Of a stretch of DNA of 64,000 nt, positions 1 to 64,000 are shown in pieces. The translations under genes were made by a program, and so were the position numbers. The notes under the pieces are model-generated. The model was not told the DNA's origin. It was given only the letters and a program-made list of their open reading frames with translations, and ran no database searches. The DNA is from Gammaproteobacteria bacterium. Its GTDB lineage: Bacteria; Pseudomonadota; Gammaproteobacteria; SZUA-152. The stretch lies in NCBI GenBank assembly GCA_032250735.1, contig JAVVEP010000012.1, positions 1-64,000 of the forward strand. The letters are read 5' to 3'. Each line of letters begins with the position of its first letter. Positions within the stretch are counted from its first letter, which is position 1.

Positions 1-334
1 GCACATCGCGCACCACGGCGGGGATCTCATGCAGGCCGGCGATCTGCGCCGCGCGCCAGCGACGCTCGCCAGCGATGATCTCGTAACGCCCGCCACCGAT
101 GGGGCGGATCACAATCGGCTGCACCACGCCCTGCGCCCTGATGGAGTTGGCCAGCTCCTCCAGGCTCTCGGGGTGCATGTCCGTGCGAGGCTGATACTTG
201 CCCGGCTGCAACAGGTCCACCGGCACCTCGCGCAGCTCGGTGCCCCCGACATCCGCGGCCTCGGTTGCCGACGCCATCGAACCCCCCAGCAAGGCATCCA
301 GTCCGCGCCCCAATCCTCGTTTTTTTGCCGCCAT
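1..334 (-). CDS. parB: ParB/Spo0J chromosome-partitioning protein, N-terminal part (cut by window edge)
   Basis: ParB proteins bind parS sites near the origin, spread as CTP-dependent clamps and work with ParA to segregate the chromosome. The visible 111 residues begin with a Lys/Arg-rich AAKKRGLGRGLDALL segment, typical of the ParA-contacting N-terminus. They continue into the ParB/Srx domain, with the LQPGKYQPR stretch and the GERRWRAAQ arginine patch (residues about 90-98) that belongs to the CTP-binding pocket. The helix-turn-helix and dimerisation domains lie outside the window. The gene follows parA on the same strand with a 117-nt gap that holds a 12-bp repeat array. Confidence 0.95.
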   Translation of the reverse strand, partial: MAAKKRGLGRGLDALLGGSMASATEAADVGGTELREVPVDLLQPGKYQPRTDMHPESLEELANSIRAQGVVQPIVIRPIGGGRYEIIAGERRWRAAQIAGLHEIPAVVRDV

Positions 335-372
335 GTTATCTACAACCCTTGTTTATCCGTTTATCTACCAAA

Positions 373-432
373 CTGTTTCACGGCCTGTTTCATGACCTGA
401 TTTGCAACCTGCTTCACGACCTGTTTTACGCC
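373..432. repeat. Five tandem 12-bp units between parA and parB, resembling parS half-sites
   Basis: Five units starting with CTG lie exactly 12 bp apart at 373, 385, 397, 409 and 421. The first contains a perfect parS half-site, TGTTTCAC (374-381). Units 2, 4 and 5 differ from it by one base over that 8-mer or its CG-extended form, and unit 3 is degenerate. All units point the same way, so no full palindromic parS is formed. On the minus strand the array could be read as a four-residue VKQ-type repeat, but that frame overlaps the end of parA and has no independent support. Confidence 0.7.
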
Positions 433-451
433 AAAAAGGGCCGCGCCCCCT

Positions 452-1249
452 TCAGGCATTGGCGGCCAGCACCTGTGCGCCCGCCGCCTTGTCACGCCGC
501 AGCATCTCGCCCGCGAGGGCCAGATAGGCCTGGGCGCCGCGCGAGCTGCGGTCATACATCAGCGCCGGCAGGCCGTGGCTTGGCGCCTCGGCCAGGCGCA
601 CATTGCGCGGGATCACGGTGCGAAACAGCTTGTCGCCAAAATGCTTGTTGAGCTGCGCGGTCACATCGCCGGAGAGGCGGTTGCGCGGGTCGTACATGGT
701 GCGCAGCAGGCCGTCGATCTGCAGGAAGGGGTTCAGTGAGCCCTTCACCTCCTCGATGGTGTTCACCAGGGCCGTCAGCCCCTCCAGCGCGTAATACTCG
801 CACTGCATGGGGATCATCACCGACTGCGAGGCCACCAGGGCATTGAGGGTGAGCATGTTCAGCGAGGGTGGGCAGTCGATGAGGATATAGTCGTAGCGGC
901 CGATCACCTCGATAAGGGCGTCGCGCAAACGGCGTTCGCGCTGCGGCTGCTGCAACAGCTCCACCTCGGCCGCGGTGAGATCGGCATTGGAGGGCAGCAT
1001 GTCGAAGCCGGCCTCACCAGTGGACACCACGGCCTCGGCCACGGTCGCCCGTTTCATCAGCACATCATAACTGGACAGCTTCACCGCGTGCTTGTCGACG
1101 CCGCTGCCCATGGTGGCGTTGCCCTGCGGATCGAGATCCACCAGCAACACCTTGCGGTGTGTTGCCACCAGTGATGCCGCCAGATTGACGCTGGTGGTGG
1201 TTTTGCCCACGCCGCCCTTCTGGTTGGTTATCGCAATGATCTTTCCCAT
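452..1249 (-). CDS. parA: ParA/Soj partition ATPase
   Basis: A deviant Walker-type ATPase that dimerises on ATP, binds DNA non-specifically and moves ParB-parS complexes. The 265-residue length is usual for chromosomal Soj. The deviant Walker A motif KGGVGKTT sits at residues 11-18, with the signature lysine at 11. DLDPQGNAT (Walker A') and the YDYILIDCPPSL Walker B region follow. There is no N-terminal helix-turn-helix, which separates it from plasmid ParA and from MinD. It lies directly upstream of parB and 38 bp downstream of rsmG, in the conserved rsmG-parA-parB order. Confidence 0.96.
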   Translation of the reverse strand: MGKIIAITNQKGGVGKTTTSVNLAASLVATHRKVLLVDLDPQGNATMGSGVDKHAVKLSSYDVLMKRATVAEAVVSTGEAGFDMLPSNADLTAAEVELLQQPQRERRLRDALIEVIGRYDYILIDCPPSLNMLTLNALVASQSVMIPMQCEYYALEGLTALVNTIEEVKGSLNPFLQIDGLLRTMYDPRNRLSGDVTAQLNKHFGDKLFRTVIPRNVRLAEAPSHGLPALMYDRSSRGAQAYLALAGEMLRRDKAAGAQVLAANA

Positions 1250-1287
1250 TTTCGCTTCCGCCTAGTGTTTATCCAGCCAACGGCCTG

Positions 1288-1971
1288 TCAGTGAGCCACG
1301 CCATCCGGGACCCGTCGCAAACATACCACATGTCGATCTTCATCCAGCCCCGGCACCGTCACACGCTGCACCTGTTGCAGCTCAAAACCGGCATCCAGAC
1401 CCACCAGCTCGGCGGTGGGGTCCGCGCCCTTCATGGCGAGGATGATGCCCCCCGGCACGCAGTGCCGCCCCGCCCCGGCGAGCATGTCCGCCACCGAGGC
1501 GAAGGCCCGCGACACCACCGTGTCGAAGCCCTGCCCCGGCTCAACCACAAACGCCTCGGTGCGCGCCTGCACCACCTGCACCGTGCCCAGCCCCAGCTCC
1601 GTCACCGCCTGCTGCATGAAGCGGGTCTTTTTACTGTTGCTGTCCAGCAGGACAAAACGGCGCCGGGGAAAGGCCTGCGCGCTCACCAGCGCCAGCGGGA
1701 TACCCGGCAGACCGGCGCCGGCCCCCACATCCAGAATCCGCTCGCCCTCCCGCTCGTTATTCAACTCCTTATTAAGGAAAGGCAGCACCGTGAGGCTGTC
1801 CAGCAGGTGGCGCGTTACCATCTCGACGGGGTCGCGTACCGCCGTCAGGTTGTAGACGCGGTTCCACTTGTCCAGCAGGCGCACATAATCCAGAAGCCGG
1901 GCCTGAACATCAAGCGGACAATCCAGATTGAGGGCCTTTATGCCGGCAGCCAGTACGCGTTCCAGGGCCAT
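1288..1971 (-). CDS. rsmG: 16S rRNA (guanine-N7)-methyltransferase RsmG
   Basis: Methylates G527 of 16S rRNA with S-adenosylmethionine. The 227 residues show the SAM-binding glycine motif ILDVGAGAGLPGIPLAL (about residues 78-94), preceded by the RsmG-specific YNLTAVRDP and RHLLDSL motifs. VVSRAFASV follows further on. The length is close to the family norm of about 205-215 residues. In many gammaproteobacteria rsmG directly follows mnmG. Here a DUF302 gene sits between them, while parA still follows. Confidence 0.96.
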   Translation of the reverse strand: MALERVLAAGIKALNLDCPLDVQARLLDYVRLLDKWNRVYNLTAVRDPVEMVTRHLLDSLTVLPFLNKELNNEREGERILDVGAGAGLPGIPLALVSAQAFPRRRFVLLDSNSKKTRFMQQAVTELGLGTVQVVQARTEAFVVEPGQGFDTVVSRAFASVADMLAGAGRHCVPGGIILAMKGADPTAELVGLDAGFELQQVQRVTVPGLDEDRHVVCLRRVPDGVAH

Positions 1972-2001
1972 AATCTGCCTGCCAGCCTCCGCCCGTGCCG
2001 G

Positions 2002-2478
2002 TCAGGGCTTGGTGGCGGCGTCGCTCAGGCCGTCCAGCGCCTGGGTCATTTTCGCCACGGTCTCGGCGCGATCCTCGATGCCGTGTCGCCCGGCGATATA
2101 GGCCGGATCATTGTAGGTCAGCCACACCTGGCCCTTTTCATCTTCCCAGGCCAAGGCCTTCAGGGGCAGATCGATGCCGGCGGTCTGCTGGCTGGTGAAC
2201 ATGTGGGAACCCAGCTTGGGATTGCCGAACATGAGCAATTCGGTGGGACGCAATGGAATACCGACAGCGTCAGCCTTCTCACTGTGATTCCAGCGCAGCG
2301 CCACGCCGATGCCCTTCTTTTTCAGCACCGCCTCCAGGCGATCCAGGGTGTCTTTCACGCTGTGCGCGCTCTTCTTGCTGATCATGCCATTGGCGGTGTG
2401 GTCATCTGCGACAGCGATACTCGCACCCGCTACCCACAAGATCACCAGCGCCGAAAGAATGTGCTTCATTGAATTCAT
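2002..2478 (-). CDS. Secreted DUF302 family protein
   Basis: A 158-residue protein with a Sec signal peptide (MNSMKHILSALVILWVAG, cleavage likely after ASIAVA). The mature part follows the DUF302 pattern: an amphipathic N-terminal helix (SVKDTLDRLEAVLKKKG), RPTELLMFGNPKLG, and a PLKALAWEDEKGQVWLTYNDP strand region. DUF302 proteins form small TBP-like folds of uncertain function, often periplasmic. The start was placed at 2478, not at an upstream ATG at 2499, because AGGAGGG ends six bases before it. The gene is an unusual insertion into the mnmG-rsmG pair. Confidence 0.88.
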   Translation of the reverse strand: MNSMKHILSALVILWVAGASIAVADDHTANGMISKKSAHSVKDTLDRLEAVLKKKGIGVALRWNHSEKADAVGIPLRPTELLMFGNPKLGSHMFTSQQTAGIDLPLKALAWEDEKGQVWLTYNDPAYIAGRHGIEDRAETVAKMTQALDGLSDAATKP

Positions 2479-2506
2479 AAGAATCCCTCCTGTAAACATG
2501 CCCGTT

Positions 2507-4441
<1,935 letters not shown>

Positions 4442-4605
4442 GGTTTCTCTCTACACCAGGGCAGACCCGCATCGCCGGGGCCACCCAAAAACGAACCGCG
4501 TATTCTACTGCCTGGCGAAAAAGTATCCAATGGGTTTCGCCGGACCGTCCGGGCCAATGTTAGGGTCGAGTCAGAACCTGACTGCCCGCACGTCCTACCG
4601 CAGTG

Positions 4606-4947
4606 ATGGACGATCCCCTACTACCCCATGACCTACCCCATTGGGCGCAATGGCTGGCGCAAGACGCCGATGGCAGTTGGTGGGCATTCGAAGCCGAGCC
4701 CAACGAATACGATTACGCCAGGTACGAAAACGAGGTGGGCCGCTGCCGGCGATTGGGGGATGGGGCGGCGAATCCCCGCTGGCGCGCGTACATTTCGGAA
4801 TACATCTTGCAACAGACGGGAAGATTGTTTATGCGGGGATGTCACAATGCGAGAACTGACCCTCTCGCTCCTCTCGCTCCATATCCCAATACCCATTGTA
4901 GTAAACCCAACAAACCCACCCATAAGCAACCACGCCTACACCTATAA
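4606..4947 (+). CDS. Small Trp-rich hypothetical protein
   Basis: A 113-residue frame, divergent from mnmG. The first 70 residues look like real protein: LPHWAQWLAQDADGSWWAF, YARYENEVGRC, NPRWRAYI. They recall small uncharacterised gammaproteobacterial proteins that share a WLAQDADGSWWA-YENEVGRC pattern (recalled, not searched). No function is known to me. The last 35 residues are Pro/Asn/Lys/His-rich and come from a G-poor stretch, so the native stop may have been lost by a frameshift near 4800. The ATG at 4606 was preferred over the GTG one codon earlier; neither has a good ribosome binding site. Confidence 0.5.
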   Translation: MDDPLLPHDLPHWAQWLAQDADGSWWAFEAEPNEYDYARYENEVGRCRRLGDGAANPRWRAYISEYILQQTGRLFMRGCHNARTDPLAPLAPYPNTHCSKPNKPTHKQPRLHL

Positions 4948-5040
4948 CCCATTGAAATATCAATGCTCTCACCCCTGGCACACCCCTTGCACTCACTATA
5001 AATATAAAGAACCAACCAACACCTATACGTCGACCACTTG
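4862..5040 (+). promoter_or_regulatory. C-rich, G-poor segment resembling a Rho utilisation (rut) region
   Basis: From 4861 to 5040 I count by hand about 70 C and 15 G on the plus strand. The segment is unstructured and runs through repeated CCC/CAAC/CACC patches. Long C>G bubbles of this kind are the known hallmark of Rho-dependent termination. It covers the tail of the Trp-rich gene and the leader of the iron-sulfur protein gene, so it could end transcription of the first or control the second. No hairpin terminator is visible in this gap. Confidence 0.4.
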
Positions 5041-5058
5041 ATACAGGCAATGTAGTTA

Positions 5059-6327
5059 ATGTCTTATAGCTTTGATCTGAATGATTCCTTTGCGGGCTTT
5101 ACACCGCCAACCCCGCCAGATGGCTGTACCCAGTGTGGGATCTGTCTCTCCAGCTGCCCCACCTTCGCCAAGAGCGAAGATATGGAACAGTCACCCATGG
5201 GCCGCATCCGGCTGATGCGGTCGCTGGAGAACGACAGCAGCGAGGGCATGGCCCCGGAAAAATTGGATAAGCTGGAGAGTTGCCTCGGCTGTTACAGCTG
5301 CGAGTCCGTCTGCCCCTCCAGGGTCAACTACGGCACGTTGCTGGATGAGTCGCTGGCGCGGCTGCGCGAGCAACGGCCTCTGCCGCGCATCACCCGCATG
5401 ATGCTGTGGCTGGCGTACAAAACCTCGTTTATAAGGCCCATCGTGCAAGTTACCTGGCTCGCACAGGTCATGGGCCTGCGCACGCTGTTGGCAAAGCTGG
5501 GACTGCTCAAGCTCATGGGCATGCAACGGGCCAATGCCCTGCTGGGTGAAGTGGTTTATCCCACAAGGTTAACAAACCGCGTCCAGCAACCCGGTCAGCG
5601 CGTTGCCCTCTTTACCGGTTGCTTCAGCTCGGTGATGGAGCAGGAGATCCAGCAGGCGGCCATTGATGTGTTCAACGCTCTCGGCCTGGAAGTGGCCCTG
5701 CCCAAAGGACAGTGCTGTTGTGGTGCACTGCACCGCCACAACGGCGAGCCGGAGACCGCAGGGAAACTTGCGCGGAACAACATCAAGGCTTTCTCCGCCG
5801 ACCAGGCCGACGCCATTATTACCACCAGTAGTGGTTGCGGTGCCAGCCTGAAAAAGTACGGCGAGTGGCTGGAAGGCGAAGAGCTGGCAACGCCGGTGAT
5901 GGATGTGAGCCACTATCTCGCCAATGCCTTAAGGCAGCACAAGTTGGAGTTCGACCATCTGCCTTTGAAAGTCGCAGTGCATACCCCATGCACCTTGCGC
6001 CCGGGCGAGGATCAGGAAGAGGCCGTTGCCGAGCTGTTGCAGAAAATCCCGGGGCTGGAGATCGTACCGTTGTCGGGAGCGCCGCGTTGTTGCGGCGCTG
6101 GCGGCAGTCAGATACTGAGCCAACCGCAGATGGCCGATGCGCTACGCGACGATATCGTCGACGAGATCAGGGCGACGGGGGCCGAAATACTCATCAGTTC
6201 CAATCTGGGTTGTGCGATGCATCTCAGGGAAGGGCTGGCGCAGGCGGGAATCGATATTCCTCTGCAACACCCCGTGCAGCTCATTTCTCAAGCAATGGTC
6301 AGAGATGAATGTGTATGGACTAATTGA
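5059..6327 (+). CDS. (Fe-S)-binding oxidoreductase subunit, GlcF/LldE-like
   Basis: A 422-residue protein with two 4Fe-4S ferredoxin motifs, CxxCxxCxxxCP at residues 23-34 and again at 75-86. Two CCG domains (CCCGALHRHNGE and CCGAGG) follow. This is the architecture of GlcF, the iron-sulfur subunit of glycolate oxidase, and of related 2-hydroxyacid dehydrogenases that pass electrons to quinone. The FAD subunits GlcD and GlcE are not adjacent, so the substrate is open. Glycolate would suit an autotroph that makes phosphoglycolate. A GC-rich hairpin without a T-tract (6367-6394) lies 40 nt downstream. Confidence 0.85.
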   Translation: MSYSFDLNDSFAGFTPPTPPDGCTQCGICLSSCPTFAKSEDMEQSPMGRIRLMRSLENDSSEGMAPEKLDKLESCLGCYSCESVCPSRVNYGTLLDESLARLREQRPLPRITRMMLWLAYKTSFIRPIVQVTWLAQVMGLRTLLAKLGLLKLMGMQRANALLGEVVYPTRLTNRVQQPGQRVALFTGCFSSVMEQEIQQAAIDVFNALGLEVALPKGQCCCGALHRHNGEPETAGKLARNNIKAFSADQADAIITTSSGCGASLKKYGEWLEGEELATPVMDVSHYLANALRQHKLEFDHLPLKVAVHTPCTLRPGEDQEEAVAELLQKIPGLEIVPLSGAPRCCGAGGSQILSQPQMADALRDDIVDEIRATGAEILISSNLGCAMHLREGLAQAGIDIPLQHPVQLISQAMVRDECVWTN

Positions 6328-6475
6328 GAATTATTCTTGGGATTGACGTCACAGTCACTTGTTATTGCAAAGCGCAGCTGGCTGCGACATTTGCTGAAGC
6401 TGGCCTCGTTTTCACCCCATGTGTTTTTAAAAGGTTAAATCTATTCGTGCCGGGATTTTTAGAGTAATCGTACTG

Positions 6476-7060
6476 CTAAAAAAGATAACCAAACAAACGA
6501 CGCTTTTCGTCCTCACTCAGCGCCTTCAGCTTCTCGATGTTGCGCGCCGGAATACCCTCCGGATCGGTGAAGTGTTCCAGCGCCGCCTCGATGCTCGCTT
6601 CACGAATGATGTGCAGTAACGGATAAGGCGCTCGATTGGTAAGGTTCTCCGGCGACTCGGGCGAGACTCCGGCAAAACAATACTGGGGATGAAAACTGGC
6701 GACCTGGTATTCCCCCGCCCATTCAAAATCATCCAGCAGGGCGTCCACCAGATCGAGAAACTGGTTGTAGTCATCAAAACTGGCCAGCAGGTTGGGAATC
6801 ACCAGCACGGTGGTTTCGATGCCCGTGCCGGCATCCGTCACTGGGCTCTCATCAATTAACCGCAACTCGTCTTGCAGTGTCTCCAGCAAGGCCAGCTCCG
6901 TGTCCGCGTCGCAGACCTGAATACGTACCTGTTTTTCTCGATAGGGTTTGGCCGCGAACGGACACAGGTTGAGACCGATGACCACCTGTTCCAGCCATTG
7001 CTCAACCGCCTTGATTGGCGAAACCTCACTTTCTGTATTCACGATTTCAACAACCCTCAT
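6476..7060 (-). CDS. DUF1415 family protein
   Basis: A 194-residue cytosolic protein of the DUF1415 family. Recognisable blocks are VEQWLEQVVIGLNLCPFA near the N-terminus, TTVLVIPNLL, and the C-terminal FHPQYCFAGVSPESPENLTNRAPYPLLHIIRE (positions about 123-154). The invariant Cys in LNLCPFA and the FHP motif suggest a catalytic or metal role, but no reaction is established that I know of. It overlaps the MOSC gene upstream by 14 nt, so the two are very likely co-transcribed and translationally coupled. Confidence 0.9.
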   Translation of the reverse strand: MRVVEIVNTESEVSPIKAVEQWLEQVVIGLNLCPFAAKPYREKQVRIQVCDADTELALLETLQDELRLIDESPVTDAGTGIETTVLVIPNLLASFDDYNQFLDLVDALLDDFEWAGEYQVASFHPQYCFAGVSPESPENLTNRAPYPLLHIIREASIEAALEHFTDPEGIPARNIEKLKALSEDEKRRLFGYLF

Positions 7061-7658
7061 CTACTGAATCGACACTTAATTTGCGGATGCTGTCACCCAC
7101 GCCCACCTCGCCCGCCGACACGATTCTGGCGTAGACGCCGCGCAGCCGGTGGCGGTCACCCAGCGGCGAATTCACCACCGCCAGGGCCTCGGGGCCGAAA
7201 CGCTGCCGGAATTTACCACAGCCGCGATGCGGCTCGGCGGTGATCTCCAGCAGCGCGTCCCCCACCTGCAATTGCTCGCCCACTGCAAGGTTGCCCACAC
7301 TCAAGTCGAAGTCCACAAACAACTGGTCACCGGCCAGTGGCCAACGCGATTTGTCCTGCGTCAGCACCTCGATCATCCGCGCGTTCATGATCGCCACCTG
7401 CACCTCCGGGTCGGGCCCGCCGTCGGGCAAGCTTTTCCAGCAACTTGTCAGCCAGTTGTCACCGACCACACCCTGCTGGAGTGAAAACATCGCCCTCTCA
7501 AGCGACTCGCGCCGGTCGGTCGCCGGTCGCACCACCAGGGCCTCGACCCGGCCGATATCCGCGGGCGCCGCCAGCACCCAGTCCAGGCGGGACTCTATGA
7601 CCGATAATGTCTGGTATGTCATGGACTTCGGATTCCACTTTGTATAGGTTCTAGGCAT
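7047..7658 (-). CDS. MOSC-domain protein
   Basis: MOSC domains are molybdenum-cofactor sulfurase C-terminal-type beta-barrels that handle sulfur or molybdenum-cofactor chemistry with a conserved Cys. This 203-residue protein has QQGVVGDNWL, the GNLAVGEQLQVGDALLEIT core and the EPHRGCGKFRQRFG motif with the candidate active-site Cys. The ATG at 7622 (12 codons in) is an alternative start; neither has a strong ribosome binding site. It lies upstream of and overlaps the DUF1415 gene. Confidence 0.88.
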   Translation of the reverse strand: MPRTYTKWNPKSMTYQTLSVIESRLDWVLAAPADIGRVEALVVRPATDRRESLERAMFSLQQGVVGDNWLTSCWKSLPDGGPDPEVQVAIMNARMIEVLTQDKSRWPLAGDQLFVDFDLSVGNLAVGEQLQVGDALLEITAEPHRGCGKFRQRFGPEALAVVNSPLGDRHRLRGVYARIVSAGEVGVGDSIRKLSVDSVDEGC

Positions 7659-7759
7659 CTCATGCCTGACTCATGCGCAGCTCAGGCTTTGGGCGGCACC
7701 CGCCGCTATCTTAGCAAGACAATCAGCATGACAATCGATGCCAGCGTTTTATTCAGCGG

Positions 7760-8764
7760 GTGTCTCTACAAACAGATATCTCAATCAACAACACCACACC
7801 GATGAAAACCATGCCCGATAGCACGCCTGCAAGCACGCCCAACGCCACCCCCAAGACCATGCTCGACGCCATCATTGCCCACGCCAGCCGGATTGTGCTG
7901 GGCAAGGAGCGAGAGATCCGCCTGGCCCTGGCCTGCCTGCTGGCGCGCGGCCATCTGCTGATCGAGGACCTGCCCGGCGTGGGCAAGACCACCCTGGCCC
8001 ACGTGCTGGCGCAGACCCTGGGCCTGCACTATCAGCGCATCCAGTTTACCAGCGACCTGCTGCCCGCCGACATCCTCGGAGTCTCCATCTTCGATAAGTC
8101 TGACAGCGGTTTCCATTTTCATCCCGGGCCGATCTTCGCCCAGCTGATCCTCGCCGACGAGGTGAACCGGGCCACCCCCAAGGCGCAGAGCGCCCTGCTG
8201 GAGGCGATGGAAGAGGGCCAGGTGACCACCGAGGGCGAGACCCGGCCACTGCCGACGCCCTTTTTTGTCATCGCCACCCAGAACCCCACCTACCAGATCG
8301 GCACCTTTCCCCTGCCGGAGTCGCAGCTCGACCGCTTCCTGATGCGCATCTCGCTGGGCTATCCCGACGCCAGCGCCGAGCGCACCCTGCTCAGCGGACA
8401 GGACCGGCGCAGCCTGCTCAAGACCCTGCCGGCCTGCATTGACCCGGCACAACTGACCGGGCTGCAGCAGGCCGCCGATCAGGTGCATGCCTCGGAGGCC
8501 CTGCTCGACTACATCCAGGCCCTGCTGGCGTTCAGCCGCCAGTCCCCGCAGTTTGCCGCCGGCCTGTCGCCGCGCGCCGGGCTGGCCCTGCTGCACAGCG
8601 CCAAGGCCTGGGCCCTGCTGGCCGGCCGCCAGCATGCCCTGCCGGAAGACGTGCAGGCGATCCTGCCGCAGGTCGTCGGCCATCGCCTGCGCAGCGCGGT
8701 CGACGGCAACGACCCGCATTCCGACGGCCTCAGCGCTCTGCTGCAGGGCGTGGCGATTCCCTGA
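7760..8764 (+). CDS. MoxR-family AAA+ ATPase
   Basis: A 334-residue MoxR ATPase, a chaperone-like AAA+ protein usually paired with DUF58 and vWA or transglutaminase proteins. Walker A GVGKTT is at residues 73-78, Walker B is LILADEVNR, and sensor 1 is FFVIATQNP. The PLPESQLDRFLMR arginine-finger region follows, and then the small C-terminal helical domain. The frame begins at a GTG (7760). An ATG at 7802 is possible and would remove a low-complexity Thr/Pro-rich start. First gene of the moxR-DUF58-tgpA operon. Confidence 0.93.
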   Translation: MSLQTDISINNTTPMKTMPDSTPASTPNATPKTMLDAIIAHASRIVLGKEREIRLALACLLARGHLLIEDLPGVGKTTLAHVLAQTLGLHYQRIQFTSDLLPADILGVSIFDKSDSGFHFHPGPIFAQLILADEVNRATPKAQSALLEAMEEGQVTTEGETRPLPTPFFVIATQNPTYQIGTFPLPESQLDRFLMRISLGYPDASAERTLLSGQDRRSLLKTLPACIDPAQLTGLQQAADQVHASEALLDYIQALLAFSRQSPQFAAGLSPRAGLALLHSAKAWALLAGRQHALPEDVQAILPQVVGHRLRSAVDGNDPHSDGLSALLQGVAIP

Positions 8765-8789
8765 GCGTCCGCCCCCGCCGCACGCCGCC

Positions 8790-9833
8790 ATGCCAGCACC
8801 TCAACGCCCCGTGCACACCGCCCCCTCCCAGCCACCCGGCCGCCTCAGTCTGCAACGCTTTTTGCGCGGCGAGGGCCCCGAGGCCGGACCCATCCACCTG
8901 GGCCAGCGGCGAGTCTATATCCTGCCCAGCAAGATGGGCGTCTACATTGGCGTGATGCTGCTGGTGATGTTGCTCGGGGCCGTCAACTACAACAACAATC
9001 TGGGCCTTGCGCTAACCTTCCTGCTGGCCAGCATCGGCATCGTTGGCATCCTGCACAGCTATCGCAACCTGCTGCACCTGCGCCTCGACGTGGGACCGGT
9101 GCCCAGCGCCTTTTGTGGCGAGACCCTCGGCGTGCCGGTGCACCTCGACAATCGGGGCCAGGCCGCACGCTATGCCCTCAAGTTCTATTTTCCCCAGCAG
9201 GTCGCCCGCCAGCACAGCCTGCCGGCCTCGACCCGCACCAACACCATCACCGACCTCGGCGCCGATCACTGGCAGCGCACCACCATCCCGCTCACCACCC
9301 GGCAGCGTGGCCTGCACCCCCTGCCGCGCTTGAGCCTGCGCAGCACCTTTCCACTTGGGCTGTTTCAGGTGTGGGCCCATGTGCACGGCGATGCGCAGCA
9401 TCTCGTGTATCCCGCCCCGGACCGCGCACACGGCCTGTTCACCGCGCCCAGCTTTCATCTCAACCAGGACGGTGACCGCGGCCAGGGGGCAGACGACTTT
9501 GCCGGGCTGCGCAGCTATCACAGCGGCGATTCACTCCGCCACGTGCACTGGAAAACCGTGGCCCGCGAACAGGGCATGCACACCAAGCAGTTCGGTGGCG
9601 ACCGGGCCGAAGAATTATGGTTAGACTGGGAGGCCCTGCCCGGGCTGGATACCGAGGCCCGCCTGTCACGCCTGTGTCGCTGGGTGCTGGATGCCGATGC
9701 CGCCGCACTCCGCTACGGCCTGCGCCTGCCCGGCACCCACATCGCACCCGACAGCGGCCCCGCTCATCGCCACCAGTGCCTCAAGGCATTGGCCCTGTAT
9801 CTCCCGCCACCGCCCATGTCGGATCAGTCATGA
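8790..9833 (+). CDS. DUF58 domain-containing membrane protein
   Basis: A 347-residue protein with a short cytosolic N-terminus, two closely spaced membrane helices (about residues 45-90, MGVYIGVMLLVMLLGAV and LALTFLLASIGIVGI) and a C-terminal DUF58 domain. The DUF58 signature LRSYHSGDSLRHVHWK is clear. In homologous operons DUF58 proteins are thought to assist MoxR in protein maturation or envelope stress responses. The start is the ATG at 8790, 25 nt after the moxR stop. The stop overlaps the next gene's start as ATGA. Confidence 0.92.
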   Translation: MPAPQRPVHTAPSQPPGRLSLQRFLRGEGPEAGPIHLGQRRVYILPSKMGVYIGVMLLVMLLGAVNYNNNLGLALTFLLASIGIVGILHSYRNLLHLRLDVGPVPSAFCGETLGVPVHLDNRGQAARYALKFYFPQQVARQHSLPASTRTNTITDLGADHWQRTTIPLTTRQRGLHPLPRLSLRSTFPLGLFQVWAHVHGDAQHLVYPAPDRAHGLFTAPSFHLNQDGDRGQGADDFAGLRSYHSGDSLRHVHWKTVAREQGMHTKQFGGDRAEELWLDWEALPGLDTEARLSRLCRWVLDADAAALRYGLRLPGTHIAPDSGPAHRHQCLKALALYLPPPPMSDQS

Positions 9834-11875
9834 GCCGCGCAACCACCGCCTCTCACCGCCCCGCCGACCGCCGCCTCTTCCGCCAGCGGGTACGTCAGGC
9901 CCGGGCGCAAAATCTGTGGCTGCTGGCCGGGCTCAGCCTGGCACTACTGCCCCACTTCATCCGCCTGCCGTTGTTGATAATGCTGCCCAGCCTCATCCTG
10001 CTGGGCTGGCGGCTGCTGTTCGAGCTGGAGTATTGTTCCCTGCCCGCCCGCTGGCTGCGCTGGCTATTGACCCTGATCGCGGTCTCCGCCACCTTCGCCT
10101 CTTTTCATACCCTGGTGGGCCGGCAGGCCGGTGTGGGACTACTGGTGGTGATGCTCTGCCTCAAACTGATGGAGATGAACAGCCTGCGCGACGTGGGGGT
10201 GGTGATCGGGCTGGGGTTCTTCACCATCATCACCGTGTTCCTGTTTGACCAGTCGCTGTTTATCGGCGTGTACATGCTGGGCGTCGTCAGTCTGTTCACC
10301 GCCGCCCTCATCGCCTTCAGCCGCGAGCAGTCCGCCGCCCCCCAGTGGCAGAATTTTCGCCAGGCGGGCCTCATCATCGCCCAGGCCGTGCCGCTCACCC
10401 TATTGCTGTTTCTATTATTTCCCCGCCTGCCCGGGCCCCTGTGGAGCCTGCCCGCGGATGGCGGCGGCGCCTCCACCGGGCTGTCCGATTCCATGAGCCC
10501 CGGCAACATCAGCCAGCTCAGCGACAATGACGCGGTGGCCTTTCGCGTGCAATTTGACGGCCCGCCCCCCGCCGTGGAAAGCCGCTACTGGCGCGGGCCG
10601 GTGCTGACCCACCTCGACGGCGCCACATGGTCGAACCCCCAAAACGCCACCACCCACCGCGCCGGCACGCCGCTGCGCTACCACGCCAGCGGTGAGGCGC
10701 TGCACTACAGCGTCACCCTCGAACCCCATCAGCAACACTGGCTGTTTGCCCTCGACCTGCCGGCCGAGCTGCCCCGCAACAGCCACCTCAGCCCGGATTT
10801 TGAACTGCTCAGCGCCCAGCCGGTGCAGCAACTGGTGCGTTACGCCATGAGCTCTCATCTCGAGTATGGCCTGGCCATCGACCGCGCCCCCGACCCCGTG
10901 CGCTACCTGCAACTTCCCACCGACCGCGCCCCCCGCGCCCGAGACCTGGCCCGGCAGTTTCGCCACGCCGCCGGCGATGACGCCCGGACCGTCAGCCTCG
11001 CCCTGCAATATTTGCGCGAGCAGGCCTTTTATTACTCCCGCCAGCCGCCGCTGCTAGGCGCCGATCCGGTGGACGAATTTCTGTTCGACACGCGGCGGGG
11101 CTTCTGCGAACACTACGCCTCGGCCTTTGTGTTCCTGATGCGCGCCGCCGGCATCCCCGCCCGCGTGGTCACCGGTTACCAGGGCGGGGAGATGAACCCG
11201 CAGAGCGATTATTTCATCGTCCGCCAGTCCGACGCCCACGCCTGGGCCGAGGTGTGGCTGCCGCAACAGGGCTGGCGGCGAATCGACCCCACCAGTGTGA
11301 TCCCCGCCGCGCGCATCGAGCACCAGCAGGATCTGGCCCGCATCCTGCCCGCACTGGCGGGCCTGGGCGAGGCACCCGGCTGGGCCACCGCCGCCTGGCG
11401 TCAGCTGCGCTTCGGCTGGGACCGCGTCAACCACGCCTGGAATCAGTGGGTGATCAATTACAGTGACCAGCACCAGCGGAATCTGCTGGGCCGACTGTTC
11501 TCTTCGTTGGGCCTCGGTGAATTTGACTGGCGCAAGATGGTAAGCCTGCTGCTGGCCGGCATGGCCGTGGTGGTGCTGGGCATTGCCGTGTACACCCTGC
11601 GATCCCGGCCGCGCGGCTCGCAGGACCCGGTGGTCCGCGCCTACCAGCGCTTTTGTCGCCAGCTGGCGCGGCGCGGCATCCCCCGCAGCGCAGCGGAAGG
11701 CCCGCTGGACTTCTCCCGACGCGCACGCCAACAGCGACCCGACCTCGAGGCCGCCATCGCCCACATCACCTCGCTGTACCTGCGGCTGCGCTACGCCCCG
11801 CCCAGCGGCAGCGAGCAGATCCAGCAACGCCAGCTACAGCAACTCCAATCCGCAGTGCGCCGCTTCCGGGCCTGA
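9830..11875 (+). CDS. tgpA: TgpA-like membrane transglutaminase (DUF3488 + transglutaminase core + DUF4129)
   Basis: A 681-residue protein. It has an N-terminal block of about six membrane helices (DUF3488, residues 20-205), then a periplasmic transglutaminase-like domain with the expected Cys-His-Asp triad (GFCEHYASAF, DAHAWAEVW, WRRIDPT). A further helix (LLLAGMAVVVLGIAVY) leads to a cytosolic DUF4129 tail. Pseudomonas TgpA is the family's characterised member and is essential there. The ATG at 9830 overlaps the DUF58 stop by 4 nt, which shows translational coupling. No vWA gene is present, so this is the minimal form of the operon. Confidence 0.93.
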   Translation: MSRATTASHRPADRRLFRQRVRQARAQNLWLLAGLSLALLPHFIRLPLLIMLPSLILLGWRLLFELEYCSLPARWLRWLLTLIAVSATFASFHTLVGRQAGVGLLVVMLCLKLMEMNSLRDVGVVIGLGFFTIITVFLFDQSLFIGVYMLGVVSLFTAALIAFSREQSAAPQWQNFRQAGLIIAQAVPLTLLLFLLFPRLPGPLWSLPADGGGASTGLSDSMSPGNISQLSDNDAVAFRVQFDGPPPAVESRYWRGPVLTHLDGATWSNPQNATTHRAGTPLRYHASGEALHYSVTLEPHQQHWLFALDLPAELPRNSHLSPDFELLSAQPVQQLVRYAMSSHLEYGLAIDRAPDPVRYLQLPTDRAPRARDLARQFRHAAGDDARTVSLALQYLREQAFYYSRQPPLLGADPVDEFLFDTRRGFCEHYASAFVFLMRAAGIPARVVTGYQGGEMNPQSDYFIVRQSDAHAWAEVWLPQQGWRRIDPTSVIPAARIEHQQDLARILPALAGLGEAPGWATAAWRQLRFGWDRVNHAWNQWVINYSDQHQRNLLGRLFSSLGLGEFDWRKMVSLLLAGMAVVVLGIAVYTLRSRPRGSQDPVVRAYQRFCRQLARRGIPRSAAEGPLDFSRRARQQRPDLEAAIAHITSLYLRLRYAPPSGSEQIQQRQLQQLQSAVRRFRA

Positions 11876-11963
11876 AGCGTATCCGCCCCGGCAACCACGC
11901 CATCCACCATTCTGCACGGCGCCCCTCGTGACCTCCGCCGGAAAGCGTGTATCATTCCATCCC

Positions 11964-12407
11964 ATGAAAACACACACCCAAGCCACCCCGACCTCCACCC
12001 CGCGCGGCCTCCTGCTCGGCCTCGGCCTCTGCCTGCTGCTCAGCCTCGGCGCCTGCACCACCACGCCGGTCGATTCAGCGGCGGATAACGCCGCCAACCT
12101 GCTGGAACGCCAGCAGCAACAATTCGCCCAGGGCAAGCAACTGTTTCTCGACAAACAATACCTCGAGGCCGCCAACCTGCTACTACCACTCGCGCAACAG
12201 GGACACATCGAGGCCCAATACACCATCGGCTACATGTATCACTACGGACACGGCCTACCGCGCAACGAAAAAGAATCCCTCCGCTGGATCACCACCGCCG
12301 CCGCCCGCGGCCACCCACTGGCCCAACAGGCGCTGGCAATCCTCGACGCCTCGCGGGAGGAAGACGCCGCAGCCATCGCACCCACCGCACCGGTGAGCAA
12401 ACCCTAA
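11964..12407 (+). CDS. Sel1-repeat (TPR-like) outer-membrane lipoprotein
   Basis: A 147-residue protein with a lipoprotein signal (LLLSLGAC, lipidated Cys 31, Thr at +2, so probably sorted to the outer membrane). A Gln-rich helix leads to one to two Sel1-type helical repeats: AANLLLPLAQQGHIEAQYTIGYMYHYGHG and ESLRWITTAAARGHPLAQQAL (residues about 68-125). Sel1 repeats are protein-binding scaffolds. It lies 88 nt downstream of tgpA on the same strand and may belong to the same envelope operon. The specific partner is unknown. Confidence 0.85.
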   Translation: MKTHTQATPTSTPRGLLLGLGLCLLLSLGACTTTPVDSAADNAANLLERQQQQFAQGKQLFLDKQYLEAANLLLPLAQQGHIEAQYTIGYMYHYGHGLPRNEKESLRWITTAAARGHPLAQQALAILDASREEDAAAIAPTAPVSKP

Positions 12408-12914
12408 GGCGGATGTCCTGTTCGGCACTGCTGTACAACATCAAGTAATCAGGCAGGATTGGCACGTCTTCTGTGCCCGCGCGGCATAGATGGATTGCTG
12501 AAGGTAATTCAACGCCGCCGGATTTTTGGTTCCAATGGTTTTATGCTTAAAGGGCTTTGACCCCTTTAACTTTCCTTTAACTGACCCCTTTAACACGAAG
12601 CAATGGTGGGCAATGGCCCACCCTACGAAAAATGCGTTGTAGGGCGCAATAACCGAAGGGCATTGCGCCGTATGCCAGTCGCCACGGAAAAAAAGAACAA
12701 AGGGGTCAGGTATGAATGGCACTTACTTAAGGCATGGGTCCGTATTTTTCGTCATTCCGGCGCATACCCTCGGGGCATAAAGGCTAGAATCCAGGGAAAC
12801 CACCATTGATCCCTAGCGTGATTTTGTGGGCGTACTAAGTCGGCTTACTACGTACTCTAACTACGTACTAGTGGGTGTTATTAAAGAGACGGTTTGATCA
12901 CCGAATTGTCTTGC
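12408..12914. repeat. Gene-free stretch with REP-like palindromes and other dispersed-type repeats
   Basis: No convincing gene. Visible structures: direct repeats TGACCCCTTTAAC at 12558-12570 and 12582-12594, with an inverted AAAGGGGTCA at 12699-12708; a 7-bp hairpin GGTGGGC-AATG-GCCCACC (12605-12622); an 8-bp hairpin GGCGCAAT/ATTGCGCC with an 11-nt loop (12643-12669); a GTCATTCCGGCG...AGAATCCAGGG element (about 12752-12797) like widespread intergenic repeats; and two ACTACGTACT copies 13 bp apart (12847-12869). Together they look like REP/BIME elements plus a decayed small mobile element. Confidence 0.6.
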
Positions 12915-14081
12915 TTAACTCTCAACAAACAGCGTTAACACGTCGTCCAGAAACCGCCGGCCCTTTTCGGTGGGACGGATCTGTTTCAGGTCGCGCTCGA
13001 TCAGGCCGGTCTCTTCCGCTGTGCGCAGGGCGGGTTCGAGCAGCAGCAGTGGCTGGCCGGTGTGGGCGGCAAACAGCGCCGTCTCGAAGCCGGCATTCAG
13101 GCGCAGGGCGTTCATCATGAATTCCAGACCGACCTCGTTGCGGCTCAGTACCCGTTCGCTGTGGATGCCCTTTGGCGTGCCGGCGGTGTCCATGAATCGC
13201 TGGGGGTGGCGGAGCTTGGCGAGGCGGGTGATGTTCTGTTGCGCGGCGTCGGTGATCTTGGCATGGGCGCCGGCGCCGATACCGAGGTAGTCGCCAAACT
13301 GCCAGTAGTTGAGGTTGTGGGCGCACTGCCGTTGCGGCCGCGCATAAGCGGAGACCTCGTACTGCGCATAATCGGCCGTGGCCAGCTGCTCCTGCCCGGC
13401 CTGCTGCATCTGCCAGGCGAGATCGTTGTCGGGCAGCACGGGCGGCTGGGCGTGGAACAGGGTGTTGGGCTCTAACGTCAATTGGTAATAGGAGATGTGC
13501 GTGGGTTCGAGGTCGATGGCGGTGGTCACGTCTTCGGCCGCCTGCGCCGCAGTCTGGCTCGGCAGGGCGAACATCAGGTCGAGGTTGAAATTATCGAAGC
13601 CGGCGGCGTGGGCCATCTCGGCGGCACGTATCGCTTCATCACGCCCGTGGATTCTGCCGAGACGTTGCAGGGCATCGTTGTGAAAGCTCTGCACGCCGAT
13701 GGACAGGCGATTGATGCCCAGCGCGCGGTAGTCGCGAAACTTTTGCTGTTCCGCGGTGCCGGGGTTGGCCTCCAGGGTGATCTCGGCATCGGCATTGATC
13801 ACCAGCCGCGCGCGCAGGCCGGACAACAGCCGGTCCAGCGCCTCGGGTGAAAACAGGCTCGGCGTGCCGCCGCCGATAAACACGCTGATGATCCGCCGCC
13901 CCCAGATGCGCGGCAGGTCCTGTTCCAGGTCGCGCAACAGGGCCTCCACATAGGCCAGCTCGGGCAACTCGCCCTGCGCCTTTTGTTCGTGGGAATTAAA
14001 ATCACAGTACGGACACTTACGCACACACCAGGGTAGGTGGATGTACAGGGACAGGGGCGGCAGGGTCGTAAACTGGAACAT
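12915..14081 (-). CDS. hemW: HemW, radical SAM heme chaperone (HemN-like)
   Basis: A 388-residue radical SAM protein. The CX3CX2C cluster ligands are Cys 19, 23 and 26 in YIHLPWCVRKCPYCDF, followed by the FIGGGTPSLF glycine motif, EANPGT and LSIGVQSF. The length (380-390) and the absence of the long HemN N-terminal region point to HemW, which transfers heme and lacks coproporphyrinogen oxidase activity, and not to HemN. It usually follows rdgB; here it stands alone, divergent from fetA. Confidence 0.92.
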   Translation of the reverse strand: MFQFTTLPPLSLYIHLPWCVRKCPYCDFNSHEQKAQGELPELAYVEALLRDLEQDLPRIWGRRIISVFIGGGTPSLFSPEALDRLLSGLRARLVINADAEITLEANPGTAEQQKFRDYRALGINRLSIGVQSFHNDALQRLGRIHGRDEAIRAAEMAHAAGFDNFNLDLMFALPSQTAAQAAEDVTTAIDLEPTHISYYQLTLEPNTLFHAQPPVLPDNDLAWQMQQAGQEQLATADYAQYEVSAYARPQRQCAHNLNYWQFGDYLGIGAGAHAKITDAAQQNITRLAKLRHPQRFMDTAGTPKGIHSERVLSRNEVGLEFMMNALRLNAGFETALFAAHTGQPLLLLEPALRTAEETGLIERDLKQIRPTEKGRRFLDDVLTLFVES

Positions 14082-14178
14082 GCAATAATCAGACTGGGTG
14101 GCGGAGGGCGTGGTATTTTAACAGCCAATTCGACCCTGACCAGCAACATCGCCACAGACGCACAACGAACCGGAGCCC

Positions 14179-14823
14179 ATGTCAGCCGATCCCCAATTCC
14201 CCGATGCTACCCGCGGCCTGCAGGTGATCGCTGTCCGCCCCCGCCAACGCGGTCCCTATTCCCTGCATATCGCGCCGGGTGAGTGCGCGAGCCTCCGCGG
14301 CCCGTCCGGCAGCGGCAAGTCCCTGTTGCTGCGCGCCATCGCCGATCTGGATCCCCATGAAGGTCAGGTGTGGCTCGACGGGGTACCCAGCAGCCAGATC
14401 CCCGCCCCCCGCTGGCGCCAGCAGGTCACCCTGGTGCCGGTCGAGAGCCAGTGGTGGTTTGACGAGGTGGGCGCCCACTTTCATGGCGACGCCAGCAGCT
14501 GGCTCGAGCCACTGGGTTTCGGCAGCGAAGCCCTGCAATGGCAGGTGAGCCGGCTCTCCAGCGGTGAAAAACAGCGCCTGGCCCTGGCCCGCGCGTTGCT
14601 CAACCGGCCCCGCGTACTGCTGCTGGACGAACCCACCGCCAGCCTCGACCCCGAGACCACCGCCCGGGTGGAGCGGCTGGTGGCCGACTATCGCCGCGAC
14701 ACCGATGCCGCGGTGCTGTGGGTCAGTCACGATGCGCAACAGGCGGCGCGGGTGGGGGATCGACAGTTACGACTGGACCCCACCGGCATCAGCGATGAGC
14801 CGCAACCAGGGGCCGGCGCATGA
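14179..14823 (+). CDS. fetA: ABC transporter ATP-binding protein FetA-like
   Basis: A 214-residue ABC ATPase with Walker A GPSGSGKS (residues 41-48), the signature LSSGEKQRLALARALL and Walker B VLLLDEPTASLD. With the next gene it forms the two-gene FetA-FetB type transporter. In E. coli this is linked to iron export and resistance to peroxide stress. The stop overlaps the permease start by 4 nt (ATGA at 14820). The ATP-binding protein is short and lacks extra domains, as expected. Confidence 0.87.
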   Translation: MSADPQFPDATRGLQVIAVRPRQRGPYSLHIAPGECASLRGPSGSGKSLLLRAIADLDPHEGQVWLDGVPSSQIPAPRWRQQVTLVPVESQWWFDEVGAHFHGDASSWLEPLGFGSEALQWQVSRLSSGEKQRLALARALLNRPRVLLLDEPTASLDPETTARVERLVADYRRDTDAAVLWVSHDAQQAARVGDRQLRLDPTGISDEPQPGAGA

Positions 14824-15611
14824 TCACCCTCAGCAGTATGGATCTCGGGCTGGCCGCCCTGCTGGTGCTGGCGATGGCCGCACTCAGTTGGCGCATGCAG
14901 CTGGGTCTGACCGGCAGCCTGCTGATCGCGGCGACGCGTACCGTGATACAACTGCTGCTGGTCGGCCTGGTGCTGAAGACCCTGTTCGAGCACGTCGACC
15001 TGCTGTGGGTGGGCGGCATCGCCATGGTGATGCTACTGGCCGCCGGGCGCGAGGTGATGGCCCGCCAGCAGCGGCGCTTCAGCGGCTGGTGGGGATTCGG
15101 CATGGGTACAGGGGCGATGTTTGTCTCCTCCTTCGCCATCGCCGTGCTGACCCTGACCACCCTCATCGGCACCGATCCCTGGTACACGCCGCAGTACGCC
15201 GTGCCGCTGCTGGGCATGTTGCTGGGCAACACCATGAGCGGCATCGCCCTGGCGCTGGATCGGCTCACCCAGACGGCCTGGCAGCAGCGCGCGGTGATCG
15301 AACAACGGCTGATGCTGGGCGCCACCCGGCTGGAGGCGATCGCCGAGATCCGGCGCGAGGCGATGCGCAGCGGCATGATGCCGATCATCAACGCCATGGC
15401 CGCGGCCGGCCTGGTGAGTCTGCCGGGCATGATGACCGGCCAGATCCTCGCCGGCAGCCCGCCACTTGAGGCGGTGAAATACCAGATCCTGATCATGTTC
15501 CTGATCAGCGCCGGCACCGGCTTTGGCGTCACCGCGGCGCTGTGGCTGGCCTCCAAGCGCCTGTTCGATGAGCGCCACCGGCTGCGGCTGGACAAGCTCA
15601 GTGCGCCGTAA
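14820..15611 (+). CDS. fetB: ABC transporter permease FetB-like (UPF0014)
   Basis: A 263-residue membrane protein of the UPF0014/FetB family with about seven hydrophobic helices. Family motifs include RTVIQLLLVGLVL, AVPLLGMLLGNTMSGIALALDR and GLVSLPGMMTGQILAG. It is translationally coupled to fetA. The likely role is efflux of iron, inferred from the family. No metal-responsive operator was recognised upstream. Confidence 0.88.
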   Translation: MITLSSMDLGLAALLVLAMAALSWRMQLGLTGSLLIAATRTVIQLLLVGLVLKTLFEHVDLLWVGGIAMVMLLAAGREVMARQQRRFSGWWGFGMGTGAMFVSSFAIAVLTLTTLIGTDPWYTPQYAVPLLGMLLGNTMSGIALALDRLTQTAWQQRAVIEQRLMLGATRLEAIAEIRREAMRSGMMPIINAMAAAGLVSLPGMMTGQILAGSPPLEAVKYQILIMFLISAGTGFGVTAALWLASKRLFDERHRLRLDKLSAP

Positions 15612-15687
15612 AATCGCTGTGGGATCCGCGCAGAAATTCCGCAGCTGATGTCTGGTCTGATGTCTGGCTGAAGGGCGAAGGCAGGAA

Positions 15688-15761
15688 TGGAGCGGGTAGC
15701 GGGAGTCGAACCCGCCTCACTAGCTTGGGAAGCTAGGGTAATACCGATATACGATACCCGC
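15688..15761 (-). tRNA. tRNA-Gly(CCC), intact, CCA encoded
   Basis: The minus strand folds into a complete 74-nt tRNA. Acceptor stem GCGGGTA/TACCCGC, discriminator T and an encoded CCA (15688-15690). Anticodon stem CTAGC/GCTAG with loop TTCCCAA, giving anticodon CCC. T arm GCGGG-TTCGACT-CCCGC. The D-arm (TCGTATATCGGTATTAC) and overall body resemble the TCC-reading glyT-type tRNA, whereas the anticodon loop is that of a CCC reader. Confidence 0.93.
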
Positions 15762-15796
15762 TAAATATACGTGCAGTAGACGCAGCCCACTATTAA

Positions 15797-15850
15797 GAAC
15801 CCACGTATGCAGTTTGGGAAGCTGCCGTTCTACCATTGAACTACACCCGC
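15797..15850 (-). pseudogene. Truncated tRNA-Gly(CCC) remnant
   Basis: The minus strand begins like a normal glyU-type tRNA: acceptor 5' strand GCGGGTG, D-arm TAGTTCAATGGTAGAAC, anticodon arm around loop TTCCCAA, variable region and the 5' T-arm GTGGGTTC. It then stops matching. The expected T-stem partner and acceptor 3' strand are missing and are replaced by 35 nt of unrelated sequence before the intact tRNA-Gly. The anticodon stem also carries a mismatch (GCAGC against ACTGC). It is very unlikely to be functional. Confidence 0.8.
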
Positions 15851-15863
15851 GAGGCCCTGCATT

Positions 15864-16172
15864 CTAGAGATGACCGCCTGCTTCTGGCAAGCGGTTATTC
15901 ACATGTGTGGCAGGCACGTACGCCAGATGCGTATCGGGACGTAAAATCTTCCAACAAAAACTAACGTTGTTTTTCGTGCCCCCGGCAGAGTATCTCAACG
16001 GGTTGCTTTCGATACAGCCCCTCATAGTCTCCAGACACCAAGCCAAGCCGGCAATGATGATGTCGAATTTTTCTTCCGGCTTCATGCCATCAAACAGATC
16101 GCCTTTATGCGCGAATATTTCATCCACAGATTGTGAAATCCTGGGCACAACCCGTAAGCAAGGACAATACAC
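15864..16172 (-). pseudogene. Possible decayed methyltransferase fragment
   Basis: A 102-residue frame whose middle part (HKGDLFDGMKPEEKFDIIIAGLAW, residues about 22-45) resembles the post-motif-I region of class I SAM-dependent methyltransferases, where GDLF...FDVIIANPPY is usual. Neither the SAM-binding glycine motif nor a proper catalytic PPY is present, and the C-terminal third looks random. It is probably a gene remnant. Apart from this, 15851-16471 holds nothing I can name. Confidence 0.3.
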
Positions 16173-16471
16173 CTGTTATTAACATGACAATGGTGCGCAG
16201 CCAGACATGACGCGAATGGTATTGAATATAACCATATTCATCGCGCTGACACTTCCTGTGTTTGATTGATGTTTGCATAAACATACAACGCGGTATTTTT
16301 TGTCCATCGATGACAGAACAGGTATGTTGATGCTGGCAAACCAAACCGGGTTATTGATAAAAACCGGCTTGAATGTAGGGTATACGCGCCGCCATTTGAT
16401 ATAGAAAAACAGCCAGGATTAACGCTATGATCAGGCGCACAGCAAAACCAGTTAAGCAGGAGCAATTGTAG

Positions 16472-17893
16472 ATGAAGGCAAAGGATTGGATCGGCCTCGC
16501 ACGCGAAGAGCTTGCCCTGCTGAGGGTGGACGAGGTGAAACAATCAGGTGTTTTGCCCGGTGGCGGCAAGCAGTTTTTCCCGGTGATAGGCTATCCACCG
16601 CTGACCATGTTCTCGGAAATGGACGACACCGCCCTGTTTGAGAATTTCAATCAGCGCCCGGCCAGTCCCACCATCGCCTACGGGCATATCCCATTTTGTC
16701 CGTCACGCTGTACCTTCTGCCACTGGATTACCAAAACCAAAACCAAGGCAGAAGAGGTGGATGTCTACCTCGATCACCTCGAACAGGAGATGTCACTCTA
16801 CCGCAGCAAGATGGGGCTGGATGCAATACCGGCAAGCTCTGTTTTGATTGGCGGCGGCACGCCGACCTATTTATCACCCAGACAGATGGAGCGGTTTCTT
16901 GCCGCATTCACACGCCATTTCGATCTGAGCAATTGCACCCAGTTTTCGGTTGAGGCTGAACCCACCACGCTGCTCGGCAAGGATGGCCTGGAAAAGCTGG
17001 CCATCATGAAAGACTACAATGTGCAGCGTATCAGCCTCGGCGTGCAATCGTTTGACGATCCGGTGCTGGCTGCCATGGGCCGCACGCACACCAATGCAGA
17101 TACGCTGGAGTCCATCAAACAGATGCGCCGCGCCGGCATCGAAAATATTTTCATCGACCTGATCTATGCCTATCCGGACCAGACCGTTGAGCAATGGGTG
17201 GAAAATATGCTCACCGCAATTAATCTGGATATCGAAGGCTATCAACTTTATCGTCTACGTATTCGGCCCCATGGCGATCGTGACGGCAACATCCTCAAGG
17301 TCCATAGCAAGGCGCCGGAGAAATTCCCGGAACCCGAAGACATCCAGCTGATGAAATACCTTGGCATCATGATGTCGGAGCGGCATGGATACGGAGAACA
17401 TCAAACCCGAATCTTTGCCAAGAATGCCCGGGATATTTCCCATTACCTGCGTGACTGGGCCTGTGATCTTGCCGATGTGGTAGGCGTGGGCGTGTCATCC
17501 TGGTCGAATTTGCGCGGCGTGTTTTCCATGAACGTGGGGGATGCGAATCTGGAAAATTATTACCAGCTAGTGCGCCAGGGCAAGGTATCGGTAAACCGTG
17601 GCAAGATTCGCACCGAGGATGATGAACGCAGGCGTTGCTTTATCCTGCCATTGAAAAATTCGCGCGTTGACAAAAAAATATTTACCGCGCGCACCGGCCA
17701 AACCATTGAACAATGTTTTGGCAAGGGAATTAGTGCCTTCAAGGCGATGGGCCTGATCGATGAGAGCGACAGCCATGTATGGCTGACACACCGGGGTCGT
17801 TTTTTTGCCGACGAAATTGCCACGCAGTTCTTTGATCCGGACTATCTCCCCTTCCCGGAAGTGAGCCGCGCGGTTGACATGGCCTCTGCCTAG
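16472..17893 (+). CDS. HemN/HutW-like radical SAM protein of unknown substrate
   Basis: A 473-residue radical SAM enzyme. Cluster ligands Cys 76, 80 and 83 sit in YGHIPFCPSRCTFCHW, followed by the SAM-binding LIGGGTPTYL, EAEPTT and ISLGVQSF. A HemN-type C-terminal winged-helix region (FKAMGLIDES...LTHRGRFFADEI) is present. It differs from HemN and HemW by a roughly 70-residue N-terminal extension and a CHWITKTK sequence after the cluster, closer in spirit to the HutW/ChuW heme-breaking or methyltransferase clades. The substrate cannot be named. It converges on the ABC operon, 22 nt away. Confidence 0.8.
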   Translation: MKAKDWIGLAREELALLRVDEVKQSGVLPGGGKQFFPVIGYPPLTMFSEMDDTALFENFNQRPASPTIAYGHIPFCPSRCTFCHWITKTKTKAEEVDVYLDHLEQEMSLYRSKMGLDAIPASSVLIGGGTPTYLSPRQMERFLAAFTRHFDLSNCTQFSVEAEPTTLLGKDGLEKLAIMKDYNVQRISLGVQSFDDPVLAAMGRTHTNADTLESIKQMRRAGIENIFIDLIYAYPDQTVEQWVENMLTAINLDIEGYQLYRLRIRPHGDRDGNILKVHSKAPEKFPEPEDIQLMKYLGIMMSERHGYGEHQTRIFAKNARDISHYLRDWACDLADVVGVGVSSWSNLRGVFSMNVGDANLENYYQLVRQGKVSVNRGKIRTEDDERRRCFILPLKNSRVDKKIFTARTGQTIEQCFGKGISAFKAMGLIDESDSHVWLTHRGRFFADEIATQFFDPDYLPFPEVSRAVDMASA

Positions 17894-17915
17894 GCCCCTT
17901 CTCTATCTGCAAGGT

Positions 17916-18668
17916 TTATGTATGCAGCCAGGGAATCAGGCGCCGCTCCAGGTAATTCAGGACCAGCGCAAACGCCAGGCCGAATGCGCCAATCACGAAA
18001 ATGCCGGCGTACATGGCCTTAATGGAGAAGGTTTCCCAGGACTGCCAGATCAAATAGCCGATGCCGGCGCTGGCTCCTGAAAATTCTGCGGCCACCACCA
18101 TTACCAGACTATAACCAATGGCCAGCTTAAGGCCGGTGAAGATCGCCGGCAGTGAGCCCGGCAGAATGACCCGTCGTATGAAATTTATTTTCCTGATGCG
18201 GTAAACGCGGGCCACGTCGTGAAATATCTTGTCCACACTGTCCACGCCGTGCAAGGTATTGATCAACACCAGAAAAAAGCTGCCGATCGCGACAATCATG
18301 ATTTTTGACATTTCGCCAATGCCAAAAATAAGCATGATAAGCGGCAGGATGGCAATTTTGGGAATTGGATACGTCAGTGCGATCAAGGGATATACTGCTG
18401 CACGCAGGGTATTGTTGAGACCCATGCTAACGCCTAACGCGATTCCGCTTGCACAACCCAGCAAATAACCCCAAAAGATGCGATTCATACTGGCGGCAAT
18501 ATCATTGAAAAGCCCTTCGCCAGGGCTAATGAAAATAAGGTAATAGAAGATGCTGCTGGGGGCGGGGAAAAATCTGGCGTCCAGCATGGCGCTACGCGTG
18601 GCAATCTCCCAAATACCCAGGGCGCACAGGGGCGACGCCCAGAACCATAACCTGCTATAGGTCTGCAT
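17916..18668 (-). CDS. NitT/TauT-type ABC transporter permease
   Basis: A 250-residue inner-membrane permease of the SsuC/TauC class with about six helices. The EAA-type loop is VARVYRIRKINFIRRVILPGSLPAIFTGLK (about residues 150-180). The ATG at 18668 was chosen because it overlaps the ATPase stop by only 14 nt, while an upstream TTG at 18731 would overlap by 77 nt. Third gene of the SBP-ATPase-permease operon. The substrate is not determined by sequence. Confidence 0.9.
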   Translation of the reverse strand: MQTYSRLWFWASPLCALGIWEIATRSAMLDARFFPAPSSIFYYLIFISPGEGLFNDIAASMNRIFWGYLLGCASGIALGVSMGLNNTLRAAVYPLIALTYPIPKIAILPLIMLIFGIGEMSKIMIVAIGSFFLVLINTLHGVDSVDKIFHDVARVYRIRKINFIRRVILPGSLPAIFTGLKLAIGYSLVMVVAAEFSGASAGIGYLIWQSWETFSIKAMYAGIFVIGAFGLAFALVLNYLERRLIPWLHT

Positions 18669-19485
18669 GGCTTTCTGCCTGTGGCGCGCCTGCTGTTTCC
18701 AGACCTTCAAACTCGGCGCGCGACAGCTCAAGTATGTTGGCGACGTGCTGCTGATAGGCGGAAAGCTTTCGTGTGTTCAACACGTCACGCGGGCGCGGCA
18801 GGCCAATATCAATGATGGTCTTTATTTTTCCCGGGTGGGCATGCATAACAAGAATACGATCTGCCAGCAGCACCGCTTCTTCAATATCATGGGTGACAAA
18901 CACAATCGTCTTGTGGCTGCGCTGCCAAATATTCAACAACAACGCTTGCAGATTCAACCGCGATTGATAATCCAGAAATACAAACGGCTCATCCATCAGC
19001 AAAATATCCGGCTCGTTGGCAAAGCTGCGGGCAATACTGACCCGTTGGCGCATGCCGCCCGAAAGCTGGTGCGGCAAGTAATCTGCAAACCCGGAAAGCC
19101 CGACCAGACCGATAGATTTGTCGGCAATCGCATCAATATCACGCCCGGCCAGCCGCGGGTTGTTTTCCAGCAGAAAGCGGATATTGTCGCGCACACTCAT
19201 CCATGGAAACAGTCCGTGCTCCTGAAACACCATGCCAATATCCGCATGGCCGGAAGTCCGTGCTGGATGAATGACAAGCTCACCCTGCGTGGCGCGCTCC
19301 AGCCCCGCGATCGTCCGCAGCAGGGTGGTCTTTCCACAGCCGCTCGGGCCCAGCACACACACAAACTCACCTTCATTGATATGAAACGTCAGGTCTTCAA
19401 AAGCAACGGTGGTACGCCCTTTTGCGGAAAAGGTTTTGCCAAGATGTGAAACAGCGATTTGCACTGCCTGGATTGCCGCCGCCAT
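18655..19485 (-). CDS. NitT/TauT-type ABC transporter ATP-binding protein
   Basis: A 276-residue ATPase with Walker [10 protein letters not shown] (46-54), signature [15 protein letters not shown] and Walker [13 protein letters not shown], plus the switch His in [10 protein letters not shown]. This is the SsuB/TauB/NrtD class. Its ATG overlaps the stop of the substrate-binding protein gene (TAATG at 19483-19487). Base composition is lower in G+C than the fetAB and thiSG neighbours, like the rest of this block. Confidence 0.93.
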
Positions 19486-20492
19486 TATTGGTAGGGACCC
19501 AGCTTCTCGACAGCCGTCTGTAGGTAGCCAAGATCAACGATGCTGTCGAGGTCAGGTTTTGATTTAAGATATCCGGCCTCGAAATACCACAGCGCGTCGT
19601 CCTTCAGGCTTTGTACATTAAGCTTTCCGTCGGGACTCAGGCCAACCGGCACCACGGCCTTGTATATGCCCCCATCCTTGATGCGTGTGTATTGTGTGAG
19701 GATACGAATAATTTCGTCCCTGCCTTTACCGTGCTCGAACGCATCATTGTAATCACGCAACCCGCGCACATAGGCGTTCAGAAAGCCCTGGGCCTGCTGC
19801 GGGTGCTTATTAATAAAAACCGGCGAGTAATAGATAACCGCGCTTTGCTGATCGGGATAGATTTCATCGTTACCGGCAACGCGTACGGCAAAGTCATTGT
19901 TGACGGCGGCAGCAACAAAAGGCTCGATCTGTACGGTGGCATCGATAGATTTATTGGCCATGGCGATATTCATGTCTGCATAGCCAAGGTGGACCAGTTT
20001 TATATCGTCAAAACCCAGGCCGGCCTTTTGCAGATATTTTTCGATGACGATCTGCTGGGAGACACCCTTGGCTGTGACGGCAAGCGTCATGCCTTTAAGG
20101 TCTTCAAGGCTGCGGTAACGCCCACTGTCAATATGGTCCTTGCGAACAATCAAGGCGAGATAGCCGTGTCCGGCAGTCACCGTGCCCTTATCCGCAACAA
20201 TTTTGATCGGAATATCCTGGGCGATGGCATTGTACATGCCGGCATTAACATTGCCGCCGGCGACGAACAGCTGCCCCGTGGCCAGAAATGGCACCATTTT
20301 GGCGCCTGATGCCTTGAACGGATTGATAATGACGTTGATGCCTTGTTCGCGAAAATAGCCGCGCTCTTTGGCGATAAACACAGCCGCCGAACTCATTACC
20401 GGAGAAATGCCAACCGGCACATCCAGCAGATCTGCTTGCGATGATAGTGCCGGGACCATGAAGAAAATGAAAACAAGAATGTGGCGTGTCAT
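19485..20492 (-). CDS. NMT1/THI5-like periplasmic substrate-binding protein
   Basis: A 335-residue protein with a Sec signal (MTRHILVFIFFMVPALSSQA) and an NMT1/SsuA-type fold: SPVMSSAAVFIAKERGYFREQG at the start of the mature part and EDLKGMTLAVTAKGVSQQIVIEKYL in the middle. Such proteins bind sulfonates, nitrate, pyrimidine thiamine precursors or other small molecules. It leads the ABC operon. The neighbouring radical SAM enzyme and EamA permease hint at uptake, conversion and release of one compound, but this is inference. Confidence 0.88.
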   Translation of the reverse strand: MTRHILVFIFFMVPALSSQADLLDVPVGISPVMSSAAVFIAKERGYFREQGINVIINPFKASGAKMVPFLATGQLFVAGGNVNAGMYNAIAQDIPIKIVADKGTVTAGHGYLALIVRKDHIDSGRYRSLEDLKGMTLAVTAKGVSQQIVIEKYLQKAGLGFDDIKLVHLGYADMNIAMANKSIDATVQIEPFVAAAVNNDFAVRVAGNDEIYPDQQSAVIYYSPVFINKHPQQAQGFLNAYVRGLRDYNDAFEHGKGRDEIIRILTQYTRIKDGGIYKAVVPVGLSPDGKLNVQSLKDDALWYFEAGYLKSKPDLDSIVDLGYLQTAVEKLGPYQ

Positions 20493-20567
20493 TGTTGATT
20501 AAACCTCCCTATAAGCTTTCGCAAAAACATCCATCGGTTAGCGTTTGCGGCACCCATGATATCGCAC

Positions 20568-21524
20568 CTAGAACGCGGTTAAACTGCCGAAATAGATACC
20601 GATGCCGGCAACCGCCGCAACGGCACCGGCCACTTCTTTCAGGCTGATACGTTCTTTTAGCCAGAACACGGCCAGGGGAAGAATAAACAAGGGGCTGGTC
20701 GAATTCAGTGTCGCCGCAATGGCGGCATGTGTGTATTTGAGTGCGATGATAGACAGCCATGTGCCGAGCATTGCGCCCACCAGGGATGCCGCCAACATTA
20801 TTTTAAACAAGGCGCCATTGCGTAGCGGCCGTACCCACCCACCTAAATCGCGCACCATCAGCCCCCAAAAGGTCAACCCTGCAATCGCAAAAGCCTGACG
20901 AATGAATGTTGCCTCCAGCGCGGGCACATCACTTACCCCCACCTTGGTGGCAATAATGCCCAGGGCGTTGGCGGCAACAAACAACAATCCAAAAAACAGT
21001 CCGGAACGATGCCGCTGCTGGGCCTGCCGCTCTGTGGAGGCTGGCGTACGTTGCCATAATACGTAGGTGACGCCGGTGATGGTCAGTGTCATGCCCAGCC
21101 ATGCGAGCGGGCCCACCGTTTCACCCAGAAAGCCTACTGCAATCAGCGCGGTGACTACCGGGATCAGTGCACCCAGCAAAAGCGTGCGTCGTGGCTCCAG
21201 ACGGGCCAGTGCCAGAAAGTAAACGGTGTCGCCGAAACATATGCCCACAATGCCGCTCAGGGCCAGGGCGGTAAGGCTGTCTGCCTGGATTGGCGCAAAA
21301 CCGGAATGGAGTCCGGGCAGCAACAGGATGCCCAGAAATAGCAGTGCCACGAGGCCCTTGGCCAGATTAATGCCGGTGGCCGGAACGCGATCCCCCAGCC
21401 GTCGAAACAGGATGGCCGCGATCGCCCAGCATAAGGCCGACGCCAGTGCGGCAACGCCGCCGAGCAGATGAGACTGGATTATGGCGATAGGAATGCGGCC
21501 CCGTCGATTTGATGATTGCCCCAT
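20568..21524 (-). CDS. EamA/DMT-family permease
   Basis: A 318-residue inner-membrane protein with ten predicted helices in two EamA repeats: ASALCWAIAAILFRRLGDRVP... in the N-terminal half and LGIIATKVGVSDVPALEATFIRQAFAI... in the C-terminal half. DMT permeases usually export metabolites or take up cofactors. It lies 75 nt upstream of the substrate-binding protein gene on the same strand and probably heads the same transcript. No clear ribosome binding site precedes the ATG. Confidence 0.88.
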   Translation of the reverse strand: MGQSSNRRGRIPIAIIQSHLLGGVAALASALCWAIAAILFRRLGDRVPATGINLAKGLVALLFLGILLLPGLHSGFAPIQADSLTALALSGIVGICFGDTVYFLALARLEPRRTLLLGALIPVVTALIAVGFLGETVGPLAWLGMTLTITGVTYVLWQRTPASTERQAQQRHRSGLFFGLLFVAANALGIIATKVGVSDVPALEATFIRQAFAIAGLTFWGLMVRDLGGWVRPLRNGALFKIMLAASLVGAMLGTWLSIIALKYTHAAIAATLNSTSPLFILPLAVFWLKERISLKEVAGAVAAVAGIGIYFGSLTAF

Positions 21525-21740
21525 AAACTAAGGGCGACTTGTTGGTAGTTAGGATCTTACCGTTATGATTCTTGCTGATGCTATCGTAATTTTCGCGGCC
21601 GCACACGACCCATACGTGTGATTGATTGTGTCACCAAAGCCGACCCGGGAATTTTAATACGGGTCAATAAAAAGCCTGGCCATGACCGATTAAACCTGTG
21701 TTAGTATCTTGGTCAAATTTTTAGCGACGAGTGATCCATA

Positions 21741-22736
21741 GTGTCTTTCCCGGACGGTCACCCACTGCTTGACGCCATCGTCAGGCTCTCCGCACAGCGC
21801 GATCAGGAAACGCTCGCGGACTCCCTCGTCGACGCTATTCTCTCCCTCACCAATGCCCGCTCGGCCAGTATCTATGCGCTGGGCGGCGAACTGGGGCACC
21901 TCTCGGCCAAGGTACTGGCCAGCAATTGCGAGCCGATCGGTAGCCACATCACCCCGCTTGATGCGCGGCCGGGACTGCGCGCCTGCATCGAGGGGCAGAG
22001 CACGGTCACCGTACCCACCGACTGCGGGCACCAGATGATCCATCCCGTGCTGGAGCAGGGCAACGTGGTGGGGCTGATGATCCGCGAGCACGCCCAGGCC
22101 TACGATCACCATAGCGACCTGCTCGAAGGCCTGATGGCCATCTATTCCAATCAGCAGTCCCTGCTCAACCATCAGCAACGTGACGGCCTCACCGGGCTGT
22201 ACAACCGGGTCGCCCTGCAGAACTGGATGGGCAAGGCCCTGTCCAGCGACGCCCGCGCCGAGCGCCGTGCCAGCGACGATGCGCCGCTTGGCTGTTTTGC
22301 GATGTTTGATATCGACCTGTTCAAGCGCATCAACGACTCCAAGGGCCACCTGTACGGCGACGAGGTGCTGCTGGTGTTTGCCGACCTGATGCGCGAGTCG
22401 TTCCGCTTCAATGACCTGCTGTTCCGCTACGGCGGCGAGGAGTTCGCGGCCGTGCTCAGCGACACCGATCTCGACAATGCGCTGACCGTGCTGGAGCGTT
22501 TTCGCGAGACCGTGGCCCGGCACAAATTCGCCCAGCTCAACCAGGTCACCGTGACCATCGGCGTGACCCAGATCCACTCACACCTGCAGGCCGACAAGCT
22601 CATCGAGCGCGCCGACCGGGCCATGTACTACGGCAAGAATCACGGCCGCAATCAGGCTAATGCCTTTGAATGGCTGCAGCAGGGCGGCATTGCCCCCAGC
22701 GTCAACGAACACCCCCAAAGCTACAAACTCTTCTGA
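21741..22736 (+). CDS. Diguanylate cyclase (GAF-like sensor + GGDEF)
   Basis: A 331-residue cytosolic protein starting at a GTG. The N-terminal 150 residues resemble a GAF-type sensor. The GGDEF domain follows (DGLTGLYNR, FDIDLFKRINDSKGHLYGDEVL, active-site GGEEF at residues 231-235). An RFND motif (Arg 222, Asp 225) lies exactly five residues before GGEEF. This matches the RxxD inhibitory I-site, so product inhibition by c-di-GMP is expected. There is no membrane segment. It stands alone between the accessory block and thiS. Confidence 0.93.
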   Translation: MSFPDGHPLLDAIVRLSAQRDQETLADSLVDAILSLTNARSASIYALGGELGHLSAKVLASNCEPIGSHITPLDARPGLRACIEGQSTVTVPTDCGHQMIHPVLEQGNVVGLMIREHAQAYDHHSDLLEGLMAIYSNQQSLLNHQQRDGLTGLYNRVALQNWMGKALSSDARAERRASDDAPLGCFAMFDIDLFKRINDSKGHLYGDEVLLVFADLMRESFRFNDLLFRYGGEEFAAVLSDTDLDNALTVLERFRETVARHKFAQLNQVTVTIGVTQIHSHLQADKLIERADRAMYYGKNHGRNQANAFEWLQQGGIAPSVNEHPQSYKLF

Positions 22737-22822
22737 ATGCCCGGCCTGCGCCGGCCACGCCAGTCTCGTCGAACGGCGCAGACGGTTGACCGTCCGCCGG
22801 TGCCCCGCTAGGCTTCGCCGCC

Positions 22823-23023
22823 ATGAACATTCAACTCAACGGCGTCACCCACCCCCTGGCCGACAACAGCACCGCCCAGGATCTGGTCGAACAGCTGGGC
22901 CTGGTCGGCAAACGCCTGGCCATGGAGGTCAATCGCGAGATCGTGCCGCGCACCACCTATGCCCAGCACGTCCTGCATGAGGGTGACGAGGTCGAGATTG
23001 TGCACGCCATCGGCGGCGGTTGA
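22823..23023 (+). CDS. thiS: Sulfur-carrier protein ThiS
   Basis: A 66-residue ubiquitin-like protein ending in Gly-Gly-Gly, with the terminal GG needed for adenylation and thiocarboxylation. It carries sulfur for thiazole synthesis in thiamine biosynthesis. Motifs AMEVNREIVPR and GDEVEIVHAIGGG are typical. It precedes thiG by 115 nt. No TPP riboswitch is visible in the 86 nt upstream. Confidence 0.95.
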   Translation: MNIQLNGVTHPLADNSTAQDLVEQLGLVGKRLAMEVNREIVPRTTYAQHVLHEGDEVEIVHAIGGG

Positions 23024-23138
23024 CGCCGGCCGGCCACGTGGCAGCGGCGGGCCGCTGAATGGTTAAAGCGCTGCCGGGCGGGTTATAATCCGCCGCCTGA
23101 GCTCCCACATAACCATCCACAGCCCAGCGGAATCTACC

Positions 23139-23939
23139 ATGCCAGACATCACCAGCCCCTCGGACGACGGCTTCGTCATCGCCGGCAAAACCTACCACTC
23201 CCGACTGCTGGTCGGCTCGGGCAAATACCGGGATCTCGAAGAGACCCGGCTGGCCACCGAGGCCAGTGGCGCACAGATCATCACCGTCGCCATCCGCCGC
23301 ACCAATATCGGCCAGCACCCGGGCGAACCCAACCTGCTGGACGTGGTGCCGCCGAGCCGCTACACCATCCTGCCCAATACCGCCGGCTGCTATACCGCCG
23401 AGGACGCGGTGCGCACCTGTCGCCTGGCGCGTGAGCTGCTGGACGGGCACCGGCTGGTGAAGCTGGAGGTGCTGGGTGACGAAAAGACCCTCTATCCCGA
23501 TGTTACCGCCACCCTGGCGGCGGCGGAGATCCTGGTCAAGGACGGCTTCGACGTGATGGTCTACACCTCCGACGACCCCATCCTCGCCAAACGCCTGGAA
23601 GAGCTCGGCTGCTGCGCGGTGATGCCCCTGGCCGCGCCCATCGGCTCCGGGCTGGGCATCCAGAACAAATACAACCTGCGCACCATCATCGAAAACGCCA
23701 ATGTACCGATTCTGGTGGATGCCGGGGTGGGCACCGCCTCGGATGCCGCCATCGCCATGGAGCTGGGCTGCGACGGCGTGCTGATGAACACCGCCATCGC
23801 CGGGGCGCAGCATCCGGTGCTGATGGCCTCGGCCATGAAGAAGGCCATCGAGGCCGGGCGCGAGGCCTATCGGGCCGGGCGCATTCCCCGCAAACGCTAC
23901 GCCTCGGCCTCCTCGCCTATCGAGGGCAGCTTTTTCTAG
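23139..23939 (+). CDS. thiG: Thiazole synthase ThiG
   Basis: Makes the thiazole phosphate of thiamine from deoxyxylulose 5-phosphate, dehydroglycine and ThiS thiocarboxylate. The 266-residue TIM barrel shows [22 protein letters not shown] (with the Schiff-base Lys region), [26 protein letters not shown] and [11 protein letters not shown]. Many gammaproteobacteria have thiS-thiG-trmB in a row. Here a chemoreceptor and a porin-like gene separate thiG from trmB. Confidence 0.97.
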
Positions 23940-24286
23940 ACACCTGTCATTAAACGCGTCGTGTAGCAAGACGCCGGCTCAGGCCGGCTTGCGCCAGGCC
24001 AGCCCCTCCAAAATCTCCCAGTAACCCGCTACCGCGGGACGGGGTATTGCCTCGCGACGCCCCTCACTCCACTCCCTTTGCCCGCCAGCCAGGCCCTGCC
24101 CCCTGCCGTGCAGCCGCACGATTTCCCCGTCCAGCCCCGCCGTGCCCCGCAAAGAGAATTTCATCCCAAAACTCAACTATTCGCCGAAAGGGCCGATGAC
24201 TGTGACGCCCTGTAGGCGAATTCCTACACGGCTTGCGCCTAAAATCCTTCGCAACTGCGATCCACGACCTGATCAGAGTGAGATTT
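23940..24286 (+). other. Intergenic stretch between thiG and the chemoreceptor gene
   Basis: 347 nt without a supported gene. A GCCGG-CTCAGG-CCGGC hairpin (23974-23989) follows thiG but lacks a T-tract. A minus-strand frame of about 60 codons (23979-24176) has no good start or ribosome site and was not called. The right end holds the sigma-28-like promoter listed separately. Confidence 0.5.
24173..24199 (+). promoter_or_regulatory. Sigma-28 (FliA)-type promoter for the chemoreceptor gene
   Basis: TCAA, then 15 nt, then GCCGATGA. The known enterobacterial/pseudomonad FliA consensus is TAAA-N15-GCCGATAA, so this matches 3 of 4 and 7 of 8 bases with the exact spacing. It lies 87 nt before the chemoreceptor ATG. 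Chemoreceptor genes are classic FliA targets. Confidence 0.55.
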
Positions 24287-25876
24287 ATGACTCTAAAAAA
24301 ACGCTTTCTGTTGCTCACCGGCCTGCTGGTCACCATCGTCATCATCCAGGGCGGGATCCTGCTGTCGGGTAACCAGGCGCTGGTGGAGCATGCCGCCAAT
24401 TTTGCCGAACAGGATGTCCCCGTCCTCAACAAGGCCCACGAACTCAAGCTGACGGTGGTGCAGGTCCAGCAGTGGCTCACCGACATCAGCGCCACCCGCG
24501 GCCTCGATGGTCTCAACGACGGCTTTGATGAGGCCGAGGCGAACGCCCGGCGCTTCCGCGACCTGATCGGCGAACTGCAGACCCTGGACCGCGCCCAGGC
24601 GGGCCGTTACCAGGCCATGCTGCCGGTGTTCGAGGCCTACTACAGCACCGGCAAGCGCATGGCCCAGGCCTACATCGATGCCGGCCCGGACAGCGGCAAC
24701 CGGCTGATGGGCGAGTTCGACACGGTGGCCGCGAACATGGCCACCGAGGTCGACAGCTTTCTCGCCGCCACGGTGCAGCGCGTCGAGACCTCGGTTACCG
24801 AGCAGACCCAGGCCGCAGCGGCGCTGCGTACCACCCTCATCATCGGCGCCCTGGCCATCCTCGGCGGCCTGACCCTGCTGTTTGTGATCATGTCGCGATC
24901 CCTGGCCTGGCTGCCGATCGTGGCCGCCAAACTCGCCAGCGGCGACCTGAACTTTGCCATCGATAACCAGCGTCGGGACGAGGTGGGGCAGATCATGAAT
25001 GCCCTGCAGGCCGTGCGTGAGCGTCTGCTGGAGATGGTGTCGCAGCTGGCCAGCGCCACCTCGCGGCTGTCCGACACCGCCGCCAACATGACGGCCGTCT
25101 CCGCCCGCACCAACGACAGCGTGCAGCAGCTGCATTCGGAAACCGATCAGTCCTCCACGGCCATGAACCAGATGGCCTCTACGGTGCAGGAGGTGGCCAG
25201 CAACATCGCCCATACCGCCAGTGCCGCGCAGGAGGCCAATCAGGAGTCCGTCAACGGGCGTGAGGTGGTCGGGCAGACCATCAACCAGATCCGCTCGCTG
25301 GCCGACCACATCGATACCGCCGCCACCACCATCCAGCGGCTGGAACAGGACAGCGAGGCCATCTCCACCGTGGTGGACGTGATCAAGGGGGTGGCCGAGC
25401 AGACCAACCTGCTGGCCCTCAATGCCGCTATCGAGGCCGCCCGCGCGGGCGAACAGGGCCGTGGTTTTGCGGTGGTCGCGGATGAGGTGCGCACCCTGGC
25501 CAGTCGCACCCAGAAGTCCACCGACGAGATCAACCAGATGATCGAGCGCCTCCAGCAGGGCTCGCGCCAGGCGGTGCAGACCATGGAGCAGAGCCGCGAG
25601 CAGGCCCGTGCCGCGGTCGACCAGGCCACCCTGGCGGGCGAGTCGCTGGGCACCATCGCCGCCGCCGTGGCCCGTATCGACGACATGAGCGCCCAGATCG
25701 CCAGCGCCGCCGAGGAGCAGGGGGTGGTCGCCGATGAGGTCAATCGCAATATCGTCCGCATCAGCACCATGGCGGGACAAGCCGCCGAGGGCGCGCAGCA
25801 TACCTCCGTCGCCAGCCGCGAACTGGAGGCCCTGGCCGCTGACCTGACCCGTATCGTTACCCATTTCAAGCTATGA
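24287..25876 (+). CDS. Methyl-accepting chemotaxis protein
   Basis: A 529-residue transmembrane chemoreceptor: TM1 (about residues 6-27), a roughly 150-residue helical periplasmic sensor domain, TM2 ([19 protein letters not shown]), a HAMP linker and a coiled-coil signalling domain. The conserved hairpin tip is [32 protein letters not shown]. It has no CheR-binding pentapeptide. The ATG at 24287 was chosen over an in-frame upstream codon because TM1 follows it directly and GAGTGAG precedes it. Its stop overlaps the next gene's ATG (ATGA), so a chemoreceptor and an outer-membrane protein are translated together. Confidence 0.94.
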
Positions 25877-27021
25877 CACACACCGAACGTCTCCTCGCCC
25901 TGGCGGCGCTGGGGCTGAGCCTGGCCGTGCAGGCCGCAGATGCCCCGCCCCACATCGAAACCCGCCACGGCGCCATCGCCATGTCGGCCCAACCCATTGC
26001 CGTGGAGGGGGGCTTTACCGCCGTATTGCAGGCTGCGGATGACCGCGCCATCGAACCCGAGCTGGGCGCCTCGTTCGATCTGCTGACCACCCTCCCTGCC
26101 GGGGCGGGCAAGTGGGTGATCTATATCGAGGGCAACACCAGCCCCCGCAGCGATGGCGCATCCAGCCTGCTGGGCGAGACCAACGCCGATGCGGGCTCGG
26201 CCCTGGACCGGGATGGCAACGGCCGGCTGCAGGTCTCCGAGGCGCACTATTTCCACCCGCTGAATGGCGGCCTGCTGGTCTCGGGCCTGCTCGATGTCAC
26301 CAGTTCACTGGACAGCAGTGAGGTGGCCAACGATGAGACCTCGCAGTTTCTCAGCAGCGCCCTGGTCAACAACCCCACCATCGGCTTCCCCGACTACAGC
26401 CTGGGTGTGGTCTACAACCGGGAGATCGGCGAGGATCGCGGCTATTCCCTGGCCCTGACCAGCTCCCACGGCCTGGCCGACAATCCCCACGCCTCCTATG
26501 CCCAGCTGCTGGATGTCGACGCCGACGGTAAAGGCCTGTTCGCCGCCGCCGAGGGCCAGTGGCCGCTGGACGGCACCCGACTGCACGCCGGCGCCTGGGT
26601 CAACACCGCCGACCACACGCGGCTCGATGGCGGCAGCGGTACACGACAAAACTATGGGCTGTACCTGACGGTGGACGGTCGCCTCGCCACCGGCCAGTGG
26701 AACCTGAGGGCGGGGCTGGCCAATGACCAGGTCTCCCCGGCCAGCCGGTTTCTGTCTGCTGCCCTGGAAACTCCGCTACGCCAGATCAACCGGGCGAGCC
26801 TGGGGCTGGGCGTCGCCTATACCGGGCTCTCCAGTGAGCTCGCCACGCCCGGGCAGGACGATACCCTGCACGCCGAGGCCTACCTGCGCCTGAGCCCCCG
26901 CGAGGATGTCACGCTCACCCCGGCGCTGCAGTGGCTGCGCAACAGCGGCTTTGACGCCTCCGGCGCCACGGTCGATGCGCAGCAGCTGCTGCTCAGCCTG
27001 CGGCTCAACTACACCTTTTAG
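25873..27021 (+). CDS. Secreted beta-barrel (porin-like) protein with an EF-hand-type loop
   Basis: A 382-residue protein with a signal peptide (cleavage near AVQAADA) and alternating-residue strands up to a C-terminal NYTF, the aromatic end used for outer-membrane barrel assembly. An inserted [12 protein letters not shown] sequence (about residues 112-123) matches the Ca2+-binding EF-hand loop pattern. It recalls OprB-like carbohydrate-selective porins, without a firm assignment. The start overlaps the chemoreceptor stop by 4 nt, which suggests a role in the same sensing pathway, for example as the entry pore for its ligand. Confidence 0.7.
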
Positions 27022-27164
27022 CCAGGCACGTTAGGCACGCCTTTTATCACCGCTTCCGGGACCGCCCGGAAGCACATCCGCGCAGGTGGCTCGCGGCCTG
27101 CGCGTTGCATTTCCCCCCGCAACCGTGTCCTAATAGCGCCCCGTTTTCCGACCACACCCAGACC

Positions 27165-27899
27165 ATGACCGACACCCCACACCGCCCCATCCGCAGTTTC
27201 GTGCGCCGCGAAGGCCGCCTGACCCGCGGCCAGCAACGCGCCCTGGCTGAGCTCTGGTCCCGGTTTGGCGTGGACAGCGCCGGCCCCGACACCCTGGAGC
27301 CGGTGCGTCTCGCCCAGCCGGAACCCCTGCTGGAGCTGGACGCGCTGTTTCACCGCGCGCCCGATTCCGGGCGGCCCAGCGTGCTGGAAATCGGCTTTGG
27401 CAACGGCGCCTCGCTGGCGGAGATGGCGGCCAGCCATCCGGATCATGACTACCTCGGCATCGAGGTGCATCGCCCCGGGGTTGGTAATCTGATGCGCCTG
27501 CTGGGTGAACGCGACCTGCACAATGTGCGCGTGATCTGCGACGATGCGGTACCGATCCTCCGCCACCGGCTGGCCGATGCCTGTCTCGATCGCGTGCAGC
27601 TGTTCTTCCCCGACCCCTGGCACAAAAAGCGTCACCACAAGCGGCGCATGGTCAGCCCCGAGTTTGTCGCCCTCATCGCGCAGAAACTGCGGCCCGGTGG
27701 GATATTCCACCTGGCCACGGACTGGGAGGACTATGCCGCACAGATGCTGGCCGTGCTGGAGGCCGCCCCCGACTTCCGCAATCTCGCGGCCCCGGGTGCC
27801 TATTCGCCGCGGCCCGAGTGGCGGCCGCTGACCAAGTTCGAGCAACGCGGCCAGCGCCTGGGCCATGGGGTCTGGGATCTGCTGTTCGAGCGCCGTTAG
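27165..27899 (+). CDS. trmB: tRNA (guanine-N7)-methyltransferase TrmB
   Basis: Methylates G46 in the tRNA variable loop using SAM. The 244-residue protein has the SAM motif [29 protein letters not shown] and the family hallmark [14 protein letters not shown], then [11 protein letters not shown]. The ATG at 27165 fits the normal [10 protein letters not shown]-terminus; an earlier in-frame codon would add 20 unrelated residues. It is separated from its common partners thiS and thiG by the chemoreceptor/porin pair. Confidence 0.96.
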
Positions 27900-28013
27900 C
27901 ATCCCCTGCCCACGACTGAGAGCCTTAATGCGCAGTGCGGATTAATCCCCCCATATATCTCTTGAATTGGGGCTAACGCTAAATCAGTGTATTATTATTT
28001 GGTTTTTTTCTGG

Positions 28014-28084
28014 CCAAAGCCGGCGGCTGGACCTTTTCGTAGAGGGTTTTAGCGCCTAAAGTCCGGGACACGATCTGTTTCCCG
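28014..28084 (+). promoter_or_regulatory. Structured 5' leader of the SLC13 transporter gene
   Basis: Three consecutive small hairpins: CC..AGCC-GGC-GGCT..GG (28014-28030), TTTAG-CGC-CTAAA (28048-28060) and CGGGA/TCCCG with an 11-nt loop (28064-28084). GGAC (28029-28032) can also pair with GTCC (28061-28064), with neighbouring TTT/AAA, which would exclude the second hairpin. Such alternative pairing is typical of regulatory leaders. I do not recognise a known riboswitch class. Confidence 0.35.
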
Positions 28085-28129
28085 CTGTGCATTGAACGGC
28101 AAGACCCCCGATTTCTGGAGCGACATTCA

Positions 28130-30088
28130 TTGAATGACCTAAGCAAATCCACCCTGATCAATCGACTCATCGCCGCCGCCCTCTTCACCCTGTTCGGCCT
28201 GTATCTCGCCAGCGTCGTCCCCAGCATCGAGATCGCCTGGGTGACGGGTATCCTGCTGCTGACCATCTATCTGTTTGCCTTTGAGATCGTCGGCGTCGAT
28301 GTGGCCGCGGTCACCATCATGGTGCTGCTCGGGCTCACCGGCCTGATCGCGCCGGTCATGGGCCTCGACAAGGGCCTGGTGGATACCGAATTCCTGTTCA
28401 ACGGCTTCTCCAGTAACGCCGTCATGTCCATTATCGCGGTGATGATCATCGGTGCCGGGCTGGACAAGACCGGGCTGATGGGTCAGGTGGCCGGCTTTAT
28501 CCTCAGGATCGGCGGCACCAGCGAGAAACGCATCATCCCGATCATCTCCAGCACCGTGGGGTTTATCTCCTCCTTCATGCAGAATGTGGGGGCCGCGGCG
28601 CTGTTTCTGCCCGTGGTGTCGCGCATCTCGGCCCGCTCCGGCCTGCCCATGTCCCGCCTGCTGATGCCCATGGGCTTCTGCGCCATCCTCGGCGGCACCG
28701 TTACCATGGTCGGTTCCAGCCCGCTGATCCTGCTCAATGACCTGATCCTCACCTCCAACACCGCCCTGCCCGAGGCGCAGCAGATGGCCACCTGGTCACT
28801 GTTTTCGGTGACCCCCATCGGCCTGGCCCTGGTCGCCACCGGTATTCTCTATTTTGTGATCGCCGGGCGTTTTGTGCTGCCCAGCACGCCAAAGGAGGAG
28901 ACCTCTTCCGCCACCAATACCATGGCCTATTTCCAGAACACCTACGGCCTGGACTATGCGCTGTTCGAGGTCTTCGTACCCGCGGAAAGCCCGCTGGTGG
29001 ACCACATGCTGGACGATGTCGAGCACGCCTATAAAATCCGCGTGATCGCCTCGCAGCGTGGCGCCAGCGATCTGCGCATCGGCCCCGGCGGGCTGGCGCG
29101 GGACGTCGGCATCGAGGCCAACACGGTGCTGGGCATCCTTGCCTCGCCGGAGCATCTGCTGGCCTTTGTGGAAAAATTCGAGCTCAAACTGCGGCCCGAC
29201 CTGCTGACCTTTTCCGAGTCCCTGGCCGCCACCAAGGCCGGTATCGCCGAGGTGGTCATCCCCCCCGGCTCCTCGCTGATCGGCAAGAGCGCGCGCGATG
29301 TGTGGATGCGCAAGACCTACGGCATCGCCATGGTGGCCCTGCACCGTAGTGGCGAAACCCTGCGCGAGGGTGACGGCATCCGTGACCTGACCCTGCAGGC
29401 CGGCGACACCCTGGTGGTCCATACCACCTGGGATGCCCTGGTGCGGCTGGAGCAGAACAAGGATTTCGTGGTGGTTACCACCGAATACCCGCACGAGGAG
29501 AGCCGGCCCCACAAGGTCAGCGCCGCGCTGTTTTTCTTCGCCATCGCCCTGATCCTGGTGCTGTTTACCGATCTGCGCCTGTCCATCGCCCTGCTGACCG
29601 GCGCGCTGGGCATGATCCTCTCCGGGGTGCTGAAAATCGAGGAGGCCTACAGCGCCGTCTCCTGGAAGACCGTGTTCCTGCTGGCCAGCCTGATCCCCCT
29701 GGGGCTGGCGGTGGAGACCACCGGCACCGCCAAATGGATCGCCGAGCAGACCCTGTACGTGGTCGGCGACATGCCCATCTGGGTGATCCAGGCCTCGGTC
29801 GCCGTGCTGGCCACCTTTTTTACCCTGGTGATGTCCAACGTCGGCGCCACGGTGTTGCTGGTGCCGCTGGCCGTGAATATCGCCATCGGCGCCGGCGCGG
29901 ATCCGGCCCTGTTTGCGCTGACCGTGGCGATCGCCACCTCCAACTCCTTCCTGATCCCCACCCATCAGGTCAACGCCCTGATCATGGGGCCCGGCGGCTA
30001 TCGCGTGCCCGATTTCATGCGGGCCGGTGGTATCATGACCGTGCTGTTTCTGGTGGTGATGATGCTGATGATGAACCTCATCTTTTAA
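28130..30088 (+). CDS. SLC13/DASS-family anion permease with two TrkA-C (RCK_C) domains
   Basis: A 652-residue inner-membrane protein: about ten helices split by two cytosolic RCK_C domains (about residues 265-440). Transport motifs are MQNVGAAALFLPVV in the first half and MSNVGATVLLVPLAVNIAIG in the second. Relatives carry sulfate or other anions, often with Na+. Translation starts at a TTG (28130) preceded by CTGGAG nine bases upstream. No ATG fits as well. It heads a run of three ion transporters. Confidence 0.88.
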   Translation: MNDLSKSTLINRLIAAALFTLFGLYLASVVPSIEIAWVTGILLLTIYLFAFEIVGVDVAAVTIMVLLGLTGLIAPVMGLDKGLVDTEFLFNGFSSNAVMSIIAVMIIGAGLDKTGLMGQVAGFILRIGGTSEKRIIPIISSTVGFISSFMQNVGAAALFLPVVSRISARSGLPMSRLLMPMGFCAILGGTVTMVGSSPLILLNDLILTSNTALPEAQQMATWSLFSVTPIGLALVATGILYFVIAGRFVLPSTPKEETSSATNTMAYFQNTYGLDYALFEVFVPAESPLVDHMLDDVEHAYKIRVIASQRGASDLRIGPGGLARDVGIEANTVLGILASPEHLLAFVEKFELKLRPDLLTFSESLAATKAGIAEVVIPPGSSLIGKSARDVWMRKTYGIAMVALHRSGETLREGDGIRDLTLQAGDTLVVHTTWDALVRLEQNKDFVVVTTEYPHEESRPHKVSAALFFFAIALILVLFTDLRLSIALLTGALGMILSGVLKIEEAYSAVSWKTVFLLASLIPLGLAVETTGTAKWIAEQTLYVVGDMPIWVIQASVAVLATFFTLVMSNVGATVLLVPLAVNIAIGAGADPALFALTVAIATSNSFLIPTHQVNALIMGPGGYRVPDFMRAGGIMTVLFLVVMMLMMNLIF

Positions 30089-30158
30089 ACCACCGATGGT
30101 ACAGCCTAGCCTTTTTGCACTACAGTCCCTGGCCAATACCCACTGAAAGGATGCCCCC

Positions 30159-31550
30159 GTGCGCACATTATTGACGGCGACGTTAATGCTCTTTATGCCG
30201 GGACTGGTGGCCGCCGCCGAGGGCGGCGCACCCCTCGACCTCACCACCCATACGGTGGGTTATGTCGCCCTTGCCCTGTTCGTGCTCGCCTACCTGCTGG
30301 TGGTGGCCGAGGAATTCACCCACCTGCGCAAATCCAAGCCGGTGATCCTCGTCGCCGGCATCATCTGGGCGATGATCGGCGTGGTCTATGCCAATAACGG
30401 CATGACCCACGCCGCCGAAGCGGCGGTGCGCCACAACCTCCTCGAATATTCGGAACTGATGCTGTTCCTGCTGGTGGCGATGACCTATATCAGCGCCATG
30501 AATGAACGCCAGGTGTTCGATGCCCTGCGTGCCTGGCTGATTCGCAAGGGTTTCAGCCTCCGCCAGCTGTTCTGGCTAACCGGCATCCTGGCCTTCTTCA
30601 TCTCGCCGGTGGCGGACAATCTCACCACCGCCCTGCTGATGTGCGCGGTGGTGCTGGCCGTTGGCGGCACCAATACCCGCTTCGTCTCCGTCGCCTGCAT
30701 CAATATCGTGGTCGCGGCCAATGCCGGCGGCGCCTTCAGCCCCTTCGGCGACATCACCACGCTCATGGTCTGGCAGAAGGGCATCGTCGACTTCTGGGCC
30801 TTCTTCGCCCTGTTTATCCCTGCGGCGGTGAATTTCCTGGTGCCGGCGGCGATCATGCATTTCGCCATCCCCAAGGAACAGCCCACAGCCGACAGCGAGG
30901 ACATCCGCATGAAGCGCGGTGCACGACGCATCATCGTGCTGTTCCTGCTCACCATCATCACCGCCGTGAGCTTCCACAACTTCCTGTACCTGCCGCCGGT
31001 GATCGGCATGTTGACCGGCCTGGCCTACCTGCAGTTCTTTGGCTATTACCTCAAGAAGACCACCCACCTCGATACGCCAGAGCCCGACTCGTCGATGGGT
31101 GAGATCGTGCCCTTTGACGTCTTTAACAAGATCGCCCGGGCCGAATGGGACACCCTGCTGTTCTTCTACGGGGTGGTGCTGTGCGTGGGTGGGCTCGGCT
31201 TTATCGGCTACCTGTCGCTGGCCTCGGAACTGATGTATACCCAGTGGGGCGCCACCAGCGCCAACATTGCCGTGGGCGTGCTGTCGGCCATCGTCGATAA
31301 CATCCCGGTGATGTTTGCGGTGCTGACCATGAACCCGGACATGCCGCTGGGCCAGTGGTTGCTGGTGACCCTCACCGCCGGTGTCGGCGGCAGCCTGCTG
31401 TCCATCGGCTCCGCCGCCGGGGTGGCCCTGATGGGTCAGGCCCGCGGCCAATATACCTTTTTCAGTCACCTCAAATGGACACCGGTGATCGCCCTGGGCT
31501 ATGTGGCCAGTATTGCAATGCACCTGTGGATCAACGCCCACCTATTCTAG
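30159..31550 (+). CDS. nhaD: Na+/H+ antiporter NhaD
   Basis: A 463-residue antiporter of the NhaD family known from halophilic and alkaliphilic bacteria. It starts with a signal-like helix, then has about eleven further helices. Family motifs are FFISPVADNLTTALLM, NIVVAANAGGAFSPFGDITTLMVWQKG and AIVDNIPVMFAVL. The start is a GTG (30159) with AAAGGATG upstream. It lies 70 nt after the SLC13 gene. It would expel Na+ and restore the gradient used by its neighbours. Confidence 0.94.
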   Translation: MRTLLTATLMLFMPGLVAAAEGGAPLDLTTHTVGYVALALFVLAYLLVVAEEFTHLRKSKPVILVAGIIWAMIGVVYANNGMTHAAEAAVRHNLLEYSELMLFLLVAMTYISAMNERQVFDALRAWLIRKGFSLRQLFWLTGILAFFISPVADNLTTALLMCAVVLAVGGTNTRFVSVACINIVVAANAGGAFSPFGDITTLMVWQKGIVDFWAFFALFIPAAVNFLVPAAIMHFAIPKEQPTADSEDIRMKRGARRIIVLFLLTIITAVSFHNFLYLPPVIGMLTGLAYLQFFGYYLKKTTHLDTPEPDSSMGEIVPFDVFNKIARAEWDTLLFFYGVVLCVGGLGFIGYLSLASELMYTQWGATSANIAVGVLSAIVDNIPVMFAVLTMNPDMPLGQWLLVTLTAGVGGSLLSIGSAAGVALMGQARGQYTFFSHLKWTPVIALGYVASIAMHLWINAHLF

Positions 31551-31637
31551 GTGATTGACGAAAATCGGGGGCTGCATCAGTCTTTTCGGCTAAATCCCCT
31601 TAACCCAACGACCGTTCACTGCCATTAGGAGCCCAAT

Positions 31638-33413
31638 TTGATCAAGACCTGCCCTGTCTGGCTTAGCAGACTGTTTCCCGTTCTCCGCTGGTGGCCCATG
31701 GTCAACCGCGAGACCCTGCGCATGGACGCCATGGCCGGCCTGACCGGGGCGGTGGTGGTGCTGCCGCAGGGTGTGGCCTTTGCCGTGATCGCCGGCATGC
31801 CGCCGGAGTACGGGCTCTATACCGCGATGATCCCGGCGATTATCGCCGCCCTGTTCGGCTCCTCCTGGCACCTGGTCTCCGGCCCCACCACCGCCGCCTC
31901 GCTGGTGCTATTCGCCTCGCTCAGCGCCCTCGCTGAACCGACCACCGCCCAGTATGTTGCCCTGGCGATCACCCTCACCTTCATGGTGGGGGTCACCCAG
32001 CTGGTGATGGGCTACGCCAAGCTCGGCACCCTGGTGAACTTCATCTCCCATTCGGTGATCATCGGCTTTACCGCCGGCGCGGCGATCCTCATCGCCAGCA
32101 ACCAGATCAAGCACTTCTTCGGCGTCGACATCGAGCGCGGCCTGCACTTCTATGAAATCTTGCTCGGCTTCGCCCGCCGGCTCGAGCAGATAAATCCCTA
32201 TGTTGCGATCACCGGTCTCGCCACCCTGATCACCGGGATACTGATCAAGCGCTTCGCGCCCAAGGTCCCCTACATGATCGTCGCGATGATCGTCGGCAGC
32301 GTGGTCGGCTTCCTGCTGGACAGCCTCTACGGCAACGCCGTGACCCAGCTCAAGACCGTCGGCGCCCTGCCCGCCACCCTGCCGCCCCTGTCCATGCCCG
32401 ACTTTTCCCCCGCCACCCTCAGGGAGCTCGCCCCGGCGGTGCTGGCGGTCACCCTGCTGGCGCTGACCGAGGCGATCTCCATCGGTCGCTCCATTGCGGT
32501 CAAGTCCGGCCAGCACATCGACGCCAATCAGGAGTTCATCGGTCAGGGGCTGTCCAACATCGTCGGCAGCTTCTTCTCCGCCTATGTGGCCACCGGCTCC
32601 TTTAATCGCAGCGGGGTGAATTACCAGGCGGGCGCCAGAACCCCCATCGCCGCCCTGCTCTCCGGCCTGCTGCTGATCGGTGTGGTGCTGGCCATCGCCC
32701 CGCTGGCGGCCTATCTGCCCAATGCCGCCATGGCCGGCATCCTGTTTCTGGTGGCCTGGGGGCTGATCGACTTTCATCACATCAAGAAGATCTTTCAGGC
32801 CAGTCGCTCGGACTTCACGATTCTACTGGTCACCTTCATCGCCACCCTTACCCTGGAATTGGAATTCGCCATCCTGCTCGGCGTGATTCTATCGCTGGTG
32901 GTCTACCTGTCACGCACCTCGCGCCCCAAGGTGCTGAGCCGCACGCCCGACCCCAGGCACCCCAAGCGCTCCTTCACCACCGACTCCAGCCTGCCCGAAT
33001 GCCCCCAGCTCAAGCTGATGCGCATCGACGGCTCGCTGTTCTTTGGCGCCGTCAGCCACGTCGCCGAGAGCCTGCGCCGTTTTCGCCAACAGAACCCACA
33101 GCAGAAGTCCGCCCTGCTGGTGGCCTCCGGCATCAACTTTATCGACGTCGCCGGTGCCGAACTGCTGGTGCAGGAGGTCAAAAACTACCGCAAACTCGGC
33201 GGCAACCTCTATTTCTACCGCATCAAGGAGGGCGTCTGTGACCCGCTGCGCCGCGGGGGCTACATCCAGGAGATTGGGGAAGAGAATATGTTCAGCTCCA
33301 AGACCGAGGCCATTGCCGAGATCTTTGCCACGCTGGACAAGGACATCTGCGCACGCTGCGACAAACGCATCTTTAACGAGTGCCAGTCGATCCCGCCACC
33401 CACCAGTACATAA
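31638..33413 (+). CDS. SulP-family anion transporter with STAS domain
   Basis: A 591-residue transporter: a SulP membrane domain with the GLYTAMIPAIIAALFGSSWHLVSGPT signature (residues about 56-81), and a cytosolic STAS domain near residues 450-560 (RIDGSLFFGAV, INFIDVAGAELLVQE). The tail carries a Cys pair in ICARCDKRIFNEC. SulP proteins move sulfate or bicarbonate, some with Na+ (BicA). Beside NhaD and carbon-fixation genes, bicarbonate uptake is plausible but unproven. The start is a TTG with TAGGAG six bases upstream. Confidence 0.9.
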   Translation: MIKTCPVWLSRLFPVLRWWPMVNRETLRMDAMAGLTGAVVVLPQGVAFAVIAGMPPEYGLYTAMIPAIIAALFGSSWHLVSGPTTAASLVLFASLSALAEPTTAQYVALAITLTFMVGVTQLVMGYAKLGTLVNFISHSVIIGFTAGAAILIASNQIKHFFGVDIERGLHFYEILLGFARRLEQINPYVAITGLATLITGILIKRFAPKVPYMIVAMIVGSVVGFLLDSLYGNAVTQLKTVGALPATLPPLSMPDFSPATLRELAPAVLAVTLLALTEAISIGRSIAVKSGQHIDANQEFIGQGLSNIVGSFFSAYVATGSFNRSGVNYQAGARTPIAALLSGLLLIGVVLAIAPLAAYLPNAAMAGILFLVAWGLIDFHHIKKIFQASRSDFTILLVTFIATLTLELEFAILLGVILSLVVYLSRTSRPKVLSRTPDPRHPKRSFTTDSSLPECPQLKLMRIDGSLFFGAVSHVAESLRRFRQQNPQQKSALLVASGINFIDVAGAELLVQEVKNYRKLGGNLYFYRIKEGVCDPLRRGGYIQEIGEENMFSSKTEAIAEIFATLDKDICARCDKRIFNECQSIPPPTST

Positions 33414-33442
33414 CCCCCGCCTGGGGTGCGGCTCTTCGATGC

Positions 33443-33479
33443 AAAAAAAAGGGGTGGACATTGTATCCACCCCTTTTTT
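33443..33479. terminator. Bidirectional intrinsic terminator between sulP and the lipoprotein gene
   Basis: A 14-bp perfect stem AAAAAAGGGGTGGA / TCCACCCCTTTTTT with a 7-nt loop. It has A and T tracts on both sides, so it can end transcription from both convergent genes. Confidence 0.93.
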
Positions 33480-33517
33480 CATAGGCACCTGGCCGACCGC
33501 CATGGGTCATGGCCTGA

Positions 33518-35632
33518 TCAGAAATCGGCTGCCTTAGTGCCCGCCGGTGTGAAGCTACCGATGCCCGCCGTGCCGCCCGCCCAGGTAATGGTGCCGACGA
33601 AACAGCTGTCTGTTGCTGTGTCAGTATCCATGTCTCCGCAGTTCACCTGACCCACCTCGGTGCCGAGAATGGAGATGGTCACAGTCACATCATTTTCCGT
33701 ACCGCTATAGGCGTCCACATAGACCTTGTATTCTCCGTCCTGGGTGATCTGGTTCATCCAGATATTTTCGATGCCGTTACCGCAGGAAATACAGTCCACA
33801 TCCAGCTTGGGATCGTCCTCCTCGTCCCCGGTACCCCAGGATATGTTGTTGATGCCGGTGCCATCCAGGCCCACCTTACAGTTGCCCCAGTTGCAGTCAT
33901 CGGCACCGCCACCGCCGTTGCTATAGCTGCCGCCAGGGCGAACCAGGTGCAGGTCCATATCGGTCGAACCGTCCCAGGTCATCTGTGCCCGGAACAGGGC
34001 CAGATCCGTCAGCGAGGTAATGCTAATAGTCTGACTACAGCTGCTATTGTCCGCGTAGATACCGGACACGGTAATGTGATTCGCGCCGGCGAACAGGGGC
34101 AGATCGAGCGCGTAGCTTCCACCCGCGCCGAGGGCGAGGGCGATGGTATTGGACTGCTCACCCGCCGTGACCGTCAGATAGGCTGCAGTGGGCGTGCCCA
34201 GAATGGTGCCCGCGATACTGATTGCGGTATCCGTGGTGGTGGCGCCATCCGCCAGATTGCTGGCGTCTGCGGCCGTCGCGGCGATGCTGACGTTGGTACA
34301 GCTGGCCGTGGAGATCCGTACCCCACAGCTGGTAATGCCCAGATGATTGATGTTGTCGACAAAATCGGTGCCTACATCGAATAATCCATCCCTGTCGGTA
34401 TCCACCACCACGTCGTAACAGGTCGTGCCACCCAGGCTGGCGAGGCTGGCAAAAGGCACCAATACCCAGGGGGCCAGGCTGTTATTGTCGTTTTGCACCG
34501 GGCTGCGCTTGGCGCCGCTGCCTACCGCAACCAGCGGGTCACCATTTGCCCATACGGCCTGATGGGCAACCAGGTAGGTGTCCACCGCACCGGCCGTGGT
34601 GAGCGCCGAACGCTCCGTTGGCATCAGAAAGGCCTGCAGATCACGGATCGCCGCCACATCGGCATTGGGGTCAAAGATCTCGCGTTTGTTGCCATTCTTG
34701 TCCGAGGCGATTTTCTGTACCGCACCGGCGCTGGGACCCTGCACCGCAAAGCAGGGCAGCAGGCGGCTGTGGCGCGAGATCAGATCAGTCCCCGGGTTAA
34801 AGTAACCATTGCCGTTCACATCCACCACCACGTCATAGCCGCCGATACCATAGGTGCTGGCCAGACCCAAATCGATCTGACCCGTGCCGCCAGTGACGGT
34901 GATGGTGGCCGGTGTGCCGCTGATCAGCCCGCCATTCGCCAGGGGTTTTTGTACGTCGGACAGGACATACACATCATAGCTGCCATCCGCCAGTGAACCG
35001 GTGTTTTTGTCCACTCTGGCGAAGACGTTGTCCCCGCTCAGGAAAGAGGCCTTGGCGACGCCCCCTGTATCCACACACTGCACACGGCTCAGGTCCGCCA
35101 CGTTGTAGGTCAGGGTCTGCGGTGTTCCACCACCGCCCTCTTCCGCCACGGTTACCGTGTAATCACCCAGGAAAGCCCCGGGCAGCATATTCTGTACGAC
35201 CGTGGCCTTGTTGATGGCGCCCGTACTGTCGGAGATGGCGATCAGGCCTCCCGTCGGGGTGATCTCTAACGGCACGGTATCTGTGTCCGCAATGGTAATG
35301 GTGTGTCGCGTATTGGCGGTCAGGCCGGTCAGCGACAGGGTTATGGGATCATGCAGGTCTATGGGGGTGGTGATGGCGACGCCACAGCCATCAACGATGC
35401 CGGTCTGGTCACTGTTACAGAGGGGGATCACCCGTGTAGTACCACCCACGGTGGGTACGCAATCCGGGCCGGCAAAGGGGCTGGAACAAGAGAGGCTGAA
35501 ACTGCTGCCCTCTCCCGTTGCAAAACCTGAACCTGCCGGCTCTCCTCCGCAGGATGACAGCAGAAACAGGACGGCGGCAGAGAAGATACCGATGATTGAA
35601 ATTCGATGAAAATCTGGCCCATTGACGCGCAT
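33518..35632 (-). CDS. Large secreted lipoprotein with a YfaP-like (DUF2135) C-terminal domain
   Basis: A 704-residue lipoprotein with lipobox LLSSC (Cys 28, Gly at +2). It has many Cys and Ig-like Thr/Val-rich segments. An Asp-rich module appears twice: YDVVVDVNGNGYFNPGTD and YDVVVDTDRDGLFDVGTD, which look Ca2+-binding. The C-terminal domain resembles DUF2135/YfaP (LFRAQMTWDGSTDMDLHLVRPGG). Likely a cell-surface binding or adhesion protein; the function is unknown. The ATG at 35632 has AGGGA six bases upstream and was preferred to the TTG two codons earlier. A perfect CRP-type site lies 109 nt upstream. Confidence 0.8.
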   Translation of the reverse strand: MRVNGPDFHRISIIGIFSAAVLFLLSSCGGEPAGSGFATGEGSSFSLSCSSPFAGPDCVPTVGGTTRVIPLCNSDQTGIVDGCGVAITTPIDLHDPITLSLTGLTANTRHTITIADTDTVPLEITPTGGLIAISDSTGAINKATVVQNMLPGAFLGDYTVTVAEEGGGGTPQTLTYNVADLSRVQCVDTGGVAKASFLSGDNVFARVDKNTGSLADGSYDVYVLSDVQKPLANGGLISGTPATITVTGGTGQIDLGLASTYGIGGYDVVVDVNGNGYFNPGTDLISRHSRLLPCFAVQGPSAGAVQKIASDKNGNKREIFDPNADVAAIRDLQAFLMPTERSALTTAGAVDTYLVAHQAVWANGDPLVAVGSGAKRSPVQNDNNSLAPWVLVPFASLASLGGTTCYDVVVDTDRDGLFDVGTDFVDNINHLGITSCGVRISTASCTNVSIAATAADASNLADGATTTDTAISIAGTILGTPTAAYLTVTAGEQSNTIALALGAGGSYALDLPLFAGANHITVSGIYADNSSCSQTISITSLTDLALFRAQMTWDGSTDMDLHLVRPGGSYSNGGGGADDCNWGNCKVGLDGTGINNISWGTGDEEDDPKLDVDCISCGNGIENIWMNQITQDGEYKVYVDAYSGTENDVTVTISILGTEVGQVNCGDMDTDTATDSCFVGTITWAGGTAGIGSFTPAGTKAADF

Positions 35633-35732
35633 ATGCAATCCCTAAATAAGAAGAGGTCTCTAAACGATGGTAATGAAATCTATTCGCAAGGTCTAGAAGC
35701 GGCTGGCGGCTGTATTTCTGAAGTCTTTTGTT

Positions 35733-35750
35733 CTGTGACTGTGGTCACAG
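35733..35750 (-). promoter_or_regulatory. CRP/Vfr-type operator upstream of the lipoprotein gene
   Basis: Contains TGTGA-N6-TCACA (35734-35749), an exact match to the known CRP core, within the perfect 7-bp inverted repeat CTGTGAC/GTCACAG. The centre is about 109 nt before the lipoprotein start codon, a position compatible with activation. Confidence 0.6.
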
Positions 35751-35835
35751 TAATCATCCGACTGACTGTACTGCGCCACAGCACTCCACCCGCCAGGCAA
35801 TGGCCACCGTCTCCCTGACCCAGACGTGACCCAAT

Positions 35836-35861
35836 AAAAGGGGTGCCTAAGCACCCCTTTT
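35836..35861 (-). terminator. Intrinsic terminator after the aldolase gene
   Basis: Perfect 11-bp stem AAAAGGGGTGC / GCACCCCTTTT with a 4-nt loop, 42 nt past the aldolase stop in the minus direction. It ends the central-carbon gene cluster. Confidence 0.9.
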
Positions 35862-35903
35862 ATACTACCTAATTGTTTGCTGCCGGGCGGCAGACAAGAT
35901 GGC

Positions 35904-36941
35904 CTATTTGTAGAAGCCGATCATCTTCTCCAGCGATATTGGCTTGATCTTCGAGGCATGGCCGGCGCAGCCAAAGGCCTCGAAGCGGGCCTGGCAGATG
36001 GCCATCATGGCATCGGTGGAGGCCTTGAGGAACTTGCGGGGATCGAAGTTGGTGGGGTTTTCGGCCAGGTGCTTACGCACCGCACCGGTGGAGGCCATGC
36101 GCAGGTCGGTGTCGATATTGACCTTACGCACACCATTCTTGATGCCTTCCTGGATTTCTTCTACTGGCACGCCGTAGGTCTGGCCCATGTCGCCGCCGTA
36201 GGTGTTGATGATCTCCAACCAGTCCTGTGGCACCGAGGATGAACCGTGCATGACCAGATGGGTGTTGGGAAGTTTGGCGTGAATCTCGCGAATGCGGTCG
36301 ATACGCAGGATATCGCCGGTGGGCTCCTTGGTGAACTTGTAGGCGCCGTGCGAGGTGCCGATGGCGATGGCCAGGGCATCCACGCCGGTTTGGGCAACAA
36401 AGTCGGCGGCTTCGTTGACGTCGGTCAGCAGCATGTCCATATCCAGCTTGCCCTCGGCACCGTGGCCGTCCTCTTCACCCATCTCACCGGTTTCCAGTGA
36501 ACCCAGGCAGCCCAGCTCGCCTTCCACGGAGACGCCACCGGCATGCGCCATCTTCACGACCTCGGCAGTGGTGGCCACGTTGTATTCGAAGCTGGCGGGG
36601 GTCTTCATGTCGGCCATCAGCGAACCGTCCATCATCACCGAGCTGAAGCCGGACTGGATGGAGCGCAGACACACGGCGGGCTCGGAACCGTGATCCTGAT
36701 GCATTACCACAGGGATATGCGGATACTGTTCGATGGCTGCGGCAATCAGGTGACGCAGGAAGGGTTCGCCTGCGTAGGAGCGCGCGCCGGCGGAGCCCTG
36801 CATGATCACCGGGCTATTGGCCGCATCGGCAGCCCGCATGATGGCCTGCACCTGCTCCAGGTTGTTGACGTTAAACGCCGGCATACCGAAATCGTTCTCG
36901 GCGGCGTAATCCAGTAGTTGACGTAGTGAAATAAGGGCCAT
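35904..36941 (-). CDS. fba: Class II fructose-bisphosphate aldolase
   Basis: Zn-dependent aldolase of glycolysis/gluconeogenesis and the Calvin cycle. The 345-residue protein has the metal-site region [16 protein letters not shown], and the catalytic and phosphate-binding blocks [12 protein letters not shown] (with the YNV..TAEVV lead-in), [11 protein letters not shown] and [10 protein letters not shown]. It is the CbbA-like long class II type found in autotrophs. TTTAGGAGAA precedes the ATG, nearly the same ribosome site as tkt, gap and pgk. Last gene of the cluster. Confidence 0.96.
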
Positions 36942-37067
36942 GGGTTTCTCCTAAATGTTGCTATCTATAAAAGGGGTTCAAAAAATATCGTGGTTTAAAT
37001 GCTATAGGGTCTAAACGCGCTGTACGCTGAGATTACACCTCGATCGAAAAGTGCCGTAGGCACGGCG

Positions 37068-38531
37068 TTATTCGACGGCCTCTTCACTGCCGTTGTTGAG
37101 TATCTCCTCACCGACGCGAACAATCTTCATGGCATTGGTACCACCCAGCACGCCCATCAGATCGCCCTTGGTCAGGATCACCAGATCACCGTCGCGCACC
37201 ACGCCGCGGCGCTTCAGCTCGTCGACGGCCTCCCGATTCACCACCGCATGATCCTTGGACTTGGTATCGAAGCTGATGGGATAAACGCCGCGGTACAGGG
37301 TCACCTTGCGGCGGGTGCTGACATGGCTGGTCAGGGCATAAATGGGAATGCCGGAACTGATCCTCGACATCCACAGCGGGGTAGAGCCGGACTCGGTAAG
37401 ACAGGCAATGGCCTTCACGCCGAGGTGGTTGGCGCTGTACATGGTGGCCATGGCGATGGCCTCGTCGACCCGCGTAAACAGGGTATCAATGCGGTGGTCT
37501 GAACGGGTCGCCACATCCTGTTTTTCCGCCTCGCGACAGACACGGTCCATCGCCGCCACCGCCAGTTGTGGGTATTTGCCCATCGCGGTTTCCGCCGACA
37601 GCATCACCGCGTCGGTGCCGTCGAGCACCGCGTTGGCGACGTCGAAAACCTCGGCACGGGTCGGGATCTGATTCTCGATCATCGACTCCATCATCTGGGT
37701 GGCGGTGATCACCACCCGATTCAGGCCGCGGGCGCGCTTGATCAGGTCTTTCTGCACCTGGGGCAGGGCGGCGTCACCGATCTCCACACCCAGGTCGCCA
37801 CGCGCCACCATGATGGCGTCGGAGGCCAGGATGATCTCGTCGATCACCTCCAGCGCCTCGGTGCGTTCAATCTTGGCAATGATGCCGCAGGTGCCGCCGG
37901 CGGCCTTCACCAAGGCCCGCGCCAGCTCTACGTCGGCCGCGGAGCGGGGAAAGGAGATCGCCACATAGTCGGCCTTCAGTGCGGCGGCGGTGATGATGTC
38001 GGCCTTGTCCTTGTCGGTCAGGGCCGGCGCGGAAAGCCCACCGCCCTGACGGTTGATGCCCTTTTTGTCCGAGAGCTTGCCGCCCACCTTGACCTTGCAG
38101 TGAATCTCGGTGCCTTTGACTTCTTCCACCCACAGCACCAGACGTCCATCGTCGAGCAGCAGGTTATCGCCCCGTTTGACATCCTGCGGCAGTTCCTTGT
38201 AGGCGATGCCCACACGCTGCTGGGTGCCCGCGTGCGCGCCACAGGCGGCATCCAGAATAAAGGCATCACCCTCGGCCAGCTCAATCGGGCCATTTTTAAA
38301 ACAGTCGATGCGGATCTTTGGTCCCTGCAGATCGGCCAGCACGCCCACCTGACGCCCGTGCGCGCGGGCACGATTGCGTACCGTCTTGGCGCGTGCGGTA
38401 TGTTCCTCCGCCGAGCCATGCGAAAAATTGAGGCGCACCACATCGACACCCGCCTCGATGAGTTTATCCAGCGCCTTGGGGTCGTCGGTTGCGGGGCCCA
38501 GGGTGGCGACTATTTTGGTTCTTCTTTCCAA
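37068..38531 (-). CDS. pyk: Pyruvate kinase
   Basis: Converts phosphoenolpyruvate and ADP to pyruvate and ATP. From the chosen start the protein has 487 residues and opens with ERRTKIVATLGPAT. MVARGDLGVEIG, ITATQMMESMI and DGTDAVMLSAETAMG are the diagnostic motifs. A C-terminal regulatory domain follows. The TTG at 38531 was chosen because TGGAG precedes it and the N-terminus then matches other pyruvate kinases. An ATG at 38561 would add ten residues without a ribosome site. It is the only gene in the cluster lacking the strong TAGGAGA site. Confidence 0.95.
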   Translation of the reverse strand: MERRTKIVATLGPATDDPKALDKLIEAGVDVVRLNFSHGSAEEHTARAKTVRNRARAHGRQVGVLADLQGPKIRIDCFKNGPIELAEGDAFILDAACGAHAGTQQRVGIAYKELPQDVKRGDNLLLDDGRLVLWVEEVKGTEIHCKVKVGGKLSDKKGINRQGGGLSAPALTDKDKADIITAAALKADYVAISFPRSAADVELARALVKAAGGTCGIIAKIERTEALEVIDEIILASDAIMVARGDLGVEIGDAALPQVQKDLIKRARGLNRVVITATQMMESMIENQIPTRAEVFDVANAVLDGTDAVMLSAETAMGKYPQLAVAAMDRVCREAEKQDVATRSDHRIDTLFTRVDEAIAMATMYSANHLGVKAIACLTESGSTPLWMSRISSGIPIYALTSHVSTRRKVTLYRGVYPISFDTKSKDHAVVNREAVDELKRRGVVRDGDLVILTKGDLMGVLGGTNAMKIVRVGEEILNNGSEEAVE

Positions 38532-38614
38532 TTGCGTTTTACTCCAGTGAAAACCGGGCATCTGTTATTGAATGAATATCTTGTGGTTAGGTGCGGTTCG
38601 CCTTGTGCCGGGAT

Positions 38615-39799
38615 CTAGCCCTTGGCGCGCTCTTCAAGGATCGCGACCGCCGGCAGTTTTTTGCCCTCCAGGAATTCGAGGAAGGCGCCGCCGCCGGTGG
38701 AGATATAAGACACCCTGTCGGCGATCTTGTATTTATCCACCGCCGCCAGGGTGTCGCCACCGCCGGCAATGGAAAAGGCCTTGCTCTCGGCGATGGCCAT
38801 GGCGATGGCCTTGGTGCCCTCGCCGAACTGGTCAAACTCAAACACGCCGACCGGGCCGTTCCACACAATCGTGCCCGCATTCTTCAGTGTATCCGCCAGG
38901 GCCGCCGCAGAATCGGGACCGATATCAAAGATCATATCGTCGTCCGTCACCTCGCTCACCGACTTCAGCGTGGCCTGCGCCGTTTCCGCAAACTCCTTGG
39001 CGCACACCACATCGGTCGGCACCGGGATGTCGCCACCGCGGGCCTTGGCGTCGGCGGTGAGTTTCCTGGCGGTGTCGACCAGGTCGGGCTCGTACAGGGA
39101 TTTACCGACATTGTGGCCCTGCGCGGCGATAAAGGTGTTGGCGATACCGCCACCTACAATCAGTTGATCGACAATCTTCGACAGCGATTCCAGCACGGTG
39201 AGTTTGGTCGACACCTTGGAGCCACCCACAATTGCAACCATGGGGCGCGCCGGATTATCCAGCGCCTTGCCCAGGGCCTCCAGCTCACCCGCCAACAGCG
39301 GACCGGCACAGGCAATCGGTGCAAACTTGGCGACACCGTGGGTCGAGGCCTGGGCGCGATGCGCGGTGCCAAAGGCGTCCATGACGAAGACATCACACAG
39401 CGCGGCCATTTTTTTGGCCAACGCATCGTCATTCTTTTTCTCGCCGACATTGAAGCGCACATTTTCCAGCAGCACCACATCTCCGTCACGCATCGGGCCA
39501 ACACCCTTTTCGACCCAGTCCTTCACCATTTCCACATTACGTCCCAGCAGGGCGGCCATGTGATCGCCCACCGGGATCATGGAGAATTCTTCGTTGTATT
39601 CCCCCTCGGTGGGTCGACCCAGATGCGACATCACCATCACCTTGGCGCCCGCCTTCATGCAGTGCTCAATGGTGGGCAGGGAGGCCAGGATGCGCTGATC
39701 ACTGGTGACCTTGCCGTTTTTAATCGGCACGTTGAGATCCTGGCGAATCAATACGCGTTTGCCGGCCAGGTCCAGATCGGTCATTTTGATTACTGACAT
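38615..39799 (-). CDS. pgk: Phosphoglycerate kinase
   Basis: Interconverts 1,3-bisphosphoglycerate and 3-phosphoglycerate. A 394-residue monomer with the N-domain substrate motif [27 protein letters not shown], and the C-domain nucleotide motif [13 protein letters not shown]...GGGDT. The start has TTAGGAGAA upstream. It is separated from gap by a long hairpin and lies just ahead of pyk. Confidence 0.97.
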
Positions 39800-39866
39800 T
39801 CTAATTTCTCCTAATCTAAAAAGACTTAGGTCAAGGCCGACCTTCAGCTAAATCTTTTCTGACATT

Positions 39867-39962
39867 AAGAGGAAAGGGTAAAGAGAAAAGAGAAAGGGAA
39901 TGTGGCGGGCTTGCGCCCGCCGCTTTTATTCCCTTTGCTCTTGAATCTTTTATCTTTCCTCT
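39867..39962 (-). other. Long hairpin between gap and pgk
   Basis: The whole gap between the gap stop and about 39867 forms one imperfect stem-loop. Purine-rich arm 39867-39901 pairs with pyrimidine-rich arm 39928-39962 (AGAGGAAAG, AAGAG and AAAGGGAAT blocks all have partners), with an inner GC hairpin GGCGGGC-TTGC-GCCCGCC. There is no T-tract suitable for termination. It could instead be an mRNA processing or stability element. Confidence 0.65.
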
Positions 39963-39963
39963 G

Positions 39964-40974
<1,011 letters not shown>

Positions 40975-41029
40975 TTAAAGGTTTTATTTCTTGCTTCAAT
41001 TAAAAATTTAAAAGGTCACCCGAATTCAG

Positions 41030-43000
41030 TTAGAGGAGCGATTCAACGGCTGCGACAACATTTTCCACCGTGAATCCAAATTCCTTGAACAGCTGATCGG
41101 CCGGGGCGGATTCGCCGAAGTGATCGATGCCAATCACCTTGTCGGCATACTTGTACCAGCCATCGGTCACCGCTGCCTCGACCGCCAGGGTGGGCACACC
41201 CTTGGGCAGGACCGAGGCCTTGTAGGCATCATCCTGCGCCTCAAAAATGTTGGTCGAGGGCATGGAGACCACGCGGATCTTCTTACCGCTTAACTGCTGG
41301 GCCGCACCCATGGCCAGCGCCACTTCGGAACCGGTGGCGATGATGATGGCATCCGGGCTATCGCATTCACCCAGGATGTAACCACCCTTGGTGATGTTGG
41401 CGATTTGCGCATCGGTACGGGTTTGATGCGGCAGGCCCTGGCGCGAGAAGATCAGGCAGCTTGGCCCCTCTTTGCGCTCAATGGCCTGCTGCCAGCTGAC
41501 GGCGGATTCAACGGCGTCACAGGGGCGCCACACGGCCATGTTTGGAATCATGCGCAGCGTGGGAATCTGTTCGACCGGCTGATGCGTCGGGCCGTCTTCA
41601 CCCAGACCGATGGAGTCATGGGTAAACACAAACAGACTGCGAATCTTCATCAAGGCGGCCATACGCAGCGCGTTGCGGGCATATTCCGAGAACATCAGGA
41701 AGGTGGCGCCAAACGGAATCAGGCCACCGTGCAGGGCGATGCCGTTCATGATCGCGGACATGCCGAATTCGCGCACACCGTAGTTGACGTAATTGGCCTC
41801 CACATTGCTGATCATCGGCTTATAGCCAGACCACTCGGTCAGATTGGAGCAACCGAGATCGGCCGATCCCCCGAACAGTTCCGGCAATAGCGGTGAATAG
41901 GCCTCGATCGCGGCAAGCGACGCCTGACGGGTGGCGGGGCTTTTGGCCTCGGCGTTGACGGCGGCAATATAGCTGGCCGACTTTGCTGCCCAGTCGGCCG
42001 GCAGATCGCCCGCCATGCGGCGCTCATATTCGGCCGCCAGTTCTGGATAGGCGGCCTTGTACGCGGCGAGCTTCTCGTTCCAGGCCTTCTCTGCGGCAGC
42101 GCCCTTTTCCTTGGCGTCCCAGCCGTGATAGATATCGGCCGGCACCTCAAAGGCGGGGTGATCCCAGCCCAGCGCGGCCTTGGTCAGGTTGATCTCTTCC
42201 TGACCCAGCGGCGCGCCGTGACAGGCATGACTACCGGCCTTGTTGGGCGAGCCAAAACCGATCGTGGTCTTGCAGCAGATCATGGTCGGCTTGTCGGTCA
42301 TCGCCTTGGCGATTTCGATGGCCTTTTGAATGGCCTCGGGATCATGTCCGTCCACATCGGCCAGCACATGCCAGCCGTAGGACTCGAAACGCTTCGGGGT
42401 GTCATCAGTAAACCAGCCCTCAACGTGGCCGTCGATGGAGATGCCATTGTCATCCCAGAAGGCAATCAGCTTGCCCAGGCCCAGGGTACCGGCCAGCGAA
42501 CAGGCCTCGTGGGAAATGCCTTCCATCAAACAGCCATCGCCCAGGAACACATAGGTATGGTGATCGACGATGTCGTGGCCCTTCTGATTGAACTGGCCGG
42601 CGAGGACCTTTTCCGCAATCGCCATGCCCACGGCATTGGTGATGCCCTGACCCAGCGGGCCGGTGGTGGTCTCCACGCCAGGCGCATAGCCGTATTCGGG
42701 GTGACCCGGGGTCCTGGAGTGCAGCTGACGGAATTGCTTGAGGTCTTCGATGCCCAGATCGTAACCGGTCAAATGCAGCAGGGAGTAGATCAACATGGAA
42801 CCGTGGCCATTGGACAGCACAAAGCGATCCCGGTTAGACCAGTGGGGATTGCCCGGATTGTGTGTCATGTGGTCATTCCACAACACCTCGGCGATATCGG
42901 CCATGCCCATGGGTGCGCCGGGGTGACCGGAATTGGCCTTTTGTACCGCGTCCATGCTGAGGGCACGGATGGCGTTGGCAAGATTTTTGCGGTTTGACAT
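41030..43000 (-). CDS. tkt: Transketolase
   Basis: Thiamine-diphosphate enzyme that transfers two-carbon units in the pentose phosphate and Calvin cycles. The 656-residue protein has [19 protein letters not shown], the ThDP motif [13 protein letters not shown]...[10 protein letters not shown], the pyrimidine-domain [17 protein letters not shown] and a C-terminal domain. TTTAGGAGAATCAC precedes the ATG. It is the first gene of the tkt-gap-pgk-pyk-fba run, an order typical of autotrophic gammaproteobacteria. Confidence 0.97.
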
Positions 43001-43428
43001 GTGATTCTCCTAAAACAAGTTCAAAAAATGTAATCAATCTGTATTGCCGCAACTTCAAAAGAGCACGATGCGTTGCACAAACCTTTTGTCACTGACCTTC
43101 CGTCACAAACCTTCTGTCGCCGGAAAGCGGAAACCAATTCGCCGCGATGCGCGTTAACTCATTACGCAAGCCGTCACTGCCGGGGATACATGAACAAAAC
43201 CTGCTGGCCGTTAACCCGTCCGGATTAACGGCAGAATGATAGTGCTGTTATTAACGCTCCCCCGGATCGGCGCGCCAGAAAATAGCCTCAACTCGGTCGC
43301 CAGACCCCACCGCAACTCCCGCCCGCCCGGACTGAACGCCAGCGGAACCTATAATTCTCCCCGATCGCGGTCATCAGAGCAAGAGCCAGCATCCGCCAAT
43401 CACCCGTCACCGCCCGGAACCGGGGGAC
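43001..43428 (-). promoter_or_regulatory. Upstream region of tkt with a LysR-type dyad
   Basis: 428 nt without a gene; it should hold the cluster promoter. Two copies of CACAAACCTTYTGTC (43076-43092, 43104-43120) are 28 bp apart. Together they create a 25-bp imperfect dyad TTTGTCAC-N9-GTCACAAA (43085-43109). Its size and T...A arms suit a LysR-type regulator such as CbbR, but no cbbR gene lies in the window. The rest looks unremarkable. Confidence 0.35.
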
Positions 43429-43989
43429 TTATTCGGGCTCCTGCTTCCACTTGATGGAGCATCCCATGCTGGGAATCTGCGCCTCCGGCCCCCTGCCCGT
43501 TTCCGCCACCTGCTTCATGGCTTCAAACAGGTCACGCCGCGCATCCGCCACCCGCTCCTTGCGACTCTCATCCAGCCGGCCCCGGTACTGCAACTGCAGA
43601 TCCGCGTTGTAACCGAAAAAATCCGGGGTGCAGACCGCACCGTAGCGTTTGGCGATCTCCTGGGTCTCATCCAGCAGGTAGGGGAAGGGGAAATCAAACT
43701 CGCGGGCCACGGCCTGCATGTTTTCGAACGAATCTTCCGCATAATCCGTCGGATCGTTGGACATGATGGCCACCGCATTCACCCCCAGCGCCTTCAGCTC
43801 CCGCGCATCACGCACGATGCGTTCACGGATCGACTGCACATAGGGGCAGTGATTGCAGATAAACATTACCAGCAGACCCTTTTCACCCGCGCAGTCGGCC
43901 AGGGTCCAGGTCTTGCCGTCCACACCGGGCAGGGAAAAATCGATTGCGGGGGCGCCAAAATCACAGATCGGGGTTTCTGTTCTGACCAT
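43429..43989 (-). CDS. Thioredoxin-fold peroxiredoxin-like protein (AhpC/TSA type) with CxxC
   Basis: A 186-residue protein with FSLPGVDGKTWTL, then MFICNHCPYVQSI, whose CNHC is a redox CxxC in the thioredoxin active-site position. YGAVCTPDFFGYNADLQLQYRGRLD is the second conserved block. These proteins are thiol oxidoreductases of uncertain partner. There is no signal peptide, so it is cytosolic. The ATG at 43989 was chosen because AAAGGAG lies nine bases upstream; earlier in-frame codons would add 58 unrelated residues. Confidence 0.9.
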   Translation of the reverse strand: MVRTETPICDFGAPAIDFSLPGVDGKTWTLADCAGEKGLLVMFICNHCPYVQSIRERIVRDARELKALGVNAVAIMSNDPTDYAEDSFENMQAVAREFDFPFPYLLDETQEIAKRYGAVCTPDFFGYNADLQLQYRGRLDESRKERVADARRDLFEAMKQVAETGRGPEAQIPSMGCSIKWKQEPE

Positions 43990-44215
43990 GGGTCTAATCT
44001 CCTTTAAATCGGTATGGATCAATCGTGCCTTATGAACGGGCCAGCCATCATACACGAGGGCGCCCGATGGGGCGCGACATGATACAATCTGCCACCTCGT
44101 CCGATCCACCACAGCCGTCCCGCACTCCCGGGCCACCAATATTGCCCAACCGTCGTTACTCAATAACCATTACCCAACCACCATTGCCCAACAACCATAG
44201 TCCAACGATGCGCCC

Positions 44216-45580
44216 ATGGAACACCCCGTGAAAAAGACACCCGAACTGCTTTCCCCCGCCGGCACCCTGAAAAATATGCGCTATGCCCTGGCCTACGGCG
44301 CCGACGCGGTGTATGCCGGCCAGCCGCGCTACAGCCTGCGGGCGCGCAATAACGATTTTGACCTGGCCAATCTGCAAATCGGCATTGACGAGGCGCACGC
44401 CCTGGGCAAGAAGCTGTTCGTGGCCAGCAACATCTCGCCCCACAACGCCAAGATCGCCACCTATATGACGGACATGGCGCCGGTGATTGCGATGCGGCCC
44501 GATGCCCTGATCATGGCCGACCCCGGGCTGATCATGATGGTGCGCGAGCGCTGGCCGGAGATGCCCATCCATCTTTCCGTGCAGGCCAACACGGTCAACT
44601 ATGCGACCGTGCGTTTCTGGCAATCACTGGGGATTGAGCGGGTGATCCTGTCGCGCGAGCTGTCCCTCAACGAGATCGCCGAGATTCGCCAGCAGTGCCC
44701 GGATACCGAGCTGGAGGTGTTTGTACACGGCGCGCTGTGTATCGCCTACTCCGGCCGCTGTCTGCTGTCCGGCTACTTCAATCACCGCGACCCCAACCAG
44801 GGCACCTGCACCAATTCCTGCCGCTGGGACTACAAGGTCTCTGCCGCCACCGAGGACGCCACCGGCAATCTCCAGCTCGCCACGCCGGTGACCGTTGTCC
44901 CCCAGACGGCGGCCTGTGGCGACACCAGCCGCCACCCGCACGCCGACCAGGCCGTGCTCATCGAGGAGCCCGGCCGCCCCGGCGAGCTGATGGCCATGGA
45001 GGAAGACGAGCACGGCACCTACATCATGAATTCCAAAGACCTGCGGGCGGTGGAACACGTCCAGCAGCTGGTGGACATGGGTATCGACTGCCTCAAGATC
45101 GAGGGCCGCACCAAGTCCCACTATTACGCCGCGCGCACCGCCCAGGTCTATCGCCAGGCCATCGATGACGCCGTCAGCGGCCAGGCGCTCGATCCGCAGT
45201 TGCTGGGGGTGCTGGAGGGCTTGGCGAATCGCGGCTACACCGACGGCTTCTATGAGCGCCACCACAGCCACGAGACCCAGAATTACCTGACCGGTCACTC
45301 ACGCAGCAGCGAGCAGCAATTTGTCGGGGAGATCACCCGCATCGACGCGCAGCGTGGGCTCGCCGAGGTGGCGGTGAAGAACCGTTTTTCGGTCGGCGAT
45401 CGGCTGCAACTGATCCACCCCGACGGTAACCGGGACGTGATCCTGTCGCACATGACCGATCTCAAACACCAGCCCATGGAGGTCGCCCCCGGCGGTGGCC
45501 ACACCGTGCTGATCCCCTGGGAGATGGACGGCACCGATAACGGCGCAGGACTTGGCCTCATCGCCCGGTATCTCGGCTAA
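44216..45580 (+). CDS. trhP: U32-family tRNA hydroxylation protein TrhP (YegQ)
   Basis: A 454-residue peptidase-U32-like protein of the YegQ/TrhP clade, which helps form 5-hydroxyuridine at tRNA U34 with prephenate as a source. Motifs: ELLSPAGTLKNMRYALAYGADAVYAG at the N-terminus, LEVFVHGALCIAYSGRCLLS, and the Cys-rich NQGTCTNSCRWDY. A C-terminal barrel follows. It is not thought to be a protease. A short ACCATTRCCCAAC-type repeat runs through its upstream region (44160-44205). Confidence 0.93.
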   Translation: MEHPVKKTPELLSPAGTLKNMRYALAYGADAVYAGQPRYSLRARNNDFDLANLQIGIDEAHALGKKLFVASNISPHNAKIATYMTDMAPVIAMRPDALIMADPGLIMMVRERWPEMPIHLSVQANTVNYATVRFWQSLGIERVILSRELSLNEIAEIRQQCPDTELEVFVHGALCIAYSGRCLLSGYFNHRDPNQGTCTNSCRWDYKVSAATEDATGNLQLATPVTVVPQTAACGDTSRHPHADQAVLIEEPGRPGELMAMEEDEHGTYIMNSKDLRAVEHVQQLVDMGIDCLKIEGRTKSHYYAARTAQVYRQAIDDAVSGQALDPQLLGVLEGLANRGYTDGFYERHHSHETQNYLTGHSRSSEQQFVGEITRIDAQRGLAEVAVKNRFSVGDRLQLIHPDGNRDVILSHMTDLKHQPMEVAPGGGHTVLIPWEMDGTDNGAGLGLIARYLG

Positions 45581-45609
45581 TCCGCCCCACCGAGCCTGAG
45601 CACCGCAGC

Positions 45610-46023
45610 ATGCCAGACCTCAACCATCAGCAACAAATCGACCTGACGATCCTCATCGTCACCCTGCTGGACGACTGGCAGGTCGGCAATGCCGACAAGA
45701 TCACCCTGCTGGCCCTACCGGCAAAAACGCGCACGCGCGCCCTGCCACGCTACCTACAGGGCAACCCGCTGCCCTTCACGCCGCAAATCCTGCAACACAT
45801 CGAACATCTATTGGGAATCGCCGACGCCCTACGGCTCGCCAACCCGCGCAACGCCCAGGCCGGCGCCCTGTGGCTGCGCCGCCCCCTGTCGCGCCTGCAG
45901 GGGCGAACGCCGCTGGAGATCATGCTCACCGAGGGCCTGCCCGGGATCATCACCGTACGCAAGCATCTCGACTGCTCCTACGACTGGCACACCGACGCGC
46001 AGTCACATAGGCCGATGAAATAG
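45610..46023 (+). CDS. Orphan MbcA/ParS/Xre-type (DUF2384) protein
   Basis: A 137-residue protein. The second half matches the antitoxin Xre/MbcA/ParS toxin-binding domain (HIEHLLGIADALRLANP, AGALWLRRPLSRLQGRTPLEIMLTEG, residues about 64-110). The first half is helical and only loosely like the usual DNA-binding part. Such proteins normally neutralise RES-domain toxins. No RES gene is next to it: the next genes are trhP and an EF-hand protein. It may regulate something else or be a solitary remnant. Confidence 0.8.
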   Translation: MPDLNHQQQIDLTILIVTLLDDWQVGNADKITLLALPAKTRTRALPRYLQGNPLPFTPQILQHIEHLLGIADALRLANPRNAQAGALWLRRPLSRLQGRTPLEIMLTEGLPGIITVRKHLDCSYDWHTDAQSHRPMK

Positions 46024-46202
46024 GGGGCGAGCCACCAGCCGGCCAGACGTCGGCGCGCCATTCTTCTCGCACTGCAAGCCTCCCCCCACCTTGACTACCG
46101 GCCTTTCGGGGCTAACTTCTCTGCACGGGCAGCGGCAATTTCCCGCCTGCCTCTCAACGCGCCTCTCGCGCCCCTCACCCCAACTCGCAAGGATGCCATG
46201 TC

Positions 46203-46487
46203 ATGAAAACACTCTGCATTGTCAGCACAGGATTCTGTTTATCGCTCAGCGTAATGGCGGCGACGGCTGCCGCGCCGACATTTGACGGACTCGACCGCAA
46301 CGCCGACGGCTACATCAGCAAAGATGAAGCCAAGGCTTACAAGGGCATGCATAAAAACTGGTCCAAGGTTGACACCAATAAGGACGGCCGCGTCAATATT
46401 GATGAATTCATCAAATTTGAATCCACCGGCCGCTTCGAGCCACCGCAAGACGCTGAAACCCCTGAACTCGGCGCGGCACCAATGTAA
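46203..46487 (+). CDS. Secreted EF-hand protein
   Basis: A 94-residue exported protein: signal peptide (MKTLCIVSTGFCLSLSVMAATAAA), then a pair of canonical Ca2+-binding loops, DRNADGYISKDE and DTNKDGRVNIDE. A Pro/Glu-rich tail follows. Small EF-hand pairs like this occur in many gammaproteobacterial envelopes with unknown targets. It is separate from neighbouring genes. Confidence 0.88.
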   Translation: MKTLCIVSTGFCLSLSVMAATAAAPTFDGLDRNADGYISKDEAKAYKGMHKNWSKVDTNKDGRVNIDEFIKFESTGRFEPPQDAETPELGAAPM

Positions 46488-46559
46488 TCTCGCCAGACGA
46501 CTATCCGCCGATGCCCCTGAGCTGCGGCGATCGGGATCGACCGGCCGAAATTCAGGCAC

Positions 46560-46591
46560 AAAAAAACCGCGCCCACTTTCGTGAGGCGCGG
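46560..46591 (-). terminator. Intrinsic terminator after the carbonic anhydrase gene
   Basis: On the minus strand CCGCGCC-T-CAC-GAAA-GTG-GGCGCGG is followed by seven T. It lies 87 nt past the stop codon of the carbonic anhydrase gene. Confidence 0.9.
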
Positions 46592-46678
46592 CTGCTCGCT
46601 CTGAGCTCCGTGTGCGCTATTTTGTGGCTAGCGCACCCCGGTGTTCCGCAGCTGTACTGTGTAGCTGCCAACCAATTG

Positions 46679-47536
46679 CTAGAACTTTGAAAGAAGGTCT
46701 GGATTGGTTACCAGGTTTCTTACACCATGCGCATGATCTTCATTAAAAACATTGCCTTTACACCAATCGCCTACCGTCTCAATGTTAACCTTAGCGACCT
46801 TGGGGCGAACGCTCCATGTCACCTGAAAAGGGGAGCCTTTTTCATTGTAACCAGGTCCTGTCGTTGATCCAGCGTACTGAACAGGCGTGCCCGTATTGTC
46901 AGGAATATTCGATGCTTGATGCAAACCATCCTTTAAGCCGTGCTGAGTCAATTTTCCAAAGTCCAAAGCACTTTTATCATTGACCAATACATATACCTGA
47001 GTCTCTACACGCAACTGCGGATTATTAATTGCATCACTCAGGCATGAACCCAAGGTTGGACCCGGCTGAACCTGCGCGGTTGAGTGCACGTAATGAACTT
47101 CGATCGTGTCTCCAGCAGAAAGGCTACCGTGTTCGCTCGGACAGACGCTGGCAGACGCCAGCTCTGCAGCACTCAGCTTTCCAGAATACTTGTAACCACT
47201 TTGGTAACCGTGGCCATCGCCGTTACCCGCATACTGGGTAAACTCACCGCCCTTATGTTCAGCGTTTTTGTGAAAATGGATATTACAGAGGCTCATCCCT
47301 GTAGAGTCAGGCGCGGCTCTGAAGATGCGTCCGTTATTGCCCCTACTTGAATCGATATCACGCGGAGACTGGGGCCCGAAACCTTTGCCCTTCGTGTTTG
47401 CTGCAAGCGCGTCACGCTGCTTAGCAACCACTTGATCAGCGACCTCACCGTGGGCATCCGCCCCCTTACTGCTTGCAATGGCACACACGGGTAGTAGCGC
47501 CGATATTGCACACATAATGACCGCTCTTTTCTTCAT
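46679..47536 (-). CDS. Delta-class carbonic anhydrase, secreted
   Basis: A 285-residue protein with a signal peptide (cleavage near AIASSKG). It carries the delta-class pattern known from diatom TWCA1 and bacterial relatives: NIHFHKNAEHKG (His 87, 89 and 94 as probable zinc ligands), GDTIEVHYVHSTA, PGPTLGSCLSDA, PQLRVETQVYVLVND and a C-terminal EDHAHGVRNLV. It would interconvert CO2 and bicarbonate outside the cytosol. The ATG at 47536 was chosen because GGGAG precedes it and the signal peptide follows; upstream in-frame sequence is unrelated. Single gene with its own terminator. Confidence 0.85.
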   Translation of the reverse strand: MKKRAVIMCAISALLPVCAIASSKGADAHGEVADQVVAKQRDALAANTKGKGFGPQSPRDIDSSRGNNGRIFRAAPDSTGMSLCNIHFHKNAEHKGGEFTQYAGNGDGHGYQSGYKYSGKLSAAELASASVCPSEHGSLSAGDTIEVHYVHSTAQVQPGPTLGSCLSDAINNPQLRVETQVYVLVNDKSALDFGKLTQHGLKDGLHQASNIPDNTGTPVQYAGSTTGPGYNEKGSPFQVTWSVRPKVAKVNIETVGDWCKGNVFNEDHAHGVRNLVTNPDLLSKF

Positions 47537-47822
47537 TGTTATTTTCTCCCTCATATTTATAGGCTCACGATTTATCATCGCGTCATTTGAATTGACGGCC
47601 TTGATTGACTGCTCAGGCGCGCTATTTCGCCTGCCTGATGTGGCAGGGCGCCATAAAATACATTTATCTGCATATCTGGTCAATGTATAACAGGCCCGAT
47701 CCAAATCAGTCTTTCGCTGGACAAATGTGCCCTGCATTTCCTAATGACGCGCCCCTGGCACCCCATGGGGTATGATGCGGAGAAAATAGAAATTCCAGCA
47801 AATCCCGAGGCCCGCCACCACC

Positions 47823-50783
47823 ATGTCAGCTTCCAGCACCACTGTTACCTCACACGATAACTCCCACAACGGCAAGCTCCCGCTGCTGGCCATCTACCTG
47901 CTGTTCACCCTGTCCGGCTTCGTCGCGCTGATTTACGAGGGCATCTGGGCCCGCTATCTGAAGCTTTTTCTGGGCCACTCCTCCTACGGCCAGATCCTCA
48001 CCCTGTGCATCTTCATGGGCGGCATGGGCATCGGCGCCCTGCTGGCCGCCCGCTACACCCGCGTCATCAAGAATCCGTTTCTGACCTACGCCGCCATCGA
48101 GCTGCTGATCGGTGTCGGCGGCCTTTTCTATCACGACCTCTACCTCCTCAGCACCCAGGGCTTCTATCAAACTGTGGCGGGCCTGGGCCCCTTCACCGCC
48201 GAGGGGCTGAAGATCCTCATTGCGGTAGCGATCACCGCCCCCATGGCGATCCTGCTGGGCGCCACCTTTCCGCTGCTGGGGGTGGCGGTGATCCGGGTCA
48301 GCCGGGACGGGGGCCAGGCCGCCTTTCCCCTGCTCTACTTCACCAATTCCATCGGCGCCGCGGTGGGCATCCTGCTGGCCTCGTACCTGCTGATCCCCCG
48401 GCTGGGCACCGAGGGCTCCCTGCACCTGGCGGCGCTGGGCAACGGCCTGATCGCCCTCGGTTTTTTCTTCATCGGCAAGGCCCTGCAGGCTGAGCTGATT
48501 CGACCGGGCGAACGCTTCTGCGCGGTGGAGGCGCCGCCGACGGGACAGGCGCAAGGCCCCGGGGTGCTGGCCTTCTCCACCACCCTGTTCCTCGGCCTGA
48601 GCCTGCTCACCGGCTTCGCCTCCTTCGTCTACGAGATCGACTGGATACGCCTGCTGAGCCTGCTGCTCGGCGCCAGCACCCACTCCTTCGACATCATGGT
48701 CTCCGCCTTTGTCCTGGGCCTCGCCTGCGGCGGACTGGCGGCCAAGAAGCTGCTGCAAAAGACCCGCCACGTAATCATCCTGCTGGCCGTGGCGCAACTG
48801 GTGATGGGCGCCTTCGCCCTCACCAGCATCTATTTCTACGAATTCGCCTTCAGCACCATGGAGCACTCGCGGGACTACCTCGACAAGACCGAGCAGGGTT
48901 ACTGGCTGTTCTCGCTGCTCAAATACGGCCTCAGCCTGTTCCTGATGTTCCCCACCACCTTCATCGCCGGCATGACCCTGCCCATCATCACCTTCTACCT
49001 GATGAATGTGACGCGCAGTGAAAAAACCGTCGGCGCGGTATATGGCTTCAACACCATCGGTGCGATCCTCGGTGCGATCATTGCCGGACTGGTGCTGATG
49101 CCCCTGCTGCAGCTGAAGATGACCATCGCCGTCGGCGCCTTCATCGACATTGGCATCGGCCTGAGCCTGCTGGCCCTGTACCGGCGCGCGCACCGGCACA
49201 GCCCGGGCCTGCTGGGCTCACCCATCCCCCTGGCCGCCGCCGTGGTGGTTGCGCTGCTGATGATCACCCCGCTGCTGTTTGTCAGCCTCAACCCCAAGAT
49301 CATCGCCGCCGGCTGGTTCCGCCGCACCGCGTTTGTGATGCCCGACGAGCAGGTCACCGTACGCGACGGCAAAACCGCCACCATCTCCCTGCACGAGGTG
49401 GACGGCATCAAGATCATCAAGACCAACGGCAAGACCGATGCCTCGGTGGGCGGCACCAAGGGCGAGGACACCCAGGCGGCGCTCGCCTTCCTGCCCATGT
49501 CGATGCTTGACCAGCCCTACGAGGCGGCGATCATCGGCCTGGGCAGCGGCATGACCGCCCACTTTATGTTGGGCGACCCGCTGCTACAGCAGATGGATCT
49601 CATCGAGATCGAACAGGAGATGGTCAACCTGGCGCGGCGCATCATGCCGGCGAATCGCCGGGTCTATGAAGATCCGCGCGTCAAGCTGGTGATCGACGAC
49701 GCCCGCACCTATTTCAGCGCCACGCAAAAAAAGTATGACGTGATTATTTCCGAGCCCTCCAATCCATGGGTCAGCGGCGTATCCAGCCTGTTCAGCAAGG
49801 AATTTTATCACCACAGCAAACGCTACCTGAAACCCGGCGGCATTCTGGTGCAATGGATGCATCTGCCGGAATTCAACAGCGAGCTGATGCTAACCATTAT
49901 TAGCGCCCTTAATACCGCCTTTCCCCACGTCAAGGTCTACCACTCGCCGTACGTGGAAAATGATGTGTTGCTGGTGGCCAGCGAACAGGATTTTAATGCC
50001 GACAAATACACCCGCTTTTATGACAGCGAAACCATCGCCATGGATTTCCGGCAGATGCGCAAACCCGTCGGCTATTACTCTAACCGCAATTACATCGCCT
50101 CGATCGACACCCTTCGCCTGCTCTCCGAGAACAGCCAGCCAAACAGCGATTACATTCCGCTGATCGACTCCGGCGCGGAGCGCGCGTTTTATCTGCGCCA
50201 GACCGTCGACCTGTTTGATCCGCTGGCCAACAGCATCGTCTCCTACCAGGAACTCACCGAAGCCGCCTATTTCCAGAAAATGCTGCAGGAGCGTTACCGC
50301 TATTATGCAAACTATCGCCCGGATCAACGGCTGCTCGGACAGCTCGCCCTGCAGCTGCGCAACGCCGACCAGCGCAGCAACTGGGGGCAACTGGAGGCCA
50401 TGCTCTATCAGTCCATGCCCGCCCCCATCCTGCGCGACCTGTGGCACAAACTGGATGTCGTTGGCCAGTTTCGCCAGCATGTCGATGCCGGCACCCCGCC
50501 GGAAAAGACCCGGCTGTTTTTCCAGTTTCTGGATAACGTCGCCCACAACCGCTTCACCGATAACGGGCCGATCATCCAGCGCATCGTGCAACAGCTCGGC
50601 GACCAAAAGCTGGGGCCGGTCATCGTCCGTGCACTGGCCATCAATGCCGCCATGCTGAAGGATGGGGCCCTGTACAACAGCGTGCTCTCCACCTATGTCA
50701 CCGGCAACAGTGAGGTCAGTGACAGGGACAAGGCCTACCTGTCGGCGATACAGAAAAAATGGTTCCGGCCTGGCCGATCGTAA
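47823..50783 (+). CDS. MFS-like membrane domain fused to spermidine synthase-like domain
   Basis: A 986-residue fusion: about 12-14 membrane helices in the first 500 residues, then a spermidine/spermine synthase-type domain (AAIIGLGSGMTAHFML, LIEIEQEMVNLARRI, IISEPSNPWVSGVSSLFSKEFY; about residues 575-720). A roughly 260-residue C-terminal helical region follows. The SAM/dcSAM-binding GxGxG is GLGSG. Substrate and direction of transport are unknown for this family. Beyond the stop, another frame reads ADRNALARTWRLH... to a stop at 50859, so a small 3' frameshift is possible. Confidence 0.88.
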   Translation: MSASSTTVTSHDNSHNGKLPLLAIYLLFTLSGFVALIYEGIWARYLKLFLGHSSYGQILTLCIFMGGMGIGALLAARYTRVIKNPFLTYAAIELLIGVGGLFYHDLYLLSTQGFYQTVAGLGPFTAEGLKILIAVAITAPMAILLGATFPLLGVAVIRVSRDGGQAAFPLLYFTNSIGAAVGILLASYLLIPRLGTEGSLHLAALGNGLIALGFFFIGKALQAELIRPGERFCAVEAPPTGQAQGPGVLAFSTTLFLGLSLLTGFASFVYEIDWIRLLSLLLGASTHSFDIMVSAFVLGLACGGLAAKKLLQKTRHVIILLAVAQLVMGAFALTSIYFYEFAFSTMEHSRDYLDKTEQGYWLFSLLKYGLSLFLMFPTTFIAGMTLPIITFYLMNVTRSEKTVGAVYGFNTIGAILGAIIAGLVLMPLLQLKMTIAVGAFIDIGIGLSLLALYRRAHRHSPGLLGSPIPLAAAVVVALLMITPLLFVSLNPKIIAAGWFRRTAFVMPDEQVTVRDGKTATISLHEVDGIKIIKTNGKTDASVGGTKGEDTQAALAFLPMSMLDQPYEAAIIGLGSGMTAHFMLGDPLLQQMDLIEIEQEMVNLARRIMPANRRVYEDPRVKLVIDDARTYFSATQKKYDVIISEPSNPWVSGVSSLFSKEFYHHSKRYLKPGGILVQWMHLPEFNSELMLTIISALNTAFPHVKVYHSPYVENDVLLVASEQDFNADKYTRFYDSETIAMDFRQMRKPVGYYSNRNYIASIDTLRLLSENSQPNSDYIPLIDSGAERAFYLRQTVDLFDPLANSIVSYQELTEAAYFQKMLQERYRYYANYRPDQRLLGQLALQLRNADQRSNWGQLEAMLYQSMPAPILRDLWHKLDVVGQFRQHVDAGTPPEKTRLFFQFLDNVAHNRFTDNGPIIQRIVQQLGDQKLGPVIVRALAINAAMLKDGALYNSVLSTYVTGNSEVSDRDKAYLSAIQKKWFRPGRS

Positions 50784-50929
50784 TGCCCTGGCTCGCACAT
50801 GGCGCCTGCACTGCGGCGCCGACGGCGAACTATTTGTGCGTATTGCCATCTATCATTAATACATCCTCGTGCGCACACGATCAGTCACACAACTCACCAC
50901 CATTCACAAAAAACAACAGGAGATCATTT

Positions 50930-51445
50930 ATGAAAACGTTTCGGGTGTTATCCCTTTTGCTGCCGGCCCTACTACTCACCGGCGTAATCTCCACCAGCCA
51001 GGCCGAGGAACAACCGGTGACGATCAACATCAAGCGCATGTCGCTGGATACCGCGCTGACGGCCACCAAGGCCACTATCGACGCCTGCCGCAAGGAGGGC
51101 GTGCAGATCACGGTGACGGTGATCGACCGTGGCGGCCACCCGCAGGCGATCCTGCGCGACGTGCTGGCGATGGACGTCTCCATTGCCATCAGCCGCGACA
51201 AGGCCTACACCGCGATGTCGTTTAACTCGCCCACCGGCAGCCTGGAAGGTCGCTTCGGCGGCAGCTATGGCGTACCCAAGACCCCCGGCCTGCTGATCGC
51301 CCGCGGCGGTCTGCCCATTGCCGCCGGCGGCACCATCTTCGGCGCCATCGGCGTCTCCGGTGCACCCTCGGGCGAGACCGACGAAAAATGCGCCCAGGCC
51401 GGGATCGACGCCATCATGGACGACCTGCAGATGTCTATCGAGTAG
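50930..51445 (+). CDS. Secreted GlcG/HbpS family heme-binding-type protein
   Basis: A 171-residue exported protein (signal to about ISTSQAEE) of the GlcG/HbpS (DUF336) family: LTATKATIDACRKEGVQITVTVIDRGG, RDKAYTAMSFNSPTG and GLPIAAGGTIFGAIGVSGAPSGETDEKCA. Some members bind heme or cobalamin, others have no known function. AGGAG seven bases before the ATG at 50930 fixes the start. It stands between the MFS/spermidine synthase fusion and uvrD. Confidence 0.9.
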   Translation: MKTFRVLSLLLPALLLTGVISTSQAEEQPVTINIKRMSLDTALTATKATIDACRKEGVQITVTVIDRGGHPQAILRDVLAMDVSIAISRDKAYTAMSFNSPTGSLEGRFGGSYGVPKTPGLLIARGGLPIAAGGTIFGAIGVSGAPSGETDEKCAQAGIDAIMDDLQMSIE

Positions 51446-51544
51446 GCCCACACATGGCGACCCACCGCCTGCCTTCTCTCGCCTGACACCCTGGCCCGGC
51501 ACATACCGCCGAATCCGACCGGGCAGTTCTGATAGAATACCCGG

Positions 51545-53719
51545 ATGGACGTTTCCCACATTATCGATGACCTCAACGAGGCCCAGCGCGAGGCGGTGTG
51601 CGCCCCGCCCGAACACGTACTGGTGCTGGCCGGTGCCGGCAGCGGCAAGACCCGCGTGCTGGTGCACCGCATTGCCTGGCTGGTCGCCACCGAGGGCCTG
51701 TCGCCCTACGGCATCCTCGCGGTGACCTTCACCAACAAGGCCGCCGCCGAGATGCGCGGGCGCATCGAAGACCTGTTGCAGCTGCCGGTCGGCGGCATGT
51801 GGGTCGGCACCTTCCACTCACTGGCCCATCGCCTGCTGCGCACCCACTGGAAGGACGCCGGCCTGCCGCAGACCTTCCAGATTCTCGACAGCGAGGACCA
51901 GCAACGCGCCATCAAGCGGGTGATCCGCAGCCTCGACCTCGACGACACCCAGTGGCCCGCCAAACAATCGCAGTGGTTCATCAACGCCCGCAAGGACGAG
52001 GGCCAGCGCCCCGAGCACATCGAGCACTTCGGTGATCCCTACCAAAAGACCATGATCCGCATCTACCAGACCTATGAGGAGATGTGCCAGCGCTCCGGGC
52101 TGGTGGACTTCGCCGAGCTGCTGCTGCGCGCCCACGAACTGTGGCTGAAGAATCCGCACGTGCTGGCGCACTACCAGGAACGCTTCCGCCACATCCTGGT
52201 GGACGAATTCCAGGACACCAACAGCATCCAGTACGCCTGGGTGCGCATCCTCGCCGGCAACAAATCGCGTGTGTTTGCGGTGGGGGACGACGACCAGTCC
52301 ATCTACGGCTGGCGCGGCGCGAAAATCGAAAACATCCAGCAATACACCCGTGATTTTCCCGGCACCCGCACCGTGAAACTGGAACAGAACTACCGTTCCA
52401 CCGCCAACATCCTCAACGCCGCCAATGCGCTGATCGCCAACAACGACGACCGGCTCGGCAAAAACCTGTGGACCGCCGACGCAGACGGCGAGGCCATCCA
52501 GCTCTATTCCGCCTTCAACGAACGTGACGAGGCCCGCTTCATCGCCGACCAGATCCAGGACTGGGTGGATGACGGCAAGCCCTACAAGGACAACGCCATC
52601 CTGTATCGCTCCAACGCCCAGTCCCGCGTCATCGAAGAGGCGCTGATCCAGGCCGGTATCCCGTATCGCGTGTACGGCGGCATGCGCTTTTTCGAGCGCG
52701 CCGAGATCAAGGACGCCCTGGCCTATCTGCGGCTCATCGCCAACTGTCACGATGACGCGGCCTTTGAACGGGTGGTCAACACACCGACCCGCGGCATCGG
52801 CGACAAGACCGTCAGCGCCGCGCGCGATTACGCCCGCCAGCACAGCATCGCGCTGTGGGCGGCGGCCGAGGCGCTGGTCGAGCAAAAACAGCTGCCGGCG
52901 CGGGCCACCGCCGCGCTGGGCGCCTTTCTCGAACTGATCACCCGCCTGGCCAGCGATACCGACGGCATGGATCTTTACGAGCAGATGGAACACACCCTGC
53001 ACCACAGCACCCTGCTCGAGCATTACAAAAAGGAACGCGGCGAAAAGGGCCAGGCGCGGGTGGAAAACCTGGAGGAACTGGTCAACGCCGCCAAGTACTT
53101 TGAGCAGGCCGAGACCCCGGAAGACGAAGAAGAGATGGACGAACTGTCCGCCTTTCTGTCTCACGCCGCACTGGAGGCTGGCGACAACCAGGCCGATGGC
53201 TCGCAGGACGGCGCACAGCTGATGACCCTGCACTCCGCCAAGGGTCTCGAATTCCCGCAGGTGTTTCTGGCCGGGGTGGAAGAGGGGCTGTTCCCGCATC
53301 AGATGTCGCTGGAGGAACCGGGCCGCCTCGCCGAGGAGCGCCGCCTCTGTTATGTAGGTATCACCCGCGCCCGCCAGCGCCTGTTCCTCACCCACGCCGA
53401 GACCCGGCGGCTGTACGGCAACGAAACCTATCCGCATCGCTCACGCTTCATCAGCGAGATCCCCGCCGAGCTGATGCAGGAGGTGCGATTGGGGGGCAGT
53501 GTCAGCTATGCCGCGCAAGGCACGGCGCGGTTTTCCTCCGTGCAGGACCCGTCCGTCAACGGCATGCGCCTCGGCCAGCGGGTGATCCACGCCAAGTTTG
53601 GCGATGGCGTGGTGCTCAACCTCGAGGGCCAGGGCGCCCAGGCCCGCGTGCAGGTTAACTTCGACGGCCTGGGCAGCAAGTGGCTGATGATGGAATACGC
53701 CAACCTGCAACCGGCCTGA
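51545..53719 (+). CDS. uvrD: DNA helicase II UvrD
   Basis: A 724-residue SF1A 3'-5' helicase for nucleotide excision and mismatch repair. The N-terminus (LNEAQREAV, Walker A AGAGSGKT, TFTNKAAAEMRGRI) closely follows E. coli UvrD. VDEFQDTN is motif II and VGDDDQSIYGWRGA motif III. LMTLHSAKGLEF (V) and YVGITRAR (VI) complete the set. A C-terminal Tudor-like segment (GQRVIHAKFGDGVVLNLEG) is present as expected for contact with RNA polymerase. Confidence 0.97.
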   Translation: MDVSHIIDDLNEAQREAVCAPPEHVLVLAGAGSGKTRVLVHRIAWLVATEGLSPYGILAVTFTNKAAAEMRGRIEDLLQLPVGGMWVGTFHSLAHRLLRTHWKDAGLPQTFQILDSEDQQRAIKRVIRSLDLDDTQWPAKQSQWFINARKDEGQRPEHIEHFGDPYQKTMIRIYQTYEEMCQRSGLVDFAELLLRAHELWLKNPHVLAHYQERFRHILVDEFQDTNSIQYAWVRILAGNKSRVFAVGDDDQSIYGWRGAKIENIQQYTRDFPGTRTVKLEQNYRSTANILNAANALIANNDDRLGKNLWTADADGEAIQLYSAFNERDEARFIADQIQDWVDDGKPYKDNAILYRSNAQSRVIEEALIQAGIPYRVYGGMRFFERAEIKDALAYLRLIANCHDDAAFERVVNTPTRGIGDKTVSAARDYARQHSIALWAAAEALVEQKQLPARATAALGAFLELITRLASDTDGMDLYEQMEHTLHHSTLLEHYKKERGEKGQARVENLEELVNAAKYFEQAETPEDEEEMDELSAFLSHAALEAGDNQADGSQDGAQLMTLHSAKGLEFPQVFLAGVEEGLFPHQMSLEEPGRLAEERRLCYVGITRARQRLFLTHAETRRLYGNETYPHRSRFISEIPAELMQEVRLGGSVSYAAQGTARFSSVQDPSVNGMRLGQRVIHAKFGDGVVLNLEGQGAQARVQVNFDGLGSKWLMMEYANLQPA

Positions 53720-53791
53720 GCCACAAATCCAGACCCCTGCACCCACACGTTTATTTGACCCCCCTGCACGACCTGGGGTTAAATCGGCGCA

Positions 53792-54004
53792 CTAGTGTGG
53801 TGTTTCATATAAAACGCACACTTAGACGAGATAGACTTGAGGTGGGCCCTAAGGATTCTATCTCGCCCTACGGGAAGCCACTCAAGGCGCGATTGCCGCG
53901 TTGCAGACCTTGGAAAGGTAGCCGACATTCCCGGCGGTCTGCGCCTTGCACTCGCGCCTTGAGTGGCTTTCTAAATGCACGTTTTATATGAAACACCACA
54001 CTAG
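53792..54004. mobile_element. 213-bp MITE with perfect terminal inverted repeats and nested palindromes
   Basis: The ends (53792-53816 and 53980-54004) are perfect 25-bp inverted repeats that begin with CTAG. If CTAG is the duplicated target, the element is TGTGG...CCACA with a 4-bp duplication, as in IS5-type insertions. Inside is a second perfect 18-bp inverted repeat (53875-53892, 53952-53969), an inner GCAGACC/GGTCTGC pair and a GAGATAG/CTATCTC pair. No transposase gene fits. It fills most of the 324-nt gap between uvrD and dctP. Confidence 0.85.
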
Positions 54005-54043
54005 CGGTCATATCCCCGCAAAAATCATATAAAGGACGGCACC

Positions 54044-55144
54044 ATGCCCCGACACCTTCTATCCATTCTGAGCCTTTTCATCGCGCTGCTACTGACCGCC
54101 TGCAACCAGCCGCCCCAGCCCACCACGGCGGCGCCCGCCGCGGAGCCCGACAAGACCTATGACTGGAAACTGGTCACCACCTGGCCGCCCAACTTTCCCA
54201 TCTTCCAGGAGGGTGTGGAGCGTTTTGCGCAGGAGGTGAAGACCCTCAGCAACGGCAAGCTCAACATCAAGGTCTACGCCGGCGGCGAACTGGTGCCACC
54301 GCTGCAGACCTTCGACGCCGTGTCGCAGGGCACGGTGGAGATGGGCCACGGCGCGGCCTATTACTGGGCGGGCAAGATCCCCGCCGCCCAGTTTTTCACC
54401 GCCGTACCCTTTGGCATGAACGCCCAGGGCATGAATGCCTGGCTGTACGCCGGCGGCGGGCTGGAGCTGTGGCGTGAACTGTACAAACCCCACAACCTGG
54501 TGCCCTTCCCCATGGGCAACACCGGCGTGCAGATGGGCGGCTGGTTCAACAAAAAGGTCGATACCATCGCCGACCTCAAGGGCCTGAAGATGCGCATCCC
54601 CGGCCTGGGCGGCAAGGTGTTTGCCAAGGCCGGCGGTACCCCGGTGTTGATGGCCGGCGGCGAGATCTACACCGCCCTGGATCGCGGCACCATCGACGCC
54701 ACGGAATGGGTGGGCCCCTTCCACGACGAGCGCCTCGGGCTGTATCGCGCCGCCAAATACTACTACTACCCCGGCTGGCAGGAACCCGGCCCGGTGCTGG
54801 AACTGACCGTCAACGCCGAGGCCTGGGCGAGCCTCAGCCCGGACCTGCAAAAGGCCATCGAGACGGCCTCCACCGCCGCCAACACCTGGTGGCTGGCGCA
54901 GTTTGAGGCAAAGAATCTTGCCGCCCTTGCAAAACTCAAAAACGACCACCATGTACAGATTTACCCATTTCCGGACGAGGTGATTGGCGAACTGCGCAGC
55001 CTGTCGAAGGTGGTGCTGGAGGAAGAGGCCGAGAAAGATGCCGATTTCCGGCGCATCTACCAGGCCTACCAGGCCTTCTCCGACAACAACGACAGCTGGA
55101 ACACCCTGTCCGAGTCCGCCTACGCCACGGCCCGTAAACCCTAG
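54044..55144 (+). CDS. dctP: TRAP transporter substrate-binding lipoprotein DctP/TakP-like
   Basis: A 366-residue protein with lipobox LLTAC (Cys 20), so it is anchored and not free in the periplasm. The TRAP DctP fold is shown by WKLVTTWPPNFPIFQEGVERF, GKLNIKVYAGGELVPPLQTFDAVSQGTVEM and DLKGLKMRIPGLGGKVFAKAGG. The subfamily resembles TakP-like 2-oxo-acid or mannitol/chloroaromatic binders. Its likely membrane partners dctQ and dctM lie about 4 kb away on the opposite strand. Confidence 0.92.
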   Translation: MPRHLLSILSLFIALLLTACNQPPQPTTAAPAAEPDKTYDWKLVTTWPPNFPIFQEGVERFAQEVKTLSNGKLNIKVYAGGELVPPLQTFDAVSQGTVEMGHGAAYYWAGKIPAAQFFTAVPFGMNAQGMNAWLYAGGGLELWRELYKPHNLVPFPMGNTGVQMGGWFNKKVDTIADLKGLKMRIPGLGGKVFAKAGGTPVLMAGGEIYTALDRGTIDATEWVGPFHDERLGLYRAAKYYYYPGWQEPGPVLELTVNAEAWASLSPDLQKAIETASTAANTWWLAQFEAKNLAALAKLKNDHHVQIYPFPDEVIGELRSLSKVVLEEEAEKDADFRRIYQAYQAFSDNNDSWNTLSESAYATARKP

Positions 55145-55196
55145 TCCGAAAATCACACACCCAAAACACACCTTCCATCAATCAAAGAGGATTCAC

Positions 55197-55679
55197 ATGA
55201 CCATTGCCGAAAACAAGGTAGTCACCCTGCATTACACACTCACCGATGACGCCGGCACCGTTATCGACAAGTCCGACGACGGCAGCTTTCTGTACCTGCA
55301 CGGCGCCAGCAACATCATTCCCGGCCTGGAGAACGCCCTGACCGGCAAGACTACCGGCGACGAGCTCAAGGTCACCGTGAAACCGGAAGAGGCCTACGGG
55401 GTGCGTGATGACGCCCGCCTCGAAAGCGTGCCCCGGGAGATGTTCCCCGAAGACACCGAGATCGAAGCCGGCATGCAATTCCACGCCGAAGGCCCCGAAG
55501 GCCAGACCATCACCGTGTCCGTGGTCGAGGTCACCGACGAGACCGTCACCGTGGACGGCAACCATCCGCTGGCCGGCGTGCAACTCAACTTCAACGTCAA
55601 GATCGTCGAGGTGCGCGACGCCTCCGCCGAAGAAATGGAGCACGGCCATGTGCACGGCCCACATGGTCATCATCACTAG
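55197..55679 (+). CDS. slyD: FKBP-type peptidyl-prolyl isomerase, SlyD-like
   Basis: A 160-residue cytosolic isomerase and chaperone: FKBP core (VVTLHYTLTDDAGTVIDKS, PGLENALTGKTTGDE), the inserted IF chaperone domain and a His-rich metal-binding tail (HGHVHGPHGHHH). The start ATG at 55197 has AGAGG upstream. It is followed at once by a terminator. It is 52 nt downstream of dctP and may be co-transcribed with it. Confidence 0.93.
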   Translation: MTIAENKVVTLHYTLTDDAGTVIDKSDDGSFLYLHGASNIIPGLENALTGKTTGDELKVTVKPEEAYGVRDDARLESVPREMFPEDTEIEAGMQFHAEGPEGQTITVSVVEVTDETVTVDGNHPLAGVQLNFNVKIVEVRDASAEEMEHGHVHGPHGHHH

Positions 55680-55702
55680 ATAATCGGTTATCTAACCGAT
55701 AT

Positions 55703-55741
55703 AAAAAGGCCTGCACTTTTAACCAGTGCAGGCCTTTTTTT
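55703..55741 (+). terminator. Intrinsic terminator after slyD
   Basis: Perfect 15-bp stem AAAAAGGCCTGCACT / AGTGCAGGCCTTTTT with a 7-nt loop and a further T run. An 8-bp hairpin (ATCGGTTA/TAACCGAT, 55682-55699) sits just before it. Confidence 0.95.
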
Positions 55742-55893
55742 GTGGTGCGGAAGGAAAAGTGAAGAAGTACAACAAGCTAAAAAACTGCTTGGCGGTCTGA
55801 CTTCAACATATTTTGACCTGGAGAATGTTAAATGTAAGACCTGACGCTTTTCTTTTTGATCAAATAATTTTATAGACGGACATCTAGGGAAGA

Positions 55894-56508
55894 TTAAAAA
55901 TATTTCGACGCGGAAAAAATAGTAGATTGCGAATCATCGCTGGATGAGAAATGTAATCCAAGGGAGACATGCTTAGACATATAACCCTCGACACCCAAAT
56001 TCAAACCTGTATCAGTTTCGCCGTCAAAAAAGGACTGATCAGCACCGACATTCAGCTCCAGCTTGTCACTCAACATCGTGCGAACACCTATCGATACTAA
56101 TTGCCCGTCTTTATCATTCTTGGTGGCAGGAAAACCACCAACCTTTGCCTTTACCTCACCCAGAAGTAATGCAGCACCAAGTAAAACATCAGTTTTCTGG
56201 GAAACAGGTGCGTGAAAAAGGATGCCCAGCATTTTGGCATCTACATCCAATCCTACTTTGCTACCGGAAATATTCACGTCGCCGGCTGCATTCGCGATTC
56301 CAAAAGTCACGGCAAATTGCTTATTAGCATCAAAGGAAGCTGTTAAATCATATCCATCGGCCTTCAAATCATCGCTAATCCCGATCATCTCCACTGTAAA
56401 ATCCGCATATCCGAGCGATATTTTATTGTAGTTAAACTTTGCCGCCTGGACCGAAGCTTGAGCTGACAGGAGAACAAGAAAAAGAATGCTGATGAGGTTG
56501 TTTTTCAT
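55894..56508 (-). CDS. Small outer-membrane beta-barrel protein
   Basis: A 204-residue exported protein (signal MKNNLISILFLVLLSAQASVQA). Alternating polar/hydrophobic strands give about eight beta-strands, and the C-terminal SKYF ends in the Phe used for barrel insertion. No family was recognised beyond general OmpA/OprF-like or YfaZ-like barrels. It is the last gene of the A/T-rich CsgG-GNA1162 island and shares its orientation and composition. Confidence 0.7.
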   Translation of the reverse strand: MKNNLISILFLVLLSAQASVQAAKFNYNKISLGYADFTVEMIGISDDLKADGYDLTASFDANKQFAVTFGIANAAGDVNISGSKVGLDVDAKMLGILFHAPVSQKTDVLLGAALLLGEVKAKVGGFPATKNDKDGQLVSIGVRTMLSDKLELNVGADQSFFDGETDTGLNLGVEGYMSKHVSLGLHFSSSDDSQSTIFSASKYF

Positions 56509-56535
56509 TATTAATTTTCGTTGTATTCAACAAAA

Positions 56536-57225
56536 TTACGGTTGTGCGACGGTAGAATTTGCAGGCGGCACAATCATTTGTTTGCTGTCCTTGCCATGAA
56601 GGTTGTGGTATCCGCCATAGGGAATATTATTCAGTGCGATGTAGTTCACATTGCGTGCTATGGGGACGTAGTCCTGAGTAGAGGTTTTAATTGCTGTAGC
56701 AATCAACGCACCGAGAAGACCCCCTCCATTATTACTATCGCCACTGGTATCCATCACCAGCTCATTGGCATAAGACCATATTTCGGCGCCAGTTTTGGTG
56801 GATTTGAGTTTGTAGCTAATACCCACTTTGACGTTACCGCCGATTACGTAATAATTTGTATCCCAGCGATCAATAGTCACATAAAGGACTGCATCGGCTC
56901 CAAATATTTTTGAAAACTTCTGCGGGGGGATGGATAACATTTGATCGCCTGTACTAAGGCCTTCATTACGCAAAAACTTTTGAGTAATTTCTGTGGATAA
57001 TACATAAAAGCCGGAATTCGCTAATGGCTGCGCAATAGTTGAGGAATATAGATTTGGGGCATCAGCCGCCGTACTGTGATTAACAGCTGGCAATACCATT
57101 ACCGTTTTGGGCATTTCTAGGTACATTTCAGGGTACACATCACCCTTCGGTATCCGATTGTTGACCGCGCAACCGGAAAGCACCAGCAGGGCGAAACACA
57201 ACATGCTTACTATAAATGCTCTCAT
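56536..57225 (-). CDS. GNA1162-family (DUF799) lipoprotein
   Basis: A 229-residue lipoprotein (VLSGC, Cys 19, Ala at +2, so outer-membrane sorted). The family's structural member from Neisseria meningitidis has a TolB-N-like fold. Motifs: PKTVMVLPAVNHSTAADAPN, ITQKFLRNEGLSTGDQML, and FGADAVLYVTIDRWDTNYYVIGG. GNA1162 genes regularly occur with CsgG and DUF4810 genes, as here. The function of the trio is not established. Confidence 0.9.
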   Translation of the reverse strand: MRAFIVSMLCFALLVLSGCAVNNRIPKGDVYPEMYLEMPKTVMVLPAVNHSTAADAPNLYSSTIAQPLANSGFYVLSTEITQKFLRNEGLSTGDQMLSIPPQKFSKIFGADAVLYVTIDRWDTNYYVIGGNVKVGISYKLKSTKTGAEIWSYANELVMDTSGDSNNGGGLLGALIATAIKTSTQDYVPIARNVNYIALNNIPYGGYHNLHGKDSKQMIVPPANSTVAQP

Positions 57226-57251
57226 AATCAGCTTTACCTTTTTTGAATGAA

Positions 57252-57602
57252 TCAGCTCTTTTTAAGAATTTGATTAACCATGGCCTTAGATTCTGGATAA
57301 ACGCTCAGCTCCAGGTTGAAATATTGGTTTGCTTCCTTTTGCTTGCCGTCTTCCAAGGAATACATGCCCATTTCAGCATATAGACCTGGTGGAACTCGAA
57401 GATTCATTTCCTTTGATTTCGCAATCACTTCATTGATTTCGGCAATATGTTTAGCGCGAGCCTCCGCTCCTGGATTTTTTTTCAGCTCATACAGGGTGTG
57501 TGAATACTTTCCCCAGTAAAGACCAGATTGACTGACATTCATGGTTGCACAACCAGACAACCAGAGAACGCCCATTAATGCTACGAATAGTCTTTTATTC
57601 AC
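57252..57602 (-). CDS. DUF4810 lipoprotein
   Basis: A 116-residue lipoprotein (WLSGC, Cys 18, Ala at +2). It has the DUF4810 pattern: SGLYWGKYSHTLYELKKNPG near the start, then two TPR-like helices with VPPGLYAEMGMYSLEDGKQKEANQYFNLEL (about residues 70-100). It overlaps the small lipoprotein gene upstream by 4 nt. A member of the CsgG-DUF4810-GNA1162 set, probably part of one outer-membrane complex. Confidence 0.88.
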   Translation of the reverse strand: MNKRLFVALMGVLWLSGCATMNVSQSGLYWGKYSHTLYELKKNPGAEARAKHIAEINEVIAKSKEMNLRVPPGLYAEMGMYSLEDGKQKEANQYFNLELSVYPESKAMVNQILKKS

Positions 57603-57922
57603 AATCTCACCTCAAAGCTATTGCCGTTAGATACATAGAATTTACGATGAGCCTTTAACTCACCATTTTTGGTAATTTTTACAGAATGGTTGCCAATGGA
57701 AATTTCAATCTTGGTGGCAGTTTGCCCATTTATATCGAATGAGACGGTATCTTTTTCCAATTCAAGTGGCTTGCCATCATCTATGGTCACTACATTACCT
57801 GCAGGTTCACCAATAATCAGCAAGTAGGCCTTATCTGAAACCTGTGTGGTTTGCTCAAAAGAGCCGCAGGCGCTAAGTGCCAGCATGAGCATGATGCTGA
57901 TCAATACAATTAGTTTTTTCAT
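57599..57922 (-). CDS. Small PEGA-like lipoprotein within the CsgG cluster
   Basis: A 107-residue lipoprotein (LALSAC, Cys 19, Gly at +2). The mature 88 residues look all-beta: AYLLIIGEPAGNVVTIDD, TKIEISIGNHSVKITKNG, HRKFYVSNGNSFEVRL. The pattern resembles PEGA-type surface domains. I do not recognise it as a standard member of the CsgG/DUF4810/GNA1162 trio, so it may be a variable component. Its stop overlaps the DUF4810 start, and it is 11 nt from csgG. Confidence 0.8.
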   Translation of the reverse strand: MKKLIVLISIMLMLALSACGSFEQTTQVSDKAYLLIIGEPAGNVVTIDDGKPLELEKDTVSFDINGQTATKIEISIGNHSVKITKNGELKAHRKFYVSNGNSFEVRL

Positions 57923-57933
57923 AAATTCCTCGA

Positions 57934-58869
57934 TTAGATTTCCTGAACCACCAGATCTTTAATGGTCAGCCCTTTCAAAGTGCCGCTAGTTACCGTACAT
58001 ATTGAGATTTCATTATTGCCTTCACCGGAAAAGGCGGCGATGGTCAGCTTAGCGGCCTCACTTCGTGGCAGTTCTATCATCATGCCTGTCTGAGGATTTT
58101 TGACTTTACGGCCCATTTTCATCACTTTCAATTCATCACCGACATTCAAACCTTGCGCCTTACCCCCCGATATAATCACCTGCCCGTCTTGCTGATCGAG
58201 AATGTAGGCCGCCCATGGCTTGTCCATCAGGTTTTCAACCAGGTTGCTGACTAATTTGGAAATAGCAGCAGACAAGGCTTTGTCGTCTATTGAGGCATCA
58301 TATCCCGCACGCTCACCCACACCAAAAACCCGATTCGCCTCAGACATTGAAGATCCGCTGCCTTCTTGTGAGAAAACTATCTGGCCGGTAGTGACATCCA
58401 CCAATCTGACATTGACTGTGGCATTAGCTTCCTGTTTCAGGTTACGTGAAAACACGCCGACTTCACTCGTTGCCTTACGACCAAACTCAGAGACTGATCC
58501 GATAATGAGATAATCTGCCCCGATAACTTCTGCGTTGACCTTGGCGATGTTTTGCTCGGTCTTTATTTTGCCAAGATCAGCGCGCTCAAACATCAGGAAC
58601 TTGCCTGTCTGTGTCAGGCGTGCGGAGAGAATATCCATGGCCTGTTTTCCAATCTTGTCGTTATTTTCATCCAGTAAAAAACTATTCCCATGTTTAGTTT
58701 CATTGCTGAATCTTGCAATCGCCACCTTACGCTTCAACCCTTTAAAGGATTCAGGCACGATCGTTTTGCTTACTTGAGGCCCAGGATCAGGTTTGTTGAC
58801 CGTTTCAATAGTTGCTGTAGAACATGCAACCAGGGATAAAAGAAGAAGAATCGTCAAGTATTTAGTCAT
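57934..58869 (-). CDS. CsgG-family outer-membrane secretion channel lipoprotein
   Basis: A 311-residue CsgG-like lipoprotein (LVACS, Cys 16, Ser at +2). CsgG proteins build nonameric outer-membrane pores; E. coli CsgG secretes curli. Visible blocks are RKVAIARFSNETKHG, QAMDILSARLTQTGKFLMFERADL, ADYLIIGSVSEFGRK and VNVRLVDVTTGQIVFSQEGSG. The last 80 residues form an extra domain (AQGLNVGDELKVMKMGRKVKNP) beyond the core. No curlin genes are nearby. It leads the four-lipoprotein operon. Confidence 0.9.
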   Translation of the reverse strand: MTKYLTILLLLSLVACSTATIETVNKPDPGPQVSKTIVPESFKGLKRKVAIARFSNETKHGNSFLLDENNDKIGKQAMDILSARLTQTGKFLMFERADLGKIKTEQNIAKVNAEVIGADYLIIGSVSEFGRKATSEVGVFSRNLKQEANATVNVRLVDVTTGQIVFSQEGSGSSMSEANRVFGVGERAGYDASIDDKALSAAISKLVSNLVENLMDKPWAAYILDQQDGQVIISGGKAQGLNVGDELKVMKMGRKVKNPQTGMMIELPRSEAAKLTIAAFSGEGNNEISICTVTSGTLKGLTIKDLVVQEI

Positions 58870-59217
58870 GAAGCAATGCCTTATTTAATTAGCTGGGTAT
58901 ATTTTTTCTAATTCTTACCATCATACCTAGGGGGTTCGTAAACGCCTACATTATTTGTAAGGCAATTCTTACAAAATTAAAAATATAATTTGGTGCTCTT
59001 GTGTTTAAGAAAATGAAAAGAAGCACAATTGTACTTCTTTAGGTTATACAAACAACTTGTATTTATCGGCTATTCTTTTCGTTCCTTGAATAAATTTAGC
59101 TTATCGACAATTCCCTTCTTCAGATAAACGCCTCCTGTACTCACCAGGCCAGATCACCATTTTTGCTGATTCACCGCTTCTAACGCCGATTAGTAAAAAA
59201 TCACCTCGCCAAACCGC
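58870..59217. promoter_or_regulatory. A/T-rich gap upstream of csgG with a dyad operator candidate
   Basis: 348 nt without a gene. It holds TTTGTAAG-N6-CTTACAAA (58954-58975), a perfect 8-bp inverted repeat about 85 nt before the csgG start, well placed for a regulator. A second palindrome, AAGAAGCACAATTGTACTTCTT (59019-59040), has one central mismatch pair per arm and is followed by TTAGG; it could be an operator or a weak terminator. The right part, towards dctM, looks featureless. Confidence 0.4.
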
Positions 59218-60534
59218 TCAATATCCCTGCAACGCATCCATCATATCCGGCAGCCACAGGGTGAGCTGCGGGAATAGGGCGACCAGCAGCAGGGCCACCA
59301 GCTGGATAATCACAAAGGGCACAATGCCGCGGTAGATCTGCGGCATGCGGATCGTCGGCGGGGCGGCGGCCTTGAGGTAGAACAGCGAAAAGCCGAACGG
59401 CGGGGTGAGGAAGGAGGTCTGCAGATTCAACGCGATGAGCACCGCGAACCACAGCATGTCCACGCCCAGGAAGGCGGCGATGGGCGCGAGGATGGGCACC
59501 ACGATGAAACTGATCTCGATGAAGTCGAGGAAGAAGCCCAGCACGAAGATCACCAGCATGCTCACCAGCAGAAAACCCCATGCCCCGCCGGGCAGGCCAG
59601 TCATCAGCTGCTTGACCAGCTCGTCGCCGCCCATGCCACGAAACACCAGGCCAAAGGCGGTGGCGCCGATCAGGATCATGAACACCATGGAGGTCATGCG
59701 GGTGGTGGAGCGCATGGCCTCGCGCAGATTGGCAAGATTGAGTTTTTTATGAGTAGCGGCCAGCAACAGCGCACCCAGCGCGCCCACGGCGGCGGATTCG
59801 GTGGGCGAGGCGATGCCAAAAAAGATCGAGCCCAGCACCGCGAACACCAGCAACAACGGCGGGATCAGGCCTTTGAAAATCTGCGGCCAAAGTGCACCAA
59901 CATCATCGTCAATCGGCAGCGCCGGTGCCTCCAGCGGTCTGAGCTTGGCGCGCACCAGCACATACAGAATAAACAGCGCGATAAGCAGCAGCCCCGGCGT
60001 CACCGCCGCCATAAACAGGCGGCCCACCGGTACGCCCATCACGTCCCCCAGCAACACCAGAATAATACTCGGGGGGATGATCTGCCCCAGGGTGCCCGCG
60101 GCGGCGATGGTGCCGGTAGCCAGCTCCGGCCGATAGCCATGGCGCAGCATTACCGGCAGGGCGATCACCGCCATGGTGACCACCGTCGCGCCCACCACGC
60201 CGGTGGTGGCGGCCAGCAGCGCACCGACCAGCACAATGGACACCGCCATGCCGCCGCGCACGCGACCGAACAGCCGGGTCATGGTCTCCAGCAGGGCCTC
60301 GGCGATGCCGGACTTCTCCAGCACAATGCCCATGAACACGAATAGCGGCACGGCGATCAGGGTGAAATTAGTCATCACCCCCCAGATGCGCAGTGGCAGC
60401 AGGGTGAAAAAATCCAGCCCCAGGGCGATGCCGCCAAACAACAGCGCCACCGCCCCCAGGGTAAAGGCCACCGGGTAGCCGATCAGCAGCAGGGCGACCG
60501 CCACCGCCAGCATCACCAGCGCCCACACCGCCAT
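59218..60534 (-). CDS. dctM: TRAP transporter large permease subunit DctM
   Basis: A 438-residue, 12-helix subunit that carries the substrate using the Na+ gradient. Typical motifs: FTLGAVALLFGGIALG, PLFVFMGIVLEKSGIAE, TGVVGATVVTMAVIALPVMLRHGY and LGQIIPPSIILVLLG. FGIASPTESAAVGALGALLL and LTPPFGFSLFYLK complete the set. It overlaps dctQ by 1 nt (TGATG). The next gene downstream is the A/T-rich CsgG island. Confidence 0.95.
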   Translation of the reverse strand: MAVWALVMLAVAVALLLIGYPVAFTLGAVALLFGGIALGLDFFTLLPLRIWGVMTNFTLIAVPLFVFMGIVLEKSGIAEALLETMTRLFGRVRGGMAVSIVLVGALLAATTGVVGATVVTMAVIALPVMLRHGYRPELATGTIAAAGTLGQIIPPSIILVLLGDVMGVPVGRLFMAAVTPGLLLIALFILYVLVRAKLRPLEAPALPIDDDVGALWPQIFKGLIPPLLLVFAVLGSIFFGIASPTESAAVGALGALLLAATHKKLNLANLREAMRSTTRMTSMVFMILIGATAFGLVFRGMGGDELVKQLMTGLPGGAWGFLLVSMLVIFVLGFFLDFIEISFIVVPILAPIAAFLGVDMLWFAVLIALNLQTSFLTPPFGFSLFYLKAAAPPTIRMPQIYRGIVPFVIIQLVALLLVALFPQLTLWLPDMMDALQGY

Positions 60535-61076
60535 CAGGCGGCCGGTCCGTTGTCGGGGTTTGCCGTTCTCACCAGCAGGGTGCGCAGGCTGCGCAGCATG
60601 TGCGCCATGCCCTGTAGCAGCAACAGGGAAAAACTCAGGGGGATCGCCGCCTTGAGCAGGAAGCGATAGCGCAGGCCGCCGGGATCCGGCGAACCCTCGC
60701 CGATGACGTAGGCATTTTCTACAAACGTTAGTGAGCTAACGATAATCAGCAGGCAGAACGGCAGCAGAAAAAACAGCCCGCCCAACAGATCGATCCAGGC
60801 CCGATGGCGATCGCTCAGGCGGCGATGGCGATAAAAGATATCTACCCGCACGTGGTCGTCGTGTTTGAAGGTATAAGCGGCGCCGAGCAGAAAGATCAGC
60901 GCAAACAGGTGCCACTCCAGCTCCTGCAGACCGACCGAGCCGACCTGGAACAGGTAACGCATGGCCACATCGTAGGCGATCAGCAGCACCATCCCCAGCA
61001 CCAGCCACGACACGGCGCGTCCAGTCGCCTCGGCGAATTTCTCCAGCAGATCGATGACAGGGGTGAGGTACTGCAA
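60534..61076 (-). CDS. dctQ: TRAP transporter small permease subunit DctQ
   Basis: A 180-residue, four-helix subunit (ELEWHLFALIFLLGAAYTFKHDDHVRVDI is the family motif, residues about 52-80). It starts at a TTG (61074-61076) preceded by GGAG 11 bases upstream; no ATG fits before the first helix. It is coupled to dctM. The probable binding protein is the lipoprotein encoded at 54044. Confidence 0.92.
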   Translation of the reverse strand: MQYLTPVIDLLEKFAEATGRAVSWLVLGMVLLIAYDVAMRYLFQVGSVGLQELEWHLFALIFLLGAAYTFKHDDHVRVDIFYRHRRLSDRHRAWIDLLGGLFFLLPFCLLIIVSSLTFVENAYVIGEGSPDPGGLRYRFLLKAAIPLSFSLLLLQGMAHMLRSLRTLLVRTANPDNGPAA

Positions 61077-61211
61077 AACGGGCGGCGCTCCGGCTCTTTA
61101 TAACGGCTCTCTACATGAGCGGCCATTCTAAACGGCCCACGGGGGCGGCTCAATGCAGGAATGTTTTTACTTTGTGTTTGAAAGGCGGGAAGGGGGCGGC
61201 AAAAGGCGCTA

Positions 61212-62840
61212 TCAACGTATCTGCAATGCCAGCTGCGCCTGCGCCACCAGCTGACTAAAACTGCGCTGATCCTCGGGGGTGATGCGTGCACCGGTCAGCG
61301 CCTTGTCAGCATAAAACACTCCCAGTGGCCGGTTTCTTGAGCGCAGGGCGCCGAGGATAAAGCCATTGGCGCCGGTCTTCTGCTGAAAATCCTTCGGCAG
61401 CTGCGCATGCCAGTCACCCTGCTCGATATCGCTCACCAGCAGCTCGCCACCCTGCATGATGATCTTCGAGAACAGATCCCTTTGCTCATCGACCTCAAAC
61501 GAAAGATAGGTCTCCAGCGCCTCGGTATTGTCGCCGGCCAGCATCCGCGCCGCATAGGCCGTGTGTTTTGGATTCAGCAGGCACAGCACGGCGCGATCAA
61601 AACCCACCCCGCGGTGGATGCCCTCCAGCACCTTTTCCAGGATGCTGTTGAAGTGCGCCTTCTGGGTCATCAGGGTGGTCACCTCAAACAGGATGCCTAA
61701 CAACAAATGGGGGTCACCGGGTTTGGCTGCCGACATTGTCGCGGGTTGATCACCGGCGGCGCTCGACCCCGGAATTTTTTCGCCCGGCGCGCCTGTCGCG
61801 GCGGGCACTGCCTCGTTGTCGGCCGGCACGACCTTTATCTCGCTGCTGGCGTAATAGGAAAACTGCCGCGCCATCTTTTCGAGATCCTGATCCGCATCAC
61901 CGCGCATCCGCGGCGTGAGGTGGGTTTTGCTCAGCCCGTAGTCCTTCGCCAGCTCGCAACTCTGCCGGAAGGATTCCTCCAGCGCCGCGCCGACCTCCTC
62001 TTTCCTGATGCCCGACACCATGGACATGTCGTGCTTCAGTTCGGCGAGGGTCTTTTGGGTGCCGGGGTTCTCGGCGTACAGCAGTTCCATGGTCTGGTTG
62101 GAGAGCGATGCCAGGGCGCCGGTCAGCTCGGTCTGGTTGCGAATCCGCGTCAGGTTTTTCGCCTTGTGTTCATCCAGCGTGTCCACCATGTTTTTGGGAA
62201 AGTCCCAGTCCCGGAGCACATCCTGGCCCAGCTGCTGCAGGCTGGTGCCGAGGACCTGGATCTCTGCCTGTTCACGCGGCAGGACTTCCGTCCGTTGCAG
62301 CGCCGCGATTTCTCGAAAATATTCCGGCAGGGTGTAGGCCACGACGATCTGACCCAGATTGTGCAGCAGGCCGCAGATGTACACCTGCTCGATGTCCTTG
62401 ATGCCACACTTCGCCGAGATGCCGCGCAGAAAACCGCCAGTCAGAAAGGCATTCACCAGCATGCCGGTCATGTCGATGCCGGGGAACTCGCGCTGGAAGC
62501 TGTCAATCAGTTTGAGGGTCAGCACGGCGCTCTTTACCGTGCCAAAACCCAGCACCACCACCGCCCGTGACAAGCTGCCGATCTTTCCCTGGCCCCGGTT
62601 ATAGAGCGGCGAGTTGGCGAGCTTGAGCACCTTCGAGGTCAGATTGGCGTCCTTGAGGATCTCCACCGACAGGGCCATGGCATCGGCATCGGGATCGGAA
62701 CCCACCAGATTGATGCGATTCACCGTGGCGCTGAAGATGGGCATGTCGCCCTTCTCCTGCAGACGATCGCGCACCATCGCCAGGCTCTGCTCGTGGCTCA
62801 GGCGGGTGGTGGCCTTTTGCGGCTGATCAAGTGTCGACAT
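61212..62840 (-). CDS. HDOD-domain signalling protein with C-terminal GAF
   Basis: A 542-residue cytosolic protein: an HDOD domain in the first 240 residues (PIFSATVNRINLVGSDPDADAMALSVEILKDANLTSKVLKLANS, YICGLLHNLGQIV), a linker helix region, and a GAF-type domain from about 375 to the end (LLLGILFEVTTLMTQKAHFNSILEKVLEGIHRGVGFDRAVLCLL). Similar HDOD-GAF proteins act in two-component or c-di-GMP circuits without enzyme activity. GGAGAAG precedes the ATG. Confidence 0.9.
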   Translation of the reverse strand: MSTLDQPQKATTRLSHEQSLAMVRDRLQEKGDMPIFSATVNRINLVGSDPDADAMALSVEILKDANLTSKVLKLANSPLYNRGQGKIGSLSRAVVVLGFGTVKSAVLTLKLIDSFQREFPGIDMTGMLVNAFLTGGFLRGISAKCGIKDIEQVYICGLLHNLGQIVVAYTLPEYFREIAALQRTEVLPREQAEIQVLGTSLQQLGQDVLRDWDFPKNMVDTLDEHKAKNLTRIRNQTELTGALASLSNQTMELLYAENPGTQKTLAELKHDMSMVSGIRKEEVGAALEESFRQSCELAKDYGLSKTHLTPRMRGDADQDLEKMARQFSYYASSEIKVVPADNEAVPAATGAPGEKIPGSSAAGDQPATMSAAKPGDPHLLLGILFEVTTLMTQKAHFNSILEKVLEGIHRGVGFDRAVLCLLNPKHTAYAARMLAGDNTEALETYLSFEVDEQRDLFSKIIMQGGELLVSDIEQGDWHAQLPKDFQQKTGANGFILGALRSRNRPLGVFYADKALTGARITPEDQRSFSQLVAQAQLALQIR

Positions 62841-63054
62841 AACTTCTCCATGGATTCAGGTACTCTATCGGCAGGGGTCGGCTGCCATTGAGCGAAAGCT
62901 GCGCCCGCCCATCAAATCCGTGGGGTTAAAGAAACGGCCGCCGCCGGCCGATCAATGCAGGCAACTAATTCAGACAAACCCTCCCGCTGTGGTGCTGCGC
63001 AGGCCACCGACGAGACAGGATCGTCACCCATAAAAACACAAAACGGAGACCCCA

Positions 63055-64000
63055 ATGAAACGACTCATGACTGCCACCACCCTAACCACGGCCATGGCCC
63101 TGGCCCAGGCAACGCCGCTGTACCATCCGCCGGGCCCCAACCTCACCTATGGTGCGGTGAGCAATGGCCAGACGATTATGTCGGACATCACCAACCCGGC
63201 CGCCGGCGCCGCGGCGCTGACCAAAAACGGCAACCAGTACCGCTTTGGTATCCTGGGTTCGGTCGGCGCCGGCTTTGAATTCGGCAAGGTGGACGATCTG
63301 TATGAACGCATCGATACCGAGACCGAGGCCTTCCAGTCGACGCAATCCGTAACTGGCGGTACGCCGACCGAGGCGGCAGCCAATCTCGCCAACAGTATCG
63401 ATAGCCTCAATGGCGTGCTCGCTGAGGTGGAGGCTGACGGTTACGCCAAGCTGTTCGCCTCGGCCCACCTGCCCATCATGCCGCTGGTGGTGGCCCATCA
63501 AGCCCTGGGCGGGAGCCTGGTATTTGACGTCAACGGCTCTGTCGCTGCCCGGGTCTCCGCGCTGCATGACACCGTGGTCTTCAACGAGACCGCTGCCGCC
63601 GCCGGCACTGACGATCTGACCGACGACGTTGTTGTCACCTTCGTCGGTGGTGCTCCCACCGGCTACACCATCGACAACGACAGCAGCCTGGTGATCCGTG
63701 GCGCCAGCACCACCGAACTAGCCCTGGGCTACAGTCGGCCGGTGATGGAGCTGGGCGGCGGCACCCTCTACGGCGGACTGCGCGGTCGCTACTACACGGT
63801 GGGCATGGCCCGCGCCGTCACCCGCCTGGGCGATCTGGTGAATGACGCCGAGCAGGCCTTCGATGATGCGCTGGATGAGGATTTCGTCACCGATACCGGC
63901 CTGGGGCTGGACCTGGGCGTGCTGTACGTCAAAGAACACTTCCGCCTCGGCGCCACTCTCACCAATCTCAATGAGCCGGAGTTCGAATTTGGCCAGCTCA
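63055..64000 (+). CDS. TraF-like (TraF_2) outer-membrane protein, cut by the window edge
   Basis: The visible 315 residues begin with a signal peptide (MKRLMTATTLTTAMALAQA). They continue with LYHPPGPNLTYGAVSNGQTIMSDITNPAAGAAAL, the start of the conjugal-transfer TraF_2 family, which in chromosomes marks FadL/PorV-like barrels. Later strands include SLVIRGASTTELALGYSRPVMELGGGTLYGGLRGRYY. No conjugation genes are nearby, so a transfer role is unlikely. CGGAG precedes the ATG at 63055. The C-terminus lies outside the window. Confidence 0.8.
   Translation, partial: MKRLMTATTLTTAMALAQATPLYHPPGPNLTYGAVSNGQTIMSDITNPAAGAAALTKNGNQYRFGILGSVGAGFEFGKVDDLYERIDTETEAFQSTQSVTGGTPTEAAANLANSIDSLNGVLAEVEADGYAKLFASAHLPIMPLVVAHQALGGSLVFDVNGSVAARVSALHDTVVFNETAAAAGTDDLTDDVVVTFVGGAPTGYTIDNDSSLVIRGASTTELALGYSRPVMELGGGTLYGGLRGRYYTVGMARAVTRLGDLVNDAEQAFDDALDEDFVTDTGLGLDLGVLYVKEHFRLGATLTNLNEPEFEFGQL

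Follow-up and report, generated by a model that had tools for sequence, protein, structure and literature searches.

The H-ring of Vibrio consists of the outer-membrane lipoproteins FlgO and FlgP together with FlgT (PMC7990780), and curli CsgG forms a nonameric 36-stranded barrel in the outer membrane (PMC7304575). Genes for CsgG-family, DUF4810 and GNA1162-like proteins occur in many bacteria; a literature search that lay mostly outside subscription papers found no paper on DUF4810, and none giving this trio, or the larger cassette described below, a function. GNA1162 is recognised as a vaccine antigen of meningococci; the passages on GNA1162/DUF799 in that literature dealt with vaccines, OMV content, expression and allele lists.

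We analysed a 64,000-nucleotide stretch of gammaproteobacterial DNA (the window; contig JAVVEP010000012.1) in which a head-to-tail row of five minus-strand genes runs from 58869 to 55894. The first (57934..58869) encodes a CsgG-family lipoprotein of 311 residues that matched PF03783 at 119.8 bits (E 1.3e-34; cut-off 20.8). After 11 nt it is followed by the gene for a small lipoprotein of 107 residues (sLP; 57599..57922), a predicted PEGA/transthyretin-like beta-sandwich. This gene overlaps by 4 nt with that of a 116-residue DUF4810 lipoprotein, which has a GTG start (57252..57602; PF16068, 2.3e-22). A GNA1162-like (DUF799) lipoprotein of 229 residues (56536..57225; PF05643, 1.6e-36) is encoded 26 nt further on, and after another 27 nt comes the gene for an outer-membrane beta-barrel protein of 204 residues with a C-terminal Phe (55894..56508; PF13505, 5.6e-9).

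The earlier note on this DNA had described four lipoproteins and a barrel gene, overlapping or close together, and all five were found in place, with Pfam matches over cut-off for four of the five products (CsgG, DUF4810, GNA1162-like and OMP_b-brl) and sLP as the exception. Its reading of the lipoboxes was also right: CsgG has LVAC-S, sLP LSAC-G, and DUF4810 and GNA1162 both LSGC-A, none with Asp at +2. A simple pattern scan found no +2 Asp in any of the four lipoproteins across the 80 loci introduced below.

A PF05643 search of 398 genomes from the phylum, followed by retrieval of the loci (our first survey), revealed that the trio falls into two clean classes. The larger, class I, is of the Neisseria/Burkholderia type (NMB1164–NMB1163–NMB1162) and has a short CsgG, no sLP and no gene between CsgG and DUF4810, which are separated by −38 to 59 nt. 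The window is of class II, in which CsgG is longer and sLP lies between csgG and DUF4810. Counting from a conserved motif to the C-terminal end, CsgG spans 259–289 residues in all 66 class II proteins versus 175–178 in all 19 class I proteins measured, making class II CsgG about 88 C-terminal residues longer. The GNA1162 proteins divide likewise: a single branch of their tree splits class I from class II (support 100/99), and class II members score about 126 bits against Pfam versus 221–306 for class I. The window protein, at 126.1 bits (cut-off 25.9), has a solved homologue in 4hrv (7.7e-20). A scan of the genome collection with a single GNA1162 sequence gave no match. Class II sequences L052 and L053 sit nearest to class I in the GNA1162 tree; from this position, a single joint loss of sLP and the CsgG extension would follow if the tree is rooted as drawn.

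A further scan, of named genomes, was queried with the class II CsgG alignment only, so the presence of sLP at the loci it returned is an independent test. Of the 80 best loci, 79 had sLP in its place between the csgG and DUF4810 genes, and the exception (L117) reaches a contig end just after CsgG. Part of these 80 loci come from genomes already present in the first survey (such pairs include L083 with G008 and L089 with G013); all 12 class II loci of that partly shared survey carried sLP, as did all four records from a plasmid collection. By record name, the hosts included Gammaproteobacteria, Magnetococcales, Methylophilaceae, relatives of Bdellovibrio and Bacteriovorax, Nitrospirae, Desulfobacterales and other deltaproteobacteria, Sulfurimonas and relatives, Bacteroidales, Ignavibacteria and Calditrichaeota. 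A reverse search with an sLP profile matched 11 of 398 genomes, every match being inside a cassette (in one, G169, the contig ends within GNA1162), and found no sLP outside the cassette in these genomes. Four genes in the same order across 79 of 80 independently retrieved loci contradict a chance arrangement of the quartet (CsgG, sLP, DUF4810 and GNA1162). Judged by gene linkage, which is our strongest result, sLP is a genuine fourth core part of the class II cassette.

No Pfam family exceeded its cut-off for the window sLP, with PEGA (PF08308) reaching 12.9 bits (E 0.11; cut-off 20.8); PEGA matched three of the 12 sLP family members, at best 0.0023. Matches of the sLP sequence to solved structures were at chance level only. 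Its model, a confident one (pLDDT 87.6), is a seven-stranded beta-sandwich, matching 9k1u at Z 7.9 and the transthyretin-like domain 5aq0 at Z 6.4, with all matches under Z 8. Sugar-binding domains are among these Foldseek matches.

The barrel behaved differently from sLP. Besides the window, it was found beside the quartet in three of the 80 best loci. One of these, in congener G008 (L009/L083), has a close barrel (42% identity) after the quartet, while L085 and L088, from related gammaproteobacteria, have a distant one (23% identity) lying 336–371 nt downstream, behind a small secreted protein. Profile searches found no barrel in the remaining loci of the 80. A PEP-CTERM-type protein in L009 matched a two-barrel profile at E 4e-4, a match that grew stronger artificially once the protein itself entered the profile, and was taken as spurious. 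Across 12 genomes of the genus, the same two that have the quartet have the close barrel. We therefore rejected the barrel as a core part on its three loci in 80, and regard it as a lineage-specific accessory. The earlier note had proposed a dedicated envelope complex with both sLP and the barrel as new parts, to be checked by surveying GNA1162 gene neighbourhoods: the survey supported this well for sLP, through its strict gene linkage in class II loci, and did not support it for the barrel.

The low G+C of the island, which had been noted by eye, was confirmed at 40–48% in 500-nt windows over 55.5–59.0 kb, versus 56–67% in most flanking windows; for the quartet alone the figures were 44.0% versus 61.1% in the flanks. 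Composition alone was not accepted as proving transfer: although the gap here, 17 points, is extreme, a low-G+C tendency is general, the cassette being lower than its surroundings in 58 of 72 loci by an average of only 3 points. The segment (55680..59217) lies between convergent genes for a slyD-like FKBP and dctM, 3.5 kb apart in the window. In six congeners (G002, G003, G004, G007, G010 and G011) the same two genes are convergent and 88–611 nt apart, and the site is empty, while congener G008 carries the quintet at a different site. Homology with the congeners extends no further than the 3′ end of each flanking gene and the relatives’ short intergenic stretch is unalignable, so that the insertion cannot be delimited exactly. 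At the convergent end there is a 15-nt perfect inverted repeat with a 7-nt loop (55703..55739), a candidate two-way terminator; no target duplication or convincing direct repeat was found flanking the segment.

The distribution of the cassette is patchy: the family, represented by 24 genomes, yielded three clear cases, and two of 12 genomes of the genus have the quartet. The plasmid-collection records include Novosphingobium pLA5 and Polaromonas pPNAP04, whose cassettes are annotated as CsgG/HfaB, hypothetical, DUF4810 and GNA1162; that of pPNAP04 is near an IS5-family transposase. Given the empty site in congeners, the patchy distribution and the plasmid copies, the plain reading of the sequences is that the cassette in this genome was acquired horizontally.

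We modelled the window CsgG with middling confidence (pLDDT 72.0, pTM 0.61). Its best structural match was FlgT, over both domains (8z5n, Z 18.4, 245 residues, 5.2 A, residues 29–311), with a second FlgT match to 3w1e (Z 14.4, 225 residues, 4.6 A), and both the middle and the C-terminal domain of the model are FlgT-like. Among E. coli CsgG chains the top match had Z 13.8, covering 165 core-domain residues. The CsgG family, PF03783, was matched by all 12 class II members; Pfam FlgT_C matched two of the 12 and FlgT_M one, with low scores, and the window protein was below cut-off for FlgT_M (E 0.14). As the window protein is under cut-off for the FlgT families and a separate FlgT is encoded elsewhere in the host genome, we say that the complex may work like the H-ring, not that it is a member.

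The full-length TM1 and TM2 hairpins of curli CsgG were not found in the window protein. With hairpin limits that are our own choice of segments on an alignment with E. coli K-12 CsgG, and are not structure-derived, the TM2-equivalent has 31 residues versus 37, with an 11-column gap, and the TM1-equivalent 22 versus 28; both classes lack 11 columns in TM2 and 3–6 in TM1. The TM2 stretch is also more polar, its best hydrophobic face scoring 1.1–2.0 versus 3.0 in E. coli K-12 CsgG. Strands 120–137, 141–158 and 164–181 of the model could still form a membrane hairpin plus one strand. In two class II loci (L048 and L052), CsgG has a signal peptide without the lipobox Cys.

From FlgT as the best model match, and from the 11 residues missing in the second hairpin, we favour an outer-membrane-anchored ring scaffold over a curli-type pore, a preference of about even confidence. 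We consider it unlikely that the cassette is a CsgG-type secretion pore for an unlinked substrate, in which the short hairpins would sit in the outer membrane and the other lipoproteins would resemble CsgE and CsgF in gating or capping the pore. Clear membership of the CsgG family, a CsgG-like fold and, in most members, a lipobox without +2 Asp would all suit such a pore, but the second hairpin is short by 11 columns and the first by six, the polarity of the segment exceeds that in E. coli CsgG, and two class II members have no lipobox Cys. CsgF was not found in the window’s genome and is absent from 10 of 12 cassette genomes, and no secreted substrate gene recurred beside the cassette. The earlier note was correct that curli genes are missing here, there being no CsgF in the genome and no curli genes nearby; its suggestion of a secretion pore with its own substrate was not supported, given the short TM2 hairpin, the FlgT-like C-terminal domain and the lack of both CsgF and a recurring substrate gene.

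The neighbourhood of the cassette is not conserved: no Pfam family occurred in more than three of the 99 nearest neighbours, and gene clusters common to several loci track related hosts. This bears on a second, rather improbable alternative, that the cassette is an LpoB-like regulator of cell-wall synthesis whose outer-membrane lipoproteins reach through the peptidoglycan and activate a synthase. LpoB matched seven of the 12 class II CsgG members (best 2.4e-5) and narrowly missed the window protein (21.6 bits, cut-off 22.3); however, the match is partial and to the common fold, no wall synthase recurs nearby, and LpoB needs fewer than four partner lipoproteins. Less probable again, we judge, is an aid to lipid or polysaccharide passage at the outer membrane, resembling the rings of PqiC or PelC. 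PelC (Z 12.9), PqiC (Z 9.8) and LptE (Z ~10) were indeed among the structural matches of the CsgG model, together with TolB, but neither transport nor polysaccharide genes are recurrent neighbours of the cassette, and PqiC- and PelC-type systems need inner-membrane partners, none of which is linked here. The CsgG fold is common to proteins with unrelated jobs, these four among them. That the five genes are an incidental A/T-rich cluster without joint function is hardly credible, for although the barrel is seldom linked, quartet order and strand are kept in 79 of 80 loci in many phyla while the neighbours change completely.

These results are best explained if the cassette is a self-contained operon that moves horizontally and encodes an outer-membrane complex of four lipoproteins. 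In the ring scaffold that we favour, class II CsgG, with its FlgT middle-plus-C-terminal layout, would form a periplasmic ring hung by its lipid from the inner leaflet of the outer membrane. GNA1162, which is of the same fold class as CsgG, a fold that occurs in several envelope lipoproteins known to form rings, may join or stack on this ring, and the sLP beta-sandwich may pack against the FlgT-like C-terminal domain of CsgG, a contact suggested because the two are present or absent together. Gene linkage as such reports joint inheritance, not contact. DUF4810 would be a small adaptor linking the parts. The ring could then serve as scaffold or collar for a structure that crosses the outer membrane or is anchored there, as the Vibrio H-ring (FlgO/FlgP/FlgT) does, and in the window’s lineage the small beta-barrel would have been added as an optional partner. 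No flagellar genes were found among the neighbours and the host has a separate FlgT, so the likeness to the H-ring is an analogy and the cassette is not taken to be a motor part. More tentatively, and at somewhat less than even confidence, we suggest that the quartet is an undescribed, widely traded H-ring-like collar, built of CsgG/FlgT-type and GNA1162-type subunits plus a dedicated beta-sandwich lipoprotein and unconnected with flagella or curli, which gives a selectable envelope function such as attachment, secretion or stress resistance.

The individual families are known, whereas the four-part class II unit and its unnamed sLP appear to be undescribed. Distinguishing two kinds of trio replaces a vague ‘curli-like’ label with a defined, predicted four-subunit complex and singles out sLP and the CsgG extension as a pair; annotation of class II CsgG proteins as curli transporters is probably wrong. 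The class I trio of the Neisseria/Burkholderia type likewise consists of lipoproteins from these three families, in unchanged order, but its CsgG lacks those additional residues, there is no room for sLP, and its GNA1162 lies on the other side of the dividing branch. GNA1162 itself, whose structure is 4hrv, is homologous to the product of the fourth cassette gene, which is of the class II subfamily. The PelC and PqiC ring lipoproteins have the same overall fold as the CsgG core but differ in partners and gene context. The curli channel of CsgG with CsgE and CsgF has the CsgG family and core-domain fold in common with the cassette, in which, however, the hairpin segments are short, CsgG bears an extra C-terminal domain and the host is without CsgF. 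The Vibrio H-ring differs in its flagellar context and in FlgP: none of the four cassette lipoproteins matched an LPP20/FlgP family, and the host keeps its own FlgT; it resembles the cassette in the FlgT-like two-domain layout and fold and in its outer-membrane lipoprotein partners.

Lipoprotein status is not universal among class II CsgG members, since two class II CsgG proteins, the long form that is accompanied by the small lipoprotein sLP, have a signal peptide and lack the lipobox cysteine (7536–8465 in locus L048 and 4276–5229 in locus L052). At a further locus, L047, CsgG (4532–5350) is shortened within its C-terminal domain, perhaps as the effect of a frameshift, and sLP was retained despite this truncation.

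Between GNA1162 and the distant barrel of two related gammaproteobacterial loci lies a gene whose secreted product is about 100 aa long (L085, 2632–2931; L088, 9325–9660) and has two conserved cysteines (DQMVCxAGKxLTVLN.NYSKKSLTC). On the Novosphingobium plasmid pLA5 (L175, 3169–4261), an outer-membrane β-barrel gene and a 100-aa open frame are found directly 5′ of the quartet; a profile of the window barrel did not match this β-barrel.

A second, shorter GNA1162-like gene was seen about 210 nt 3′ of the quartet in Rheinheimera (L101, L104 and L107), and L140 carries a tandem pair of GNA1162 genes. Two genomes of the host's own family contain a three-gene set that is distinct from the quartet (L010, 5493–7913, in G019; L011, 7319–9735, in G017); it encodes a 206-aa secreted protein and two lipoproteins, one GNA1162-like (257 aa) and one CsgG/FlgT-like (317 aa). 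GNA1162-like and CsgG-like domains were also enclosed in open frames of about 560–800 aa, in genomes G207, G276, G231, G140, G149, G173 (contig C24) and G236 (contig C77) and at loci L080–L081, an architecture unlike that of the lipoprotein.
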